Assembly (NCBI GenBank): GCA_021776525.1
Contig: JAJFFT010000002.1
Span: 1 to 64,000 of the forward strand
From: Robiginitomaculum sp.
GTDB taxonomy: Bacteria; Pseudomonadota; Alphaproteobacteria; Caulobacterales; Maricaulaceae
DNA: 64,000 bases
Reading direction: 5' to 3'
The position numbers and the translations under genes were made by a program. The notes below the pieces were generated by a model, which worked only from the letters and a program-made list of their open reading frames with translations, had not been told where the DNA came from and did no database searches. Positions 1 through 64,000 of this stretch are shown piece after piece. Position 1 is the first letter of the stretch. Every line of letters starts with the position of its first letter.

Positions 1-62
1 TTTAGATTTTTCGGCGCGCCTGTTTCGTCTGGTCGCGGCAGGGTCCTTTTGTGGAGCATGGT

Positions 63-833
63 ATGACGAAGTTGAAATTTATGACGCGCATCAGTGTCGC
101 GGCTCTTGCAGTCGCAGCATTTGGTGGTGTGGCTAACGCGCAGCTTTCATCTGCGATTAAAACGGCTGAACGTTCGACCGCATCTGGTGCGGCAGCGCAA
201 GCCCGGATCGATCGTATTGATGATCAGGTTGGCGATGTAGTGCGAGAGTATCGCGCTGCAATTCAGGAAAAAGACACAGTTGCTCTTAATGTAGAGCAAC
301 AAAAAATCTTCCTGAAGTCACAGGAAAATGAAATCGAATCACTACGCGGTCAGATTGACCGAGTGGGCGACATTCAGGCGCAATTGCTGCCGATGATGCT
401 TCGTATGATTGGTGCACTGGAAGCCTTTGTTGCCAGTGATGTTCCTTTTCAAATGGAAGAGCGCGACGCGCGCATTACCAAGTTGAAAGAGCTGGCCGGT
501 GATCCTAACCAATCTCCTGCCGAACTTTACCGGCAAATCATGAATGCCTATCAGATTGAACTATCTTACGGCAATCAAACCACGTCTTATAACGAAAACG
601 TGCTGATCAATGGCGAGCCTCGCAAAGTCGAGTTCCTGCGCATTGGCCGCGTCGCACTGGTCTATACCGATGGCCAGCAGAAGATGCACATTTATAACAA
701 GTCTACGGGTTCATATGACGATCTGCCAGAAAGCTTTAAGCTGGATGTGCAGTCTGCGACACGGATCGCACTTGAGCAGAAAACACCTGAAGTCTTCCCA
801 GCGCCGTTGCCTGGCGCAACGCGTGTGCAATAG
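63..833 (+). CDS. DUF3450 family periplasmic protein of a TonB system
   Basis: 256 aa. The N-terminus has a signal peptide ending near ALA-type residues (about 1-26, 'GGVANAQ'). A long coiled-coil stretch follows (about 30-110, rich in Q, E and R), then a compact C-terminal half. The order and partners (ExbB-like, ExbB, ExbD, ExbD, TonB, TPR) match the TtpC/TonB2-type clusters where DUF3450 proteins occur, so a role in the periplasmic part of that energy system is inferred. The ATG at 63 is chosen over the GTG at 51 because GGAG at 52-55 sits about 7 bases upstream of it. The next gene follows after 21 bases, so the two are probably cotranscribed. The family has no assigned biochemical activity. 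Confidence 0.85.
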   Translation: MTKLKFMTRISVAALAVAAFGGVANAQLSSAIKTAERSTASGAAAQARIDRIDDQVGDVVREYRAAIQEKDTVALNVEQQKIFLKSQENEIESLRGQIDRVGDIQAQLLPMMLRMIGALEAFVASDVPFQMEERDARITKLKELAGDPNQSPAELYRQIMNAYQIELSYGNQTTSYNENVLINGEPRKVEFLRIGRVALVYTDGQQKMHIYNKSTGSYDDLPESFKLDVQSATRIALEQKTPEVFPAPLPGATRVQ

Positions 834-854
834 ATTTAGAGAGGCGAGAAAGCA

Positions 855-2237
855 ATGAAATTTAATATGAAATCGCTTCTGGGGGCTGTCGCGTTAAGCG
901 CAGCAACCCTGATCGTTCCTGCTGGTGCTGCGTTCGCGCAAAATGCGCCGGTCAAATCCATTGACGAGCTGATTGCCCGTGTTGGACGTGACAGTCGTGA
1001 AGCCAATGCCGAGGCCCAGCGTCGCGTGCAGGAGTTTACACAGAAAAAAGCTCAACAGCAGCGTTTGCTCAACACGGCCAAGTCGCAATTGCGTGCTTTT
1101 CGGGCGCAAGAGTCGGCAAACAATGCAAAACTGGATGCCAATAAGGCTCTGGTTCTGAAGCTTGATGAAGATCTGCGTGTTGCGCAGGGCTCATTTGGCG
1201 AATTGTTTGGCGCTGCTCGCCAGGCCGCTGGTGAAATCAAGGCTGTTGTCGATGTGTCTTTCATCTCCGGTCAGTATCCTGGCCGTGGTGAAGCTCTGGG
1301 CGAGGTTGCCAACAGTTCAAAATTGCCAGAAGTCTCCGAATTGGAAAATATTTATAGAACTATTTTGCAGGAAGCTCAGGCTCAAGGCGAAGTGATCACG
1401 TATTCCGGCTCACTTGCTGATGTGAACGATGGTGCGCCGGTTGATATTACCCGCGTTGGCTCGTTTACCTCATGGTTGGCCAAAGATGCTCGTTTCCTCA
1501 AGATTGATGAGGGCGAATTGGGTATGCTGGGTCGCCAGCCATCCGGACGCCTTCGTGGTCTGGCCAGGAATGTCAGCAATGGCAGCCCGGATAAAGTCAC
1601 CAAGGGTCCAGTTGACCCGACACGTGGTGTGCTTTTGGGTCTTGTGGTCCGTACACCTACTCTGATGGAACGCTATCACGCCGGTGGTAATATCGGTTAT
1701 GCCGTGAGTGTCATGGCCGCGATTGGTATCTTCATTGGTGTCTGGCGTCTGTTTGCTCTCTTTACCACTTCCATGGCTGTGCGCGCTCAAATGCGTAAAT
1801 CCAAACCTGGTAAAGGCAATCCTCTGGGCCGCATTATGGCTGCTTATGAAAGTGCCAAGGACAAGGACATCGAAACCATTGAGCTGAAACTTGATGATGC
1901 GATCCTCAAAGAAAGTGGCAAGCTTGAATTTGGTCTCAGCCTGATCAAGGTTCTGGCCGCTGTCTCACCTTTGATGGGGCTGTTGGGTACTGTGATCGGT
2001 ATGATCAAAACCTTCCAGGCAATTACCCTGTTTGGTGCCGGTGATCCGCAGCTGATGGCTGATGGTATCTCCTTTGCCCTGGTCACCACCGTTCTGGGTC
2101 TTCTCTCGGCTATTCCTCTTCTGCTGCTGCACAGCTTCTGCTCTTCTGCGAGCCGTAGTCTTCAGCAAGTTCTCGAAGAGCAAGCGGCTGGTATGGTTGC
2201 GGCGAATGCCGAAGCCCGCACCAGCAGCAAAGCTTAG
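855..2237 (+). CDS. TtpC-type MotA/TolQ/ExbB proton channel protein with long periplasmic N-domain
   Basis: 460 aa, about twice the size of a normal ExbB. A signal peptide (about 1-28, ending 'AFAQ') leads into a periplasmic region with coiled coil (about 35-110) and further sequence to about 270. A membrane segment lies near 275-300. The TolQ/ExbB core is C-terminal (about 360-440, with 'SPLMGLLGTVIGMIKTF' and a following hydrophobic helix pair). This layout is that of TtpC, an extra component of Vibrio-type TonB2 systems that links ExbB/ExbD/TonB function. It acts in the inner membrane to harness proton flow. The start has a purine-rich GAGGCGAG ribosome site. It lies between the DUF3450 gene and a standard ExbB-like gene. 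Confidence 0.9.
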   Translation: MKFNMKSLLGAVALSAATLIVPAGAAFAQNAPVKSIDELIARVGRDSREANAEAQRRVQEFTQKKAQQQRLLNTAKSQLRAFRAQESANNAKLDANKALVLKLDEDLRVAQGSFGELFGAARQAAGEIKAVVDVSFISGQYPGRGEALGEVANSSKLPEVSELENIYRTILQEAQAQGEVITYSGSLADVNDGAPVDITRVGSFTSWLAKDARFLKIDEGELGMLGRQPSGRLRGLARNVSNGSPDKVTKGPVDPTRGVLLGLVVRTPTLMERYHAGGNIGYAVSVMAAIGIFIGVWRLFALFTTSMAVRAQMRKSKPGKGNPLGRIMAAYESAKDKDIETIELKLDDAILKESGKLEFGLSLIKVLAAVSPLMGLLGTVIGMIKTFQAITLFGAGDPQLMADGISFALVTTVLGLLSAIPLLLLHSFCSSASRSLQQVLEEQAAGMVAANAEARTSSKA

Positions 2238-2275
2238 TCCTCCTGTAACGCTAAAGGATAGAGAAGGAAGGTATC

Positions 2276-2809
2276 ATGCCTGTTTGGCTTAACCCGATGA
2301 CGGCCTTGGATAATCTCCAACAATTTCTGGAGATGGGTGGGAATGTGCTCCTGCTGATCATGGTCGCCACCTTCTTCATGTGGGCCTACATTCTTGAACG
2401 GATGGCCTACTATCAGTTCGCACACGGACGTATCGTCAAGCGGGCGGTTAATAAATGGGCCTCAAGAGAAGATCATAAATCATGGTATGCGCATGCAATC
2501 CGTGAACAGTTGATCTCTGAGGTTCGTCAAAAAACCGAACAGAACATCCGGTTCATCAAGACATTGGTGGCGATTGCCCCTCTGCTTGGTTTGCTGGGGA
2601 CTGTAACCGGCATGATCGAGGTGTTCGACGTTATGGCAGCAACCGGATCTTCCAATGTACGGGCCATGTCGGCGGGGGTTTCCAAAGCCACCATTCCGAC
2701 AATGGCCGGCATGGTTGCGGCCCTTTCTGGACTGATTTTCACAAACCGGCTCGAGCGGCGGGGCCTGCGGGCAACACAGTCTGTCGCAGATGCCATGGAA
2801 TTAGGTTAG
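2276..2809 (+). CDS. exbB: ExbB/TolQ-family proton channel subunit
   Basis: 177 aa inner-membrane protein with three predicted membrane helices: about 15-40, then the pair at about 95-120 and 130-155. The MotA/TolQ/ExbB signature is visible as 'APLLGLLGTVTGMIEVF'. It is the normal-length ExbB of the cluster and would form the proton channel with the two downstream ExbD proteins. A GAAGGAAG ribosome site precedes the ATG. Its stop codon lies 9 bases before the next start, and the stop overlaps the purine-rich ribosome site for that gene, suggesting translational coupling. TolQ is an alternative name, but no tolR/tolA/tolB/pal genes are nearby. Confidence 0.9.
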   Translation: MPVWLNPMTALDNLQQFLEMGGNVLLLIMVATFFMWAYILERMAYYQFAHGRIVKRAVNKWASREDHKSWYAHAIREQLISEVRQKTEQNIRFIKTLVAIAPLLGLLGTVTGMIEVFDVMAATGSSNVRAMSAGVSKATIPTMAGMVAALSGLIFTNRLERRGLRATQSVADAMELG

Positions 2810-2818
2810 GAACAGCGT

Positions 2819-3232
2819 ATGTCTAGACATGGACGCCGCCGTGAACAGGAAGAAGTCGACGTTGATATGACGCCGATGCTGGATATCGTTTTTATCCTCC
2901 TGATCTTTTTCATTGTGACCGCAGTATTTGTGCAGGAGCGCTCCATCTCTTTGGTGCCTCCGCCGCCTTCGGAAAACGATGAACCAGAAAAGTCCAACCC
3001 GGTCATCCTTATTCAAATCAATGACCGTGACGTGATTTTTGTGAACGATCAATTGACCGACATTCGTCGGGTGGGCCCATCTATCGAGCGTTTTCGCGCT
3101 GATAAAGGGGATAGTGCCATCCTGATCGTGCCGGATGATGATGCCAGCCATGGTATTGTTGTGACTGTATTTGATGCAGCCCGAAATACTGGTGCACCAA
3201 CCATGATTCAACGTCAGGCGACGGGCTCCTAG
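2819..3232 (+). CDS. exbD: ExbD/TolR-family biopolymer transport protein (first copy)
   Basis: 137 aa. There is a short cytoplasmic N-terminus, then the family signature 'DMTPMLDIVFILLIFF' with the aspartate in the single membrane helix that carries protons in ExbD/TolR, followed by a periplasmic domain of about 90 residues. A proline run ('VPPPPSEN') follows the helix. It pairs with ExbB to convert the proton gradient into motion of TonB. A second, diverged copy lies 41 bases downstream, as is usual for TtpC-containing TonB clusters. Confidence 0.92.
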   Translation: MSRHGRRREQEEVDVDMTPMLDIVFILLIFFIVTAVFVQERSISLVPPPPSENDEPEKSNPVILIQINDRDVIFVNDQLTDIRRVGPSIERFRADKGDSAILIVPDDDASHGIVVTVFDAARNTGAPTMIQRQATGS

Positions 3233-3273
3233 CCCCGACCCCGGATTGATTTACTGATTAGCGGAGTAATGTG

Positions 3274-3675
3274 ATGGCAAGATCACGCGCAGCAAGTAAG
3301 GCAGAAGAAGTCGAAATGGACATGACGCCCATGTTGGACGTTGTTTTCATTCTGTTGATTTTCTTCATTGTTACGGCCGTGTTTGTTAAAGAACCAGGCG
3401 TCGACGTGAACAAGCCTTTGTGGGGCCCGGAAGTCGCAGCAGAAAAACCATCCATTATGGTTGCTGTGGCCAATGATGACCAAATCTGGATCAATAAGAA
3501 GATTGTTCCAAAAGCGGCTGTCGGTTCGATTCTGGAAAAAATGAAATCGGAAAACCCAAAAGCTGAGGGTGTTATTCAGGGCGACCAATTGGCGAAAATT
3601 GGTACGGTTCTTGATGTTCAAGACATTTTTTTATCTTTGGGAATTCCCGTCAAAGTTTCGATCGATAAAAGATAG
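3274..3675 (+). CDS. exbD: ExbD/TolR-family biopolymer transport protein (second copy)
   Basis: 133 aa. It has the same plan as the first copy: charged N-terminus, 'DMTPMLDVVFILLIFF' helix with the conserved aspartate, then a periplasmic domain. The helices are nearly identical in the two copies, but the periplasmic domains differ strongly, which suggests non-redundant or heteromeric use. The ATG at 3274 is preferred over the GTG at 3271 because GGAG at 3263-3266 is then 7 bases away. A terminator hairpin follows 31 bases after the stop, ending this transcription unit before tonB. Confidence 0.92.
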   Translation: MARSRAASKAEEVEMDMTPMLDVVFILLIFFIVTAVFVKEPGVDVNKPLWGPEVAAEKPSIMVAVANDDQIWINKKIVPKAAVGSILEKMKSENPKAEGVIQGDQLAKIGTVLDVQDIFLSLGIPVKVSIDKR

Positions 3676-3706
3676 TTTACCGATTGGATAGTGAAGATTT
3701 GAAAAG

Positions 3707-3740
3707 GCCGGCAGCATTTCGCAATGGTGTCGGCTTTTTA
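3707..3740 (+). terminator. Rho-independent terminator after the ExbB/ExbD genes
   Basis: An imperfect GCCGGCA/TGTCGGC stem encloses a loop of about 16 bases and is followed by TTTTTA. It separates the exbB/exbD genes from tonB, which must then have its own promoter or depend on read-through. Confidence 0.75.
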
Positions 3741-4010
3741 ATACCGATCAATTGGTGCTGGGTTTTACCGCATGGGTTGTGTCTATGGTCGTAAAGTCGC
3801 CTCAATGTTGTGCGACGTATTTATAGCCATGTATATTGAGAAAAATTCGCACATTCAGGCTGATAAAGGGCTGTTCGCGAAGGTTTCTAGTCGGTAAAGT
3901 ATTAAAAAATACCGATCAAAGTCGGTGATTCAGGGGGCGTGGAAAAGGGTATCCACAGGTTTGAATCGCCATTTGAATTTTGATGCGGGTGATTGCAACA
4001 GGAGTTCTTG
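3741..4010. other. Intergenic region upstream of tonB
   Basis: About 270 bases without a credible gene. The base composition is more AT-rich than the flanks. It should hold the tonB promoter because a terminator lies just before it. I could not pick out a convincing -35/-10 pair, Fur box or other named operator. The AGGAG ribosome site of tonB lies at its end. Confidence 0.5.
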
Positions 4011-4610
4011 ATGCGTTTTATAGCTGGATTGCCAATAGCTGCAATTATTACGGTTGGCTTGTTTTTGCTGATGCGTTTCTTCATATCTGGTGATTTCAAA
4101 TTGGCAGATAAAGAAGAATCTGTACGGTTTGATATCAATCCGAAAGTCCAGGAACTTGAGGTGCGTCAGCGGGAAGTAAAGCCTGAGCGGACCAAGGATG
4201 TGAAGCCACCACCCCCACCACCGGCCATTGAAAAGCAAAAAGCCGTTCAGCCTAATGAAGGCATTGCTTCGGTTTCCGGCTCTATTCCGGATTTTGAACC
4301 GCCGCAGCTGAACCGTGGTAATATCAATTTTCAGGTGAGTGATCGTGATGCCCAGCCATTAGTGCGTATCGAGCCGATTTACCCGCCGCGTGCTGCAGAA
4401 CAAGGCCGTGAAGGCACATGCGAAGGTACATTTGATGTGAGTGCAACGGGCAAACCCTATAATGTGCGTGTCAGCTGTACGTCATCCATGTTTGTTCGCG
4501 CTGCTACACGGGCCATTGAAAAATGGAAATACAATCCGAAAATTGTTGATGGTAAAGCTGTTGCGCGACGTGGTGTGATTACGCCATTCAAATTTCAGTT
4601 GGCTAACTAA
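4011..4610 (+). CDS. tonB: TonB-family energy transducer
   Basis: 199 aa. An N-terminal membrane anchor (about 4-23) is followed by a charged and proline-rich spacer (KPPPPPP around 65-72). The C-terminal TonB domain is at about 115-199, with 'RIEPIYPPRAAEQGREG' and 'AIEKWKYNP' matching the family. Two cysteines in the C-domain (in 'EGTCEG' and 'RVSCTS') could form a disulfide. It is short for a TonB, which is common for TonB2-type proteins that work with TtpC. The ATG at 4011 follows AGGAG by 6 bases; an in-frame upstream TTG (3993) has no such support. It would contact TonB-dependent receptors such as the one encoded at 19457-21688. Confidence 0.93.
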   Translation: MRFIAGLPIAAIITVGLFLLMRFFISGDFKLADKEESVRFDINPKVQELEVRQREVKPERTKDVKPPPPPPAIEKQKAVQPNEGIASVSGSIPDFEPPQLNRGNINFQVSDRDAQPLVRIEPIYPPRAAEQGREGTCEGTFDVSATGKPYNVRVSCTSSMFVRAATRAIEKWKYNPKIVDGKAVARRGVITPFKFQLAN

Positions 4611-4678
4611 CGTTTAAAGATTGCCAAAGTGGTGCCTGTGTGTACCGCGAGAATAAATAGCTCTGAGGAGATTAAGGC

Positions 4679-6148
4679 ATGGTTGGAACAAAAATGATGC
4701 GCGGGAACGGATGGCTGACGCAGTTCGGTTTGATGGCCTTTGCAGCGTTTGTTGCAGTGTTGTTTGTTGCCGGACCTGCTGATGCACAGCGCCGCAGAGA
4801 TAAAGAACAGAAAACCGAAGGTCGTGTGCTGAGCACGGAAGTCGGCGAAGCTATTATTAAGGCACAAGAAGCCCTTGCAGAAGAACCACCACAAAATAAC
4901 GTTGCGGTGGCTGTTTTGTCGAAGCTGTTGGCCAAACCCAAACTGACACCGTACGAGCGTGCGATCAGCTATCAGATTCGTGGCCAGGCAAATTATGGTG
5001 CTGGCAACGTCAAAGGGACCATCAGAGATTGGGAATCAGCGATCAATACCGGCGCCCTTAACCAGGGCGAGATTGATGGGCTAAGCCCAAATATTGGCCA
5101 GCTTTACATTGCCGAAGGCGAATACGTAAAGGGTGCCAATATTCTCGAAAAATGGCTGCGCACAGGCGGCAAGGCTAATGACAGAATTCACTTGATGATT
5201 GCCCAGGCCTGGTTGCAGGCCGATGCGTATCGCAAAGCTCTGCCTCACGGTGAAGCTGCGTTTCGGATGGCAAACCCCAAGAAGAAAAAGCATTTTGATA
5301 TTCTCAACTACGTCTATCACGAGCTGAAAATGCCAGGCAAACAGGCCAAACTTCTTGAACAAGAAGTCTCTATCTGGCCGGACGACAAAAAGATTTGGCG
5401 CGCCATTGCTTCGCTGAAGCAACAGGCGAACAAATCTCGCGAAGCCTTTGAAGTCAACAAAATCATGTACTTGAATGGTATGCTGAGCAAAGAGCGTGAG
5501 CTATTGGCTCTGGCTCAATATTACAGCTATTACGAAGTGCCTTTTCGTGGTGCTTCAATTTTGGAACGGGAAATGAATGCCGGCCGGGTTTCCAAAGGTA
5601 AAAAGAACCTCGAATTGCTGGCTAATATGTGGCGCCAGGCGCGCGAATATGACCGGGCAATTCCAGTGCTGACGGCGGCTGCAAACATTGCCGCTGATGG
5701 TGGTCTTTATGAAAAATTGGGCGAAGCGTATTATTCGGAAGAGCAGTATGACAAAGCCGAAACGTCTTTTCGTAAGGCCATTTCCAAAGGGATCAAAAAA
5801 CCTGGTAATGCCTATGTGCTGATTGCTAATTCCCTTTACGAGCGCGATCGCCCTCGCGATGCGATCAAGGAATTTAAAAAGGCAGCGCAGTATCCATATT
5901 CACGCAAAACCGCTAATGGCTGGATCCGCTTCATCAATGGCGAATTTGAAGTGGCACGTAAACAGGCTGAATTTAAATTTCAGGTTAAACTGGATGAGTG
6001 TAAAAACCAGCAAGACCGTAAAAAGCGTATGGGCGCGGAATTTCTTGAAGGCGTTGGGGAAATCTCGGCAGAATGCGTAACCATGCTGGCTGAGAATGAC
6101 GCAAAAGAAAAAGCCAAAAAAGCGGCACGAAAAGCTAAAGCCAGCTAA
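4679..6148 (+). CDS. Secreted TPR protein of the TonB cluster
   Basis: 489 aa. It has a signal peptide (about 1-37, 'GPADAQ') and a run of tetratricopeptide-like repeats through about 450, including 'LYEKLGEAYYSEEQYDKAET'. The C-terminus is very lysine/alanine-rich. A TPR protein in this position is a standard member of DUF3450/ExbB/ExbB/ExbD/ExbD/TonB clusters and probably scaffolds the periplasmic side of the complex. That role is inferred from position. GAGGAG precedes the ATG, and tonB ends 68 bases upstream. A strong terminator follows at 6173. Confidence 0.85.
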   Translation: MVGTKMMRGNGWLTQFGLMAFAAFVAVLFVAGPADAQRRRDKEQKTEGRVLSTEVGEAIIKAQEALAEEPPQNNVAVAVLSKLLAKPKLTPYERAISYQIRGQANYGAGNVKGTIRDWESAINTGALNQGEIDGLSPNIGQLYIAEGEYVKGANILEKWLRTGGKANDRIHLMIAQAWLQADAYRKALPHGEAAFRMANPKKKKHFDILNYVYHELKMPGKQAKLLEQEVSIWPDDKKIWRAIASLKQQANKSREAFEVNKIMYLNGMLSKERELLALAQYYSYYEVPFRGASILEREMNAGRVSKGKKNLELLANMWRQAREYDRAIPVLTAAANIAADGGLYEKLGEAYYSEEQYDKAETSFRKAISKGIKKPGNAYVLIANSLYERDRPRDAIKEFKKAAQYPYSRKTANGWIRFINGEFEVARKQAEFKFQVKLDECKNQQDRKKRMGAEFLEGVGEISAECVTMLAENDAKEKAKKAARKAKAS

Positions 6149-6172
6149 GCCTTTTTAATAAAGCTATTAAAA

Positions 6173-6203
6173 AGCCCTCGGCCATGGCCGGGGGCTTTTT
6201 TTA
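6173..6203. terminator. Bidirectional terminator between the TonB cluster and oligopeptidase B
   Basis: A GCCCTCGGCCATGGCCGGGGGC hairpin, nearly perfect, has seven T bases after it on the plus strand and an A run (TTTTT when read on the minus strand) on the other side. It can end both the plus-strand TPR gene and the convergent minus-strand peptidase gene. Confidence 0.88.
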
Positions 6204-6224
6204 TTCGCTCAGTTTACTTTGGCA

Positions 6225-8345
6225 TTAGGCAATGCCTGCAGCTTTGATCGCAAACGCATATTCCAATGCCGTCGTCTTTAGGCCTTCAAAACGTCCTGAC
6301 AGGCCGCCATGTCCGGCCTGCATTTCTGTCTTCAATAAATATGGCCCGGCTTTTGGCGCTCTATCGCGTAGTTTGGCAACCCACTTTGCCGGTTCCCAAT
6401 AGGTTACCCTGGGATCAGTTAGCCCTGCGGTCACCAAAAGAGGTGGATAGGCTGTAGTGCGGACATTGTCATAGGGGCTGTAGTTCCTGATAACATCATA
6501 GGCCTCTGGGTCTTGGGCGGGATTGCCCCATTCTGGCCATTCGGGCGGCGTCAGGGGCAATGTCTCGTCATTCATTGTGTTGAGAACGTCGACAAAGGGC
6601 ACTGCGGCAATAGCCCCGCCAAAAAGCTCAGGCGCCATGTTCAGAACGGCCCCGACCAGCAGTCCACCAGCCGATCCACCCATGGCAATAATTTTACCTT
6701 GTGAGGTATATTTGAGATCGATCAGGGTTTGCGCCGAGGCAATGAAATCGTGAAAGGTTTTTGGTTTCCCGGCCCCTTTGGCGGCCGTGTACCAGCCATG
6801 GCCTTTGGCCTCGCTACCGCGGACGTGGGCAATGGCATAGATAAAACCACGGTCCAGTAATGATAGGCGCGGTGCGGAAAAACCGGCAGACATGGTTATG
6901 CCATAAGAGCCATAGCCATAGAGCAGAACCGGGGCAGAGCCGTCGCGTTTCAACCCTTTGCGATAGACCAGGCTAAGCGGTACTGTTTCGCCGTCCTTGG
7001 TATCGGCAAAGATGCGTTCCACACAATAATCTGCACTGTTATGGCCGCTGGGGATCTCTTGAGTTTTACGTAAGGTGCGGTTTTGGCTGTCCATGTCAAA
7101 GTCAAAAACCTGCCTGGGTTGGGCCATGGACGAGCTGGCAAAACGTAGCCGCCGCGTGTCAAAATCCAAAAGCGGGACCAGGCCCAATGCATAAGCGGCG
7201 CCGTCAATTTTGATGGTGTATTCAGACCCATCGGTAATACGGCGCACGATAATACGGGGCAGGGCGTCAGCGCGTTCTAATCGGACATGGTAATCTTTAA
7301 AAAGCTGTTGTTCCAGGCGCCGCACACCTGGTGAGGCGGGGATAAAATCCTGCCAATACTCAGGTGTTGGTGTGTGATCCGGTGCCGTAACGATTTTAAA
7401 ATCCTCGGCCCCGTCTGTGTTGGTCAGAATATAAAAATGGTCCCCGGCATGGTCGATATGGTACTCCACGCCAACGGATCTTGGCGCAATAACAACCGGT
7501 GAATGATCCGGATTATGCGCATCTATGATACGGACTTCGCTGGTGCTATGGTCATTGGCTTCGATCAGAATAAAATTCCTATCGCGCGTGCAAGAGAGAC
7601 TGAGGAAAAAGCCTTCATCAGCCTCGCGATAAAGAGGTTTTGGCGGGGCGATGGCCTCGTCAAGATGGTGGCGGCGGACCTCTTTGGGGCGGTTATTGTC
7701 ATCGCGCCATATCCAGAAGATCGACGCGCTATCACCGCTCCAGACAAAATCAGCAGAGGCATTGTTAATGCTGACAGGTCGCTCAATCCCACTATCTAAC
7801 TCTATGATTTGTATATCATAATATTCGCTTCCCTGGCGATCTACGGCATAGGCCAAAAATCGGTGATCGGGGCTGTGCATAACCTCGCCAAGATCAAAAT
7901 AATCACTGCCTTTGGACAGTGCCTCTCCGTCCAGCAAGACCTCTGTTTCGCCGTTTGGTTGGCCGTCAGGGCGGATGGGTTGGCGCACATAAAGCGGATG
8001 TTCGGCACCGGCGTTATAGCGTGTGAAATAAGAAAAAGGGCCATCTTCGCAAGGGACATCCGCGTCATCTTCACGTATGCGGCCACGCATTTCAGCGACC
8101 AGAGTTTCCTGTAGCTCAGATGTATCTGCCATGGCCTGGTCGCAATATGTATTTTCGGCCAGCAGATGATCACGAATATCCTGTGCCAGGACATGCGGAT
8201 CATGCATAACCGCGCGCCAATTCTCGTCCCGCAACCACGCATAATCATCGCTGATCAGGTGCGGTCCACAAGGTGTCGTATGGGGGCGTTTTTCGGCACG
8301 AGGCGGGGTATTCGTTGCAAAAAAAAGGGGCAGGTTAGGGGGCAT
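6225..8345 (-). CDS. S9 family serine peptidase, oligopeptidase B type
   Basis: 706 aa. The N-terminal half (about 70-420) is a beta-propeller that gates the active site, and the C-terminal half is an alpha/beta hydrolase. The nucleophile lies in 'MGGSAGGLLVG', the acid in 'TAGLTDPRVTYWEPAKW' and the histidine in 'MQAGHGGLSGR'. These match the oligopeptidase B branch of prolyl oligopeptidases, which cleaves peptides after basic residues in the cytoplasm. There is no signal peptide. The gene begins 19 bases after msrB on the same strand, so the two probably share a transcript. Its 3' end faces the bidirectional terminator at 6173. Confidence 0.92.
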   Translation of the reverse strand: MPPNLPLFFATNTPPRAEKRPHTTPCGPHLISDDYAWLRDENWRAVMHDPHVLAQDIRDHLLAENTYCDQAMADTSELQETLVAEMRGRIREDDADVPCEDGPFSYFTRYNAGAEHPLYVRQPIRPDGQPNGETEVLLDGEALSKGSDYFDLGEVMHSPDHRFLAYAVDRQGSEYYDIQIIELDSGIERPVSINNASADFVWSGDSASIFWIWRDDNNRPKEVRRHHLDEAIAPPKPLYREADEGFFLSLSCTRDRNFILIEANDHSTSEVRIIDAHNPDHSPVVIAPRSVGVEYHIDHAGDHFYILTNTDGAEDFKIVTAPDHTPTPEYWQDFIPASPGVRRLEQQLFKDYHVRLERADALPRIIVRRITDGSEYTIKIDGAAYALGLVPLLDFDTRRLRFASSSMAQPRQVFDFDMDSQNRTLRKTQEIPSGHNSADYCVERIFADTKDGETVPLSLVYRKGLKRDGSAPVLLYGYGSYGITMSAGFSAPRLSLLDRGFIYAIAHVRGSEAKGHGWYTAAKGAGKPKTFHDFIASAQTLIDLKYTSQGKIIAMGGSAGGLLVGAVLNMAPELFGGAIAAVPFVDVLNTMNDETLPLTPPEWPEWGNPAQDPEAYDVIRNYSPYDNVRTTAYPPLLVTAGLTDPRVTYWEPAKWVAKLRDRAPKAGPYLLKTEMQAGHGGLSGRFEGLKTTALEYAFAIKAAGIA

Positions 8346-8364
8346 AATAGTCTCTTACCGGGCG

Positions 8365-8733
8365 TTATTTGTTGGGTGTGAAATTCAAGACTGTCCCATT
8401 GACGCAATACCGCAAACCGGTGGGTTGCGGACCATCGTTAAAAACATGTCCCATGTGGGCACCGCATGAGGCGCAGTGTATTTCAATGCGTGGGCTTGCC
8501 AGTGCTGTGTCGGGTTTTTGCCCCAGTGCATCCGTGGTTATGGCATCAAAAAATGACGGCCAACCTGAGCCGGAATCATATTTATGGGCTGCGTTAAACA
8601 AAGGTGCATCACAGGCAACGCAGGTGTAGATACCAGCCCGTTTCTCATCCAGCCATGGGCCGCTAAACGGCGCTTCGGTGGCACACGAGTGCGCAATGCG
8701 TTGTTGTTCGGGGGTGAGCGTATCGTCAGCCAT
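8365..8733 (-). CDS. msrB: Peptide-methionine (R)-S-oxide reductase
   Basis: 122 aa. All MsrB hallmarks are present: zinc cysteines C38/C41 ('CVAC') and C87/C90 ('CASC'), the 'GSGWPSF' substrate loop, and the catalytic cysteine C110 in 'RYCVNG'. It reduces the R epimer of methionine sulfoxide in proteins using thioredoxin. There is no signal peptide, so it acts in the cytoplasm. It lies upstream of the oligopeptidase gene and 64 bases downstream of the DUF6456 gene on the same strand. Confidence 0.96.
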   Translation of the reverse strand: MADDTLTPEQQRIAHSCATEAPFSGPWLDEKRAGIYTCVACDAPLFNAAHKYDSGSGWPSFFDAITTDALGQKPDTALASPRIEIHCASCGAHMGHVFNDGPQPTGLRYCVNGTVLNFTPNK

Positions 8734-8797
8734 TGGTCTTGCTCCCGCACAGGCTGTGGGCAGTTAGGCCACACAAATCCTGCTTAACCGTACGGCC

Positions 8798-9550
8798 CTA
8801 ACGCAGCAAGCCATAATGTCGGGCCAGACGGTCCAGCGCCAGTTTTAGAACCACCTTGGCGGTGCGCCTGGGCCATTTTCTGGCCCGTTCCAGAGCTTCC
8901 AGACTGGTTTCGCGGATACACATCCCAAAGATAATATCATTCAGGCCAGGGCCAAGGGCATCCATGGCCTTCATCACCCGGTCCTTGGCGGCCAGGGCGC
9001 TATCGGCGGCATCAAGAACAGGGTTGCGCGGACCCGATGCTGTACCGCTACGCGCCGGGGCCTCCCAATTTGCGCACAGTTTTTGCGAAAGAGACGAGCG
9101 CGCGTAATCGGCTCGAAAACGCTCGCCAGCGGCATATTCAGCGGCGCTTAGAAACGGTGCATTATTGCTGCCTTTGTGTAGGCGCAGCCAGGCTAATGGT
9201 GACTCGGCCATATTTTTATCTGCTGAAAATATACGCCCGTCCGGATCAATCACGCTGACGCACTGCATGTCTCGGTGTTGCAGGGCAAAGGCCGCTTCGC
9301 GAACCGGGGCATCAAACCGTGCAAGCCATGTTTCTGATTGCGGATTGGCGTGCAATGACTGATCTGCCCAAACGTCTACCAAGCCAGAGCTGCATGCCCT
9401 TTTGGCCTCAGCGGCACTTAATCTGGCACAGACTTTACCGTCCAATTGTGCCGCATATGATCCGTCACCTTGTAGGGCTAAGGCACAATTTTGCTGCACC
9501 ATACGCCTGAGCACTCTGGCCAGTTTTTTGTCTGCCCGTGATACCGTCAT
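8798..9550 (-). CDS. DUF6456 domain protein
   Basis: 250 aa basic protein without a signal peptide or membrane segment. The C-terminal part (about 170-250, ending 'KVVLKLALDRLARHYGL') matches the DUF6456 domain of alphaproteobacterial HTH-type proteins. The N-terminal part carries many arginines and cysteines but no recognised enzyme motif. Its ATG overlaps the stop of the DnaA-like gene (ATGA, 9547-9550), so the two are translationally coupled. DNA binding or a replication/cell-cycle link is suggested only by that partner. Confidence 0.8.
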   Translation of the reverse strand: MTVSRADKKLARVLRRMVQQNCALALQGDGSYAAQLDGKVCARLSAAEAKRACSSGLVDVWADQSLHANPQSETWLARFDAPVREAAFALQHRDMQCVSVIDPDGRIFSADKNMAESPLAWLRLHKGSNNAPFLSAAEYAAGERFRADYARSSLSQKLCANWEAPARSGTASGPRNPVLDAADSALAAKDRVMKAMDALGPGLNDIIFGMCIRETSLEALERARKWPRRTAKVVLKLALDRLARHYGLLR

Positions 9551-9906
9551 GTTTGCGGTGCAGTCTGTGCTGTGGCCGGAGCCGGGGCAGCGCGCAAAAT
9601 ATTTTCCAGATCTTCGAGCCGGGCATCAAATTCGGGATCGTCGCGGCGGTCTTCAACCAAATGACAGGCATGGGACACCGTTGTGCGATCGCGTCCAAAG
9701 GCCATTGCCACGCGGCTGAGGCTTAATTCGAATGAAATATGTGCCAGATACATGGCCACCTGGCGACCAAAGGCAACGCGTGCATTGCGCCGGGTCAGCG
9801 CATCCATATCCTTTTCGGCAACGCCAAATGCATAGGCAACAAGTGTACGTGCCAGGCGGGCGCGGGCTTCGTCCTGCTGGCGTCGATGGTAATATTCTGG
9901 GCTCAT
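9547..9906 (-). CDS. Stand-alone DnaA domain IV-like DNA-binding protein
   Basis: 119 aa. Residues about 25-105 resemble the DNA-binding domain IV of DnaA. The signature 'GRDRTTVSHA' corresponds to the DnaA helix-turn-helix signature that reads DnaA boxes. There is no AAA+ ATPase domain, so it cannot act as the initiator itself but could bind DnaA-box-like sites. The ATG at 9906 has GGAGG 5 bases upstream; the GTG at 9921 lacks this. It is coupled by ATGA to the DUF6456 gene. The name 'chromosomal replication initiator DnaA' often attached to such genes would mislead. Confidence 0.85.
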   Translation of the reverse strand: MSPEYYHRRQQDEARARLARTLVAYAFGVAEKDMDALTRRNARVAFGRQVAMYLAHISFELSLSRVAMAFGRDRTTVSHACHLVEDRRDDPEFDARLEDLENILRAAPAPATAQTAPQT

Positions 9907-10034
9907 GAAATCCTCCAACACTATTCATACAAGGAGGCAGGGTAGTTGCTATTCCAAGTTGTAGGATTATGTTCCTATAATGCGGTGGTGTAAAGATCGC
10001 CAGAGACCGGAAAAGGTTAATGAATTAAGGTTTG

Positions 10035-10556
10035 TTAGTTGCGGGTACTGATCTTTAATTCCGGGGATAAGTCAGAAATAGGCGTAAAAACGTCATAGGC
10101 CAATATGGTACTGACGTCATTATTTTCGTCTATCAGGGGAAATTTAATCCAAAATTGGGCCAAGGCACTTTGTCTGTTGCTGTCTGCCCCGTGCCAGATC
10201 AGTGGTGTTACGCCGCACAAAGGGGTGCGGTCCTCGACAATTTTCTCGTGAACATTTAGCCAGGTGCTGCGCGCTGGACCAAAAGGCAGGTCATCAAGCA
10301 GGCACCCGGTAATCTCGGTATCAAAGATTGTCCGCAAGCCTGTGCCGGCCAGCCGAACCCGAAAAGCATGATGCTGGTTTTCGCGCATAACATCGGTCAG
10401 GGTAATGAAGGGCAATAATTGTATGATCTCGCGCGGGTGAACATCCTTGCGATGTGGCAACACGCCGGGACGGCATTTACTGCGCCAGTAGTCATAAAGA
10501 CACCGTTGTTCAGCATATGCCAGTTGGCGCTTAAAGTCGCCCGCGCGTTCACCCAT
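10035..10556 (-). CDS. PAS domain protein (PAS_5 type)
   Basis: 173 aa with a single PAS-like fold spanning about 25-165 and no output domain, typical of the alphaproteobacterial PAS_5 group ('RVRLAGTGLRTIFDTEITG' is characteristic). It may be a small sensor or an adaptor; ligand unknown. The ATG at 10556 is supported by GAGGGGG about 7 bases upstream, whereas the TTG at 10562 is too close to it. It stands alone on the minus strand with 129 bases to the DnaA-like gene. Confidence 0.8.
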   Translation of the reverse strand: MGERAGDFKRQLAYAEQRCLYDYWRSKCRPGVLPHRKDVHPREIIQLLPFITLTDVMRENQHHAFRVRLAGTGLRTIFDTEITGCLLDDLPFGPARSTWLNVHEKIVEDRTPLCGVTPLIWHGADSNRQSALAQFWIKFPLIDENNDVSTILAYDVFTPISDLSPELKISTRN

Positions 10557-10605
10557 TTTCAACCCCCTCGGTCTGCCGTGATGTCGGCCAATAGTGATTC
10601 GTTTG

Positions 10606-10621
10606 GTTAATATCCATTAAC
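10606..10621. promoter_or_regulatory. Perfect inverted repeat upstream of the PAS gene
   Basis: GTTAAT-ATCC-ATTAAC is a perfect 6-bp inverted repeat lying about 50 bases upstream of the PAS gene start. It is a plausible operator. It contains TTAA twice, but with 6 bases between them rather than the 7 of a CtrA box, so I do not call it a CtrA site. Confidence 0.4.
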
Positions 10622-10713
10622 TGATGGAATCTGCGCAAGAGTCCCTTGACTCTTTTTTTGCTTTGGGGAATCGCGAGTGGGGTGCCCGAATCGCTAAAGG
10701 TTAATAAAACCTA

Positions 10714-10748
10714 ATAAAAACAAAGCCCGACGTGATGCCGGGCTTTGT
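10714..10748 (-). terminator. Rho-independent terminator of the MucR gene
   Basis: Read on the minus strand, a 10-bp ACAAAGCCCG/CGGGCTTTGT stem with a 9-base loop is followed by a T-rich stretch. It lies 25 bases beyond the mucR stop codon. Confidence 0.85.
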
Positions 10749-10773
10749 GAAAATAAGTGTGAATAAACCTGGG

Positions 10774-11184
10774 TTACCGGCCTCTGCCACGACGCCCACG
10801 GCCCAATCCCATCTCTTTTGCAAGTTTTGAGCGTGCTTCGGCGTAATTTGGCGCAACCATAGGGTAGTCCGCAGCCAAGCCCCATTTAGCGCGATACTCA
10901 TCCGGGGAGATATCATATTTGGCCCGTAAATGCCGTTTCAGTGATTTATACTTTCCACCATCTTCCAGACAGATGATGTAATCTGGGGTAACAGAACGGC
11001 GCGGCGATACAGCGGGTTTTTGCGGCGGTTGCGGCGGTGCATTACCTTCGCTGTCAGCGGTGCTGAGCGCGGTATATACACTGCGAATAATGTCAGGCAG
11101 CTCGGTGGCCGCGACCGCATTGTTGCCGACATAAGCCGTAACAATATCAACGGCCATATCTGTGATTGCTGTTTTATCTGTCAT
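10774..11184 (-). CDS. mucR: MucR/Ros family transcriptional regulator
   Basis: 136 aa. The C-terminal domain has the MucR core 'KYKSLKRHLRAKYDISPDEY' and 'KWGLAADYPMVAPNYAE', then a basic tail of glycine and arginine. In the zinc finger the first ligand is a cysteine (CLED), but the second position is aspartate and the last histidine position is a tyrosine, so metal binding may be altered or absent, as in some MucR homologues. MucR proteins are global regulators of surface polysaccharide, motility and cell-cycle genes in alphaproteobacteria. The ATG at 11184 has GGGAAG upstream; the longer frame from 11247 has no such support. Confidence 0.88.
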   Translation of the reverse strand: MTDKTAITDMAVDIVTAYVGNNAVAATELPDIIRSVYTALSTADSEGNAPPQPPQKPAVSPRRSVTPDYIICLEDGGKYKSLKRHLRAKYDISPDEYRAKWGLAADYPMVAPNYAEARSKLAKEMGLGRGRRGRGR

Positions 11185-11364
11185 TTTTCTTCCCACAAAA
11201 CTAAACGTGTTTAATAAATACATTACACCAAATTTACACGTAATCAACTGCCAGATAGATTTATCGGGCAGAATAAACGTAAAAACGTCGAAGACTATTG
11301 AGTGAGCAGAACTAAAAAAACAACACTACTAAATAAGAGGGATATAACAGCAAGGGCAAAGCTC

Positions 11365-13089
11365 TTAACTGGCCATATATACACCTAATAGAGCCAAAGT
11401 GAGCAATGCGACGGCAGAACCAGCCAGTGCACCGGTGGGAATGACACGGCTGAACGAGCCTTCGGGGCTGAAGGCTTCGGACATCATTGATGACAGCCGC
11501 GAAAGCGTGTGCAGCAAGCCGCGTTTTGAATGCGCCCACAGTCGCGCGATGATGGCATAGGTCCACTGGGCAAGGGCTTTGCCCGGTTTGCGCCAGAACC
11601 AGTCGACGTCCAAAATGGTCATTCGCTTCTCTGATGGGTACCAGCCAATACGCATCAGCAGGGCAAACGCGAATATAGCTGCAAGCAAGAGTTGCATCTG
11701 TCCGACTATATGGCCCAGCGTATAGGGCTCATAATCATTGGCGTATGGCAGTAACGCGTAAAGCCAGCGGTGATTAACCCCGATGAAGACACTCAGAAAC
11801 GCGGCAATACCCATGGCCAACAACATATTCCACGGGGCTTCTTTGACCCGGCGGCCGCTATCATGAGCAAAGAACGAGAAGTACGGAATTTTAATGCCTG
11901 CGTGTTCCAGAACACCGGCGCTGGCAAAGACCAGAATCAACCAGATGATCCAATGGCCTTCATCGGCCACCGCCGCCAAAATCAACGCCTTGGTGACAAA
12001 TGCCGACATCAGCGGGAAGGCCGAAATTGAGCCTGCACCAATGAGGCAGAAGAAAGCCGTGATCGGCATAGAGCGGAACAAACCGCCCAGCTCGGATGCC
12101 TTGGTGGTGCCGGTGCGATAGAGCACAGCCCCCATGGACATGAACAACAGGCCCTTGAACAACACGTCAGCAAAGGCGTGAGCCGCAGCACCATTGATGC
12201 CCAACGACGTCCCAATGCCGATCCCGACGACCATAAAGCCCAATTGGTTGTTGATGGAAAACGACAAGACCCGGCGCAGGTCATTTTCAATAACCGCAAA
12301 AAACACCGGGAACAGCGCCATGATCGCGCCAATATAGATCAGAATTTCGGTTCCGGCATAACCACGCGCCAGCGCGTAAATCGCCATTTTGGTGGTAAAC
12401 GCCGACAGTACCACAGCCCCGGTAATGGTTGCTTTGGGATAAGCATCTTGCAGCCAACTGTGCAGTAGCGGAAACGCGGCCTTAATACCAAAGCCAATAA
12501 AGATCAGCCAGCCGGCCAAGCCGGCCTCAAGACCAATATGGTCAAAGGCCCATGACCCGGTCTGGGCGTGCAGCAACACCGCACCGGCCAATAACAAAAC
12601 ACCAGAGCCGATATGCATAACCAGATAGCGCAAACCGGCATTGCGGGCCGCGGCAGTACCGGTTCTCCAGATCAGAAAGACCGATGTAAATGCGGTCATC
12701 TCCCAGAAAATAAACAAAGTTATGAGGTCGCCGGCAAACACCGCCGCCATGGCTGCGCCGCCATAAAGAACGCTCATTGTATCTTGCAAACGATCCCGAT
12801 CGTGCAAGGCAAAAAGTGCGTTCAAAAACGCTGCAATGATGAAAATAAGTCCCCAGATACGACTTAATCCGTCAAAGCGAAATGTGGTTAAACTCATCCC
12901 CAGTGTATCAAGCGTCAGTGGTGCATAATCACCAAAGGCGCTCATTTTGAGCCAGAAAAACAATGCCACAAAAGGCGAGATTAACATGACCGCCTTGCGC
13001 GCATAATGCCAGGGCAAGGCGGCAATGATCAGGCCCGCAACAAGTATGGCCATGGCCGGGTTCATGGGGGCGCTCAATAACTCAGTCAT
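11365..13089 (-). CDS. MrpD-like proton-translocating membrane subunit (third copy)
   Basis: 574 aa polytopic protein with about 14 membrane helices, of the NuoL/M/N-MrpA/D antiporter-like family (Proton_antipo_M core at about 100-390, 'HSWLQDAYPKATITGAV'). It is the last gene of the Mrp operon and overlaps the preceding small gene by 8 bases. It is longer than the other two MrpD-like subunits and has an extended C-terminal tail with one extra helix, so it may take the place of the missing N-terminal part of MrpA. Cation specificity cannot be read from the sequence. Confidence 0.88.
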   Translation of the reverse strand: MTELLSAPMNPAMAILVAGLIIAALPWHYARKAVMLISPFVALFFWLKMSAFGDYAPLTLDTLGMSLTTFRFDGLSRIWGLIFIIAAFLNALFALHDRDRLQDTMSVLYGGAAMAAVFAGDLITLFIFWEMTAFTSVFLIWRTGTAAARNAGLRYLVMHIGSGVLLLAGAVLLHAQTGSWAFDHIGLEAGLAGWLIFIGFGIKAAFPLLHSWLQDAYPKATITGAVVLSAFTTKMAIYALARGYAGTEILIYIGAIMALFPVFFAVIENDLRRVLSFSINNQLGFMVVGIGIGTSLGINGAAAHAFADVLFKGLLFMSMGAVLYRTGTTKASELGGLFRSMPITAFFCLIGAGSISAFPLMSAFVTKALILAAVADEGHWIIWLILVFASAGVLEHAGIKIPYFSFFAHDSGRRVKEAPWNMLLAMGIAAFLSVFIGVNHRWLYALLPYANDYEPYTLGHIVGQMQLLLAAIFAFALLMRIGWYPSEKRMTILDVDWFWRKPGKALAQWTYAIIARLWAHSKRGLLHTLSRLSSMMSEAFSPEGSFSRVIPTGALAGSAVALLTLALLGVYMAS

Positions 13090-13453
13090 CCTCGGTGCTC
13101 TCCGGGTAATAGTCTTCGGATCGTCCGGTGAGGCGACGTAACGGCCAGCCCATCAGCACGACAAAGGCAAACGCCGCAAAACCAAAGAACGCAAAAAATC
13201 CTGGTGTGGTTTCGAAATCAAAATGCCCGTGGCGGTGGATTAAAAAGTCAGCACCAATGCTGAGCACCATGGCGATGCCCACCAGATAGATAAAACCTTT
13301 GCGGACTTTGTCGCTGACCAGCCATAAAAATGGTCGTGCCACGGGGTGAATGTCTTCATCGTGGGCCGGTTTACGCGGTGGGGCCTTTTTGGCAGGCGTC
13401 TTTCTGGCTGAAGACTTTGCCGAAGATTTGGAAGGTGTTTTGGCGGCACTCAT
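13082..13453 (-). CDS. Small two-helix membrane protein of the Mrp operon
   Basis: 123 aa. A lysine/alanine/serine-rich N-terminal tail (about 1-35) is followed by two membrane helices (about 53-70 and 83-105) and an acidic C-terminus ending 'STEDD'. I do not recognise a named family. It overlaps the mrpD-like gene before it by ATGA and the one after it by 8 bases, so it is embedded in the operon and probably an accessory subunit. Confidence 0.75.
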   Translation of the reverse strand: MSAAKTPSKSSAKSSARKTPAKKAPPRKPAHDEDIHPVARPFLWLVSDKVRKGFIYLVGIAMVLSIGADFLIHRHGHFDFETTPGFFAFFGFAAFAFVVLMGWPLRRLTGRSEDYYPESTEDD

Positions 13454-14925
13454 GGCGTTCCTCCGCTTTCAAAAACCGGGCGTAAAAAGTCAAGAATAGG
13501 ACCGATGGCGAAAAACAAGACAATGGTGCCAATTGCTGTGATCAGCGGTGGCAGAACCGTCAGGCGCGGCGCCGTTGGCGGGTTTGCTGGCTTGCTGGGC
13601 GGTTTCCCAAAAAAAGCGTTGATCGGAATGGGCAGTAAATAGACAACATTCAGCAAGGATGAAATCACCAGTGCGCCGATGAACACGCGATTGATGGGGT
13701 CGGTTGAACCCATCATCAGCATCAGTTTGGGCCAGGCCCCGGCCAGCGGTGGCAGACCAATGATCGACAAAGAGGCGACCAGAAACGCACCGAACACCCA
13801 GGGCATGGACTTGCCCAGGCCCTTCATGCCGCTGACGTCGGTGATGTGGCGGGCGGTATAAATGGCCCCGGCACACATAAACAGGGTGATTTTGCCCCAG
13901 GCGTGCATAATGATGTGCACCGCCGCGCCCAACGCCGCCAATGGTGTGGCAATCATTGCCCCAAGGGTGATGTAGGAGAGCTGGCTGATGGTTGAATAGG
14001 CCAGCCGTTCCTTGAGGTTATCCTTGGACAAAGCGATCAGGGACGCCAGAACAATAGATATTGCGGCAATCCAGGCCAGCCAGTGTGCGGCCGGTATTGT
14101 GCGCATGAAATCCAGACCAAAAATATAGACCGACATTTTCAACATGGTGAAAACCCCGGCTTTAACCACCGCAACAGCGTGCAAAAATGCACTGACCGGG
14201 GTGGGGGCAACCATGGCATTGGGCAACCAGTTCTGCACCGGCATAATGGCGGCTTTGCCAATGCCGAACACATAAAGGATTAGCAAAATACTGGCCAGTC
14301 CGGTGGTGACGTTCCCGGCCAACAAGCCACCGGGAATGAAATCCGTTGACCCGGCCAACACTTGGGTGGCGATCACGGCGGGCAAAAACAGGCCGATGGA
14401 CGTGCCCATCAAAATAGTCAGATAAATGCGGCCGCCGCGCCGCGCTTTTTCATCGCCATTGTGGGTCACCAGCGGATAAGTGGAAAGTGTCAGGGCTTCG
14501 TAAAATACAAACAGCGTAAACATATTGCCCGATGCCGCAACGCCCATGGCGGCGGCAATGGCGATTGTGAAGCTGAGATAAAAACGGGTCTGGTTCTTGG
14601 CTTTATTGCCGCGCATATAGCCGATGGAATAGACCGAGTTGATCAGCCAAAGCGCGCTGGCCAGTGCCGCAAAAACCGCACCCAGAGGCTCCAGTGAAAA
14701 ATTCAGCGACATACCGCCGGCCACGTGCATCAAGGTCAGTGTGGGGCGCGCGCCGCCATCCACGGCCATCACAAGGGCGGTGACATTGGCCAGCAATAAA
14801 ACACCGCTGAGCAAGGTTGCCGCTTCGCGTAAATTGGCCCAGCGCGACAAGGCCAGAACGCCCAAAGATCCGCCAAACGGAATAGCCAATAACAGGATTA
14901 AACCCAGTTCCGGTGTCCAGCTCAT
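13450..14925 (-). CDS. mrpD: MrpD-like antiporter subunit (second copy)
   Basis: 491 aa with about 14 membrane helices. The Proton_antipo_M domain covers about 125-410; the conserved lysine of helix 7 is in 'GIGKAAIMPVQNWLPNAM'. It carries protons and possibly cations in the Mrp complex. A GGAGG site lies 7 bases before the ATG, inside the end of the upstream gene, which it overlaps by ATGA. Homology extends to complex I subunits, but there are no other nuo genes here. Confidence 0.93.
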   Translation of the reverse strand: MSWTPELGLILLLAIPFGGSLGVLALSRWANLREAATLLSGVLLLANVTALVMAVDGGARPTLTLMHVAGGMSLNFSLEPLGAVFAALASALWLINSVYSIGYMRGNKAKNQTRFYLSFTIAIAAAMGVAASGNMFTLFVFYEALTLSTYPLVTHNGDEKARRGGRIYLTILMGTSIGLFLPAVIATQVLAGSTDFIPGGLLAGNVTTGLASILLILYVFGIGKAAIMPVQNWLPNAMVAPTPVSAFLHAVAVVKAGVFTMLKMSVYIFGLDFMRTIPAAHWLAWIAAISIVLASLIALSKDNLKERLAYSTISQLSYITLGAMIATPLAALGAAVHIIMHAWGKITLFMCAGAIYTARHITDVSGMKGLGKSMPWVFGAFLVASLSIIGLPPLAGAWPKLMLMMGSTDPINRVFIGALVISSLLNVVYLLPIPINAFFGKPPSKPANPPTAPRLTVLPPLITAIGTIVLFFAIGPILDFLRPVFESGGTP

Positions 14926-16472
14926 AACGCGCCTCCACCCAGCAGCGCCGTGGCGGCGGCATCAGCCAGCCCCTTGGGCAGGCTGGCATCAAAGAAGAAC
15001 CAGATATTGGCCAGCGCCAGGATGAGCAGCGGGACAAGCGCCAATAAAGGAACATTACCGGTCTTGGCTTTCTTTGTCCGGCCTTTGGCTTTGGGTGCTT
15101 CGCGCAGATACATCATTTCCAACATGCGCCCGACATAAAAAATAGCCAGCACAGAGGACGCCAAAATGGCGGCGGCGGCCCACCACCAGCCGCGTTCCAG
15201 AGCAGCGGTGATCAGATAAAACTTGCTGACAAAGCCGGCGGTCAACGGCACGCCGATGAGGCTAAGGCCGGATATTGTAAAGGCCGCAGCGGTTAATGGC
15301 ATGGTTTTGCCAAGGCCGCGCAGGTCCTGAACCTGGCGAATGCCATATTGCAGGCCAAAAATGCCGACGCCCATAAACAGGGCACCTTTCATCAGCGCGT
15401 GGTTGAACAGGTGCAACAGGCTTGCCGATACACCGGCCGCGGTTCCCATGGACAGGCCAAGCAGCATATAGCCAAGCTGGGCCACCGATGAATATGCCAG
15501 CAGCTTGCGTAAATCGGCCTGATGCAAAGCCTGCACAGAACAGATTATCATGGCGGCGATGGCCATCGGTGCCAGAACAATTTCCAACAGCGCACCGGAA
15601 AATGGCGAACCGGGATCGAACACACCCAGAATAAAGCGCACCATGGCGTAAAATGCTACTTTGGTCGCTGTGGACGCCAAAAACGTACCAACAATGGTTG
15701 GCGAATAAGCATAGGCGCTTGGCAACCATGTATGCAGCGGGAACATGGCGGTTTTCAGGCCCAGCCCGATGACGATAAACGCAAAGGCCGCACGGACCAC
15801 ACGATCTTCACTGTGGGTGTGTAAATGCGCCGTAATATCGGCCATGTTGAGTGTACCGGTGGCCATATAAAGAAGGCCAAGGCCGATCACAAAAAATGTT
15901 GCGCCAATGGTGCCCAGGATCAGATAGTTGAAACTGGCGGTCAGGGCGCGCCGGTCTGTTGTGCCGCCCATCGCGACCAGAACATAGGTGGAGATAGACG
16001 AGATTTCCAAAAACACGAAAACGTTAAAGGCGTCACCGGTAATGGTCACGCCCATCAAACCGGTCAGGCAGAGCATAAAGGCGGCAAAAAACGGGGCTTG
16101 ATCCTTGGGGGCAATCTCGCGCAGGACGCTGGGCAGGCCATTGACCAGAGACAAGACGCCCATGCCGGCCACAAGAAGCAGGATCAGAACATTAAGCGCA
16201 TCAATGTTATAGGTGATGCCCAAAGGCGGTGCCCAATCGCCAAAGGCGTAAACCACACTGCCATGGTCCAGCACCTGGCCATATAGAACCAGTGACAGGG
16301 CAAAGGTGATCACGCTGATGACCAAAGCCCAGGCCCAAGCCAGACGACCGCGCGACAAGATGAGCGCGATAGGGCCGCTGAGCAGGGGGGTAACGACAAT
16401 CAGCGATGCAGCATGCATAACAACCCATGCAGGCAGCAAAGCGGTAAGGTTGGAAACGATCAGCGCGTTCAT
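14922..16472 (-). CDS. mrpD: MrpD-like antiporter subunit (first copy)
   Basis: 516 aa polytopic membrane protein of the MrpD/NuoM/NuoN family, with 'GLGLKTAMFPLHTWLPSAY' as the diagnostic motif and about 14 helices. The C-terminus has a basic cytoplasmic loop ('KAKGRTKKAKTG') between late helices. It overlaps mrpC upstream and the second mrpD downstream by 4 bases each, so synthesis of the subunits is coupled. By order after mrpC, this is the canonical MrpD of the complex. Confidence 0.93.
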   Translation of the reverse strand: MNALIVSNLTALLPAWVVMHAASLIVVTPLLSGPIALILSRGRLAWAWALVISVITFALSLVLYGQVLDHGSVVYAFGDWAPPLGITYNIDALNVLILLLVAGMGVLSLVNGLPSVLREIAPKDQAPFFAAFMLCLTGLMGVTITGDAFNVFVFLEISSISTYVLVAMGGTTDRRALTASFNYLILGTIGATFFVIGLGLLYMATGTLNMADITAHLHTHSEDRVVRAAFAFIVIGLGLKTAMFPLHTWLPSAYAYSPTIVGTFLASTATKVAFYAMVRFILGVFDPGSPFSGALLEIVLAPMAIAAMIICSVQALHQADLRKLLAYSSVAQLGYMLLGLSMGTAAGVSASLLHLFNHALMKGALFMGVGIFGLQYGIRQVQDLRGLGKTMPLTAAAFTISGLSLIGVPLTAGFVSKFYLITAALERGWWWAAAAILASSVLAIFYVGRMLEMMYLREAPKAKGRTKKAKTGNVPLLALVPLLILALANIWFFFDASLPKGLADAAATALLGGGAL

Positions 16473-16996
16473 GAAAGGGCGCCTTTCGCGGTTTTATAAT
16501 CAGCTTCCTGCAACTCATCCTCTTCGATACTGTCATAGGCTTCACGGATACGCACCACCAGCGATAAGCCAACCGCCAATGTTGCCACGCCGACCACAAT
16601 TGCGGTCAGGATCAGCACATGGGGCAGTGGATTGGAGTAAAGCACGCCGCCGACTATGGCTTCATCCAAGGTTTTGGCGATTTCGATGCCCGCATGGGCT
16701 GTGGTTTGGGCATGCTCTGCGGTGGCCGGGGCATGGGTGGCCGCAGCCGTGGTGGCATGTTCACTGGGGCTGGCTTCGTGCACACCCTCCAGAATGGGTG
16801 GTTGCCCGCCCGAAACCTTGCCCATGGTAATGTAAAGCTGAAAGACCGCGGTTTGGAAAACCCCAAGGCCAACCAGTTTTTTCACCAAATTTCCGGTGGA
16901 AATGACAATATATAAGCCCGTCATCATCAGGGTGATGACAACAATATAGTTGAAGTGGCTGGTGAGAAATTCCCAAAAAACAACAGTGGAATGCAT
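16469..16996 (-). CDS. mrpC: Mrp antiporter subunit C with a histidine-rich insertion
   Basis: 175 aa, NuoK-like, with three membrane helices (about 14-32, 40-62 and 123-147). Between helices two and three lies an alanine/threonine/histidine-rich insert (about 78-110, six histidines) not expected in MrpC. 'NPLPHVLILTAIVVGVAT' is the family signature. The start at 16996 places the ATG directly after the stop of the upstream gene, with AAGGA 9 bases before it; the frame also extends to an ATG at 17044, but that adds an unrelated N-terminus. Confidence 0.9.
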   Translation of the reverse strand: MHSTVVFWEFLTSHFNYIVVITLMMTGLYIVISTGNLVKKLVGLGVFQTAVFQLYITMGKVSGGQPPILEGVHEASPSEHATTAAATHAPATAEHAQTTAHAGIEIAKTLDEAIVGGVLYSNPLPHVLILTAIVVGVATLAVGLSLVVRIREAYDSIEEDELQEADYKTAKGALS

Positions 16997-16997
16997 G

Positions 16998-18062
16998 CTA
17001 CCAGTCCTTGTCGCTGATATCGGGCTGGCGCGAGGTAAAGCCATAAAAAATGATCAGCATGACCGAAGCCACGGTCACCAAAACCCCGATTTCAACAAAC
17101 ATAATGCCTAATTCCTGGCCATGAGAAGGGTGGGCCGGGTTGAGGACATTATAGCTCAGGAAATTACCGCCCAACAGCAGGGAAATGACCCCGACGCCAC
17201 CATAAATGAGAACACCAAGCGCCGCGCCCAGGCGTACCAATGATGGCGGAACGGCCTCTTTGGCGGCATCGACGCCAAAAATCAGCGCATAAAGGATGAT
17301 TGATGAAGCAATGATCAGTCCGGCCTGAAAACCGCCGCCGGGTCCAAAGTCTCCATGAAATTGGACATAAGCGCCATAAACAATGATCACCGGGATCATC
17401 AATTTGGAGATCACACGCAACACCACGTGGTGTGCACCATAATCTTCGCTTTCTTTGGCTTTGGCCTCTTTGGTCTTTGCGGGCACAGGCTTTTTGCGTC
17501 GCCGAGCCGGGCCGCCCAAACCCAGGATGAGTATAACCCCAAGACCGGCGGTCAGAATCACCGTGGTTTCGCCAAAGGTATCATAGCCCCGATAACTGGC
17601 CAGAACGGCGCTGACTACGTTCGGCACGCCGGTGTCGGGTCCGGTACGTTTCAGGTACTCCAGACCAACATAGGCGTTGGGGGGCGATAAGGGATCACCA
17701 AAGGATGGCATATCAACGGTGGCATAAAGCAATGCCGCGCCCGTGGCGCAGACCACAAACAAAGCCACCCAATGGCGGGCAGGCTTAACCGGCGCGGCGG
17801 TGCGCGCGGTCAGCAACATGGCTCCCAACATCAGGACAGTGGAAATACCGGCACCCACGGCGGCCTCGGTAAAGGCCACGTCCACGGCATCAAGCGATAC
17901 AAACCATGCCGCAGAAACCAGCGAATATACACCGGACAACATGACCACAGCAAACAGGTCTTTAAAGCGGACAATGGCAATGCCAACGACCACCAGCATC
18001 ATCATGAAAATCAGGTCGATGACCGTAAAGGCATCCAGCGGCGTCAAAAATTCAGTGGTCAT
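16998..18062 (-). CDS. mrpB: Fused MrpA C-terminal (DUF4040) and MrpB subunit
   Basis: 354 aa. Residues about 10-90 form a DUF4040 domain, which is normally the C-terminal part of MrpA. Residues about 215-345 form the MnhB domain ('YGAYVQFHGDFGPGGGFQAG'). A basic linker (about 185-205) joins them. The full MrpA NuoL-like domain is absent from this protein and is presumably supplied by one of the MrpD-like subunits downstream. The start overlaps mrpG by ATGA. Such rearranged MrpA/B proteins are known from alphaproteobacterial Mrp operons. Confidence 0.92.
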   Translation of the reverse strand: MTTEFLTPLDAFTVIDLIFMMMLVVVGIAIVRFKDLFAVVMLSGVYSLVSAAWFVSLDAVDVAFTEAAVGAGISTVLMLGAMLLTARTAAPVKPARHWVALFVVCATGAALLYATVDMPSFGDPLSPPNAYVGLEYLKRTGPDTGVPNVVSAVLASYRGYDTFGETTVILTAGLGVILILGLGGPARRRKKPVPAKTKEAKAKESEDYGAHHVVLRVISKLMIPVIIVYGAYVQFHGDFGPGGGFQAGLIIASSIILYALIFGVDAAKEAVPPSLVRLGAALGVLIYGGVGVISLLLGGNFLSYNVLNPAHPSHGQELGIMFVEIGVLVTVASVMLIIFYGFTSRQPDISDKDW

Positions 18063-18427
18063 GACGCTTTCCCCTCGGCTTCATCCTCAGGGGCGCTTTT
18101 ATAGGTACCTAATCTGGGTTTCAGGCCGGCCTTATGCGCGGCATTGGCCACGGCGTGGGTGGCGGCCGGGCTGGTCAGCAATAAGAACAGACCAACCAGA
18201 GCCAGCTTTACACTCAACAGGGTAAAACCGGATAGCAGGATCAGACCAAACAGCACCAGTAACGAGCCGAGCGTGTCGGTAACCCCGGCGGCGTGCAGGC
18301 GCGTATAAAAATCAGGCAGCCGCAGAACGCCACTGGCCCCGATCAGAACAATCACCCCGCCGCTTAGCAAGATCAGACCGGCCAGAACTGGCCGAATGGC
18401 TTCCCACATGTCCAACAAAGCGCCCAT
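18059..18427 (-). CDS. mrpG: Mrp antiporter subunit G
   Basis: 122 aa with three membrane helices and the PhaG/MnhG/YufB signature 'GVLRLPDFYTRLHAAGVTDT'. It is a small structural subunit of the Mrp complex in the inner membrane. It overlaps mrpF by one base and the fused mrpA/B gene by four. The C-terminus is acidic and cytoplasmic. Confidence 0.95.
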   Translation of the reverse strand: MGALLDMWEAIRPVLAGLILLSGGVIVLIGASGVLRLPDFYTRLHAAGVTDTLGSLLVLFGLILLSGFTLLSVKLALVGLFLLLTSPAATHAVANAAHKAGLKPRLGTYKSAPEDEAEGKAS

Positions 18428-18717
18428 CAGCTTTCCCCGCGGCGGCGCATGCGCGACAAAGCCACGTCGAGGGCGCGATAACGGAAGAATTTCAAGATGG
18501 CGATGGTGGCGATGAAATTCATCAGGGCATACAACAGCGCAATATCAACCGCGTCCGGCCGCCCGATCAAAAAGGCAAACACACACAAAAACAGCACGGT
18601 TTTGGTGCCAAAGGAATTAACCGCCAACACCCGGTCATACATCTCCGGGCCGCGCAACAAACGGACCAGCATCAAGGTCATGCTGGCCATCAATAAAAGG
18701 TTCGCCGCAAAAATCAT
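18427..18717 (-). CDS. mrpF: Mrp antiporter subunit F
   Basis: 96 aa with three membrane helices, matching MnhF/PhaF ('LRGPEMYDRVLAVNSFGTK', with the conserved R, P and D). The ATG at 18717 overlaps the stop of mrpE by four bases, which fixes the start; a longer frame to 18753 would run back into mrpE. It lies second in the nine-gene operon. Confidence 0.95.
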   Translation of the reverse strand: MIFAANLLLMASMTLMLVRLLRGPEMYDRVLAVNSFGTKTVLFLCVFAFLIGRPDAVDIALLYALMNFIATIAILKFFRYRALDVALSRMRRRGES

Positions 18718-19205
18718 GACGTGCCATCCTTTTCGCCGCAAGCTGCGGCACATCGTGCCGACATTTCCGCAAAGCCTTCTTTTCCGGTCAATTCTTTGAG
18801 AACCGCGTGAACAATGATTTCGTCATCATCCAGATCGACGCTGACGGTGCCGGGCGTCAGGGTGATCGAATTGGCAAATAAAGCCCGGCCCAAATCGGTT
18901 TTAGGCATGGACTTAACCCGAACCATGCGTGGGGTGAGAACCATATCAGGCTTCAAAATTGTGCGAATGACGATCACATTGGCCTTGACCACTTCCCAAA
19001 GCAGCCACGGCCAATAGAGAAAAAAGCGCCACAATTTATGGTAAGGCGCGGTTTCCGTATCCATAATATGCAGACGCCAGGCCAGGGCACTGGCAAAGAT
19101 AGCTGACCCGGCACCCAGGCTAAGCAAGAGTGTGCTGTCATAATGGCCCGAAAGCATGAGCCACAAGACGCCCATCGCCACTGTCAAGGATAGTGCGTAT
19201 CCCAT
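18714..19205 (-). CDS. mrpE: Mrp antiporter subunit E
   Basis: 163 aa. Two membrane helices at the N-terminus and one near 65-85 are followed by a cytoplasmic MnhE domain ('NSITLTPGTVSVDLDDDEI'). It is the first gene of the operon E-F-G-A'B-C-D-D-small-D. The ATG at 19205 has GGGG at about 6 bases; the GTG at 19241 lacks a good site. The upstream 250 bases hold the operon promoter region and a 12-bp hairpin. Confidence 0.94.
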   Translation of the reverse strand: MGYALSLTVAMGVLWLMLSGHYDSTLLLSLGAGSAIFASALAWRLHIMDTETAPYHKLWRFFLYWPWLLWEVVKANVIVIRTILKPDMVLTPRMVRVKSMPKTDLGRALFANSITLTPGTVSVDLDDDEIIVHAVLKELTGKEGFAEMSARCAAACGEKDGTS

Positions 19206-19260
19206 TTTTACCCCACTGCGCGACTCGTTGATCTTGATCACGTTGGGTCTTTTTTAACGC

Positions 19261-19300
19261 TGAATAATGCCCTTGGCGAGTCCCACAGGGGCATTATTCA
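19261..19300. repeat. 12-bp inverted repeat between the TonB receptor gene and the Mrp operon
   Basis: TGAATAATGCCC (19261-19272) and GGGCATTATTCA (19289-19300) are perfectly complementary around a 16-base loop. It may end transcription of the receptor gene, but no T tract follows on the minus strand. It may instead be a regulatory element or transcript stabiliser upstream of mrpE. Confidence 0.6.
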
Positions 19301-19456
19301 CCGGTCTCGATTCGCGCTTTGAGATGGGGCCTATAATAGAGAGGAGCCGTCATATCGGTGCCGCATCGTCGCAAAAAAAATTGCAGTACATCTGGGCGGG
19401 AAATTTCGCGGACATGGCCTGCACCAGCCAACGGCCTTGGCCACGGCGCAATCGCC

Positions 19457-21688
19457 TTATGGGCCAAGTTTTGCGGTGAGCGTAATACCAAACCTGCGCG
19501 GCGGCTCGTACCGCACGGTCTGGTTTTCAATCAATGGCCCCAATCCGGCGCCCCACAATTTTGTTACAGCCGGGCGTTGCACATTACCGATATTGGTCAG
19601 CCAAAATTTGACCTGCCAGTGCTCATCCACAGCCACATAACCCAGCGCCCCATTCCAAATGCCATAATCCCCCACAAAGGCGGAACCGCCCAGCGGTGCA
19701 TTGGCCGGTGCGGTGCGGTTAGTGTAATCCAGATGCGCCGTGAGCGCACCGCCATGGGGGGTGGGGCGGCGATAATCCAGGGCGCTGCTGAAGGTCCAGA
19801 CCGGTGCATCACCAAAACTGGTTCCCGAAAGATCAAGACCCGGGGCCGGGACAAAGTCATCATAGCGCGAGCGCACATACCCCAAAGAAGTCGACAGGTG
19901 CAAAGACGGGGTGATCCGGGCAAGAAGATCGGCCTCAAAGCCGCTAATATGGGCTTTGGCGGCATTGGTTAGGCTACGCAAAAACAAAAACGGCGGCTTT
20001 GAGACAGAAACCTGAATGTCAGTGTAATCCATCATAAAGGCCGAGGCATTGATCCGCAGTTTTTGATCAAACCAGGTGGATTTCAAACCGGTTTCATAAT
20101 TGGTCAAAAATTCGGGCCGGGTGAAGAAGCCAGACCCGGCGGCGATATCGGCGGCCGAGACAAAATCATCCTTGATGGCGGCGCTGCGATAACCGCGGCT
20201 GACACTTGTATAACCCATGACTTGCGGCGTGAACTGGCGGCGCACCCCGATCATCCAGGATAACGGACGATGTCGCACCGCCGTTCTGGCTTGCAAGGGT
20301 GGCAGTCCAAAAATCTCAAAGACCTCGCCAAAACTGTTGTAATCCACATTTTTTTTATCTTGCGAATACCGTGCGCCCCCATAAAGGGTCAGCCGTTCAT
20401 TGATATGAAAGTTGGCGTGTCCAAATAGCGCCGCATTGCGCGTGATGGTGGTCACGCGCTGGCCATCCAATTCATCTGCGGGGTGAAATTGCGCCGGTAT
20501 GCCCAGAACTTGTTCCAAAAAGGCGCTACCCATCACCGGAAATGTCGGGTTGAAGCCGCGCCGGGCGCGCAGATAATAGCCCCCGATCAAGTAATCATAA
20601 CGGGTATTTTGCGGCGAAGTGAGGCGAATTTCCTGGGAAAGTTCACGCGAGACACCATCAAACTGCGCAACTGTGATGGATTGCGGCAACCGGTCGCCAT
20701 CCTGAATATAAAAATCATCCGTATGGGACCAGCCGCTGGTCCAGCTCAGTTGGTGGCCGGTTTCAAACGTGTAATTGGCATTCAGCGAAGCGCGTTTGGC
20801 GTTCTGGGTTTGAAACTCATCCTGATCAAGGTTGATGGTATAGGGGATGGTGTCGGCACCGATATTGGTGATCGCCTCGCCCATTGTGTTGGGACGGTCG
20901 TCGCGCTTTTGCAGATTAAAAACCAGATGCGCGTCAAACCGGTCCGTGGGGGTGAAATAAAGCTGTGCCCCGATGGCTGTGTGGTCTTCGGCCCCGGCCT
21001 TGCGGCCGCTAAACGCATTGTGGATATACCCGCTGGTTTTGCGCGAAAGCGCATTCAGGCGCAGTACGGCAATATCGCTGATCAGGGGCAGGTCAGTATG
21101 GCCGGTGACCTGGCGCAGGCCATCACTGCCCAGCGTCATCTGGAGTTGGGCACCAAAATCCGGGCCGGGCTTTTGGGTGGTGATGTTAATCGCCCCGCCA
21201 ATGGTGTCGCGGCCAAACAAAGTGCCTTGGGGGCCTTTTAAGACCTCGACACGGGCAATATCGTTCATGGACACATCCATGGCCGTGTCTGTATTGACGT
21301 AAACACCATCAATATAAACGCCAACGGCCCGCCCCGAAGACCGGGTAATGCCGGCATTGATGCCGCGCAAGGTAATAAAACTCTGCCCGGCTTCGGTCGA
21401 GGCCGGCATATACATATTGGCGGTGTGATCGCCTAAGTCCTCAAGTCCTTTGGCCCTGAATGCGGTGATTTGTGCCTCGGTAAAGGCGGTGATCGACAAA
21501 GGGACACTTTGCAGATTTTGCGCACGGCGCATGGCGGTGACGATGATCTCGTCAATCTGGTCCGGGGCGGCGGTATTTTGCGCCATGGCGGGCGCCCCGA
21601 AAAGCGCCATAGTCAAGCCAAGGGCCAGAGCGCGCTGGTGTTGTTTATGCCTGGTCTCAGTCAAAGTTTTGGTGCGGGTTTTGCTCAT
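19457..21688 (-). CDS. TonB-dependent outer-membrane receptor, FMN-riboswitch controlled
   Basis: 743 aa. A signal peptide (about 1-37, 'GAPAMAQ') is followed by a TonB-box-like 'DEIIVTA' near 45-51. The plug domain is at about 60-165 ('GVYIDGVYV', 'VEVLKGPQGTLFGRDTIGG') and the rest is a 22-strand barrel ending 'RRFGITLTAKLGP'. This is an outer-membrane importer driven by TonB. The ATG at 21688 has AGAGGCG upstream and starts a normal signal peptide; the longer frame to 21790 adds residues unlike a leader. The gene stands alone behind an FMN riboswitch, so the likely substrate is riboflavin, FMN or another flavin. That substrate is inferred from regulation only. Confidence 0.93.
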   Translation of the reverse strand: MSKTRTKTLTETRHKQHQRALALGLTMALFGAPAMAQNTAAPDQIDEIIVTAMRRAQNLQSVPLSITAFTEAQITAFRAKGLEDLGDHTANMYMPASTEAGQSFITLRGINAGITRSSGRAVGVYIDGVYVNTDTAMDVSMNDIARVEVLKGPQGTLFGRDTIGGAINITTQKPGPDFGAQLQMTLGSDGLRQVTGHTDLPLISDIAVLRLNALSRKTSGYIHNAFSGRKAGAEDHTAIGAQLYFTPTDRFDAHLVFNLQKRDDRPNTMGEAITNIGADTIPYTINLDQDEFQTQNAKRASLNANYTFETGHQLSWTSGWSHTDDFYIQDGDRLPQSITVAQFDGVSRELSQEIRLTSPQNTRYDYLIGGYYLRARRGFNPTFPVMGSAFLEQVLGIPAQFHPADELDGQRVTTITRNAALFGHANFHINERLTLYGGARYSQDKKNVDYNSFGEVFEIFGLPPLQARTAVRHRPLSWMIGVRRQFTPQVMGYTSVSRGYRSAAIKDDFVSAADIAAGSGFFTRPEFLTNYETGLKSTWFDQKLRINASAFMMDYTDIQVSVSKPPFLFLRSLTNAAKAHISGFEADLLARITPSLHLSTSLGYVRSRYDDFVPAPGLDLSGTSFGDAPVWTFSSALDYRRPTPHGGALTAHLDYTNRTAPANAPLGGSAFVGDYGIWNGALGYVAVDEHWQVKFWLTNIGNVQRPAVTKLWGAGLGPLIENQTVRYEPPRRFGITLTAKLGP

Positions 21689-21810
21689 AAACGCCTCTGT
21701 CAGTTCACTGACTTCGGGGCGTTTTACAGGCGCGCACCAATACCCGACACGCCCAGACATCACCCAATACGGGCGTGCCATAGCGTGCACGAGCCATGCT
21801 CGTCTGCTCG

Positions 21811-21966
21811 ACCTTCTACCATCCGGACTGTAACCGTCGGCTCCGGGATCACACCGGAATCAGCTTGTCCTGCCATACAAAAGACAGAGCGCGCTCGCGG
21901 GCTTGTCAGGGTTGCCAAAACAGCCCTGCATCACCGCCGGTGGGGATTTTCACCCCGCCCCGAAGA
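21811..21966 (-). promoter_or_regulatory. FMN riboswitch (RFN element)
   Basis: On the minus strand the element runs from TCTTCGGGGCGGGGTGAAAA, through CCCCACCGGCGGTGA and AGCCCGCGAGC, to GATTCCGGTGTGATCCCGG, AGCCGACGGTTACAGTCCGG and ATGGTAGAAG. All conserved helices and joining segments of the RFN consensus are present in order, with closing ends TCTTC and GAAG(G). It lies about 120 bases upstream of the TonB receptor ATG. Hairpins at 21789-21803 (ACGAGC/GCTCGT) and 21748-21777 (CACGCCC/GGGCGTG) follow and could be the expression platform. FMN binding normally lowers expression. Confidence 0.97.
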
Positions 21967-21995
21967 TCAATTATTGCGGATTATCCGCGAGCAGG

Positions 21996-22023
21996 ATTGT
22001 AGCGGCTGCGGTAATATATTCAA
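21996..22023 (-). promoter_or_regulatory. Candidate sigma-70 promoter for the riboswitch-receptor transcript
   Basis: On the minus strand, TTGAAT and TACAAT are separated by 16 bases. Transcription would start near 21988, about 20 bases before the riboswitch. The neighbouring gene ends at 22038, so the fit with position is good. This is a match by eye only. Confidence 0.55.
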
Positions 22024-22037
22024 CCTTAAGGCTGAGC

Positions 22038-23258
22038 TTATCCTTCGCCCCATTGACCATAAACCAATGCGGCGGTGCGTTCTGGTGTCGATAAGTCCTT
22101 GCTGAGGGCCATATCACCGGGGGCGCGAATTTCATCTTTGAATTCTGCTGTCAGCTCTGAGCTGAGCGCCCAGTTCCAATAGCGCAACACAGTCTGGGCC
22201 TTGTTTGATGACAGGCTGTCAAAGCATTGGATCGTGCCCAGCATGGATGGATCGGGGGTTTGCGCATTGCCAACCGGTCGTTTCAGAGCGCGCCATAACT
22301 TGACCAGATAATCACGTTTCAGGCCGGTTGATTTGCATAGAACAGCCAAGGGCTCGCCGCTGCGATCACTGAGGATTTGTGCGCCGGTCACCGGCTTGAT
22401 GCCGCTTAAGTACGATATTTCTTCGGCCAACGTCGCGTCCAATCCAATCTCCAATGCCGTATCAATGGCGTTTTCCAGACTGGAATAGGGGCTTTTATCA
22501 ATGGCGGCACGGTTGCGCTGGCGTCGTTCAATAAACTGCATGGCTTTACGGACCAGTGGATCCTGCCAGTCTTCTTCGGCCATCATCGAGAAAATATCCC
22601 CGGCGGCGTCCTGCATAATCTCACGGCCAACAGCAAACCGGGTCAAAACCAAAGCGCGCTCTTTGGGGGCGGCCCACCAGAACAGGGTCAAACCCTGCGA
22701 GGGGCGCAGTTCGGAGCGTTTTAACAACCCCTCACATATAATCGGGTGAGAGCGGCTCAGTTCCAGTGCCCGGTCCAACCCATCCTGGGACAGCTTGGCA
22801 CTGCGGTTTTTGAGAACCAGTGCGGTGACTTCCGGCTCGCCCGGTGCCAACAGGGCTTCGCAAACCAGCTCGCTTAATCCCCGACGCCTTGCAATGATCA
22901 GCCGGTGGTCCAGCGTTGCATTGCGGCTGGCCTCGACCAGTTGGAAGTCGCTCAAGGCGTCGCTTTCTTCAAGAATAATGCGGGCCACTTCGATGTCGTC
23001 GCGGGCCAAAAACCGCAACAAACCGGGCGCGACATCGACGAGTGGGGCAACACGGCGGGCGCATCGTTTGCGCAAATCCAGCGGGCTTTGGGCCAAAATA
23101 CCAACCAGCAAATCGCCCGACATATGACGTTCCACCGGCGTGATGCGGCTGGACGGCAGGCAGACAATATCGGCCAGCCGACGCGCCAAAATGGTTCGCG
23201 TCCGCCCGGCATTGTTTTGCGTCTGGGGCTCTATTGCTATCGCATCTGTGAGCGGCAT
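22038..23258 (-). CDS. DUF2336 domain protein
   Basis: 406 aa, helical, without signal peptide or membrane segments. It matches the DUF2336 family of alphaproteobacteria: HEAT-like helical repeats ('RKRCARRVAPLVDVAPGLL', 'ARIILEESDALSDFQLVE', 'EASRNATLDHRLIIARRRG'). Function is unknown. A second, diverged member is encoded at 50643-51731. A CtrA-box-like sequence lies at 23302-23316, upstream of this gene. It ends 15 bases before the candidate promoter of the receptor transcript. Confidence 0.85.
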   Translation of the reverse strand: MPLTDAIAIEPQTQNNAGRTRTILARRLADIVCLPSSRITPVERHMSGDLLVGILAQSPLDLRKRCARRVAPLVDVAPGLLRFLARDDIEVARIILEESDALSDFQLVEASRNATLDHRLIIARRRGLSELVCEALLAPGEPEVTALVLKNRSAKLSQDGLDRALELSRSHPIICEGLLKRSELRPSQGLTLFWWAAPKERALVLTRFAVGREIMQDAAGDIFSMMAEEDWQDPLVRKAMQFIERRQRNRAAIDKSPYSSLENAIDTALEIGLDATLAEEISYLSGIKPVTGAQILSDRSGEPLAVLCKSTGLKRDYLVKLWRALKRPVGNAQTPDPSMLGTIQCFDSLSSNKAQTVLRYWNWALSSELTAEFKDEIRAPGDMALSKDLSTPERTAALVYGQWGEG

Positions 23259-23332
23259 GATCCGGCCTTGTGATTATCAAGGCCAGTCAAACATGGGGGA
23301 GTTAACCATTAGTCAAAGCCAAGAGCGCACCT

Positions 23333-23920
23333 CTATGAGGCCACAGCGCCGGCGGCGTCGATTGCAGTGCGGATTGACGATTGGGCAATGGTGTTGGCCA
23401 TGTCTGGCGACTGTACGGCCCGGGCCAGTGTTAACCCGCCAATCAATGCGCCCAGCATGGCCCAGGCCCGACCCAGACGCTCGTCCTTTGAACCATTGGC
23501 AAGGCCATCGGCGATCAGGCCCGCTATAATCTGCATTTTATCCTCATAAACGGCATGCAGTTCTGCACTGGCTCTGGCAATTTCGGGGGACAGGGTGGTC
23601 ATGGCACAGCCGCACGCCAGATCTTTTTGGTGAGCCTGACCAAGATAATAAGCGGCAAAGGCGTTGACCCAGTCCTGCCCGTGTTTTTGTCGGTATAGAG
23701 GAATGCCTTCAATAACTTCGTGCAGGCCCGTTTTTAAAGCCGCATCAAAGGCCCCGTCTTTTGAGCCAAAGTGCGCGTAAAACGCCCCCGACGTCGCCCC
23801 GGCTGCTTTGGCTATGCCGTCTACGCCAATACCCGCATAACCTTTGCTGCGAAAGCTCTGGCTCGCGGCGTCCAGCATGCGTTGGTGTGTGCGTTGTTTT
23901 TTGGTCAAAATTTCAGCCAT
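23333..23920 (-). CDS. TetR/AcrR family transcriptional repressor
   Basis: 195 aa. The N-terminal helix-turn-helix (about 12-58, 'GIGVDGIAKAAGATSGAFYAHFGSKDG') is canonical for TetR. The C-terminal ligand domain has an early cysteine pair ('ACGCAMTTLSPE') seen in the AefR/YxaF-like branch. The gene diverges from the cupin gene at 24094, and the interval carries four related 13-bp operator-like sites (23936-24018). It therefore probably represses itself and the cupin/glyoxalase-like genes; the inducer is unknown. Confidence 0.9.
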   Translation of the reverse strand: MAEILTKKQRTHQRMLDAASQSFRSKGYAGIGVDGIAKAAGATSGAFYAHFGSKDGAFDAALKTGLHEVIEGIPLYRQKHGQDWVNAFAAYYLGQAHQKDLACGCAMTTLSPEIARASAELHAVYEDKMQIIAGLIADGLANGSKDERLGRAWAMLGALIGGLTLARAVQSPDMANTIAQSSIRTAIDAAGAVAS

Positions 23921-23935
23921 GCATATCTCCTATAT

Positions 23936-24018
23936 ATAACGAACGTTATTTTCTAGTTGACAATATAGCGATCGTTACATATTTACCGTTCATAGCGATC
24001 GTTATATAACGGTCGTCA
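23936..24018. promoter_or_regulatory. TetR-type operator array in a divergent promoter
   Basis: Four copies of a 13-bp element of the form ATARCGNNCGTTA occur: ATAACGAACGTTA (23936), ATAGCGATCGTTA (23965 and 23992, identical) and a weaker ATAACGGTCGTCA (24006). Each is an inverted repeat or close to it. They lie between the TetR start (23920) and the cupin start (24094), where TetR operators are expected. Confidence 0.75.
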
Positions 24019-24093
24019 TGACAATGCAATGGCGTCATTGGCGGCGCCAGCGACAATTTTGGCTGAAGGTGTTTCGGTCTGAAGGAAAGAGAA

Positions 24094-24822
24094 ATGAGAA
24101 ATATATCGAAGATGCTGCTGCAATCGGCAGTAATGGCAACAGCTTTGTGGACCATGGCGGGCCAAGGCCCGGCGAGCGCAGGGTCTGCCGATCACACAGA
24201 TAAAGTTATGTCGGTTCAATTTGAAAAGCGGCACGTCGTCAAAGTTGAATCGGGTGACTTTCACTTTAAGCCGGGACAGCGCGCCCCGGTTCATACGCAT
24301 CCCGCGCCGGCTATTGGCTATGTCACCAAGGGAACTATCGTTCAGGAAGTCGAGGGGCAGGCGCCAATTTTGCTGCAAGCTGGTGACGTTTTTTACGAGC
24401 CAGCAGGGCCACGAATCATGATGTTTGATAACGCGTCTGCCAACAAGGAAGCCGTTTTCATCGACGTTAATCTGCAACAAAAGGGCGAGCCTTTCATTGT
24501 TTTTCCAACGCCGCCAACCGAGGCCATTGATCGGCGTACTTTGCCGGAAACCAATTACAAAAACGGCGTGGATGTCGATGGCGTGGATATTTATGACCAC
24601 GTTATTCAACCCGATGCCAAACAATTTCTTGATGTCGCCAGCCCGATCTCTGGCTTTGTTGCCGAAGGGTCCGTGACCATCTGGGTTGATGGAAAACGCA
24701 AGCAGACCGTCAAGGCCGGATCAAATTTCTATCTTTATCAGGATGGTGAAGGTGCGGTTCTGGTGAACGGCTCATCAAAGCGCCCGGCCAAAGTAATCAT
24801 TTTCAAGTTCCACAAGGCGTGA
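24094..24822 (+). CDS. Exported cupin domain protein
   Basis: 242 aa with a signal peptide (about 1-29, 'GPASAG'). A first cupin domain spans about 45-115, with histidine-rich 'APVHTHPAPAIGYVTKGT' and 'AGDVFYEPAG'. The C-terminal half (about 165-240) looks like a second, degenerate cupin lacking the histidines. The protein would be periplasmic and bind a metal through the first barrel; substrate unknown. It sits under the putative TetR operator array, 85 bases ahead of the glyoxalase-like gene on the same strand, and the two are probably cotranscribed. Confidence 0.85.
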   Translation: MRNISKMLLQSAVMATALWTMAGQGPASAGSADHTDKVMSVQFEKRHVVKVESGDFHFKPGQRAPVHTHPAPAIGYVTKGTIVQEVEGQAPILLQAGDVFYEPAGPRIMMFDNASANKEAVFIDVNLQQKGEPFIVFPTPPTEAIDRRTLPETNYKNGVDVDGVDIYDHVIQPDAKQFLDVASPISGFVAEGSVTIWVDGKRKQTVKAGSNFYLYQDGEGAVLVNGSSKRPAKVIIFKFHKA

Positions 24823-24906
24823 TTTTGCAAATTAGCGCACGACAGAGACAAGGCGGGCGGCGCAATGCGTGGCCCGTTTCTGTCTGTGCATGAAACGGGA
24901 AAGAAT

Positions 24907-25350
24907 ATGTCCAAGACAAATAAAACGGCACCAGTGTTTCCGACCAATGTGCTCTATACCATGATCAGGGTTGCTGATCTGGACCAATCCATTGCGTTTT
25001 ATCGGGATTTACTGGGCATGAAAGAGGTCCGCCGCGAAACCTTTCCGGATGCACGTTTCACGTTGGTTTTTATGGGTTATGGCGATGATGTTTCCCACGC
25101 ACAGATCGAACTGACCTGGAATTGGGACGAGGCTGGATACACTCACGGCACCGGCTATGGTCATGTGGCGCTAGGGGTGAGCGATATTCATGCCGCGTGT
25201 GATTATATAAGCCAGAATGGCGGCACAATAGTTCGCCCGGCCGGTCCGATGAGCGCCGCGCCCACCGAAACCGGTCACCGTGAAGTGATTGCTTTTATAA
25301 CGGATCCCGATGGATACCGGATTGAATTGATCGAGACGGCCCCGGACTAA
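24907..25350 (+). CDS. Glyoxalase I-like protein with an altered metal site
   Basis: 147 aa VOC fold protein very similar in plan to lactoylglutathione lyase (GloA): 'MIRVADLDQSIAFYRDLLGM', 'QIELTWNW', 'GTGYGHVALGV', 'DPDGYRIELIE'. Three of the four GloA metal ligands are visible (Glu in IELTWNW, His in YGHVAL, Glu in RIELIE). The first ligand histidine (H5 of E. coli GloA, in LHTMLRV) is tyrosine here (LYTMIRV, Y17). It may still detoxify methylglyoxal, or it may have another role. The ATG at 24907 gives the family-like start. It converges on DoxX with overlapping stop codons (25347-25350). Confidence 0.85.
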   Translation: MSKTNKTAPVFPTNVLYTMIRVADLDQSIAFYRDLLGMKEVRRETFPDARFTLVFMGYGDDVSHAQIELTWNWDEAGYTHGTGYGHVALGVSDIHAACDYISQNGGTIVRPAGPMSAAPTETGHREVIAFITDPDGYRIELIETAPD

Positions 25351-25799
25351 CCTTGGGACTGTTTGCGCTCTTGTTTTTCCACGAATAACAAGCCAAGGCT
25401 GGCCACAAAGAAGCTGATGGCCATATAGAACAACATCGGGCTTTTCTGATAGCTGGCATCGCTGGCATAGTCGCAATTTGCAGCGGCGGTACAGCTTTGC
25501 GCAAAGGCCACAGGGGCATTGATGCCAAGCCATGGCGAGAGATGAAAGGCCAGCGCACCGCCAAGTACAGCCAGCGCCAATAGAGCGCCCAAAACGCGTG
25601 TGCGCGGCAGAATGATCAACAGCGCCGCAGAGATCTCGGCAAGGCCGGTCAGCATACGCACGCCCGGCTCAAACAGGCCAATGCCCGAATGGGAGGCCAG
25701 ATATTGAAAAACCGGATTGTGCGCGCCCAGTTTTTGAACGCCCATCATGATAAAAAACGCAGCCAGTATGATGGCCAAAATCCAACGGAAAATATTCAT
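25347..25799 (-). CDS. DoxX family membrane protein
   Basis: 150 aa with four membrane helices (about 5-22, 45-65, 70-90 and 118-138). 'GLFEPGVRMLTGLAEISAALL' is the DoxX signature. Members are small inner-membrane proteins linked to thiol/oxidative stress or quinone redox in some organisms; substrate here is unknown. The stop codon overlaps that of the convergent glyoxalase-like gene. Confidence 0.85.
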   Translation of the reverse strand: MNIFRWILAIILAAFFIMMGVQKLGAHNPVFQYLASHSGIGLFEPGVRMLTGLAEISAALLIILPRTRVLGALLALAVLGGALAFHLSPWLGINAPVAFAQSCTAAANCDYASDASYQKSPMLFYMAISFFVASLGLLFVEKQERKQSQG

Positions 25800-25880
25800 A
25801 AGTTACTCTCTCCCCTAATCGTTCATCCACGCTAGCAGCAGCGCCGGCGGTGGATCAACGCACATTGGCGTGAGGTTACT

Positions 25881-26312
25881 CTATTTTGTGCCGCCCAGCG
25901 CGTGTTCGGCTTCGGCCTTAATACGGCTGATCATGGCGCTCAGGCCATTAGAGCGTTGGGTGGAGAGGTTTTCCGCAAGGCCTATGGCCTCAAAAACAGC
26001 TTTGGCATCCAGCGCCGCAATATCTTTGGCCGGACGATCAGAGACGAGGCGGATCAGCAATGCCGCCAGCCCCCGAACGATGTGGGCATCACTGTCGGCA
26101 CGAAAATGCATGATCGGCACGGCGCCGGGGCTAATCGTTGTCACCAGCCAGACCTGACTGACACAGCCTTTGACCTTATTGGCTTCGCTGCGTTCATCGT
26201 CGGATAAAGGCTCCAGCGCCTTGCCCAGCTCGATGACATGGCGATAACGCTCTTCCCAGTCATCCAGAAAGTCAAATTCATCAATAATGTCGCGTGCGCG
26301 CGGGTCGTTCAT
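25881..26312 (-). CDS. sufE: SufE family Fe-S cluster assembly protein
   Basis: 143 aa. The SufE fold is recognised from 'DEFDFLDDWEERYRHVIELG' and the sulfur-accepting cysteine in 'KVKGCVSQVWL', then 'HIVRGLAALLIRLVSDRPAKDI'. It takes persulfide sulfur from a SufS cysteine desulfurase for Fe-S cluster assembly in the cytoplasm. No suf operon is in the window. The ATG at 26312 begins the conserved fold; the longer frame to 26396 overlaps nothing known. Confidence 0.94.
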   Translation of the reverse strand: MNDPRARDIIDEFDFLDDWEERYRHVIELGKALEPLSDDERSEANKVKGCVSQVWLVTTISPGAVPIMHFRADSDAHIVRGLAALLIRLVSDRPAKDIAALDAKAVFEAIGLAENLSTQRSNGLSAMISRIKAEAEHALGGTK

Positions 26313-26396
26313 GATCGGCCATACCATTACGCAGTCCGAAAAGGCTGCTCTTTGGGGCAGATAAGCATCTCTGGATTGGCTGGCAAGCGCCAACAA

Positions 26397-26678
26397 TCAG
26401 TTGGTGGTGGAATTGTTCTCATGGGAAGAGGAAATTTGCGTCGACAGCGTCGACGCGGCAATGGCCAGAATGTCCCGACTGGCGGCCCCGGTTTTAAGCG
26501 CAGATTCGCAAACTTCGGGTTGATTCTTGCAAAAATTCGCACCGGCGGCCGCCGCATCGATTACCGTGTTTGCCGATAGATTGGCAACCACTTTGGGTGT
26601 TTTCAATGCAGATGGATCGCGTGGCAAAAACAGACACACAATGCCAACCCAGAACATGGACTTGAGGATGAAACCCAC
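26397..26678 (-). CDS. DUF5330 family small membrane-anchored protein
   Basis: 93 aa. An N-terminal membrane helix ('MFWVGIVCLFLP') is followed by a periplasmic part with the paired cysteines of the family ('NFCKNQPEVCESA'). Such proteins are widespread and uncharacterised in alphaproteobacteria. The GTG at 26678 is chosen because GAGG stands 6 bases upstream, while the upstream TTG at 26705 has no site. Confidence 0.75.
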   Translation of the reverse strand: MGFILKSMFWVGIVCLFLPRDPSALKTPKVVANLSANTVIDAAAAGANFCKNQPEVCESALKTGAASRDILAIAASTLSTQISSSHENNSTTN

Positions 26679-26848
26679 TTTGTACCTCGTTATTCCCGCA
26701 TTCAATATGCGGTGTATGAGTGCAGTATGCTCACGAAGACGGCAAACTCAAGCAAAGCCTGATGACGCCGTTAAAAAGCCGTTAGCATGGGGCGCAAATT
26801 TGAACTAAGTTTTGATCAAATCCGCGACAGAATTGATTAAAATGCAAC

Positions 26849-28075
26849 CTAATGCGTGGCCGCAACGGGCGCACCGTCCAGAAATTCTGCGATACAACGC
26901 CCGGAATCTTTAAGCTGGTGGCGGGCAATGCAAAAACTGTCTTCATAGCTATAGCGTGTCGCCGCAACGCACTGGTTCAGGTGCAGCCTGGCCCAATCCA
27001 CACATTCGGCCATGTAATCGGGGGCATTGCGTGATGGCAGGGGACGCGGAAAAGACGCGCCGGGGTCTAAAATATAAATTGCCGCCATGGCCATGATATC
27101 CTGCAATTCACCGGCGCGGGCCGGGGCCACCACGGGGGCCAACACGGGGGCCACGGCCTTGGCCAGTGTGCGTGCGTCTGTCTTTATCGGGTGTCCGGCG
27201 GCGCTGGCCGGTAACGACGCCATTTGCAAACTGTGCAACTTGGCGATTGGTGTGGTTGGCGGGCGCAAGGTATAGGTGTTGTTCAGGCGGTCCAACAATG
27301 ACACGGAAACCCCACGGGGGGCATGGGGGGCATTGCGCAAGGCCGCCATACGGATGGATTTACTGCCTCGGACCTTCATAGCCCATTTTTGTTTTTGCAG
27401 GGAATAGGCCAGGTTTTTATAAATCTGACCGGCTTTGAACGTTGCCTCGCCGTCTTCTTTGATGACACGCAACACATGATCACGGGCCACTTCATAATCG
27501 GGCATTTGCTCCACATAAAGCGGATTAGCGTGCAAGTTTGCGATGATGGATTTGCGGTCATACATGCGACCCCAACGCAAAATGCCCTGGGCAAAAGTCG
27601 GGGATTGCATGGCCCATAACACAGCATGAGCATGAAAAGCACGGGACAGGCGTGGGCCATCAAAGCTGGCCAGGTCCATCATTACCCGTTCCAGATCTTG
27701 TGGCGAACCAGGCTGTGTAATGGCGGCGTTGTGAACAATCTGGCGATAGCGCGCATAAGGCCCGGCGGCCATCACCAGGGATGGCCAGCTTCGGGATAAT
27801 GTGGTGATGGGCTGGCCAAGCGGGGCCGCTGTTTGTGGCACAGGGACAGCGCCTTTGCGCAGGCCCACACTGGACGAAGAGGATGCGGGTGCGGGCGGTT
27901 TATGGCGCGGCATAGGCGCGGCGACACCGGGCGTTTTGGCACGAAACAGTTTTGAGAAAATACCGGATTTAACCTGTTGCTGATCGGCATTTTGCGCCTC
28001 ATCGCCAAACGCCATGCTGGTCAAACAGGCTTGTGCAAAGAAAACACTGGCAAAAATGATACGCGATCGGTTCAT
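26849..28075 (-). CDS. Exported protein of unknown function with cysteine-rich C-terminus
   Basis: 408 aa. A signal peptide (about 1-24, 'SMAFGDEA') is followed by a low-complexity proline/serine segment, then a helical domain (about 90-290) and a C-terminal segment with four or five cysteines ('AECVDWARLHLNQCVAATRY', 'FCIARHQLKDSGRCIAEF') that may form disulfides. The start at 28075 gives a normal signal peptide; the longer frame to 28105 has no ribosome site. I do not recognise a family. It is monocistronic, divergent from the histidine kinase gene. Confidence 0.7.
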   Translation of the reverse strand: MNRSRIIFASVFFAQACLTSMAFGDEAQNADQQQVKSGIFSKLFRAKTPGVAAPMPRHKPPAPASSSSSVGLRKGAVPVPQTAAPLGQPITTLSRSWPSLVMAAGPYARYRQIVHNAAITQPGSPQDLERVMMDLASFDGPRLSRAFHAHAVLWAMQSPTFAQGILRWGRMYDRKSIIANLHANPLYVEQMPDYEVARDHVLRVIKEDGEATFKAGQIYKNLAYSLQKQKWAMKVRGSKSIRMAALRNAPHAPRGVSVSLLDRLNNTYTLRPPTTPIAKLHSLQMASLPASAAGHPIKTDARTLAKAVAPVLAPVVAPARAGELQDIMAMAAIYILDPGASFPRPLPSRNAPDYMAECVDWARLHLNQCVAATRYSYEDSFCIARHQLKDSGRCIAEFLDGAPVAATH

Positions 28076-28341
28076 TAGGTTCTGTTCCCGTATTTGCTGT
28101 GCCATTGTGCATCACGTGAATGAATTTGATGCAATTCCTTTGCCATGTCTTACCCGATCTTAGCCCAGAGAATCACCTCAACCAAGCATGGTTTGCGTGA
28201 TTGAGGTAAACAGGATCAAAAATTAACCATAACAGTTATCCTAAAAATTAGAATAAAAACAATTCAATAACACATATTTAAGGGGCAGGTGCCGTTACCG
28301 CGATTCAGTATTTATTAACGCTGTGAGCCAACACTTGAGCC

Positions 28342-30063
28342 ATGATTGATGAAACGATTCTTGGCACCTCAAAACCGCGCATTTCGATGAGCGCCCTGAC
28401 CATGCCGTTCCTGTGGATTGGTGGTGTATTGCTGTGTGCTGTGGTCACCTTGTTTTTAAACGTTGCCGTTGTGCGGCCGGTCATTCTGACCATTGCGGTT
28501 ATTGGTTGTATACCAGCGGTGTTGAATGTTCTGATCAGTCCGTTTCTTGACGAAGATTGGGCGCAGGCGCTGGTAGTTCTAGCCTGGACGGCTTTGGCTG
28601 GCCTGGCTGTTGCCTCAGCAGGTAGCATGTCGACACCCTTTGTTGTGCTTTTTGTATTGCCCATTGCGGCCGCTCATGCGTTGGGGGGATCACGCCTGAC
28701 CATGGAAGCTGCGGCATTGACCATGTTTGCCGTGGCCTTGTTGGTGGCGATGGAAGCCGGTGGTCTGCTCTCTACGGTGCTGATCAGCACAGACCCGGCC
28801 GGTCTGGTTGGGCCGCTGAGTGTGATTTTAACCCTGATTGCCTCGTCCAGCGCCCTTGTTGTGCGCCGCCAGGGGGGCTGGGATGTCCATTCATCGCGCC
28901 TGCGTTTGTTGCGTTTCGCACTGGACCCTGTGGTGTGTATGGATGCACGGGGACGTAATCTTGCTGCCTCGCCTGAGGCCCGGCGTATTCTGGGCGGTGC
29001 CCGGCGGTTGGGCAGCACGTTAAAGCCTGCACATCGGGCTCGTTTTTCTGATGCTGCTGAACGGGTTTTGCGTTCTGGGCAAGGCGAAGATGTCGAAGTG
29101 GAAATACACGGACGCGCTGATCAGACCAGTGTGCGCCGTTATGAGTTGCGTCTGGCCCGCGATTCCGAACGGGCGCTGATGGTGTCGTTACACGATATTA
29201 CGGCTCGTGCCGCGCGTGAAGACAAGCTGATTGCGGAACGCGATGCGGCCCTTGGTGCCGCGCGCGAGCGATCACAGTTTCTGGCCGGGATCAGTCACGA
29301 GCTGCGTACCCCTCTGAACGCCATTATTGGCTTTTCAGACATGATGAAAGCCCGTTTGTTTGGGCCATTGCCTGCCAAATATGCCGAATATGCCGACCTG
29401 ATTTATGATAGCGGTCGTCATCTGGTGGATCTGGTCGGTGATGTGTTGGATGTATCCAAGATCGAGGCTGACCAATACACTTTGAACAAGACCGGCTTTG
29501 ATGCCCGCGATGTTATCAGCTCCAGCGTTAAATTGATGGGGCTGGGCGCCGAAGAGGCAGGGGTCAGCTTGAAAACCCGTGTGCCAAACAGTGTCGTTGC
29601 CGTCCATGCAGACCGCAAGGCACTGCGTCAAATTCTCTTTAACCTGATCTCTAATGCCATTAAATTCACCCCTGCCGGTGGTACTGTTGTGGTGACGCTC
29701 AGCACCCAGGATGGTGATGTTCTGATCGCCATCAGTGATGACGGGGTTGGCATGACACCTGAAGATGCCAAGCGCGTCGGCAAGCCTTATCAGCAAGCCG
29801 CCAGCGCCCATGTGACCAATGCCCGTGGCACTGGTCTTGGTATGGCGCTGGTCAAATCACTGGCCGAGCTGCACAATGGGGCGATGAGTGTGCAAAGCGA
29901 GCTGGGGTGTGGCACCACGGTTTGTGTCCGCCTGCCTGTTTTGGACGGCGGCGCGTTGGGGCTGGGCGAACTGGCCCATCTTGATGTGCGCGATCATATT
30001 CGCCGTGCCCAGAATGCCAGTGAAGAGATCACCCAAAGCGCCCAGAAAATAGCCAAAGGTTAA
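28342..30063 (+). CDS. Membrane sensor histidine kinase, PleC/DivJ type
   Basis: 573 aa. About five to six membrane helices (20-175) lead to a PAS-like domain (about 190-290), a DHp domain with the phosphoacceptor H319 in 'FLAGISHELRTPLNAIIGF', and a HATPase domain ('LFNLISNAIKFTP', 'SDDGVGM', 'GTGLGMALVKSLAELHNG'). The 'GFSDMMKARLFGPL' segment after the H-box is typical of the DivJ/PleC/PdhS group that acts on DivK/PleD in alphaproteobacterial cell-cycle control. No response regulator is adjacent. A TTAACCAT sequence lies about 110 bases upstream. Assignment to PleC itself is not possible from sequence alone. Confidence 0.88.
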   Translation: MIDETILGTSKPRISMSALTMPFLWIGGVLLCAVVTLFLNVAVVRPVILTIAVIGCIPAVLNVLISPFLDEDWAQALVVLAWTALAGLAVASAGSMSTPFVVLFVLPIAAAHALGGSRLTMEAAALTMFAVALLVAMEAGGLLSTVLISTDPAGLVGPLSVILTLIASSSALVVRRQGGWDVHSSRLRLLRFALDPVVCMDARGRNLAASPEARRILGGARRLGSTLKPAHRARFSDAAERVLRSGQGEDVEVEIHGRADQTSVRRYELRLARDSERALMVSLHDITARAAREDKLIAERDAALGAARERSQFLAGISHELRTPLNAIIGFSDMMKARLFGPLPAKYAEYADLIYDSGRHLVDLVGDVLDVSKIEADQYTLNKTGFDARDVISSSVKLMGLGAEEAGVSLKTRVPNSVVAVHADRKALRQILFNLISNAIKFTPAGGTVVVTLSTQDGDVLIAISDDGVGMTPEDAKRVGKPYQQAASAHVTNARGTGLGMALVKSLAELHNGAMSVQSELGCGTTVCVRLPVLDGGALGLGELAHLDVRDHIRRAQNASEEITQSAQKIAKG

Positions 30064-30071
30064 GGGCTGTT

Positions 30072-30707
30072 ATGCTGACGCTTTATATTGGCAATAAGAA
30101 TTATTCTTCATGGTCTATGCGGCCCTGGCTGGTGCTTAAAAAGGCTGGCCTGCCGTTCGAAGAAGAACTGATCCAGCTTTATGTGCCGGGTGGTAAAGAT
30201 AAATTACTGGCCCTTTCACCGGCGGGGACTGTGCCGGTTTTGCATGTTGATCAGGCGGTCATTCCAGACAGTCTGGAAATCAGCGAATGGGCCGCAAAGT
30301 GCGTGCCAAATCTGTGGCCCAAAGACCTGGCGGACAAAGAACGCGCCAAGGCTTTGTGCAAACAGATGCAAGATGATTTTACCGCATTTCGCGGCGCGGC
30401 ACCGATGAATTTACGCCGCCGAACCACATCCCCCTTGTCCGATGATGCGCTCGATAGCGCCGCCCGGCTTGAAGAGGCTTTTGCCGATTGTCTGGGGCGA
30501 CATGACGGGCCATTTTTGTTCGACGATTGGAGCATTGCCGACGCTTTTGCGACGCCTTATGCAACCCGCTTCGCGTCTTATGACGTTCCGTGCGGGTTAA
30601 AGGTTGATACCTATTTCAGCGAGCTTTTGGCCGATGAAGATTATCTGCAATGGGAAATGGACGCCATGGCCGAAGACTGGATCATCGAAGCCTTTGAGAC
30701 GGTTTAG
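30072..30707 (+). CDS. Glutathione S-transferase family protein
   Basis: 211 aa. The thioredoxin-like N-domain (about 1-80) has 'NYSSWSMRPWLVLKKAGLPFEE', with a serine at the likely glutathione-activating position, and 'GTVPVLH' with the cis-proline. The C-domain is helical. It resembles the YfcF-type cluster. The ATG comes 8 bases after the histidine kinase stop, so the two may be cotranscribed. It converges on the MoxR gene with a 19-base gap. Confidence 0.88.
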   Translation: MLTLYIGNKNYSSWSMRPWLVLKKAGLPFEEELIQLYVPGGKDKLLALSPAGTVPVLHVDQAVIPDSLEISEWAAKCVPNLWPKDLADKERAKALCKQMQDDFTAFRGAAPMNLRRRTTSPLSDDALDSAARLEEAFADCLGRHDGPFLFDDWSIADAFATPYATRFASYDVPCGLKVDTYFSELLADEDYLQWEMDAMAEDWIIEAFETV

Positions 30708-30726
30708 AGGGCCTGGGAATTAGCCC

Positions 30727-31569
30727 TTATCCGTCCCTTTGGGCCATAAACGCCAACCGTTCAAACAGCTGCACATCCTGCTCGTTTTTAAGAAGCGCCC
30801 CATGCAGCGGCGGGATCAGTTTGCGCGGATCACGTTCGCGCAGGGTCATGGCGTCAATGTCTTCGGCCATCAGCAGTTTCAACCAGTCGAGCAGTTCGGA
30901 TGTTGAAGGCTTTTTCTTCAGGCCCGGTGCTTTGCGGATGTCGTAAAAGATTTTCAGAGCTTCGGCGACAAGGCGTTGTTTGATGCCCGGAAAATGCACA
31001 TCGACAATGGCCTGCATGGTTTCATCATCGGGGAAGCGGATGAAGTGGAAGAAGCACCGGCGCAAAAATGCGTCGGGCAGCTCTTTTTCATTATTCGAGG
31101 TGATGATGATGATGGGTCGGTTTTTGGCGCTGATCATTTCGCCGGTTTCATAGACGTGAAACTCCATGCGATCGAGTTCCTGCAACAAATCGTTGGGAAA
31201 CTCTATATCGGCTTTGTCGACTTCATCGATCAGCAAAACCGGGCGCGTATCAGAAGTAAAGGCCTCCCATAATTTGCCCTTGCGGATATAGTTTTTAACG
31301 TCTTCGACGCGCGGATCGCCCAATTGGCTGTCGCGCAGACGCGCCACGGCGTCATATTCGTAAAGGCCCTGATGAGCTTTGGTGGTGGATTTGACGTGCC
31401 ACTCGATCAAGGGGGCATCCAGTGCCTTGGCGACCTCGATGGCCAGCATGGTTTTGCCGGTGCCCGGTTCGCCCTTGATCAGTAATGGCCGCTCCAAAGT
31501 GATGGCAGCATTAACCGCAACTGATAAATCGTCGGTGGACACATAGTTTTCTGTACCGTCAAAACGCAT
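30727..31569 (-). CDS. MoxR-type AAA+ ATPase
   Basis: 280 aa. Walker A is 'GEPGTGKTMLAIEVA', Walker B 'PVLLIDEVDKAD', sensor 1 'IIITSNNEKELPDAFLRRC'. It belongs to the MoxR/NorQ/CoxD group, which remodels or activates partner complexes, usually with a von Willebrand A protein (CoxE-like) encoded next door. No such gene is present here; the upstream gene is flmG. The start follows from the conserved N-terminus 'MRFDGTENYV'. Confidence 0.92.
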   Translation of the reverse strand: MRFDGTENYVSTDDLSVAVNAAITLERPLLIKGEPGTGKTMLAIEVAKALDAPLIEWHVKSTTKAHQGLYEYDAVARLRDSQLGDPRVEDVKNYIRKGKLWEAFTSDTRPVLLIDEVDKADIEFPNDLLQELDRMEFHVYETGEMISAKNRPIIIITSNNEKELPDAFLRRCFFHFIRFPDDETMQAIVDVHFPGIKQRLVAEALKIFYDIRKAPGLKKKPSTSELLDWLKLLMAEDIDAMTLRERDPRKLIPPLHGALLKNEQDVQLFERLAFMAQRDG

Positions 31570-31646
31570 CTTTTTTCCTCATCAAAAAAGATTTGGTAGC
31601 CGTGCAGGCGAGGCCCGGCAAGTCAAAAGACGTCATTCGTGTACTT

Positions 31647-33413
31647 TTATGCGGCTTTTTGAGTGCGCACCTGTTCGGCCAAAGCCTGTGCAACCCGGTT
31701 CATGGTTTCATCCCATTGTCCAAATTTTTCAGGCGAGAAAACTCGAGACGATGGATACCAGGGAATGCTGCCGGTCGAGTGCAGCGGCCAATGGTCCGGG
31801 CTGGCCAGAAACCACACCAGTCCGCCATGGGCGGCAGACAGATTGGTTGAGGCATTCATCGGGCCGATGGTCAGGTCTAGCGCCAGTCCTGCGGCGGCAA
31901 CGCCATCCAGATCCTCTTTCAGGTCCAGACCGTCCAGTTGGTGAATGGTGACGCCCAGTTCTTTTTGGGCCTTTGCAATTTCATCGTCGCAATCGCCGTA
32001 TTGCATGCTGACAAACACGGCGCCCGGGGTTTCTAAGATGGGTTTCCAGGCGTCAAAGGGGCTGAAATATTTGGCCCGATTGGCATTCATGACCATGGAT
32101 TTCCAACACAGGCCGATTTTTGGCCCGGCGGGCAGGGCGTTAACCGCGGCCTGCATGGTGGAAAGTTTTTCAGGGTCGGGCAACAGATAGCCGGTGTGGT
32201 CTGGAAAGTCGCTCAAGGTTTTGCGATGCGCCGCCACCGCATTGCCCATCGGCACCAGATAGTCATAGTTTGACCAGTCATTGATATCAGGAATGAGGCG
32301 AATTTGGCGCCCTTCACGATTGATATTGATGTGGCGAACCAGGGTTTTTGGCGCAAAGGTCCGTTCGACCATGGGCATCAGACGCCGCTCGACAGCAATA
32401 TCAACACGGCCATCCGGGCCAACCGCATCAATGAAATCTTGCGCGGCGTTCATATACAAAATTTCATCGCCCAGACCCTGCTCGCCCATCAGCAAAACTC
32501 GTTTGCCGGTGATGTCTTCTTCCCCGTCCCAGCGGGGCAGGTCGATGGCCATTAACATGTTAACCGGACTGTGCGGGGCAAAGCGGGCCAGATGGGCTTT
32601 CCAGCCTTTTTCCAATTGGCCAAGGGCCAGATAAGCCTGACTGAGGCCATATTCGATGGTGGCCTGATCTTCGGGATCGGTGCTCATGCCCAGTGCTTTT
32701 TCACCGGCATCGGCAGAGCGCTGGCGATCACCGGCCAGACCCGCCGCATAGGCGGTATTGTGCCAGATGCGGGCGGAGTTGGGATCGAGCCGCAAAGCCT
32801 CGTCATAAAAGGTCAGGGCCTGAATGGGATCACCGGATTCCAGCAGTACCGTGGCCAGTGCATTCCACAACATGGCATCATCCTGATGCAGGTAAATTGC
32901 GGCCCGGATCAACTCGACCGCTTCGTCAAAGCGACCCAGATCACGCAATACACCGCCCAGATTGATCACGCCGTTGACATTGCCGGGGTCAAGCTCAAGG
33001 AATAATTGCAGGAATTTTTCTGCCGCCGGCAACATGTCCAGCTTCCAGGCCACCAGTGCCAAATTCTGGTAAATCTCGCCATCCGTCGGGTCGATGCGCC
33101 AGGACCGTTCATAAAATTCCAGCGCTTTGGACAAATGCCCCAGTTTTTCGAGGGCAATACCCATCATATGATTGGCCAGCGCATGGTTTTCATCCATATC
33201 CAGCGCCCGCAAGATCAGCTTGGCCGCTGCGGAATAGTCATTACTGTCCAGCTTGGTTTTGGCGCGCCGCAAGATGGGAATAATCTTTGTATCGGCCTTG
33301 CTGGTGCCGCTTTTGGCAATCTCCGGCAGGCTGGCCCCGCCAATGGCTCCGGAAGGAACGCGTTTTTGTTGTTCCGGCTTTTGGCTCAATATAGCTTGGA
33401 ATGCTGTGCTCAC
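31647..33413 (-). CDS. flmG: TPR glycosyltransferase, FlmG-like flagellin modification protein
   Basis: 588 aa. TPR repeats (about 45-300) are followed by a glycosyltransferase-like C-domain ('VLLMGEQGLGDEILYMNAAQDF', 'LPAGPKIGLCWKS', and a C-terminal 'LDLTIGPMNASTNLSAAHGG' loop). This plan matches Caulobacter FlmG, whose TPR part binds flagellin and whose C-domain adds a nonulosonic acid sugar. The neighbours fit: divergent flbT/flaF, three flagellins and sugar synthesis genes. The GTG at 33413 has AAGGGG 6 bases upstream, better supported than the ATG at 33488. It acts in the cytoplasm before flagellin export. Confidence 0.82.
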   Translation of the reverse strand: MSTAFQAILSQKPEQQKRVPSGAIGGASLPEIAKSGTSKADTKIIPILRRAKTKLDSNDYSAAAKLILRALDMDENHALANHMMGIALEKLGHLSKALEFYERSWRIDPTDGEIYQNLALVAWKLDMLPAAEKFLQLFLELDPGNVNGVINLGGVLRDLGRFDEAVELIRAAIYLHQDDAMLWNALATVLLESGDPIQALTFYDEALRLDPNSARIWHNTAYAAGLAGDRQRSADAGEKALGMSTDPEDQATIEYGLSQAYLALGQLEKGWKAHLARFAPHSPVNMLMAIDLPRWDGEEDITGKRVLLMGEQGLGDEILYMNAAQDFIDAVGPDGRVDIAVERRLMPMVERTFAPKTLVRHININREGRQIRLIPDINDWSNYDYLVPMGNAVAAHRKTLSDFPDHTGYLLPDPEKLSTMQAAVNALPAGPKIGLCWKSMVMNANRAKYFSPFDAWKPILETPGAVFVSMQYGDCDDEIAKAQKELGVTIHQLDGLDLKEDLDGVAAAGLALDLTIGPMNASTNLSAAHGGLVWFLASPDHWPLHSTGSIPWYPSSRVFSPEKFGQWDETMNRVAQALAEQVRTQKAA

Positions 33414-33582
33414 GAATGGCCCCTTAATCAATATATGATGGTTAATGTGAGCTGCGTCGATTAACGCAGCCCTAACGCAGGGCTTCATTAACCAATCAGC
33501 TTTAGTGTTCGTTTAGGTATTTCACCAATAATGACTCTTCCGGCAGTTGTGCAGTGGACAGGAGTCGGAACGGAGCGGGCCC

Positions 33583-34008
33583 ATGCCTTTAAAATTGTCA
33601 CTCAAACCAGGCGAGCGTTTTGTGCTTAACGGCGCGGTTCTGGAAAATGGGGATCGGCGGTCCAATCTGGTGCTGCAAAACCATGCGGCAATTTTGCGTG
33701 AAAAAGACATTATGCAGGAAGGCGAAGCCAATACACCGGCGCGCCGGGTCTATTTCCCGGTCATGCTGATGTATCTGGACCCGGAACGCAGCGAAGAGAA
33801 TTATGACGAGTTCGTATTGCGGATGAGCGACTTTATGGGTGCAGTCAGCAACCCCGAAGCCTTGGCGCAATGCGTTGCCGTTAGCCGGGATGTGATGGCG
33901 GGCGAGTATTACAAGGCACTCAATAAGTGTCGTAAGCTCATGGACTTTGAAAAGGGAAGGTTGGGACATGTCACTGACAGCTTATCAGCAGGCATCCGTA
34001 CGGGTTGA
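33583..34008 (+). CDS. flbT: Flagellar biosynthesis repressor FlbT
   Basis: 141 aa. The opening 'MPLKLSLKPGERFVLNGAV' is characteristic of FlbT, which binds flagellin mRNA and controls its translation and stability in Caulobacter and relatives. GGAG lies about 8 bases before the ATG at 33583; the frame extends further upstream but without support. It overlaps flaF by 41 bases and diverges from flmG. Confidence 0.95.
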   Translation: MPLKLSLKPGERFVLNGAVLENGDRRSNLVLQNHAAILREKDIMQEGEANTPARRVYFPVMLMYLDPERSEENYDEFVLRMSDFMGAVSNPEALAQCVAVSRDVMAGEYYKALNKCRKLMDFEKGRLGHVTDSLSAGIRTG

Positions 34009-34378
34009 AGACCCGCGGGAAACAGAATACCGACTTTTTGGCATGGTTATTCGGGCGCTGACCGAGGTCAAAGCCTATGACCGCACAAATTTGGGCGCTT
34101 TGTCGTCCGTAATTGATTGGAATAAACGCATCTGGAATGCCCTGGCGCAAGACTGTGCCGATGAGGGCAATGGCCATAATGAGGCTTTGCGCGCCGGGAT
34201 TATCTCTTTGGCCATTTTTGTTGAAAAATATTCAACGCAAGTGATCCGCGATGGGGCCGATATTGACACCCTGATCGACATTAACCGCACAGTTATGCAA
34301 GGTCTGGCCCCGGCCAGCACCCAATCCAGCCAGGCGAGCGCCACCAGTGCGGCCCCGGCCACGGCGGCACAAGCCTGA
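33968..34378 (+). CDS. flaF: Flagellar biosynthesis regulator FlaF
   Basis: 136 aa. 'AYQQASVRVEDPRETEYRLF' is the FlaF signature. FlaF works with FlbT: FlbT restrains and FlaF promotes flagellin translation or secretion in alphaproteobacteria. Its C-terminus ends in a serine/alanine/threonine-rich tail after about 115. The start lies inside flbT (41-base overlap), suggesting coupled translation. The first flagellin gene follows 255 bases later behind its own promoter. Confidence 0.94.
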   Translation: MSLTAYQQASVRVEDPRETEYRLFGMVIRALTEVKAYDRTNLGALSSVIDWNKRIWNALAQDCADEGNGHNEALRAGIISLAIFVEKYSTQVIRDGADIDTLIDINRTVMQGLAPASTQSSQASATSAAPATAAQA

Positions 34379-34545
34379 TACACGGCCTTTTTATTCTTTT
34401 TTGAGAACACCCAGACCGCCAAGCAAGTCTTGCCGGGCCGGCGTGATGTGCCGTGTGGTTTCTGCCTAGTCTGAAAACGGCGCTCCACAAGCATAAAAAA
34501 CACAAGCAATAACAATGTAATAACGTTGTCTTCAGGCGCGCCCAC

Positions 34546-34561
34546 TTGGCACGCCCATTGC
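34546..34561 (+). promoter_or_regulatory. Sigma-54 promoter of flagellin gene 1
   Basis: TTGGCACGCCCATTGC has the invariant GG and GC separated by exactly 10 bases and is a near-perfect -24/-12 match. Transcription would start near 34573, about 60 bases ahead of the flagellin ATG. Confidence 0.88.
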
Positions 34562-34633
34562 GAGAGGTTCGGTGGACAAGAATGTCTTTCGGCCTAAATG
34601 GCCGTTTCCCTTACAGAATGGAAGGACCCCATA

Positions 34634-35461
34634 ATGGCTATCTCAGTCAATACAAACACCGGTGCGCTTGTCGCACTACAAAACTTGAATACAACGAACA
34701 GGCAACTCGGCACCGTGCAAAACCGTATCAGTACAGGCTTGAAAGTCGCAAACGCCAAAGATAATGGCGGCGTTTTTGCTATCGCGCAAAAGCTGCGTGC
34801 GGATGTACGAAGCCTTGATGTGGTTGATCAGTCCCTGAGCCGAGTACAATCCCTTGTGGATGTTTCGGCGGCTGCGGGACAGGCCATTTCTGATTTGTTG
34901 ATCGATCTGAAGGAAAAAGCCCTGGCGGCGACGGATACGTCGTTGGACAGTGCATCGCGTACGGCATTGAACGAAGACTTCAAAGCCTTGCGGGATCAAA
35001 TCACCACGATCGTGAATAATGCCAGCTTTAACGGCACGAATTTAATCAACAACTCTACGGCGGCTATTAACGCTCTGGCGAGTGCAGATGGAACCAAGAC
35101 CATTACGGTTCTTGATGAAGCTCTGCAACTCAGTGGCTCGATCATTACGGTCACCACAACAGAGCAGGTAAACACAGTCACGAATGCCAAAGCGGCTTTG
35201 ACAGCAGTCAAAGCATCTTTGAACAATGTGAATGCTTCTCTGGCTCGTCTTGGGACCAAATCGAGAGCTTTGGAAATTCAATCAGAATTTCTGACCAAGC
35301 TTTCCGATGCGGTGGTTGCGTCAATCGGCAGTCTTGTCGATGCGGATCTGGCCAAGGAGAGTGCGAATTTGCAGGCCTTGCAGGTCAAGCAACAGCTTGG
35401 CGTACAAGCGCTTTCAATCGCCAATCAGGCTCCACAGACCATTTTGAGCTTCTTCCAGTAA
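34634..35461 (+). CDS. fliC: Flagellin (copy 1)
   Basis: 275 aa. The conserved N-terminal D0/D1 helices ('NRISTGLKVANAKDNGG', 'IAQKLRADVRSLDVV') and the C-terminal D1/D0 helices ('QLGVQALSIANQAPQTIL') flank a very short variable centre (about 135-190), as in Caulobacter-type flagellins. It forms the filament after export by the flagellar secretion system. Serine/threonine residues in the centre are possible glycosylation sites for the FlmG-like transferase. The ATG at 34634 follows AAGGA. A strong terminator follows. Confidence 0.96.
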   Translation: MAISVNTNTGALVALQNLNTTNRQLGTVQNRISTGLKVANAKDNGGVFAIAQKLRADVRSLDVVDQSLSRVQSLVDVSAAAGQAISDLLIDLKEKALAATDTSLDSASRTALNEDFKALRDQITTIVNNASFNGTNLINNSTAAINALASADGTKTITVLDEALQLSGSIITVTTTEQVNTVTNAKAALTAVKASLNNVNASLARLGTKSRALEIQSEFLTKLSDAVVASIGSLVDADLAKESANLQALQVKQQLGVQALSIANQAPQTILSFFQ

Positions 35462-35477
35462 GTTCGTTAAAATCACA

Positions 35478-35506
35478 GGGCCGCGGTTTTCGCGGCCCTT
35501 TTTTTT
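35478..35506 (+). terminator. Rho-independent terminator of flagellin gene 1
   Basis: A perfect GGGCCGCG/CGCGGCCC stem with a 5-base loop is followed by eight T bases. The 314-base interval from this flagellin to the next otherwise holds only the sigma-54 promoter at 35684. Confidence 0.93.
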
Positions 35507-35683
35507 GCCCTTTGTTTACCATAACAGCGGTGCGAAAATGCCTAGTCGGCAAAAATGATCCCACAGATTTTATATAAACAGGCAAAAATTGCCGTGCCAT
35601 AATGGCGCAAGTCCTTGTTTTTTCGTCGCAAGGCCTTGTTTTCCCTGGAAACTAGGCAAAATCCTCCACATCCCTTTTTCAAC

Positions 35684-35699
35684 TGGCGCGGGCCTTGCA
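35684..35699 (+). promoter_or_regulatory. Sigma-54 promoter of flagellin gene 2
   Basis: CTGGCGCGGGCCTTGC keeps the GG-N10-GC spacing. Transcription would start near 35710, leaving a leader of about 65 bases. The -24 element (GGCGC) is slightly weaker than that of copy 1. Confidence 0.8.
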
Positions 35700-35775
35700 A
35701 ATGAATTTGCGGGTCAAAGACCCCGGCTGCGCAAAATGCGCGGCATGAAAACCAGAATGGAAAGGAATCCAAGAA

Positions 35776-36600
35776 ATGGCTTCTGTAAATACTAATGTAG
35801 GCGCCCTCGTTGCGCTTCAAAACCTCAATGCAACAAACAGCTCACTGAGCACTGTGCAAAACCGTATCAGTACTGGCCTGAAAGTTTCCAGCGCCAAAGA
35901 TAACGGCGGTGCATTTGCCATTGCTCAAAAATTGCGCGGTGATGTTCGCTCATTTGACGTGGTCAAAGAGTCTCTGAGCCGTGTTGGCTCCGCTGTTGAT
36001 GTTGCATCAGCCGCTGGTCAGGCGATCTCTGATCTTCTGATTGATTTGAAAGAAAAAGCCCTTGCCGCGACGGATACGTCTTTGGACAGTGCATCACGGA
36101 CAGCTTTGAACGAAGATTTCAAGGCTCTGCGTGATCAAATCACCACGATCGTTTCAAATGCCAGCTTTAACGGCACTAACCTGATCAACAACTCAACCGC
36201 ATCTATTGCCGCTTTGGCTAATGCCGATGGTTCAGCTGCGATCACTGTTCTTGATGAAGCCCTGCAATTGAGTGGCTCTATCGTGACTTTGAACACCACT
36301 GATACTGTTGACACAGTCACAAACGCAAAAGCTTCGCTGACTGCTATTAAAGCGTCGATCACAAACGTGAACTCCTCTCTGGCTCGTTTGGGCACCAAGT
36401 CCAAAGCTCTGGAAATTCAGTCGAAGTTTGTGACACAGCTTTCCGATGCTCTGACCGCCTCTATCGGCAACCTTGTCGATGCGGATCTGGCCAAAGAAAG
36501 TGCGAACTTACAAGCCTTGCAGGTCAAGCAGCAGCTTGGCGTACAGGCGCTTTCAATCGCCAATCAGGCACCGCAGTCGATTCTCGGATTCTTCCGATAG
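35776..36600 (+). CDS. fliC: Flagellin (copy 2)
   Basis: 274 aa and closely related to copy 1 over its whole length, with identical long stretches in the terminal helices; the DNA of the 3' ends is also nearly identical, so recombination between copies is possible. Differences cluster in the short central region (about 140-215). The ATG has AAAGGA upstream. It is followed by two hairpins and the flaG gene. Confidence 0.96.
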   Translation: MASVNTNVGALVALQNLNATNSSLSTVQNRISTGLKVSSAKDNGGAFAIAQKLRGDVRSFDVVKESLSRVGSAVDVASAAGQAISDLLIDLKEKALAATDTSLDSASRTALNEDFKALRDQITTIVSNASFNGTNLINNSTASIAALANADGSAAITVLDEALQLSGSIVTLNTTDTVDTVTNAKASLTAIKASITNVNSSLARLGTKSKALEIQSKFVTQLSDALTASIGNLVDADLAKESANLQALQVKQQLGVQALSIANQAPQSILGFFR

Positions 36601-36617
36601 TCTAAGCAACAGGGGAA

Positions 36618-36701
36618 GTCGGCGTAGGCACGGGGTCCGCGTGCGCCGACAGACCTTCGAAAGATCTGGCCTGAGCGTGCGCAAGATGCGCTGGCCAGAT
36701 C
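36618..36701 (+). other. Two hairpins between flagellin 2 and flaG
   Basis: The first hairpin pairs GTCGGCG (36618-36624) with CGCCGAC (36644-36650), with inner pairing GCACG/CGTGC. The second pairs GATCTGGCC (36663-36671) with GGCCAGATC (36693-36701). Neither has a T tract, so they are more likely mRNA processing or partial-attenuation structures that lower flaG expression relative to flagellin. Confidence 0.55.
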
Positions 36702-36734
36702 AATCGAGGAGGCCGGTAAGCCGGTAAAGGAACA

Positions 36735-37085
36735 ATGGCAAACGAGATACGCAAGTTTCCGTCTCTTGTTCCGCCGCCAGCCAAGGCTGGCAATGGTGGC
36801 GGCTCAGCCACGGAATCACAAAACAACACAGAACAAGCCGCGCCAGATGCGGGCACCGATACCTCTGTATCTCTGTCGATCAGAGACGGAGCAAAGTTGC
36901 CGCAATCGCCGACGGCGAACACCCACCTTGTCATCGAGAAAGATGATGTCAGCGGCGGGTTTATCTATAAAAGCATTGACCGGGAAACCGGCGAGGTGTT
37001 GCAGCAATTTCCGCGTGAAGAGGTTTTACGGGCGATTGCCAGAGCACGGGCCGCCGAAGGCCAAATCATCGATACCGAAGCCTGA
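36735..37085 (+). CDS. flaG: FlaG family flagellar protein
   Basis: 116 aa. A low-complexity N-terminal half precedes a conserved C-terminal FlaG domain ('LVIEKDDVSGGFIYKSIDRE', 'VLQQFPREEVLRAIARARA'). FlaG proteins influence filament length or cap function. It lacks a clear promoter of its own and is probably read from the flagellin 2 promoter through the two hairpins. AAAGGAACA precedes the ATG. Confidence 0.9.
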   Translation: MANEIRKFPSLVPPPAKAGNGGGSATESQNNTEQAAPDAGTDTSVSLSIRDGAKLPQSPTANTHLVIEKDDVSGGFIYKSIDRETGEVLQQFPREEVLRAIARARAAEGQIIDTEA

Positions 37086-37223
37086 AACAGGCATAATATC
37101 CAACCCGGCAAAACCAGCCCATCGGCACGTCCGGGCCGGTCACTATGGTTAATATTGCCGCCCGCGAAAAATCAAAAAACTGTAACATATTGAAAACATG
37201 ACGCATTGCGTGGTGTTTCAAAC

Positions 37224-37239
37224 TGGCATGAGTGTTGCT
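37224..37239 (+). promoter_or_regulatory. Sigma-54 promoter of flagellin gene 3
   Basis: TGGCATGAGTGTTGCT keeps GG-N10-GC. Transcription would start near 37250, about 50 bases ahead of the ATG at 37302. Confidence 0.83.
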
Positions 37240-37301
37240 GATCATAAGGCAAGTTGAACGGACCATTCCGTCAAAAGCCAAATGATGCGTCGGAGCACAC
37301 C

Positions 37302-38138
37302 ATGACAATCAGTGTACATACCAATACTTCTGCGTTGGCCGCTTTACAGCAGCTCAACAAAACCAATGTGCAATTGGATAATGTCCAGACCAGAATCAAC
37401 ACCGGTTTGAAGGTCTCAGGCGCCAAGGATAATGCCGCAGTTTTCGCTGTGGCGCAGAGTTTGCGATCAGATATCGGAGCCTATAGCGCGGTTGGCACGT
37501 CGCTGGATCGGGCGGCCTCTATTGGTAATGTGGGGTTGGCCGCAGGCGAATCGATTTCTGACTTGCTGATCGAATTACGGGCCAAGGCCACGGCGGCCAC
37601 AGAAACCTCGATTGATACCTTCACCCGAAAAGCCTTTGATTCTGACTTTAAGGCGATTATCTCGCAAATTTCGACGATCCTTGCCAATGCAGAATTTGAC
37701 GGCGCCAATATTCTCGACAGCTCCAACTCGCCAGGTATTGGCTTTCTGGCTGACGCCGATGGGACACGGACACTGACCCTTAAAACGCAAAACCTGTCCT
37801 TTGGCGGATCAATCATCACCCTTTCTGCCAGCGCATCGCTGGGCACTGTGACGCTGGCCAAAGCCGCCGTGACGGCGGTGAAGGCCTCGCTGGATAATGT
37901 TAATCAGGCGCTGGCTAATCTTGGCTCTGACGTCAAAAAGCTCGAAGCGCACAGTATTTTTGTCAGCAAGCTGACCGATTCACTGACCGTTGGGGTCGGT
38001 AATCTGGTCGATGCGGATCTGGCGGTGGAAAGCGCCAAATTACAGGCCTTGCAGGTCCAGCAACAATTGGGCGTACAGGCCCTTGGCATCGCCAATTCAC
38101 GACCACAGATCATTCTGTCCTTGTTCCAGGGCGGTTAA
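37302..38138 (+). CDS. fliC: Flagellin (copy 3, diverged)
   Basis: 278 aa. It has the same D0/D1 architecture as the other two, but diverges clearly throughout ('NRI' becomes 'TRINTGLKVSGAKDNAA'; C-terminus 'QLGVQALGIANSRPQIILSLF'). It is probably a filament segment with a distinct position, as in multi-flagellin alphaproteobacteria. The ATG at 37302 has GGAG upstream; the in-frame start at 37254 is ahead of the leader region. Confidence 0.95.
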   Translation: MTISVHTNTSALAALQQLNKTNVQLDNVQTRINTGLKVSGAKDNAAVFAVAQSLRSDIGAYSAVGTSLDRAASIGNVGLAAGESISDLLIELRAKATAATETSIDTFTRKAFDSDFKAIISQISTILANAEFDGANILDSSNSPGIGFLADADGTRTLTLKTQNLSFGGSIITLSASASLGTVTLAKAAVTAVKASLDNVNQALANLGSDVKKLEAHSIFVSKLTDSLTVGVGNLVDADLAVESAKLQALQVQQQLGVQALGIANSRPQIILSLFQGG

Positions 38139-38204
38139 ACACGCCGGCGGTTTTCCTTTTTTGGGTATTGGCCTACACTCCTCTTTGCAAAGGGGAGTGT
38201 TTGC

Positions 38205-38798
38205 ATGCGCGCTGTACTTATCGCCGTTTTATTGGTTGTTGTCGGTTTCGTCATTCTGGCGGTTGGCTATGCGGCCGAACAGGCGTCTTTACGTGCCGAG
38301 GCACAAAAGGCCCGCACCATCAGTCAGGCCTTTGCCACAACCTTAAAAGGCCAGCTTGTGGCCGCCATAAAGGCCGATGGCCACACCAGCGCCATTGCCG
38401 TGTGCCAACAAATTGCGCCGCAAATTTCCGCACAATATTCAGCAGATGGCCTGCACATTGGTCGCACCGCGCTTAAACTGCGCAATCCCGCCAATGCGCC
38501 CGATGAATGGGAACGCGGCGTTCTGGAAAGTTTCCAAGCCGCATTGGATAAAGGCACCGACATTAAGACGTTGGAACGTTATGCTTTTTTTGGCGATGAA
38601 GCGGGCGGCAAGACATTTCGCTATATGAAGGCCATTCCGGTGGGGCAACCATGTCTGGCTTGCCATGGGGCTAATATCGCGTCCGATGTGCGCGCCGTTT
38701 TGGCCGCACGTTATCCCGGCGACAAAGCCGTGGATTTTGCGCTTGGTGATTTACGCGGCGCGTTCAGTGTTCAAAAGGCGATGCAGGCTAACCCTTAA
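38205..38798 (+). CDS. DUF3365 (Tll0287-like) haem-binding protein
   Basis: 197 aa. An N-terminal membrane anchor or uncleaved leader (about 3-24) precedes a periplasmic domain of the DUF3365/Tll0287 type with a c-type haem motif 'CLACH' near 147-151. Such proteins are haem sensors or electron carriers. The motif 'AVCQQIAPQISAQYS' is family-like. AGGGGAG precedes the ATG. The gene overlaps the convergent dehydratase gene by 11 bases. Link to the flagellar genes is unknown. Confidence 0.87.
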   Translation: MRAVLIAVLLVVVGFVILAVGYAAEQASLRAEAQKARTISQAFATTLKGQLVAAIKADGHTSAIAVCQQIAPQISAQYSADGLHIGRTALKLRNPANAPDEWERGVLESFQAALDKGTDIKTLERYAFFGDEAGGKTFRYMKAIPVGQPCLACHGANIASDVRAVLAARYPGDKAVDFALGDLRGAFSVQKAMQANP

Positions 38799-39864
38799 AG
38801 GATTCTTCCAGCAAAGCTTGCAGGCCACGGGCATCCAAATGTTCTGGATTGCTGTCTGAAACATAGGAAAAATCAGCAGAAACCGGGCGTGCATCCACAT
38901 CAAGATAGCTTTGACGATAACTGCCATCATGGCTGGGCAGGATGACAAAACGGTCTTCCAGTTCCAGCGTTGAATGGGCATCGTCCAGCGGTACCATGGT
39001 CTCGTGCAATTTTTCGCCGGGGCGAATACCGATGACGCGATGCGGCATGCCGGGGGCCAGAGAATTGGCCATTTCAACGGTGCTCATGGACGGGATTTTG
39101 GGTACAAAAGTTTCGCCGCCGCGGGCCATTTCCAACGATGAGAGGACAAAGTCCACAGCCTGAGGCAAGGTGATCCAGAAGCGGGTCATACGCGGATCAG
39201 TGATCGGCAGTTCCTTGGCACCATCGGCAATCAGTTTTTGGAAAAACGGTGCTACCGAGCCACGCGAGCCAACCACATTACCATAACGCACAATGGAAAA
39301 CACCGGACCGTCCGAGCCGCCCATGGCGCTGGCTGCGGCAAAGATTTTATCTGAGGCAAGTTTTGACGCCCCATAAAGATTGATCGGGTTGGCGGCCTTG
39401 TCGGTCGACAGGGCGCACACTTTGCTCACCCCGGCCGAGATCGCCGCGCGGACAACATTTTCGGCACCCATGACATTGGTTTTGATACATTCAAACGGGT
39501 TATATTCGGCAATGGGCACATGCTTCAGGGCGGCGGCATGGACCACCACGTCAACGCCGCGCATGGCCTGTTCCAAACGGGATTGGTCACGAATGTCGCC
39601 AATGAAATAACGCATAAAGCTGTGATCTGCCGGGTTAAACCGCTGGGCCATTTCATATTGTTTCAGTTCATCTCTGGAAAAAATGATCAATTTGGCGGGT
39701 TTGTACTCATCGCAGATCATTTGCGTCAGACGTTTGCCGAACGAGCCGGTACCGCCTGTAATCATAACGGTTTTACCGTCCAGATTGATGCGTGGATTGC
39801 GAAAATCGCGATGCACAGCCCGGGGGCGGGGTGAGTTCTGCGGGGTCAAAGCCATGTGCGCCAT
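38788..39864 (-). CDS. pseB: UDP-N-acetylglucosamine 4,6-dehydratase (inverting), PseB/FlmA type
   Basis: 358 aa extended SDR. The Rossmann motif 'MITGGTGSFGKRLT' lies near 33-46, the 'ALSTDKAANPINLYGASKLASDK' segment holds the TDK and YxxxK residues of inverting dehydratases, and the C-terminus has 'IGIRPGEKLHETMV'. PseB makes the first intermediate of pseudaminic acid; in Caulobacter the equivalent is FlmA. The start could be one of two close methionines. It diverges from the other sugar genes. Confidence 0.93.
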   Translation of the reverse strand: MAHMALTPQNSPRPRAVHRDFRNPRINLDGKTVMITGGTGSFGKRLTQMICDEYKPAKLIIFSRDELKQYEMAQRFNPADHSFMRYFIGDIRDQSRLEQAMRGVDVVVHAAALKHVPIAEYNPFECIKTNVMGAENVVRAAISAGVSKVCALSTDKAANPINLYGASKLASDKIFAAASAMGGSDGPVFSIVRYGNVVGSRGSVAPFFQKLIADGAKELPITDPRMTRFWITLPQAVDFVLSSLEMARGGETFVPKIPSMSTVEMANSLAPGMPHRVIGIRPGEKLHETMVPLDDAHSTLELEDRFVILPSHDGSYRQSYLDVDARPVSADFSYVSDSNPEHLDARGLQALLEESFKG

Positions 39865-39948
39865 ACGATTCTTTCCAGTTCTGTATAAGGCACAGGTTCG
39901 CCTTTTATGGTTAACCAGACGTTAGCCGTCCATGCAGATAATGCGTTT

Positions 39949-40734
39949 ATGACTTGCGCCGTAATTGTTCAGGCCCGTTTCGGGTCGTCTCGCCTGCCTG
40001 GCAAAATCTTGAAAGAGATTGCCGGCAAGTCAGCTTTGCTGTGGTGCCTTGACCGGTGCCGCGCCATTTCGGGTGTTGACGTGGTGGTGGTCGCCGTCCC
40101 CGATGGACCAGCCGACGATTGCATTGCTGATGCGGCCGTCGCTGCGGGCTATATCGTTTCGCGCGGATCAGAAACCGATGTGCTGGCCCGTTATGCCAAG
40201 GCGGCCCGCGCGGTGGAGGCCACAACCGTTATGCGGGTGACCTCGGATTGCCCCTTCATTGATCCGGCCATTTGTGGCCAGGTTCTGGCGCTGTTGGACG
40301 GCCCGGATGTGGATTATGCCTGCAATAATATGCCGCCGCGTTTTCCCCATGGGCTGGATTGCGATGCCTTTGATGCGGCATTGCTGTTCGAGGCTGATCG
40401 TCTCGCCCATGACCCTTATGAGCGCGAGCACGTTACCCCGTGGTTACGCCGTCATCGCCGGTTGAGCAAAGCCAGTTTGCGCGGTCCGGGCGGTGGTCTG
40501 GAGCGCCTGCGCTGGACATTGGACCATGCGGCCGATCTGGAATTTTTCCGCGCCTGCGCAGAGGCTTATGGCGCAGATGCCGCACAGGCCAGCGCGGCGC
40601 AATTGGCGGCCTTGTGTTTGCGTCGTCCTGATCTGGCGCGCATCAATGCGGCGGTGGTTGATCATGCCCGCCTTGAAGACCAGACCCGCGCGCCATTGCA
40701 AACGGCGCCCATGGCGCTGACCCATGCGGCGTAA
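39949..40734 (+). CDS. SpsF-like cytidylyltransferase (nonulosonic acid activation)
   Basis: 261 aa. 'VIVQARFGSSRLPGKIL' at the N-terminus is the nucleotide-binding motif of the SpsF/CMP-sugar synthetase group, with 'VTSDCPFIDPAI' for the metal site. It would activate the sugar acid with CTP before transfer by FlmG. The ATG at 39949 aligns with the family start; an ATG at 39907 adds a non-homologous extension that overlaps a CtrA-box-like site. The C-terminal third after about 200 is alanine-rich. Confidence 0.83.
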   Translation: MTCAVIVQARFGSSRLPGKILKEIAGKSALLWCLDRCRAISGVDVVVVAVPDGPADDCIADAAVAAGYIVSRGSETDVLARYAKAARAVEATTVMRVTSDCPFIDPAICGQVLALLDGPDVDYACNNMPPRFPHGLDCDAFDAALLFEADRLAHDPYEREHVTPWLRRHRRLSKASLRGPGGGLERLRWTLDHAADLEFFRACAEAYGADAAQASAAQLAALCLRRPDLARINAAVVDHARLEDQTRAPLQTAPMALTHAA

Positions 40735-40749
40735 AGGGCAGGGCGGCTG

Positions 40750-41610
40750 ATGCGTGCGCTGGTTTTGGGCGGTACCGGATTATTGGGCCGCGCCCTTGTT
40801 TTGGAGGCCCGCCAACGCGGTTTCGAGATCATCAGCGCGGCGCGCAGCAACAGCGATCACAATATCGACCTATGCGAGGACGCTGCGCTGGATCATCTTC
40901 TGGGCGCGCTATCTCCCGATCTGGTGATCAATGCAGCGGCGATTGTTAATCTGGCGGCGTGCGAGGCTGATCCGCAATTGGCACACCGGCTGAACGCTCG
41001 CCCGGCCGAAGTTCTGGCCCATTGGAGCAGCGCTACAAACACCCCCTTTGTACAGGTATCCACTGATCATTTTTTCGATGGTGGCGGCGATGCCAAACAT
41101 GATGAACAGGCCCCCATTACTTTGTTGAACACCTATGCGCGCAGTAAATATGCCGGCGAGGAATATGCCTTGCAATCAGATCATGCGCTGGTTGTGCGCA
41201 CGTCTCTTGCCGGGTTTCACCCCGATGGGCGCGGCTTTGCACACTGGGCCATGGATGCCCTTCACAACCACAAGCCTTTGACCCTGTTTGATGATTTCTA
41301 TGGCTCAATCATTGATGTGCACAGTTTTTCTGAGGCGCTTTTTGAGCTTTTGAACAAGGATGCGCGGGGGCTGTTCAATCTGGCCAGTTCTGATGTGAGT
41401 TCTAAAAAAGGCTTTACTCTGGGGCTGGCCAACGCGGCCAATATTAAACTTGATTGGGCGCAAAACGGATCGGTTAGGGGCCTTATGCCGCGCCGGGCGC
41501 GATCCCTTGGCCTTGATGTTCAAAAAGCCGAGACGGCCTTGGGCCGGGCGCTGCCGGGCCGCGATGCGGTTTGCGCAAAACTGATTACAGAATGGGAAAC
41601 CCTGTCATGA
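40750..41610 (+). CDS. RmlD-like NAD(P)-dependent sugar nucleotide reductase
   Basis: 286 aa. 'VLGGTGLLGRALVLEA' binds the cofactor, 'STDHFFDG' and 'YARSKYAGEEYAL' supply the SDR catalytic Thr/Tyr/Lys triad. It resembles dTDP-4-dehydrorhamnose reductase, but no rml partners are in the window, so its substrate is probably a sugar in the local pathway. It ends with an ATGA overlap into the sugar acid synthase gene, and starts 15 bases after the cytidylyltransferase gene. Confidence 0.85.
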   Translation: MRALVLGGTGLLGRALVLEARQRGFEIISAARSNSDHNIDLCEDAALDHLLGALSPDLVINAAAIVNLAACEADPQLAHRLNARPAEVLAHWSSATNTPFVQVSTDHFFDGGGDAKHDEQAPITLLNTYARSKYAGEEYALQSDHALVVRTSLAGFHPDGRGFAHWAMDALHNHKPLTLFDDFYGSIIDVHSFSEALFELLNKDARGLFNLASSDVSSKKGFTLGLANAANIKLDWAQNGSVRGLMPRRARSLGLDVQKAETALGRALPGRDAVCAKLITEWETLS

Positions 41611-42683
41611 CATGGGCCAACAAGGTCACCATCGGGCAACGCATTATTGCGCTGGACCAACCAACATATTTTATTGCCGATATTGCCTCCTCCCATGATG
41701 GAGAATTGGATCGCGCCGTTGATCTTATCCATCTGGCGGCCAAAGCCGGGGCGGATTGCGCCAAGTTTCAGCATTTTCTGGCCAAGGATATTGTCTCTGA
41801 CGCCGGGTTTAAATCCATGGGCGGGCAAAGCACGCATCAGGCGGAATGGAAGCAATCCGTTTACGAGGTGTTCGAGCAATACCAGACCCCGCGTGATTGG
41901 ACCCAAACACTGGTTGCGGCCTGTCATGATGCCGGCATTGATTATATGACCACGCCCTATGACGAGGCGGTCCTGGACCTGATGGACCCGCATGTGCATG
42001 CCTATAAAATCGGCTCTGGCGATATGGGCTGGCCGCAATTTATTGGTACGGTGGCGGCCCGTAAAAAACCGGTATTTCTGGCCACCGGAGCCAGCACCAT
42101 GGTTAATGTGGAACGCGCTGTGGCGGCGGTTTTAGAGCATACGGACCAGCTATGCCTGATGCAGTGCAATACCAATTATACGGGTGCAGTGGAAAACTTT
42201 GACTATATCAATCTCAACGTATTGAAAGCTTATGCGGCGCGTTATCCGGGGCTGGTTTTGGGCCTGTCGGACCACACACCGGGCCATGCTACAACCTTGG
42301 GTGCCATTGCGCTGGGGGCGCGGGCCGTTGAAAAACACTTTACCGACGATAATGACCGCGATGGGCCAGATCATGGGTTCTCCATGAACCCGACGAGCTG
42401 GTGCGAAATGGTGGATCGCGCTCGCGAACTGGAACTGGCCATGGGCGATGGCATCAAACGTGTCGAGCCCAACGAGACAGAGGCGATTATTGTCCAACGC
42501 CGGGCCTTGCGGGCGCGCCGTGATTTACCCGTTGGCACAGTGCTTGGCCCGGATGATCTGGAGGCCCTGCGGCCTCGCCCCAATGATGCGATCGAGCCGT
42601 ATGAGGCGGATAAACTCGTCGGACGACGTTTAACGCAGGCCCTTAATAAAGGTGATGCTTTGGGGTGGGATATTGTGAAATGA
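41607..42683 (+). CDS. NeuB/PseI family nonulosonic acid synthase
   Basis: 358 aa. The TIM-barrel ('FIADIASSHDGELDRAVDLI', 'AGADCAKFQHF', 'YKIGSGDM', 'LGLSDHTPGH') is followed by a C-terminal antifreeze-like SAF domain (about 295-355). It condenses phosphoenolpyruvate with a six-carbon amino sugar to give a nine-carbon acid. The branch (IADIASSHDG rather than IAEIGxNHxG) differs from the best-studied NeuB and PseI, so the product is not certain. The ATG overlaps the stop of the reductase gene. Confidence 0.9.
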   Translation: MTWANKVTIGQRIIALDQPTYFIADIASSHDGELDRAVDLIHLAAKAGADCAKFQHFLAKDIVSDAGFKSMGGQSTHQAEWKQSVYEVFEQYQTPRDWTQTLVAACHDAGIDYMTTPYDEAVLDLMDPHVHAYKIGSGDMGWPQFIGTVAARKKPVFLATGASTMVNVERAVAAVLEHTDQLCLMQCNTNYTGAVENFDYINLNVLKAYAARYPGLVLGLSDHTPGHATTLGAIALGARAVEKHFTDDNDRDGPDHGFSMNPTSWCEMVDRARELELAMGDGIKRVEPNETEAIIVQRRALRARRDLPVGTVLGPDDLEALRPRPNDAIEPYEADKLVGRRLTQALNKGDALGWDIVK

Positions 42684-43222
42684 GCATGCCCACACTAACC
42701 GGACATTCTGTGACCTTGCGAGACATTTTGCCCGATGATCTGGAGGCTTTGCGGGTCTGGCGCAACCGGCCGGAATACCGCCAGTATTTTCGCGAATATC
42801 GCGATATCACCCCGGCCATGCAACAAAGCTGGTACGAGAATATCGTGCTGGCCGACGAGCGCGTGCAGATGTTTGCCGTGACCGAGCGCGCCACCGGGCG
42901 GCTGTTGGGCGCGTGCGGTTTGTGTTATATTGACCGGCGTAATGCCAGCGCCGATTTTTCCATCTATCTGGGCGCCGATGATCTGTATATCGACGACCAT
43001 TTTGCCCGTGATGCCGGGGCGCTGCTTTTGCGCCATGGCTTTGCAACATTGAACCTGCATCGTATCTGGGCCGAGATTTACGCCATTGATCAGGCCAAGC
43101 AGATATTGCTGCCAGCCCTTGGGTTTTCGCTGGATGGTCGCCACCGCCAGGCCCATAAAATGGAAGACGGCACGTATGTGGATTGCCTGTTCTATGGGCT
43201 CCTCAAACAAGACTATGGATAA
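42680..43222 (+). CDS. GNAT family N-acetyltransferase, PseH/FlmH-like
   Basis: 180 aa GNAT fold with 'VTLRDILPDDLEALRVWRN' at the N-terminus and an acetyl-CoA binding region around 'FARDAGALLLRHGFATLNLHR'. It resembles RimJ/PseH-type enzymes. In this setting it would acetylate an amino sugar intermediate. It overlaps the synthase gene by 4 bases and is the last gene of the operon; a 403-base gap follows. Confidence 0.82.
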   Translation: MSMPTLTGHSVTLRDILPDDLEALRVWRNRPEYRQYFREYRDITPAMQQSWYENIVLADERVQMFAVTERATGRLLGACGLCYIDRRNASADFSIYLGADDLYIDDHFARDAGALLLRHGFATLNLHRIWAEIYAIDQAKQILLPALGFSLDGRHRQAHKMEDGTYVDCLFYGLLKQDYG

Positions 43223-43333
43223 GCCACCAAAAATATGGGGAAACTATATCCCAAAGCGGCGGGTGTAGGATAAGGTTGCGCATTCCCCGGGTGTGTAAAC
43301 GCAATATGGCCCTGATCATCAAGGGCTATGTCG

Positions 43334-43485
43334 CCCCCAAAAGAGGGATTATCCCGTGGATAACGTCCCAAGGGTCAATCGTGGTCCCTTATTGCCCCTC
43401 AAACCTCCCCTGAGATGTCCCTAAAGTGACCCTTAATGTCCCCATAAATGCCCTTAAAAGGAGGCATATTGACCCTTTTTGACCC
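43334..43485. repeat. Phased CCC/GGG tracts in a 403-base non-coding interval
   Basis: The gap 43223-43625 has no credible gene. Within it CCC runs begin at 43334, 43353, 43367, 43386, 43395, 43407, 43419, 43430, 43440, 43451, 43473 and 43483. From 43386 on they recur every 9-12 bases, close to one DNA turn, with one interval of two turns. The repeat units are otherwise not identical. Confidence 0.6.
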
Positions 43486-43625
43486 TGTTCAAACCGGGGA
43501 TAAAACCTCTCTGTAACCGAGGTACAGAGCCGGGGTATAATCCAAATATGCGTTTGCCTGTTAACCTTTGATTTTAAGGCTTCCTGCACGCTTTTGCGCT
43601 AGATTTATCGCAAGGAGTATAAGCA

Positions 43626-46322
43626 ATGGCTAATCTGGGGCTGCCCCCACCGATTGTTTTTGATACCAATTTACTGATTGATGCCTTTGCGGCGCGCTCA
43701 GCCCTTAGCTTTGCGCGTAATGCTCAACCCCAAACACAGTCTACACAGGGAATACCCGATACCTCGGTGCCGCCGCCCTGGGATCCGGCGGCAAAACCGC
43801 TGGGGCTGGAAGAAACATTGCGCAAAGTGTTATCGCGCGGCGTTTTCTTTGAAAATGACCTGGGCGCGTTTTCAAATAGCGCAGCCCCCGATGATCAGAA
43901 AAAACTGTTTGCGCTTTACAGCGGTATCAATCGTCTGGCCGCCTTGGCCGAAGAGGCGTCGGATAAAACCGTTACAGATGCGCGTCGCCGCTCGCTGAAC
44001 ACACGTTATGGCACGGGTATTACACAATTAGACAGTTTTTTGTCGGCCACAAAATATGATCAGCTAAGCTTTTTGAAGGGTGAGAAACTTTCAAAAGCGG
44101 ATACGTCCCTGATCATCGGGCGGGGCAGCAGCGAATTTGTGACCAGCGTAATTCAGGATGGTCCTTTTGATGATCCGGTGGCGTCGTTTGCCGGGGACGT
44201 TCGTTTTAGCATTACCGCCAAGAAGCTTTCGGGCGATGTGGTGGTTAATCTGGATCTGGCCGACCTGGGGGCCACGCAGCGCACGTTGGATAATGTTGCG
44301 GATTATATCAATACCAAACTGGCTGCTGCAGGTCTGGTCAGCACCGTTAAGCGGGAAAAGCTCGGTATACCGGACGAAAACAACATTATTCCGGGCTCGC
44401 AATTCGGCTATAAAATCACCGGCGTCAGCACAGAGCCCTTGTCGTTTTCTGCGCCGGTCAGCACGCCATCAATCTATACCGTCGGCAGTAGCGGGTTTGG
44501 GAAAGACCGGGCCGTGCAATTTGTGCGTTACAACGCACAAAGCGGTGCCGCACCGCAGGTTGAATATTCTCAACGTATCGAGAGTGCCGAGGGCGCACCA
44601 TCCAATGCGCTGGGTGTTGCGACCGGTACCAATGGCGAAGTTTATGTGTTGTCACAATCGGGCGGTGAAACCGGTGGTTTGACGCCGCGCGGCGATCAGG
44701 ATGTCTTTTTAACAAAATATGATTCAACCGGCCGTGAAGTCTTTACCCGTGGTCTTGGGGCGTCGACCAGTGCTTCGGGACTGGCGCTGGCCGTGGGCGC
44801 AGATGGTTCGGTGGTGGTCGCTGGGAAGATCAGCGGGGCGCTTGGCTCGACCACAGATTTTGGCAATGACGACGCCTTCGTCACCAAGTTTGATGCCAGC
44901 GGCCGCGAAGTCTTTTTGCAACGCTTTGGCGGCAGCAGCAATGATGAAGTGCGCTCTGTAACCCTGGCTAATGACGGTACAATATATCTGGCTGGACGTA
45001 CGGGTTCAGCATTAAATGGCGCCCAGGGCGGCGGCGATGATGGCTTTGTCCGGGCCCTGACAACAACAGGCAGCACACTCTATACGCGCCAGTTTGGCGG
45101 GGCCGGTGAAGAAAGTGCCAATGCCATAACTCTGGATGCCAATGGTGATTTGCTGGTTGCCAGTGTCGAGGACGGTATCGGGAAATTACGCAAATACAGC
45201 GCCGCGGACGGTGTATCTGCGGCCATTTATGAACATGATCTGGGGGCGCTGGATGGCGGCACGATCAGCGCAATCACGCTGGATGGTACGGGGATCGTAC
45301 TGGCCGGCAGCGCCGGTGCCGCCAATGCTCTTGGCGGGGCCGTAACCGTACATTCGGGTGGCCGGGATGGCTTTGTGGCGCGTATTGATGAAGATGGTGG
45401 TGGTCTGCCTGTTCGGACCTATACAACGTTTTTGGGAACGACAGGCGAAGACCGCATTACCTCGGTTGTGGCCGACAGCGGTAACCTCTACCTGGCCGGC
45501 AGCACCACCGGCTCTTTGCCGGGCGGCGGTACGCTGGACGGTACTGAAAATGCCTTTACGGCTGTTCTGACTGGTGCCAATGGTGCGCAGACCGGCAGCA
45601 CACAAGTGTCCGGACGCGGCGGGTTTTCATCGGCCGCAGCAATCGCCGTAGATCCGCAAGGCAATTCTGTTCTTGATGCCTTTGGGTTTCCGCGCGGTGA
45701 CATTCTTTATGCGGACAGTCGGGTGATCACTGATCGCTCGCTGGCGCGCGCCGGTGATAGCTTTCTGATCAGTGTTGATGGTGGTGTGAAACGAAAAGTC
45801 ACCATTGACGGCGATGACAACTATCGGGCATTAACATTTAAAATCAACGCATTAACCGTGTTGAACGGTAAGGCAGATGTGGTGCGGACCAGCACTGGCG
45901 ATAAATTACGCATCACCCCAACGCAAGACCATACAATCGAATTGTTTGCCGGGCCTGAGGGCAAGGATTTGCTGAGCGCATTGGGTTTTCCCGAAGGTGT
46001 GGTGCAGATTGACCCGTTAAAAGTCGGCAAGGATGCGGTCTCGGATGCGCCGCCTGTATATGGGTTGGGCCTGGGCAGTGGCATAGATTTGACGACGCTA
46101 AAGGGCGCGCAAGCGGCATCAGAAGTGCTGCAAGAAGCCCTGACCACTATAAGGTCGGCCTATCGGACATTAACGCTGGATCCGGCCTTGAAAGACCTTT
46201 TGAACGGCAAGAATAAAGGGGTCAATGGACCTGTGCCGGCATATCTGCAAAACCAGATTGCCAACTATTCGGCCGGGCTTGCGCGGCTACAATCTGGTGG
46301 TGGTGGCGGTCAGTTTTTCTAA
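43626..46322 (+). CDS. Large beta-propeller (SBBP repeat) protein with flagellar hook-associated-like domains
   Basis: 898 aa, no signal peptide. The N-terminal part (about 60-165) is helical. About 195-245 and 700-800 resemble the 'hook IN' type domains of FliD/FlgK-like proteins ('LADLGATQRTLDNVADYINT'; 'VDGGVKRKVTIDGDD' to 'LLSALGFPEGVVQ'). About 290-695 holds SBBP beta-propeller repeats ('VFLTKYDSTGREVFTRGLG', 'AFVTKFDASGREVFLQRFGG'). The C-terminal helix ends 'SGGGGGQFF'. It may be exported by the flagellar secretion system and form an accessory filament or cap part; this is inference from domains and position. AAGGAG precedes the ATG. Confidence 0.7.
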   Translation: MANLGLPPPIVFDTNLLIDAFAARSALSFARNAQPQTQSTQGIPDTSVPPPWDPAAKPLGLEETLRKVLSRGVFFENDLGAFSNSAAPDDQKKLFALYSGINRLAALAEEASDKTVTDARRRSLNTRYGTGITQLDSFLSATKYDQLSFLKGEKLSKADTSLIIGRGSSEFVTSVIQDGPFDDPVASFAGDVRFSITAKKLSGDVVVNLDLADLGATQRTLDNVADYINTKLAAAGLVSTVKREKLGIPDENNIIPGSQFGYKITGVSTEPLSFSAPVSTPSIYTVGSSGFGKDRAVQFVRYNAQSGAAPQVEYSQRIESAEGAPSNALGVATGTNGEVYVLSQSGGETGGLTPRGDQDVFLTKYDSTGREVFTRGLGASTSASGLALAVGADGSVVVAGKISGALGSTTDFGNDDAFVTKFDASGREVFLQRFGGSSNDEVRSVTLANDGTIYLAGRTGSALNGAQGGGDDGFVRALTTTGSTLYTRQFGGAGEESANAITLDANGDLLVASVEDGIGKLRKYSAADGVSAAIYEHDLGALDGGTISAITLDGTGIVLAGSAGAANALGGAVTVHSGGRDGFVARIDEDGGGLPVRTYTTFLGTTGEDRITSVVADSGNLYLAGSTTGSLPGGGTLDGTENAFTAVLTGANGAQTGSTQVSGRGGFSSAAAIAVDPQGNSVLDAFGFPRGDILYADSRVITDRSLARAGDSFLISVDGGVKRKVTIDGDDNYRALTFKINALTVLNGKADVVRTSTGDKLRITPTQDHTIELFAGPEGKDLLSALGFPEGVVQIDPLKVGKDAVSDAPPVYGLGLGSGIDLTTLKGAQAASEVLQEALTTIRSAYRTLTLDPALKDLLNGKNKGVNGPVPAYLQNQIANYSAGLARLQSGGGGGQFF

Positions 46323-46349
46323 GACGCTGGCCTGAACTCTACGTAAAAT

Positions 46350-49300
46350 TTATAATGAACCTGCGGCACCTGGTGCTGTGTCCTGTGTGGTTTCAAACCG
46401 CTCGGAATAGCGTTTCAACACAGCTCGCAAATCCTGCGTTTCCGCCAGTACAGGGGCCAGATCCTTCACCGGGATATTGCCCAAATTCTTTTGCTGGGTG
46501 ACGAGATCAAAAGTCTCGTTTTCATTGGTGTCGGTCATCATCGCAGCATAATCTTCGCGCAAATTTTCCACCCCGGTTTTGTCTCTGGTCAATGACAAAG
46601 CGATCGCAGTACGTAAAATCAGGCTGGCATCATCTTCGCTCAAAGTGGAACCTTTGGGGATATAGCGATCGACGACACCCAGCATCAGAGGGCCAGCCAA
46701 CGCCCAGTTCTTTGATTGCCAGGCAATGTTGGCCCGTAAAATCGCGGCTTCGCGGGTGCGGTCCGTATCGATTAATTCCAGTGCGTGGTCGGTACGCCCA
46801 AGAGCGATCAGAGCCCGTGCTTCGATCAGTCTGCGTTGCTGGTTCAACCCTTTGGGTAAACGGGCCAACCGCGTATTGCGTATTGCCGACAGGGCCTTTT
46901 CGGGCTTGCGATCCATCAGGTAAATCAGTGCCAGCTTGGCGGCAATCTGGGCGCGGGCCTGACCAGAACGGATGCGGTTATCGACCTGATGTTGCAATAA
47001 CTCTGTGGCTTGTGGCAACAGGTCAAAGTCAATCAAACGATCCGCCAAAAGGCGCAGCATACGGTCGCCTTCACTGCCGATCGGAACCATATCGATGAAC
47101 TCGTAAAACATTGCAAGCGCCTGGACCGGGTCCATGGTGTCGGCCCCACCGTGCAAGAACAGATTGTTAAATATAGTGTGCATGTCATCGGTAATGCGCC
47201 GCGTCACAGGGTTATCGGGAAACCGCATAACGGCGGTGTTCATGGCCTTGAGAGCGCGATTGTAATCGCCCATTTCACCGTAGATTTTACCCAGTGCCAG
47301 AACCTCTTCCAGTTCGGTATTGTCACCGCGCCAGCGATAGCGCAGGTTTTCTAAAATGTCAGCGGCCTGAGCGGGCTTCAGCTCACCGGCTTCGGTTTGC
47401 AAGCGGGTTTTTTGAAACAGAGCCTGTGTTTCCAAAGGCTCATAACCGGCTTCGGCGACTTTCTGGTAATGGCGGATGGCTTCTTGAACATTGCCGCTGG
47501 CTTCGGCATAGGCGGCCCTGATCAAGCGGGTGTGCAGGCGTGTGCTGTTTTCGGCTTCAACAGACATGGCCTCGTCAATCTGCTTGCGCGCGGTGCCAAG
47601 ATCATTCAGCTCCAGAGCCGAGCGTGCATAGGCATTACGAAAGCGAGCCTGCCACTGTGTTACAAACAAATAGAAGGCCTCGCGCCCAGCATCAAACTCG
47701 CGTCGTGCGGCGCCCCAATCTTCCATTTCAGCGGCCAGATAGCCGCGCCATAATGCAGCCGATGGATCCCGGTTTAGTGTTTGTGCTGCAAAATCTGCCC
47801 GGGCATCCTTGATCCGGTGCATCAGAACATTGGCGGTGCCGCGCAGGGCGCGAAACTGGCCATCTTGAACCAGCATGGGGTCCAATCTCTGGGCCAGGTC
47901 CAGCATGCCAAGGGCTTCATTGCCCAACCCGTTGGCGACGAGAAAACGGGCCATGGCAATGCGTGCCTGTGGGTCTGTTTCCTCGGCGGCGACCCGGCGT
48001 AACTCGGCATCGTAGTTTTCATTAAAGCTGAGCTTGGGATCAGGTTTGGCCCATCCGGCGAAATCAATAAAACCCGGTGCAGCGGTTACGGCTGGCATGG
48101 CGATGCTGGATTGGGCGCGGTTGTTTGTTGCAATACCTGTTGCACGGGCTGAAGGGGTTAAAGAAAGGCCAGCAGGTGTGCGGACCACAATGCGTTTGTC
48201 CTGTTGGTCAAAAACCACACCATCAGCATTAATCTCAAAGGCCAATCCGTGGGCCGAAGGCAGAGCCGTGACATCAACAAAGTGACGTTGCGATTGCACG
48301 CCGATGATGGGGCCTAATGCAGTTACAACGCTGATCTGATCGCCAATGGCCGGGTCACGCAGGGTATGGATGCGTGTGGCATTAGGCAGATCAGCAATCA
48401 GCCTGCCGGGTGCGGAACCATCGGCTTCACGATACAGGTTTAATTTGTGCGGCGGAGTGCCAAGCTTTTCACCAAAGGCAAAAACCCAGCGTTTGCCGCC
48501 TTCACTGACCTGTGCCTCAACCTGCGTGGAAGGTGGCACATGAAAACGGACGCCGCCGTTTATCATCGTTTGAAATGTCTCAAAACCTAAAATATGCTGG
48601 CTTGCACCGCGTTCCAGTTCGGTCAGGTCCAGACTGGCATTGTCGTCAAACACCACCCATATTGTTTCGCCCCGACGAAAGGCGGCATTGCCGACTGGTG
48701 CCGCAAAGGTAAACGCCACCTGCAAGTCTGTGCCGATACGGGTGACGTTGGCTGTGATGATACCATTGCCGGGGCTTGGGTCTTGCCTGTATTCGGGCTG
48801 GGGTGCCGCAATAGCTTCAGGTGCCACTTTGGCATGTCTTTCTGGTTCGTCTGGTTTTTTTGCGGCCTGAGCGTCTTTGTTTTGTTTGTTTGGATCAAAC
48901 AAATCCACCATAACTTTGGTGCCATCTTCCCACAACCGGGCTGAAAAGCCTGGCGATAATTCTAGCCCTATTGTGGTTTTACCGTCTTTAATCGTGCTGG
49001 TGGCATTCACCAGACCGCGAGGTATGTTGACGTTCAAGACGGACAAATTAGGCACGGCCGGGCGATCAAAAACAATTTCAGCCACCGGGCCAGCCATGTG
49101 AAGGGTGTGGCCAACCGACTTGGTCCAGTCAAATGCGATACGAGTATAGTCTGTGGTTTGCGCGGCGCGCACACTCAAAGGAAGGGCCACGGGGGGAATT
49201 GCGGCTTCAACTCTAACTTTTTGGGCTTCTACTGCCGCTTCTATATCGGCAATTTCTCTGTCTTTGGCATCCTGGCGAATACGCGCTTCGCGTTCAGAAA

Positions 49301-49721
49301 TAACCTTTGGCGGCGTAATATCGCTATCGGGTTCAACCAAATCGATGGCAAACAAGTTAAAGGACCGCGAAGTGCGCACATCTCTTGGTTGGCGCAGGGC
49401 AATGCGCAGGGTTTGCTGATCTGCATCCAGACGAGCCAGCGCAATGGTGTCAGGCAAATCTGACAGTAATGGTTTGGTTTCGGCTTCATAGGTGTCTGAA
49501 AAACGAACAATCAGCACGCCGTTTTTAATCTCAGCGGTTACGCGCACATCTTCGCTGGCCTGCCCTTCGGGCCAATTTGCCAGAATACGGGCATAGCCCG
49601 GGCCTGTTTCGCCCTTGAGTGTCACAGGAACCGTCGCCCGAGCCACGCCCGTCAAAAACAGGCAAATAAGGACGGCAAGGCCGACATTTTGGGCGTATTT
49701 TATGTGGCGCCAAAAGGCCAT
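46350..49721 (-). CDS. Large exported TPR protein with AMIN-like N-terminal segments
   Basis: 1123 aa. A membrane leader (about 12-30, 'ICLFLTGVARA') precedes a beta-rich region (about 40-540) with several repeats that resemble AMIN-type domains ('ARLWEDGTKVMVDLFDP', 'RRGETIWVVFDDNASLDL'). TPR repeats fill most of 600-1090 ('YGEMGDYNRALKAMNTA', 'ARALIALGRTDHALELID'). Such proteins are periplasmic scaffolds of cell-envelope or motility machinery; no function is assigned. It lies downstream of nadK on the same strand with a 107-base gap. The ATG at 49721 is preferred, though the GTG at 49730 is also possible. Confidence 0.75.
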   Translation of the reverse strand: MAFWRHIKYAQNVGLAVLICLFLTGVARATVPVTLKGETGPGYARILANWPEGQASEDVRVTAEIKNGVLIVRFSDTYEAETKPLLSDLPDTIALARLDADQQTLRIALRQPRDVRTSRSFNLFAIDLVEPDSDITPPKVISEREARIRQDAKDREIADIEAAVEAQKVRVEAAIPPVALPLSVRAAQTTDYTRIAFDWTKSVGHTLHMAGPVAEIVFDRPAVPNLSVLNVNIPRGLVNATSTIKDGKTTIGLELSPGFSARLWEDGTKVMVDLFDPNKQNKDAQAAKKPDEPERHAKVAPEAIAAPQPEYRQDPSPGNGIITANVTRIGTDLQVAFTFAAPVGNAAFRRGETIWVVFDDNASLDLTELERGASQHILGFETFQTMINGGVRFHVPPSTQVEAQVSEGGKRWVFAFGEKLGTPPHKLNLYREADGSAPGRLIADLPNATRIHTLRDPAIGDQISVVTALGPIIGVQSQRHFVDVTALPSAHGLAFEINADGVVFDQQDKRIVVRTPAGLSLTPSARATGIATNNRAQSSIAMPAVTAAPGFIDFAGWAKPDPKLSFNENYDAELRRVAAEETDPQARIAMARFLVANGLGNEALGMLDLAQRLDPMLVQDGQFRALRGTANVLMHRIKDARADFAAQTLNRDPSAALWRGYLAAEMEDWGAARREFDAGREAFYLFVTQWQARFRNAYARSALELNDLGTARKQIDEAMSVEAENSTRLHTRLIRAAYAEASGNVQEAIRHYQKVAEAGYEPLETQALFQKTRLQTEAGELKPAQAADILENLRYRWRGDNTELEEVLALGKIYGEMGDYNRALKAMNTAVMRFPDNPVTRRITDDMHTIFNNLFLHGGADTMDPVQALAMFYEFIDMVPIGSEGDRMLRLLADRLIDFDLLPQATELLQHQVDNRIRSGQARAQIAAKLALIYLMDRKPEKALSAIRNTRLARLPKGLNQQRRLIEARALIALGRTDHALELIDTDRTREAAILRANIAWQSKNWALAGPLMLGVVDRYIPKGSTLSEDDASLILRTAIALSLTRDKTGVENLREDYAAMMTDTNENETFDLVTQQKNLGNIPVKDLAPVLAETQDLRAVLKRYSERFETTQDTAPGAAGSL

Positions 49722-49828
49722 GAATATCACACACGCAAAGCACGACCCAAAATGGCCGCATATCTAGGCCTACCATATCCGCGGAGTGTTAAGCGCGTGT
49801 TAGGGCCGCGATGCAAAAAGAGGCTAAT

Positions 49829-50611
49829 TCAGGCCGTAAATTGTTCGGTCAAAATCCGTTCTTCCAGGGCCTTGCCTTCGTCAAAAAGCATGGCCAGGGC
49901 AATGGTTCGACTTTCACGTACATCGACCAGTGCAACATTACGAACCTCACGGTTATCTGCAACCGCGCTTACCGGGCGTTTGTTGGCCTCGCAAATCTCA
50001 AACCGGACACGCGCCAAGCGTGGCAACAACGCCCCGCGCCAACGCCTGGGGCGAAAGGCACTGATCGGGGTTAGCGCCAATACGGCCGCATTAAGCGGAA
50101 TAACAGGGCCATGGGCTGAGAGGTTATAAGCGGTGCTGCCAGCCGGAGTGGAGACCAGAATGCCATCCGCGATCAGCTCGCTAAGGCGCTGTTTTTCATC
50201 TATAAAAACACGTATTTTTGCGCTCTGATGAGTTTGGCGCAATAAAGAAACTTCATTGATCGCCAGGGCATCAAAGTGGGTGCCATCAACGGTTTTTCCG
50301 GTCATCCGCAAAGGTCTGATTTGCGTGCGCTCGGTTTTGGAAAGGCGTTCCAACAGGTCGTCTTCGCCCAATTCATTCATCAAAAAACCAACCGAGCCGC
50401 AATTCATTCCAAAAACTGGAATGTTGCGATCAATATTCTTGTGCAGGGTTTCCAGCATAAAACCATCACCACCCAAAGCGATGATCACATCGGCGTTTTC
50501 GATTGGCGTTTGATTGTACTGCGCGACCAAACGGTCCAATGCTGTGCGGGCTTCAGGGCGCGTCGAGGCGACAAACGCCAGCTTGTTATATCTGTATGAT
50601 GTCTTGTTCAT
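49829..50611 (-). CDS. nadK: NAD kinase
   Basis: 260 aa. '[15 protein letters not shown]' carries the GGDG motif, '[11 protein letters not shown]' the NE-containing loop, and '[18 protein letters not shown]' the substrate loop. It phosphorylates NAD to NADP in the cytoplasm. The ATG at 50611 starts the family-like N-terminus; a TTG at 50641 would extend it by ten residues without support. It follows the DUF2336 gene by 31 bases, so the two are probably cotranscribed. Confidence 0.95.
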
Positions 50612-50642
50612 ATATTTTTCGTCCGTGAAAGCGGACAACAAG

Positions 50643-51731
50643 TCAAGCTTCGCGGCTTAACAATCTCAAAGCAACGGCAGCTGCGGCTGGTGAGTGGTTA
50701 CCAAAAGCGTTGGCGGCCTTATTACCCTCATCACCGTTCAGGGGCGCAATTTCCTTGCCAGCTGTGACCATGGCACTGTGAATTGCCGGGAAAACGCCGC
50801 GGTCAATACGCGCCGCCCGGCAACATAGTGCCGTGGCATATAATAAATCACGTTCAAGGGCTTCGCGTAATTGATCAATGCCGACGCCTGCCAAGCGGGC
50901 GAGGGCATGTTCGAACATGATAAATTTCTTATCATTCAGTGATTTGATAATGAATGATGCACTGAGGCGATCAGCTTTGGCCAGTTTTTCAACAAGAGTT
51001 CGGGCGGCCATTTCAACGCGTTCGTCTGGTTCCGTGGGGCGCTGACCCTTGTTCATGATAGCTTCTTTAACCACGGCGGACAGGTGATTGCCGTCAATGC
51101 CAAAGCGGGCAGAAATCATTTTTCGCATGGGCTCGTCGGAATAAGCAAACAGTGACGGAATAAGGCTGCGTGGCATATCACTGCGTAAAGTCAGTTTTGA
51201 ACGTAAGGGCTCGATCCGTCGTGAAACGCGAACGCATGTCGCAAACGATTCCATGCTGAGTTTTGCGGTTTTGTTTTCCACAAGTGCGGTCAGAACAACG
51301 GGGTCATCGTGACGGATCAAAGCTTCGGTGACTGGCATACCTATATTGGGGCGGTGGGCAACCATCAGCCGGTGTTCGGTACTGGCATTTTCTGAGATTT
51401 CGATCAGATCGCAATCGCGCAAGACCGGGCTGGAGCTGATAATCGGCTCAGCAATTTTAGGTATGTCCTGTGCCATGGACATAATCAACGGGTGTGACGC
51501 CCATGCGACGTGGCAGAGTTTTCCCGACAAGGTCAGCTTGGCAGCCTGATGTACTTTTGGGTAAAGGATGAGCATGATCTGGCCAACGGCGGCCTCGGTG
51601 GCGCTGTCTTCCAGGGGGCCAATTGCGCATAATGAGCCCAGGGCTAAAAGCAATTGGTCACGATGTTCCGGGTCATTGGATTGGGCCAACCGCGCCAAAT
51701 CGGACATTTTAAATTGGGAGGTCAGTCCCAT
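50643..51731 (-). CDS. DUF2336 domain protein (second copy in window)
   Basis: 362 aa helical-repeat protein. '[20 protein letters not shown]' parallels 'EASRNATLDHRLIIARRRG' in the copy at 22038-23258, which confirms the family, but the remaining sequence has diverged. Function unknown. It heads a minus-strand unit with nadK. The ATG at 51731 is weakly supported (GGGTG); downstream methionines are also possible. Confidence 0.8.
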
Positions 51732-51875
51732 GCATACACCCACATGTTTTCGTATCAGGCCTCATTGTTGGGTCTTCGGATTTATGTGACGTTAATTTTG
51801 CGAGCGATCACTGCTTTTATTTCTATAGGCCTGTGCACAGCATCCGTGTACATTCCCCATATCGGGGAGAAATGC

Positions 51876-52708
51876 GTGCACGGCTTGTGGCTCACAAACA
51901 GGGTGTACTCTGGTCTGTTTTTATTGTGCTTGGCGGTAATCTTCACCGTGATGAGCGCAGGTGCGGCCAAAGCCGGGGCGTGGCCGATGCCCAAAGGGCA
52001 AGGGCAGAGCATATCAACATTCACATGGCAGAGCGCCACACACGGCTTTGACAGTAAGGGCAAGGCCCGGGTCGATTTAAGCTTTCAAAAATACGAAAAT
52101 GCCATTTTCCTGGAATATGGCCTGAGCGATAACTGGACTGTTGTGGCGCGGCAGCATTGCAAAATGTACGCTTGCGGACCGGTAGTGTTGTCGATGAAGC
52201 CAACGGCTTTGGAGCAACCGAGTTATCATTGCGCCGGGTATTATCATACCGTCGCAAGGGGTGGGTCTTATCTGGTCAGGCGGGTGCATTTATACCGGGC
52301 AGCGTGGAAAATGGCTTTGATAAGCCGTTGGGGCAAAGGGGCATGGACTGGGAAGTCAGGGCACTGGCCGGACGCTCTTTTCAACTGGCGCAACGCCATG
52401 GCTTTGCCGATGTCCAGATCGCTTTTCGTGAACGTTCGCACGGGTCTGGGAACGAAGTTCGGCTGGACACGACACTGGGGCGCATGATGGCAAACCGTAT
52501 GCAGTTTCTGATCCAGTCAAACATTGTGGTCGGTCTGCCGTCGGCACGAGAGAACATCAGGACTGTCGACAGTATAAAGGGGCAGGTCAGTGCTATCTGG
52601 TACTTCACCCATATCTATGGCGTGCAGTTTTCAGTGGCGAAAACGCTGGTCGGGCGTAATGTGGTCAATGACACAGGGTTTACAGTCGGCCTTTGGCGCC
52701 GATTTTAA
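51876..52708 (+). pseudogene. Frameshifted gene for an exported outer-membrane-type protein
   Basis: Two overlapping frames encode one apparent protein. Reading from a GTG at 51876 (GGGGAG upstream) gives a signal peptide ('LLCLAVIFTVMSAGAAKAGA') and about 85 further residues up to 'SDNWTVVARQ'. From about 52155 the continuation lies in another frame ('LQNVRLRTGSVVDEANGFGA' to the stop at 52708, 'TVGLWRRF'). One missing base near 52154-52157 accounts for it. The restored protein, about 277 aa, has alternating hydrophobic strands and a C-terminal phenylalanine, as in small outer-membrane barrels. Sequencing error, true decay and programmed shifting cannot be told apart here. Confidence 0.75.
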
Positions 52709-52731
52709 GCCCCTAGGCTTTGCGGTCATGG

Positions 52732-53241
52732 CTATTGGGTCTTTGTCGCCGGCCCAGCCGTTTGCTCAAGGATATAAGCCAGCAGGTCTTTACGGGATTG
52801 TTCGTCGCGAACACCAACAAATGACATGCTGGTTCCGGGAACCATTTTACGTGGGTTGTTGATCCATGTATCAAGTGAGGGTTGGTCCCAGACCAGTGCC
52901 GATTGTTTGAGCGCCGCCGAGTAGCGAAAGCCCTCAAGACTTGCTGCGGGCCGATTAAGCAGACCATAAAGGTTAGGGCCAACTTTATTGCGCTCGCCTT
53001 GCAACAATGTGTGACAAACTTTGCATTTTGAAAATTGACGGCGGCCATTGATCAAATCCGGGCTTGTGGATTTTGTGCCGGTAATATGATCTTTGTTTTT
53101 GTTCGCTTGCGCAATTATTTTGCTTTGCGGTTGAGGTTTAGATTGCTCTGTGTCGGGGGTATTCGGCACGGATTTCTGTCCACAGGACGCTATGCCTGTA
53201 ATCGCAATTATAACCATAATTTTCAAAGTGTATTTATACAT
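52732..53241 (-). CDS. Lipoprotein class I cytochrome c
   Basis: 169 aa. The leader ends in a lipobox ('ITGIASC', Cys near 19), followed by a charged linker rich in lysine and glutamine (about 22-60) and a cytochrome c domain with the haem motif 'CKVCH' and an axial methionine in 'PGTSMSF'. It is anchored to the membrane and would carry electrons in the periplasm. The ATG at 53241 begins the leader; the longer frame to 53409 is not credible. It converges with the frameshifted gene 24 bases away. Confidence 0.92.
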   Translation of the reverse strand: MYKYTLKIMVIIAITGIASCGQKSVPNTPDTEQSKPQPQSKIIAQANKNKDHITGTKSTSPDLINGRRQFSKCKVCHTLLQGERNKVGPNLYGLLNRPAASLEGFRYSAALKQSALVWDQPSLDTWINNPRKMVPGTSMSFVGVRDEQSRKDLLAYILEQTAGPATKTQ

Positions 53242-53523
53242 GTTTGTTCTCGTTTTTGTTCCCAGTGCTTTGCTAATAGAGCACAAAATTTGGACGTTAT
53301 TTCGTGTGTCTACCAATGTAATTGGGCGCTGTTTACCCCTAAAAAACCAAGGCGTCACATCCGTGCTGTATTGGTGTACCCACGGGTTATAGTCGATTGT
53401 GCATCGCATGCAACAAATATCAAATTTGTCCTTTAAGTATCTAAAAAATAGTGCTTTTCCTACTTTGATTTCAGATCATTTTCGGTAAAGGTGCATTTCT
53501 TCACGGGGGTTGTGAGTTGTATA

Positions 53524-54252
53524 ATGAGTACGAATTCTCTTTTGCTTTGGCAGATCATCGTCAAGGATCTGGAAGCCCAAATTCTTTCTGGTGATTTAGC
53601 ACCTGGAGCACGCCTGCCCACAGAGAACAAGCTGGCGGAGCATTACGATGTTAATCGCCATACTGTGCGCCGAGCGATCCAGGAACTGGTCATGCAAAAC
53701 CTGGTTGAGGTGACGCAGGGGCGCGGCAGCTTCGTTAGTCGAAAACGTATCAGTATGGATTATTCCAGGGATATTTATGCCTCTACAGATTTTAAAATCA
53801 CACTGGCTGAAAGAGGGCACGGCCATGAACGACCGGTGCGGGTAGAGCCAGCAACCATGCAAATGGCGCGGGCATTACAGATTGAACAATCTGACCCTGT
53901 TGCAGTTCTGGACTTTATCGTGACAGTCACAGATGACGAACCACTGGCGCTGACATCGCGCTCTTTGCCGCTGGGGCGGTTGCCTGGGATATTAGAAGCG
54001 TTCGATGACGTGGGCAGTTTGCCCAAAGCTCTGGAAAAGCTGAGCGTTCGCCAGATCAGTCGTAAGTGGGTGCGGACACGGTCACGGGCGGCAAGTGCCG
54101 AAGAGCGTACTGCTTTGGGTATTTCGGTGCATACCCCTTTGTTGATCGTCGGGTGTTTGTTTGTTGACCTGCAAGGTAACCCTGTCTTGCATGACTGTTC
54201 GCTGTATGCGGCAGACCGCGTAGAGGTTTATTCTCACAGCACAAAGGGCTAG
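53524..54252 (+). CDS. GntR family regulator with UTRA domain
   Basis: 242 aa. The winged helix DNA-binding domain (about 5-72, 'LPTENKLAEHYDVNRHTVRR') is followed by a UTRA ligand domain (about 95-235). The plan resembles PhnF of the HutC subfamily. It is encoded 36 bases ahead of the ferredoxin reductase and VOC genes on the same strand, which are its likely targets; no phosphonate genes are present. The ATG at 53524 is preferred over the start at 53491, which only adds an unrelated extension. Confidence 0.9.
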   Translation: MSTNSLLLWQIIVKDLEAQILSGDLAPGARLPTENKLAEHYDVNRHTVRRAIQELVMQNLVEVTQGRGSFVSRKRISMDYSRDIYASTDFKITLAERGHGHERPVRVEPATMQMARALQIEQSDPVAVLDFIVTVTDDEPLALTSRSLPLGRLPGILEAFDDVGSLPKALEKLSVRQISRKWVRTRSRAASAEERTALGISVHTPLLIVGCLFVDLQGNPVLHDCSLYAADRVEVYSHSTKG

Positions 54253-54288
54253 CATTCATCTGGTCATCACCGTTATGGGGAAACTAAG

Positions 54289-55521
54289 ATGAAATCGGGT
54301 GTCGTCATAATCGGAGCCGGTCATGCCGCTGGTCAGGCCGCTGTCAGCCTTCGCCAGTTTGGATATAGCGGGTCTATTACCCTGATTGGTGACGAGGACG
54401 CGCCGCCTTACCAACGTCCACCATTGTCCAAGGCCTGGCTGGCTGGTGAGGCAGGTCTGGAAGACGTGCTTTTCAAGCCAGAGGACTTTTGGGCAACCCA
54501 GGACATCACGGTCTTGACCGGGCGTACAGTGACGCACCTGAACTGCGATAATAAGTTGCTCACATGTGATGATGACACATCAGTCTCTTTTGAACATCTG
54601 ATCATCGCCACCGGCGGGCGGGCGCGGCGCATGGGGTGTCCGGGGGAAGACCTGGCCGGTGTGCACGTTTTACGTACATTGGACGATGCCACAGGTCTGA
54701 GCGAGGACATGAAAGCCGGGCGGCAGCTGGTGATTATTGGCGGTGGATATGTCGGCCTTGAGGTCGCCGCCACGGCCAGAAAACGAGGCTTAGATGTAAC
54801 CGTTCTGGAAGCCGAAGAGCGGGTGCTGGCGCGGGTTACAGGGACCACCCTTTCGGGCTTTTTTGAGGGGCTTCACGAACATCATGGGGTTCGGATCATC
54901 ACTGGGGCAATGGCGCAGGCCTTTACCGGGGAGGATAAGCTCAGTGGTGTTCGTTTGACCGATGGTACGGTCTTGCCCGCCGACCTGTCACTGGTTGGTA
55001 TTGGGCTTATTCCCAATGTTGAACTTGCGCTTGATGCGGGTCTGGATTGCGATAACGGCATTGTCGTGGATGACCTTTGCCATACGTCCTGGCCCGGCAT
55101 TTACGCCATTGGCGATGTGACACGTCACCCCAACGCTATCTACGGGCTCAACTTGCGACTTGAATCTGTCCACAATGCGCTTGAGCAGGCCAAGACCGCT
55201 GCCGGAGCCATTACGGGCCGTGAAAAACCATATAATCAGGTGCCATGGTTCTGGTCTGACCAGTATGACATCAAGCTGCAAATCGCCGGTCTTTCAACAG
55301 GGCATGACGAGGCCGTCACACGCGGCGACCTTGGGGCAAACACATTCGCGGTGTTTTATTTCAAGAATAATGCGCTGATTGCCTGTGATGCGGTCAATGC
55401 CCCCGCAGAATATATGGCGGCGCGGATGATGATTGCCAAAGGTGCAAACCCTGACCGCGCGGCACTGGTCGATATGGATGTTGCCATGAAAGACGTTATG
55501 GCAAGCGCGCTTCGGGGCTGA
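54289..55521 (+). CDS. FAD-dependent ferredoxin/rubredoxin reductase
   Basis: 410 aa. 'VVIIGAGHAAGQAAVSLRQ' binds FAD, 'LVIIGGGYVGLEVAATARKRG' binds NAD(P)H, and 'IYAIGDVTRHPN' is the second FAD motif. This is the reductase class that feeds [2Fe-2S] ferredoxins of P450 or Rieske oxygenases. No ferredoxin or oxygenase gene is adjacent. It is probably cotranscribed with the VOC gene (5-base gap) and under the GntR regulator. Confidence 0.92.
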   Translation: MKSGVVIIGAGHAAGQAAVSLRQFGYSGSITLIGDEDAPPYQRPPLSKAWLAGEAGLEDVLFKPEDFWATQDITVLTGRTVTHLNCDNKLLTCDDDTSVSFEHLIIATGGRARRMGCPGEDLAGVHVLRTLDDATGLSEDMKAGRQLVIIGGGYVGLEVAATARKRGLDVTVLEAEERVLARVTGTTLSGFFEGLHEHHGVRIITGAMAQAFTGEDKLSGVRLTDGTVLPADLSLVGIGLIPNVELALDAGLDCDNGIVVDDLCHTSWPGIYAIGDVTRHPNAIYGLNLRLESVHNALEQAKTAAGAITGREKPYNQVPWFWSDQYDIKLQIAGLSTGHDEAVTRGDLGANTFAVFYFKNNALIACDAVNAPAEYMAARMMIAKGANPDRAALVDMDVAMKDVMASALRG

Positions 55522-55526
55522 TCAAT

Positions 55527-55949
55527 ATGCGCCAAGCTATTTCCCATATCGCACTTGTTGTCAAAGATTATGACGAGGCGATCGCGTTTTATACGCAAAA
55601 GCTGAACTTTACAGTGGTCGAGGATACGCACCAGCCGGAGCAGAGCAAACGCTGGGTCGTTATTGCGCCGCCTGGATCAACGGGAACAACCATTTTGCTG
55701 GCCAGGGCCGCAACACAGGAACAGGAAAATTTTATCGGAAACCAGTCCGGTGGGCGGGTGTTTTTGTTCCTGAAAACAGATGATTTCTGGCGCGATTATA
55801 AGGCCATGACTGAAACAGGGATTACCTTTATCCGCGCTCCTAAGGAACAGGACTATGGCACCGTTGCGGTGTTTAAAGACCTGTATGGAAATTTGTGGGA
55901 CCTGGTACAGTTTAGTGACGCTCACCCTCTGGCATTTTCAGGTGAATAA
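55527..55949 (+). CDS. VOC superfamily protein
   Basis: 140 aa. 'HIALVVKDYDEAIAFYTQKL' and 'VFKDLYGNLWDLVQF' are typical of the glyoxalase/bleomycin resistance/extradiol dioxygenase fold. A histidine in the first strand (HIALVV) and a late aspartate/glutamate region are compatible with metal binding. Substrate unknown. It is the last gene in a GntR-reductase-VOC unit; the RND operon converges from the other strand. Confidence 0.87.
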   Translation: MRQAISHIALVVKDYDEAIAFYTQKLNFTVVEDTHQPEQSKRWVVIAPPGSTGTTILLARAATQEQENFIGNQSGGRVFLFLKTDDFWRDYKAMTETGITFIRAPKEQDYGTVAVFKDLYGNLWDLVQFSDAHPLAFSGE

Positions 55950-55970
55950 GCCCGCGCAATTGCGGCGCAT

Positions 55971-58900
55971 TTATTCCGCAGGCTGACCGGGCTTTGGTTT
56001 TATGCCGACCCGCTCCATCAAACGCGCAAACAGCATACTGATAAATGCCCGAACATTTTTGATACCGGCACGCACCCGCGACGGTGCCCCAAGCAAGACC
56101 GGCGTTAGCACAAGGGTCAACAGTGTAGCAAAGCTTAGCCCCCAGACGACGGTGGCGGCCAATGGCACCCACCATTCTGCGGATGGTCCACCAATCGTGA
56201 TCTCGCCTTTGACAAAATTGGCATTGATCATAAACACCATGGGCAACAGCCCCAAAATCGTGGTGATGGTGGTCAAAAGGACCGGGCGCAGACGTTGCGC
56301 CGCGGTGCGCACCACAGCTTCATCCGGTTCAAAACCCAGTTCACGCATATGGTGATAGGTATCAATCAACACAATATTATTGTTGACCACAATCCCGGCC
56401 AGCGCCACGACACCGGTGCCAACCATCAGCACACTGATATAATCGAGCGGCGCATTAAGCTGTATGCCGATCAAAACGCCGGTGATCGATAACACCACGG
56501 CCTGCAAGGTCAAAAAAACGTGCCAGACATTATTGAACTGCATGAGCAGGATCACCGCCATCATGAAAAGAGCCGCCCCCATGGCTCCCATGAAAAAGCT
56601 TGAGGCATTGGCGGTTTCTTCGTCGGCACCCCGAAAATTGATGTCGACATTGGCGGGCAGATCAGCATCGCTGAGCCAGTTCCGTACGTCTTCAATCAAA
56701 AGATTGGCGGCATAACCTTCCTTGGCATTGGCGCGCACTTCGATCACCCGGCGGCCATCGCGGCGCGAGATTTTATCGACGCGCTGGCTGGCTTTGCGGG
56801 TCAGGAAGTTAGAGACGGGAACCGCCCCCAAGGGCGTGGTCACACGCAAGCGGTCAAGTTGGTCAATATCGCGGGCTTCGGGTGTGAAGCGCAGACGAAT
56901 ATCAATCTCATCATCGGAATCATCGGGGCGATAACGGCCCACCAGAATACCATTGGTCAGCAATTGTACTGCCGCACCAACGCGGCTGATATCCACTTTG
57001 AAACGTCCCGCCTGTTCGCGGTCCACGTCCAGCTGCCATTCCACGCCGGGCAATGGCAAAGTGTCCTCGATATCACGTAAACTGCCCATTTCATTGAAAT
57101 GTGCGCGGATCATTCGCGCAGTCTTATCCAGCGCAGATGCGTCAACTCCGGTCATTTCAATCTGAATATCTTTGCCAACCGGAGGACCGTTTTGCAGTTC
57201 GCGCAATTCGGTGATGACACCCGGAACGTCTTTCACACTTTCAGCAATATCGGACACAATTGCATGGCCATTTCGGCGCTCGCCAAACGGCATGAAATCA
57301 ACAAACAATGTTACTGCCGTATCTTCGGGGGGCGGCGAATTACCACCACCCAGTGAACGCCCGGTGCCCGTGGTCATATAGATAGAGGAAATACCATCAA
57401 TACCACCGATCCGGTCTGTGACCATGTCGCCCAGATTGTCTTGCTCGCGGGGTGAAAGATTGCCTCTGGCACGAACATAAACAAAGATTTGTTCTGGTTC
57501 TGTGGCGAGAAAAAACTCGGATCGATGAGGTGTTGATCCAAACCACATAAAGACGCTGACCACCACAAAAAGCGCCGTCATTGACACCATGATGGGATGT
57601 TTGACCAGCCGCGCAATCAGGCGCGCATAAACGCCAGTAAAGCCGGGCAGGGCAGTGGGTGCGCCGGCACCGGCACTGACTTTACCAATATCATCATCGG
57701 CATCATTGGGACGTTTGCCGATCAGCGAGCCAATGGCCGGCAGAAACAACAGCGCCATGGAAAGCGAGGCCAGAAGCACAAGAATAAGCGTTTTGGGCAA
57801 AAAGCTCATATACTTTCCGGCCATGCTGTCCCAAAAAAGAAAGGGCACAAAGGCGGCAAGTGTGGTGGCGGTTGATGACACCACTGGCCAGAACATGCGC
57901 TGTCCCGCGAGTTTATAAGATTCGACCCGGTCCAAGCCTTCGGCCATTTTGCGGTCCGCATATTCCACGATGACGATGGCACCATCGACCAGCATGCCGA
58001 CCGAGAGCACCATGCCAAACAGCACCATGAAATTGATGCTCATCCCGGCCAAACCGATCAGAAAAAACGCTAGAAAAAAGCTGCCCGGAATGGCAAAGCC
58101 GACAAGTAGGCCAGAACGTAAACCCAATGCCCCCACAACCAAAATCATCACCAGCAAAATGGCCGTAGTCACCGATGCAATCAATTGATTCATCGAATTA
58201 CGAATCCAGTCAGATTGATCCAGGCTGTAGGCAATATGCACGCTTTGCGGCCAATCTTTACTCAGCGCATTTGATACGCGCCGCGCGCTTTCCGTGGTGT
58301 CGATCAGGTTTGCACCCAACCGCTTGACCACTTGCAGGGCAATGGCCGGGTGGCCATTAAAGCGGGCAAAGCCATCGGCATTCTTAAATGTTCGTTTGAT
58401 GTTAGAGACATCGCGCAGCAAAATAACCCGGTCGCCTTCGGCGCGTATAGGCAGGTTAAGAAGGTCGCCAGAATTTTCGATCAAGCCCGGGACCTTGATC
58501 TGAAAACGCCCGGTTCCCGTATCCAGATTACCGGCGGTAATCAGGGCATTATTGCCCGATACGGCGGCCAGAATTTCTTCATAAGTAATGTCATAACCTT
58601 CAAGGCGGGCCGGGTCGATCTCGATCTCCAGAACCTCTTCGCGGGCACCGGAAAGGTTGGCGCTGAGCACGGTTGGCAGGGCCTCCAGTTCGCGCTCCAA
58701 ATCTTTGGCCAAGGCATAAAGCGTGCGCTCTGGTGCATCACCATAAAGGGTGATGGCCAGAACCGGGGACAGGCTGGCGTTAAATTCCTGGACGGTCCAT
58801 TCATCAACTTCGGCCGGAAAACGCCGCCGCGCATTATCGACCTTGTCGCGTACATCAATCAGGGCCTGATCCTGGTCAAAATTAACTTCAAACTCGATAA

Positions 58901-59177
58901 CGCACATGCCAATGCCGACCAATGCCGTACAGTTCAGCTCTTTCACGCCTTCAAGGGCGCGCAGTTCTGTTTCCAGTGGGCGGACCACCAACCGTTCTGT
59001 GTCTTCAGGTGATGCCCCTTCCAGTGGCACCCCCACATAAATAAAGGGCACTGGAATGTCTGGATCAGATTCTTTGGGCAAATTTACATAAGACAAAACC
59101 CCGGCCAGCAGGCCGGTGAATAAAATCAGTAATGATGTGCGCCAACGATCGATGGCTGCGGCGACAATGGCGCTCAT
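55971..59177 (-). CDS. RND family efflux permease
   Basis: 1068 aa with 12 membrane helices and two large periplasmic loops. The first helix is near 14-32; the helix-4 motif reads 'LSVGMLVDGAIVIVEYADR', i.e. one aspartate followed by glycine. AcrB-type drug pumps have two neighbouring acidic residues there, while heavy-metal-type pumps have DG, so substrate class is unclear. It overlaps the membrane fusion protein gene by four bases (ATGA). No outer-membrane channel gene is next to it. Confidence 0.93.
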   Translation of the reverse strand: MSAIVAAAIDRWRTSLLILFTGLLAGVLSYVNLPKESDPDIPVPFIYVGVPLEGASPEDTERLVVRPLETELRALEGVKELNCTALVGIGMCVIEFEVNFDQDQALIDVRDKVDNARRRFPAEVDEWTVQEFNASLSPVLAITLYGDAPERTLYALAKDLERELEALPTVLSANLSGAREEVLEIEIDPARLEGYDITYEEILAAVSGNNALITAGNLDTGTGRFQIKVPGLIENSGDLLNLPIRAEGDRVILLRDVSNIKRTFKNADGFARFNGHPAIALQVVKRLGANLIDTTESARRVSNALSKDWPQSVHIAYSLDQSDWIRNSMNQLIASVTTAILLVMILVVGALGLRSGLLVGFAIPGSFFLAFFLIGLAGMSINFMVLFGMVLSVGMLVDGAIVIVEYADRKMAEGLDRVESYKLAGQRMFWPVVSSTATTLAAFVPFLFWDSMAGKYMSFLPKTLILVLLASLSMALLFLPAIGSLIGKRPNDADDDIGKVSAGAGAPTALPGFTGVYARLIARLVKHPIMVSMTALFVVVSVFMWFGSTPHRSEFFLATEPEQIFVYVRARGNLSPREQDNLGDMVTDRIGGIDGISSIYMTTGTGRSLGGGNSPPPEDTAVTLFVDFMPFGERRNGHAIVSDIAESVKDVPGVITELRELQNGPPVGKDIQIEMTGVDASALDKTARMIRAHFNEMGSLRDIEDTLPLPGVEWQLDVDREQAGRFKVDISRVGAAVQLLTNGILVGRYRPDDSDDEIDIRLRFTPEARDIDQLDRLRVTTPLGAVPVSNFLTRKASQRVDKISRRDGRRVIEVRANAKEGYAANLLIEDVRNWLSDADLPANVDINFRGADEETANASSFFMGAMGAALFMMAVILLMQFNNVWHVFLTLQAVVLSITGVLIGIQLNAPLDYISVLMVGTGVVALAGIVVNNNIVLIDTYHHMRELGFEPDEAVVRTAAQRLRPVLLTTITTILGLLPMVFMINANFVKGEITIGGPSAEWWVPLAATVVWGLSFATLLTLVLTPVLLGAPSRVRAGIKNVRAFISMLFARLMERVGIKPKPGQPAE

Positions 59178-60262
59178 GATTCAAGCACCCATTTTACGGT
59201 GCTGCCGGTACGGACAAAGTCTTGCCCCTCAATGATCAGCTTGACCTGATCAGGCAGGCCCGAAACCCATACGCCCTGGCCCTCATCTTCAATCAGGTTT
59301 ACCCGGTAAAAAAGAACCTTGTTATTATCGTCAACGACACGAACGCCCAATTGTCCTGCATCGTCCAAGACCATGGTATCGGCGGGAATTTTTTGGGCCT
59401 GAACCGGCGCGCTTTCCAAACGCAGGTCCGCTGTCATACCAGCGCGCAAATTACCTTCCGGATTGCCGGTTTGCAGCTCGATACGAAATGTGCGCGTTAC
59501 GGTATCGGCAATCGGGTCCACATAACGGATAATGCCGGTCAGTTCTTCACCTGAGGCCAGACGTGCGGTGCCGGGCATGCCTACTTTAACTTTGGACACG
59601 TCCTGTTCCGAGACATTTGAGGAGATGATCAAGGGGTCCAGCTCGGCCACGGTGCCACAGCTTTGTCCCGGTGAAAGATAATCGCCTATTTCGGCATTGC
59701 GGCGCTCAAAGACACCGTCAAACGGGGCGCGAATATTGATATTGGACAGCTCGATTTCGGCCTGACGCACGGCGGCATGGGCCGCATCATAGGCGGCCTT
59801 GGCGGATGATGTCTGGTTTGCTGAGCGGTGGCCCTTTTCTTCAAGTGTTTTGGCGGCTTGCCATTCCAGCTTGCGGGCTTCGCGGTTGGCGATGGCCTGA
59901 TCCAGATTGGCGCGGCGGGCCTGTACCGAAAGACGGCATAAAATATCGCCGCGTTTGACGGGGGAACCTTCGACGATCGGTGCAGAGGCTACGGCACCGG
60001 CGGTTTCGGCGCGCACCGTGACCAGACGCGCCGCTTCGCTGCGTCCCCGTAAAGTAAGGACACCCGGACGGGGAGAGGCATTCACGGTTCGAATAACAAC
60101 GGTAAAGGCTTGTGTTTCTCTTGCGGTATTATTTTGCGCCTTCTGTTCCGGCTCTTTACCAGGGAACAGAGCATTGAGTCCGAAATACAAAATGGCAATG
60201 ATGGCAATGACCAGAGCCGCGAAATGTGATTTTTTCATGATGCGTTCTTTGTTTTTTCTCAT
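59174..60262 (-). CDS. RND efflux membrane fusion protein
   Basis: 362 aa. An N-terminal anchor (about 12-32) is followed by a biotinyl-lipoyl-like domain, a coiled-coil hairpin (about 115-170, 'LDQAIANREARKLEWQAAKT') and beta-barrel domains ('IRAPFDGVFERRNAEIGDYL' is the HlyD signature). It bridges the permease to an outer-membrane channel. TAAGG lies 5 bases before the ATG at 60262; a second methionine at 60238 is a less supported start. It is first in the operon. Confidence 0.93.
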   Translation of the reverse strand: MRKNKERIMKKSHFAALVIAIIAILYFGLNALFPGKEPEQKAQNNTARETQAFTVVIRTVNASPRPGVLTLRGRSEAARLVTVRAETAGAVASAPIVEGSPVKRGDILCRLSVQARRANLDQAIANREARKLEWQAAKTLEEKGHRSANQTSSAKAAYDAAHAAVRQAEIELSNINIRAPFDGVFERRNAEIGDYLSPGQSCGTVAELDPLIISSNVSEQDVSKVKVGMPGTARLASGEELTGIIRYVDPIADTVTRTFRIELQTGNPEGNLRAGMTADLRLESAPVQAQKIPADTMVLDDAGQLGVRVVDDNNKVLFYRVNLIEDEGQGVWVSGLPDQVKLIIEGQDFVRTGSTVKWVLES

Positions 60263-60428
60263 ACGGCCTTACGAGTTTGTGCGTGGTTGGACAAGGGGGA
60301 TAGGCGGTGGTTCACGCCCTTTTGTCGTGTTTGTGTTGGCAAAGTGACACTTGCCAATCGCTTTGTGCAAAGCACTGGCGTATGGTTTGTTTCAGGAATG
60401 GGACCTTCATGCCACGGGAGAAAAGATC

Positions 60429-62060
60429 ATGCCGCACAAGAGTGTTGTGAAAAAAGCCATTGCCACGTGGAGCGCACTTGCGGACCGTGCTCCCCAATAT
60501 GCTTTGGTGGCCAATGTTGATCTGGTTATTACCCGATATGACGACAAGGTCAGTGTGCTTTACGGGCGATGTTTGCACCGCGGTGCGTTGATGGCCGACG
60601 GCTTTGTTGATGATAATGATAATCTGATCTGCGGCGTGCATTATTGGGATTATAAAATCGATACTGGCGTGAGCGAGTACGCCAACAAAGAAGTGCTGCA
60701 AAGTTTTACCAGCTGGATTGAAGATGACACGGTTTGGGTTGATGAGGCAGAGATTGCCGCCTGGCATGATGAGCACCCGCAACCCTTTGATCGCGATCAA
60801 TATCTTGGCCTGTATGCGGATACCTCTCACGGAACCGAAGAAGAATCCTATAACGCGCAGATCCTGGCCTATGCCCGCGATGGGCTCAGTAAAACTGGCC
60901 ATCATGGTGTCGTGGGGGCCATGGGCGTGCCAAAACCGGATGTGCCTGGGTGGGAAGATATTCAAATCCTGACGGCTCAACTGGCGCGTGTTCCTATGCT
61001 TGATGACGAAGTTGTGGGCACGAATGTGGTCATTGGGCCGGGCGCGAAAAAGCCGTTAAAGCTGGATATTCCATTGTTTGTCTCTGACATGAGCTTTGGA
61101 GCATTGTCGGCGTCGGCCAAAATTGCGCTGGCCCGCGGGGCCGAGTTGGCGGGGACTGGCATTTGCTCGGGCGAGGGCGGTATGCTGGAAGAAGAGCGCG
61201 CCGAAAACAGCCGCTATTTTTACGAGCTGGCCTCGGCGCGGTTCGGGTTCAGCTGGGACAAGCTGGATAAAGTCCAGGCGTTTCATTTCAAAGGCGGACA
61301 AGGGGCCAAAACCGGTACTGGTGGTCACTTACCGGGTAATAAAGTGACCCCAGAAATAGCCAAAGTACGCGGTTTGAACCCCGGTGAAGACGCGATTTCG
61401 CCATCGCGTTTTCCGGAATGGGACAATACAGCGCCGATCCGTGATTTTGCGTCTGAAGTGCGTGAACGCACCGGCGGTATACCGATCGGCTACAAACTTT
61501 CGGCTCAACATATCGAGGCCGACATTGATGCGGCGCTGGAGGTCGGCGTGGATTATATCATTCTGGATGGCCGGGGCGGTGGCACCGGAGCTGCGCCGTT
61601 GATTTTTAAGGATAATATTTCGGTTCCGACCATTCCTGCTTTGGCGCGGGCGAGGCGGCATCTTGATGCCAGTGATGCCAACCAGGTATCGCTGATTATC
61701 ACAGGCGGTTTGCGCAAGCCTGAAGATTTCGTCAAGGCATTGGCGCTGGGTGCTGATGCTGTGGCGCTCTCAAATGCGGCTATGCAGGCCATTGGCTGCA
61801 TTGCCATGCGTGCCTGCAATACCAATAATTGCCCAGTCGGCATAGCCACCCAGAAACCGGGTTTAGAGCGGCGTATGGTTGTCGAAAAATCAGCGCGGCA
61901 ATTGGCAAATTTCTTTGCGGCCTCGGTTGAGCTGATGCAGGTTCTGGCGCGGGCCTGTGGCCATGATCACTTGAGCGGGTTTTGCCATGATGATTTGACC
62001 GCCTGGAAGCGCGAGATGGCAGATCTGTCTGGCGTAACCTATGCGGGCGTGTGCAAATGA
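60429..62060 (+). CDS. Rieske [2Fe-2S] domain fused to an FMN-binding glutamate synthase-like domain
   Basis: 543 aa, no signal peptide. The N-terminus is a Rieske domain (C48-L-H50 and C68-x2-H71, 'GRCLHRGAL' and 'LICGVHYWDYK'). The remainder is the glutamate synthase central/FMN domain ('LFVSDMSFGALSASAKIAL', 'GAKTGTGGHLPGNKV', 'LDGRGGGTGAAP'), with the [3Fe-4S] cysteines C457, C463 and C468 in 'CIAMRACNTNNCPVG'. The glutaminase domain is absent. It probably oxidises or reduces an amino-acid or related substrate with electrons passing through the Rieske cluster; the reaction is not known. GGAG precedes the ATG at 60429. It starts a run of overlapping genes. Confidence 0.88.
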   Translation: MPHKSVVKKAIATWSALADRAPQYALVANVDLVITRYDDKVSVLYGRCLHRGALMADGFVDDNDNLICGVHYWDYKIDTGVSEYANKEVLQSFTSWIEDDTVWVDEAEIAAWHDEHPQPFDRDQYLGLYADTSHGTEEESYNAQILAYARDGLSKTGHHGVVGAMGVPKPDVPGWEDIQILTAQLARVPMLDDEVVGTNVVIGPGAKKPLKLDIPLFVSDMSFGALSASAKIALARGAELAGTGICSGEGGMLEEERAENSRYFYELASARFGFSWDKLDKVQAFHFKGGQGAKTGTGGHLPGNKVTPEIAKVRGLNPGEDAISPSRFPEWDNTAPIRDFASEVRERTGGIPIGYKLSAQHIEADIDAALEVGVDYIILDGRGGGTGAAPLIFKDNISVPTIPALARARRHLDASDANQVSLIITGGLRKPEDFVKALALGADAVALSNAAMQAIGCIAMRACNTNNCPVGIATQKPGLERRMVVEKSARQLANFFAASVELMQVLARACGHDHLSGFCHDDLTAWKREMADLSGVTYAGVCK

Positions 62061-62431
62061 GTATTGCGCTCGCAACGGCTCTGGCCAGTGCTCTGGGGTT
62101 TTATCTGTTACTGGGCATGGCCTATGGGCTGTATTTCATCACTTTTGGGGCGCAATCCATGGTGCCGGCGGCGCGCGGTTCAGGCCTTGGGTTTCGTCTG
62201 ATGACCCTGCCGGGCGCGGTACTTTTATGGCCGGTTTTGCTTGCGCGGTTGATCAAGGGGTATCCCAAACCCGAAGCGCCGCGCGCCTTGCGTCAGGCGC
62301 ATGTGCGTATCTGGATGTTTTTGGTGCCGCTGGTGGCGCTGGGTATTATGCTCAGCCTGATGTTGCGCCCCGCCCCGCCTCTGAATGAGAGTCTGCCCAA
62401 AGGACTAATCCTCGAGGAGAGGGGCTCATGA
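62057..62431 (+). CDS. Small two-helix membrane protein of the Rieske cluster
   Basis: 124 aa. Membrane helices lie at about 5-30 and 83-103, with a basic cytoplasmic stretch between them ('KGYPKPEAPRALRQAH'). No named family recognised. Its ATG overlaps the stop of the Rieske-glutamate synthase gene (ATGA) and its stop overlaps the next start, so it is translated as part of one unit and may anchor the soluble enzyme to the membrane. Confidence 0.75.
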   Translation: MSIALATALASALGFYLLLGMAYGLYFITFGAQSMVPAARGSGLGFRLMTLPGAVLLWPVLLARLIKGYPKPEAPRALRQAHVRIWMFLVPLVALGIMLSLMLRPAPPLNESLPKGLILEERGS

Positions 62432-63483
62432 GCCACGGATATACAGCGGTTCAATGGAACGGCTTCAAATGGCGCTATGATCTGGTTGTGCTGGCTGGAT
62501 TGGCTGTGTTCATCACATCGTTTGTGCTTCTGACTATGGGTTCGCGTGATCCTGGCCAAAGCCTGACCCTCATTCAGGTGTTGATGCGGGCTTTTGGGGC
62601 TGCCGCATTCTTGTTGTTGAATGTCATTTTGGCCATTGGGCCTCTGGCCCGTCTCAGCCCGCGTATCAAGCCGCTTTTATATAACCGGCGGCATATGGGG
62701 GTGATCTGTTTTATATTGGCGCTGGTCCATGCTGGGTTATCGCTGCTTTGGTATCAGGGGTTTGCGGACTTAAACCCCATTGTGGCGCTGTTTGCCTCCA
62801 ATACGCGTTACACTTCAATCGCCGGGTTTCCCTTTGAAAGCCTTGGGTTCATTGCGCTGATGTTATTGGCATTTTTGGCGGTCAGCAGCCACGATTACTG
62901 GCAAGCGGCACTTGGCTCGACCTTATGGAAACGTATCCATCTGGGCGTCTATGTGGCTTATGGTCTTTTGGTGATGCACATCATGCTGGGCGTGGTGCAG
63001 GGCGAAAAAGACCTGATTTATCCAGCCAGTGTGATCGGGGCATTTTGCCTGATTGCCGGCTTGCATGGCGCTTCGGCCATAATTGGGCGTCTGCGTGATA
63101 GGAAAGTGCGTGCATCGCTGGACGGATGGATCAATATCGGCGCGCCACAGAGCATAAAAGAAAACCGGGCGCGTATTATCCGCACCCCATCCGGTGACCG
63201 TATCGCCGTCTTTCGCTATGACGGCAAAGTCAGCGCGGTTAGCAATGTCTGCGCTCATCAAAACGGCCCGCTGGGCGAGGGGCGCGTCATTGACGGGTGC
63301 ATCACTTGCCCCTGGCATGGCTGGCAATATCGGCCCGAAGACGGGCGCTCGCCGCCGCCTTTTGACGAGAAAATTTCCACCTATCGCGTACAGATTGATG
63401 GTGGCATGGTCTATGTGCACCCGGACGCCTTGCCACCAGGTACGCCCAGCCCGCCTGCCAAGATCAGTGAGGCAAAATCATGA
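62428..63483 (+). CDS. Membrane haem-b protein with C-terminal Rieske domain
   Basis: 351 aa. About six membrane helices (20-215) resemble the ferric-reductase-like (YedZ/NOX-type) domain, with candidate haem-ligand histidines H101, H171 and H184 in helices. A Rieske domain follows (about 245-335: C275-A-H277 and C294-P-W-H297, 'CAHQNGPLGEG', 'CPWHGWQY'). It could pass electrons from the quinone pool or periplasm to the Rieske centre. The start overlaps the previous gene by four bases and the stop overlaps the next. Confidence 0.87.
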   Translation: MSHGYTAVQWNGFKWRYDLVVLAGLAVFITSFVLLTMGSRDPGQSLTLIQVLMRAFGAAAFLLLNVILAIGPLARLSPRIKPLLYNRRHMGVICFILALVHAGLSLLWYQGFADLNPIVALFASNTRYTSIAGFPFESLGFIALMLLAFLAVSSHDYWQAALGSTLWKRIHLGVYVAYGLLVMHIMLGVVQGEKDLIYPASVIGAFCLIAGLHGASAIIGRLRDRKVRASLDGWINIGAPQSIKENRARIIRTPSGDRIAVFRYDGKVSAVSNVCAHQNGPLGEGRVIDGCITCPWHGWQYRPEDGRSPPPFDEKISTYRVQIDGGMVYVHPDALPPGTPSPPAKISEAKS

Positions 63484-64000
63484 GTAATGAGAAAAATTTC
63501 TTTGTCGGTTATCATGACAGACTGCCCAAGACCGACCGCCGTACGATGATTATCACCGGCGCGGCCGCTTTGGTTGGTGCGGCGGTGTTTGGCGCCAAGC
63601 TGGCGGTACATCAACAGGCGCGCGGCAGCGGCCAATGGGATCAGGGTAAAATTGTCGACCTGACCGGCATGGTCGAGCAATCACCCTATCCGGTGTTGCG
63701 CACGGCGTCTTTGGACGGGCAAATGCGCAGCGTATCGCTGGTTTGCTCCAACAAATGCGGCGTGGCCGCGCAACTGGCCGAGTTTGAGGGGCAGCCCGTC
63801 TGGGTCCGTGGCACGGTAATCTCTCGTGGGCGTCACCGGATGCTGGCAGTGGTCAGCAATGCCGAATGGGTTGGTCCGGCGCAAGGCGTTACGCACCCAC
63901 CCAAAGTGCAAGAAGAATACCTGGGTCGCGCGGCTTTGAACGGCGAAATTCTGGATGCCAAATGCTGGACCGGGGCCATGCGCCCATCCAGTGGTAAAAC
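63480..64000 (+). CDS. Membrane-anchored protein of the Rieske cluster (cut by the window end)
   Basis: Frame opens at 63480 with an ATG overlapping the previous stop and stays open to the window end (at least 173 codons). The N-terminus has one membrane helix (about 23-43, after 'PKTDRRTMIITG'), with a periplasmic segment afterwards. The end reads 'GEILDAKCWTGAMRPSSGK', with a lysine-cysteine pair that recurs in a group of uncharacterised redox-cluster proteins I recall; this resemblance is a memory-based inference. No function assigned. Confidence 0.72.
   Translation, partial: MSNEKNFFVGYHDRLPKTDRRTMIITGAAALVGAAVFGAKLAVHQQARGSGQWDQGKIVDLTGMVEQSPYPVLRTASLDGQMRSVSLVCSNKCGVAAQLAEFEGQPVWVRGTVISRGRHRMLAVVSNAEWVGPAQGVTHPPKVQEEYLGRAALNGEILDAKCWTGAMRPSSGK

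Follow-up and report, generated by a model that had tools for sequence, protein, structure and literature searches.

The receptor locus and its leader

In the window, that is, the whole 64 kb stretch of Robiginitomaculum DNA analysed here, a gene encoding a TonB-dependent receptor (TBDR), denoted TBDR1, is preceded by an FMN riboswitch on the same strand, and the genes of a TonB system are found in the same stretch. The relevant features are as follows:

21807-21971, minus strand: complete FMN riboswitch aptamer (RFN element), matched by RF00050; sole copy found in the genome
21727-21806, minus strand: long structured arm of the expression platform, from the aptamer to the last hairpin (minimum-free-energy fold, z -3.2)
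21689-21724, minus strand: hairpin pairing the bases before the start codon, a candidate ribosome-site sequestor (folds; 9/9 genus leaders)
19457-21688, minus strand: TonB-dependent receptor TBDR1, 743 aa plus stop, candidate outer-membrane flavin importer (Pfam; orthologs behind the riboswitch in eight more genomes)
855-2231, plus strand: MotA/TolQ/ExbB-family protein of the TonB cluster, possible energiser of the receptor (PF01618, E 1.1e-27)
2276-2803, plus strand: ExbB-like protein, possible energiser (PF01618, E 9.2e-26)
2819-3226, plus strand: ExbD-like protein, possible energiser (PF02472, E 6.6e-26)
3274-3669, plus strand: second ExbD-like protein, possible energiser (PF02472, E 1.1e-20)
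3996-4604, plus strand: TonB protein, possible energiser (PF03544, E 5.6e-18)

When the whole window was searched with cmscan, RF00050 matched the minus strand at 21971-21807 over model positions 1-138 of 138, with a score of 101.8 bits (E 1.7e-22) against a gathering score of 66.2 bits; no other Rfam family exceeds its gathering score in the window, and no second RF00050 match was found in the genome (2,955,456 bases, 94.73% complete). The 3' edge of the aptamer at 21807 precedes the receptor ATG at 21688 on the same strand, which places the aptamer in the 5' leader of the receptor. The initial annotation had reported a full RFN element in this leader, on the receptor strand, and had proposed a search with the RF00050 covariance model as the check: this search recovers the element at full model length, above threshold. 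The feature end given previously, 21966, does fall inside the aptamer but stops 5 bases short of its 5' end. The presence of an FMN riboswitch ahead of a TBDR gene is thus confirmed as a real observation.

The remainder of the leader (21806-21686) is more stable than dinucleotide shuffles of it (z -3.2, minimum-free-energy fold), and its predicted structure consists of a long arm plus a hairpin that includes the bases directly before the ATG, so the two candidate expression hairpins described in the initial annotation were about right. Folding predicts a hairpin at the ribosome-site zone in all nine leaders of the genus that precede an ortholog of TBDR1, and these leaders further share, behind the aptamer, a CAGAC start or a variant of it (most divergent in G309), a long arm, which in most of them has a similar CAG/CUG-type closing, and a CCCC-containing stretch. 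In 8/9 leaders z is -3.2 or lower, the exception being G307 (z -1.5), whose stability does not exceed expectation and which in this respect speaks against the model. Although its sequence varies among species on either side, the last hairpin can still pair (AACGCC/GGCGTT in the window, AAACCCC/GGGGTTT in G309, AACACCC/GGGTGTT in G308), as read off the leaders rather than by a formal covariation count. The simplest model for such a leader would be translational repression by FMN, with the switching itself presumed.

The receptor open reading frame spans 19457-21790, and the likely start is the ATG at 21688, which yields a protein of 743 aa. Its N-terminus looks hydrophobic and a DEIIVTA stretch can be spotted in it, candidates by eye only for a signal sequence and a TonB box. 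The barrel (PF00593, E 5.4e-38) and Plug (PF07715, E 1.3e-17) domains are both found above the Pfam cut-off. Beyond that, none of the 25 NCBIfam models among the matches listed reaches its cut-off, so these matches identify the protein as a TBDR only. We accordingly rejected assignment to BtuB, the cobalamin receptor (TIGR01779, 61.1 vs 599.7; NF007926, 48.1 vs 836), to the siderophore receptors (TIGR01783, 120 bits vs a cut-off of 223.5) and, with no model at cut-off among the 25 listed, to the haem receptors. Among solved structures the pesticin receptor is matched best (E 1.2e-15), and most of the structure matches are plug-region alignments to many TBDRs.

Could TBDR1, then, import an iron chelate, haem or another cofactor, with FMN merely reporting the redox or iron state of the cell? 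That the best, albeit sub-threshold, NCBIfam match is a siderophore-receptor subfamily and that the best structural match is the pesticin receptor are compatible with such a role, as is the interaction of riboflavin and iron regulation reported for Vibrio cholerae, whose tonB1 is repressed by riboflavin (PMC5816637, PMC6041382). We nevertheless consider this possibility improbable: the failure of all the listed models to reach cut-off speaks against it, and it offers no ready reason for the distribution of riboflavin synthesis genes or for the second receptor family described below.

Upstream of the leader lies a DUF2336 gene (Pfam), and downstream of the receptor an Mrp-type antiporter cluster recognised by eye. 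An inverted repeat (AATAATGCCC ... GGGCATTATT) noticed by eye at 19262-19300, between the receptor and the antiporter cluster, might be a terminator or an operator. Neither a rib gene nor a flavin permease adjoining the receptor was recognised in the window neighbourhood, as had been stated before, and the receptor gene looks monocistronic. The TonB system to which attention had been drawn in the same window, putatively of the TtpC type, is likewise present: by Pfam, the gene set at 855-4604 encodes two MotA/ExbB-family proteins, two ExbD proteins and one TonB_C protein. Elsewhere in the window, three consecutive flagellin-like open reading frames of 274-294 residues were noted by eye at 34598-38135.

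Riboswitch, receptor and riboflavin synthesis genes

Across 18 genomes of the genus, including that of the window (G000), RF00050 is found in 10, and the next gene is an ortholog of TBDR1 in nine of these and ribD in the tenth (G004), where the riboswitch precedes a ribD-ribE-ribBA-ribH cluster. Within the genus, the orthologous receptors keep the riboswitch, the pair being present in nine genomes. The eight other orthologs, two of which are cut by contig ends, are 58-71% identical to the window protein, and the aptamers of the nine genomes score 92-109 bits even though the receptors differ by up to 42%. When the eight other neighbourhoods were compared with that of the window, the DUF2336 gene was found to be kept in 7/8, and the antiporter genes behind the receptor in six of these seven, the G299 contig ending inside the receptor; the G309 contig, 3.6 kb long and likewise broken off within the receptor, carries neither DUF2336 nor antiporter genes.

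The genes for riboflavin synthesis show the reverse distribution. Both ribH (PF00885) and RibD_C (PF01872) are found in only 2/18 genomes, namely G004 and G311, both devoid of TBDR1, and both families were detected in 14/14 control genomes. In the nine TBDR1 genomes, three of which (G300, G308, G309) are only 70-87% complete, neither ribH nor ribD was detected (0/9). By contrast, the RibF family (PF06574) is present in 15/18 genomes, including that of the window, in 11/11 of those with a completeness of 90% or more and a contamination of 5% or less, and in 8/9 TBDR1 genomes, being missed in G308 alone (70% complete). Given that ribH and ribD are undetected and RibF is present in most of them, the nine TBDR1 genomes appear to belong to riboflavin auxotrophs that would still convert riboflavin to FMN and FAD; of the synthesis genes, the search in the genus covered ribH and ribD. 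Seven further genomes of the genus (G301, G302, G304, G305, G306, G242, G310), four of them 92-96% complete, contain no RF00050, ribH or ribD and no match to TBDR1 at 1e-60, so auxotrophs of this genus can apparently manage without the receptor.

An association between a receptor behind the riboswitch and the absence of ribH also emerges at the level of the order, for which 200 genomes were sampled and up to 1000 bases behind each riboswitch were compared with reference proteins. RF00050 was found in 48/200 of these genomes (47 above the cut-off) and ribH in 184/200. Behind the 48 riboswitches, the best match is ribD in 30, a ribH-type gene in 6, an EamA gene in 1 and a TBDR in 10; the one locus without a match is that of G189, where the contig stops after 128 bases, in a genome that lacks ribH. 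Where a TBDR follows the riboswitch, ribH is always missing (10/10 genomes), and where the riboswitch is followed by a rib gene or an EamA gene, ribH is always present (37/37; Fisher p 1.9e-10 if the genomes were independent, which they are not, as the receptor cases come from three genera); since the genomes represent few clades, such counts overstate independence. It is this link (ribH absent in 10/10 vs 0/37) for which import of iron chelates, haem or other cofactors has no ready reason. An FMN riboswitch ahead of a transport gene in genomes devoid of synthesis genes is the pattern by which riboflavin transport genes are recognised, and, with a TBDR as the presumed transport gene, it is seen in 9/9 TBDR1 genomes of the genus (for ribH and ribD) and in the 10/10 order genomes with a TBDR after the riboswitch (for ribH).

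The 16 ribH-less genomes of the order comprise the 10 TBDR cases, G189 and five without RF00050 (G073, G163, G134, G151, G164), and two of these five, G073 and G163, encode a homolog of TBDR1 (about 51%) whose locus, as far as examined, has no riboswitch. In G073 (locus L072), the homolog is split into two pieces that overlap, and one of the matches contains a stop; this could reflect an assembly error or a decaying gene. Altogether, TBDR1 homologs outside the genus were detected in 8/299 order genomes (E<=1e-80, 31-52% identity). No RF00050 was found at any of these eight loci, and no recognisable flavin gene was noted by eye near the homologs of G163, G203, G073, G217 and G187. In G187, G115, G180 and G060 the homolog coexists with ribH. 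The missing riboswitch of these homologs and the four genomes with ribH, along with the seven rib-less congeners that lack the receptor, count against flavin import as the function of TBDR1.

The initial annotation had further suggested looking for ribN elsewhere in the genome. With the EamA protein encoded behind the G106 FMN riboswitch as the query, no match at E<=0.001 was found in the genome of the window, and only 1/18 genomes of the genus was matched, weakly. In the genome of the window, the major facilitator (MFS) protein of the receptor operons described in the next section matched G000:C7:104422-105492 (L098) at only 26%. Ten MFS genes of the L098 type (alike at about 73-98%) are present in the nine TBDR1 genomes and G242, with no match in the rib-bearing G004 and G311, and L098 is at most a weak candidate. 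Because a gene resembling the adaptor of a presumed efflux pump comes next in most of these loci, G000 included (by eye), we do not claim the L098-type proteins as flavin permeases. With these two queries, one EamA and one MFS protein, no inner-membrane flavin permease was identified in the genome of the window, a result that also weighs against flavin import.

A second receptor family and probable reuse of the riboswitch

Only two of the 10 order genomes with a TBDR behind the riboswitch, G000 and G014, have TBDR1. The other eight share a different receptor, TBDR2, and belong to two genera of another family, g28 (G149, G059, G094) and g16 (G104, G129, G045, G194, G040). With the TBDR2 of G129 as the reference, identity over the stretch compared is 63-84% for the seven others, and identity between TBDR2 and TBDR1 does not exceed 27% over 150-210 residues; Pfam finds the plug but not the barrel model in TBDR2, and the NCBIfam TBDR models stay below cut-off. 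In 8/8 loci of the order, TBDR2 is directly followed by a gene for an MFS protein (MFS_1, PF07690). The combination of riboswitch, TBDR2 and MFS gene was observed in these eight ribH-less genomes and in G427, described below, at loci L082, L083, L084, L087, L090, L180, L181, L182 and L183. By appearance, such a locus is predicted to be a complete two-membrane import operon.

The vicinity of these operons hints at how they arose. A divergent gene resembling agmatine deiminase (named by eye) lies upstream of riboswitch-TBDR2 in 8/8 loci and also upstream of riboswitch-ribD in 5/13 rib loci of the same genera, namely G074, G010 and G005 of 11 in g16 and both in g28 (G099, G089). Several of the other eight rib loci were read with merely 0.3-0.6 kb of upstream sequence, and in G035, G179 and G184 there is no match to this neighbour in the 1.5 kb upstream. 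In a tree of 50 aptamer sequences (five order loci and G427 were left out, and 'rib' denotes all non-TBDR loci), the TBDR2 aptamers of g28 (support 0.99) nest in a g28 group (0.998) together with the rib aptamers of that genus, and those of g16 (0.92) adjoin a g16 rib aptamer with the weak support of 0.64; a grouping of the TBDR1 aptamers with the rib aptamer of G004 was not seen in this tree. Thus, the shared upstream neighbour and the aptamer tree suggest that the receptor genes displaced a rib operon downstream of a riboswitch that was already there, a scenario that appears well supported for g28 and likely for g16.

The same neighbour, shared by riboswitch-TBDR2 and 5/13 riboswitch-ribD loci, could be taken to mean that the riboswitch is simply a relic of a lost rib operon behind which a receptor gene happens to lie. 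On our reading of this shared neighbour, rib genes were indeed lost in g16 and g28 while the riboswitch ahead of them was kept. As an account of the receptor's position, however, chance seems very improbable to us: the aptamer keeps 92-109 bits in the nine genomes despite receptors that are up to 42% different, the leader retains the hairpin over the ribosome-site zone, and two distant TBDR families occupy the same position, one of them always with an MFS gene. That a second TBDR family stands in place of rib operons also has no ready reason if the receptors import substrates other than flavins.

In the class as a whole, TBDRs behind FMN riboswitches are rare. RF00050 is present in 70/385 genomes of the class (71 matches), and of the 68 loci examined, the window's own and two below cut-off having been left out, 63 have riboflavin synthesis genes behind the riboswitch, three an EamA gene, one an NMN-transporter-family gene and one TBDR2 plus MFS. 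It is because only 1/68 of these loci has a TBDR that we call the arrangement rare in the class. The last case, G427, belongs to another family, and its receptor and MFS protein show 57.7% and 47.4% identity, respectively. The NMN_transporter-family protein (PnuC/RibM-like; PF04973, E 1e-28) is encoded in G417 (L163:2924-3799, minus strand); a comparative survey reports FMN-linked members of this family from Actinobacteria alone (PMC4418817). EamA-family proteins that are RibN-like by place were also seen behind FMN riboswitches at L004, L115, L121 and L153.

Probable flavin import and comparison with known systems

Taken together, we consider it highly probable that TBDR1 mediates FMN-repressed, TonB-driven import of flavins in a riboflavin auxotroph, a prediction drawn from the comparison of genomes. 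The initial annotation had proposed flavin uptake, and this proposal is strengthened by the conservation of the riboswitch-receptor pair in nine genomes of the genus in which ribH and ribD are undetected, as well as by the distant TBDR+MFS pair that follows the FMN riboswitch in other ribH-less genomes. At high cellular FMN, the aptamer (21807-21971) would bind FMN, and in the FMN-bound leader the hairpin at 21689-21724 would hide the ribosome site of the receptor mRNA, the direction of the switch being presumed; at low FMN, this site would be freed and the receptor made. TonB-ExbB-ExbD would then drive a flavin through the receptor across the outer membrane, both the coupling to TonB and the substrate being predicted, and a putative inner-membrane permease followed by RibF would finish the route. 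Candidate substrates are riboflavin, FMN, FAD or a flavin-bearing compound, and the present comparisons do not distinguish between riboflavin, FMN and flavin conjugates.

TonB-driven import is typically spent on scarce or large substrates. Within the flavin import scenario, it is therefore conceivable, if rather doubtful, that the real substrate is not free riboflavin but a larger flavin-bearing compound, such as FAD, a conjugate or a flavopeptide. The passage of riboflavin across the outer membrane is ascribed to porins, and porin-dependent diffusion of riboflavin has been reported (PMC12319065), which would be in line with a larger substrate; the small size that permits such passage can also be held against TonB-driven flavin import as such (PMC12319065). 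Conversely, none of the findings points specifically to a larger compound, and no peptidase, phosphatase or binding-protein gene linked to the receptor was recognised by eye at the loci examined.

If, as we believe, flavin import is the function of these receptors, they likely represent a new class of vitamin importers, FMN-riboswitch TonB-dependent flavin receptors, that were recruited about three times or more and in two genera replaced the rib operon; the recruitments counted, to which the same degree of confidence applies, are TBDR1, TBDR2+MFS in two genera of another family, and the G427 copy elsewhere in the class. Should this hold, vitamin B2 would join B12 and B1 as a vitamin imported via riboswitch-controlled TBDRs, and in two genera a riboswitch that once controlled synthesis would have come to control scavenging when riboflavin synthesis disappeared from the lineage, a natural example of a riboswitch with an unchanged ligand and a new task, uptake instead of production. 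It would also illustrate the competition among auxotrophs for B2 where this vitamin is scarce, and an FMN riboswitch followed by a TBDR could serve as a genome marker for B2-dependent bacteria.

TBDRs behind cobalamin and TPP riboswitches are already known (PMC5756330, PMC5317091, PMC10409787). For FMN, a survey of 842 riboswitches in 1133 genomes names non-synthesis genes in its Table 1, with no TBDR among them, and neither 'tonb' nor 'outer membrane' occurs in its main text (PMC4418817); the main text of a regulon survey (PMC3766115) contains neither term either. In what the open-licence literature makes accessible, no earlier report of an FMN riboswitch ahead of a TBDR was found.

How, then, does the present system compare with the known ones? 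The thiamine TBDRs of Caldithrix abyssi and Variovorax, which follow TPP riboswitches, resemble it in that a cofactor riboswitch precedes a TBDR predicted to import the vitamin (PMC5317091, PMC10409787), and the Caldithrix locus, which also contains a symporter gene, recalls TBDR2+MFS. They differ in both ligand and receptor, and the Variovorax TBDR belongs to a thiamine synthesis operon. The cobalamin-riboswitch TBDRs of the BtuB type are likewise riboswitch-controlled vitamin receptors (PMC5317091, PMC5756330), from which TBDR1 is set apart by missing the TIGR01779 cut-off and by RF00050 as the sole Rfam family above threshold in the window. RfnT is an MFS riboflavin transporter of Proteobacteria. 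The TBDR2 operons elsewhere, which end in an MFS protein (PF07690), are comparable to it in this respect, whereas no MFS gene is linked to the receptor of the window. Finally, the transporters already known behind FMN riboswitches (RibU, RibM, RibN, ImpX, RibXY, RfuABCD, RibZ and RibV) are flavin uptake genes as well, but these are permeases or binding-protein systems (PMC4418817), whereas the one in the window is an outer-membrane receptor.
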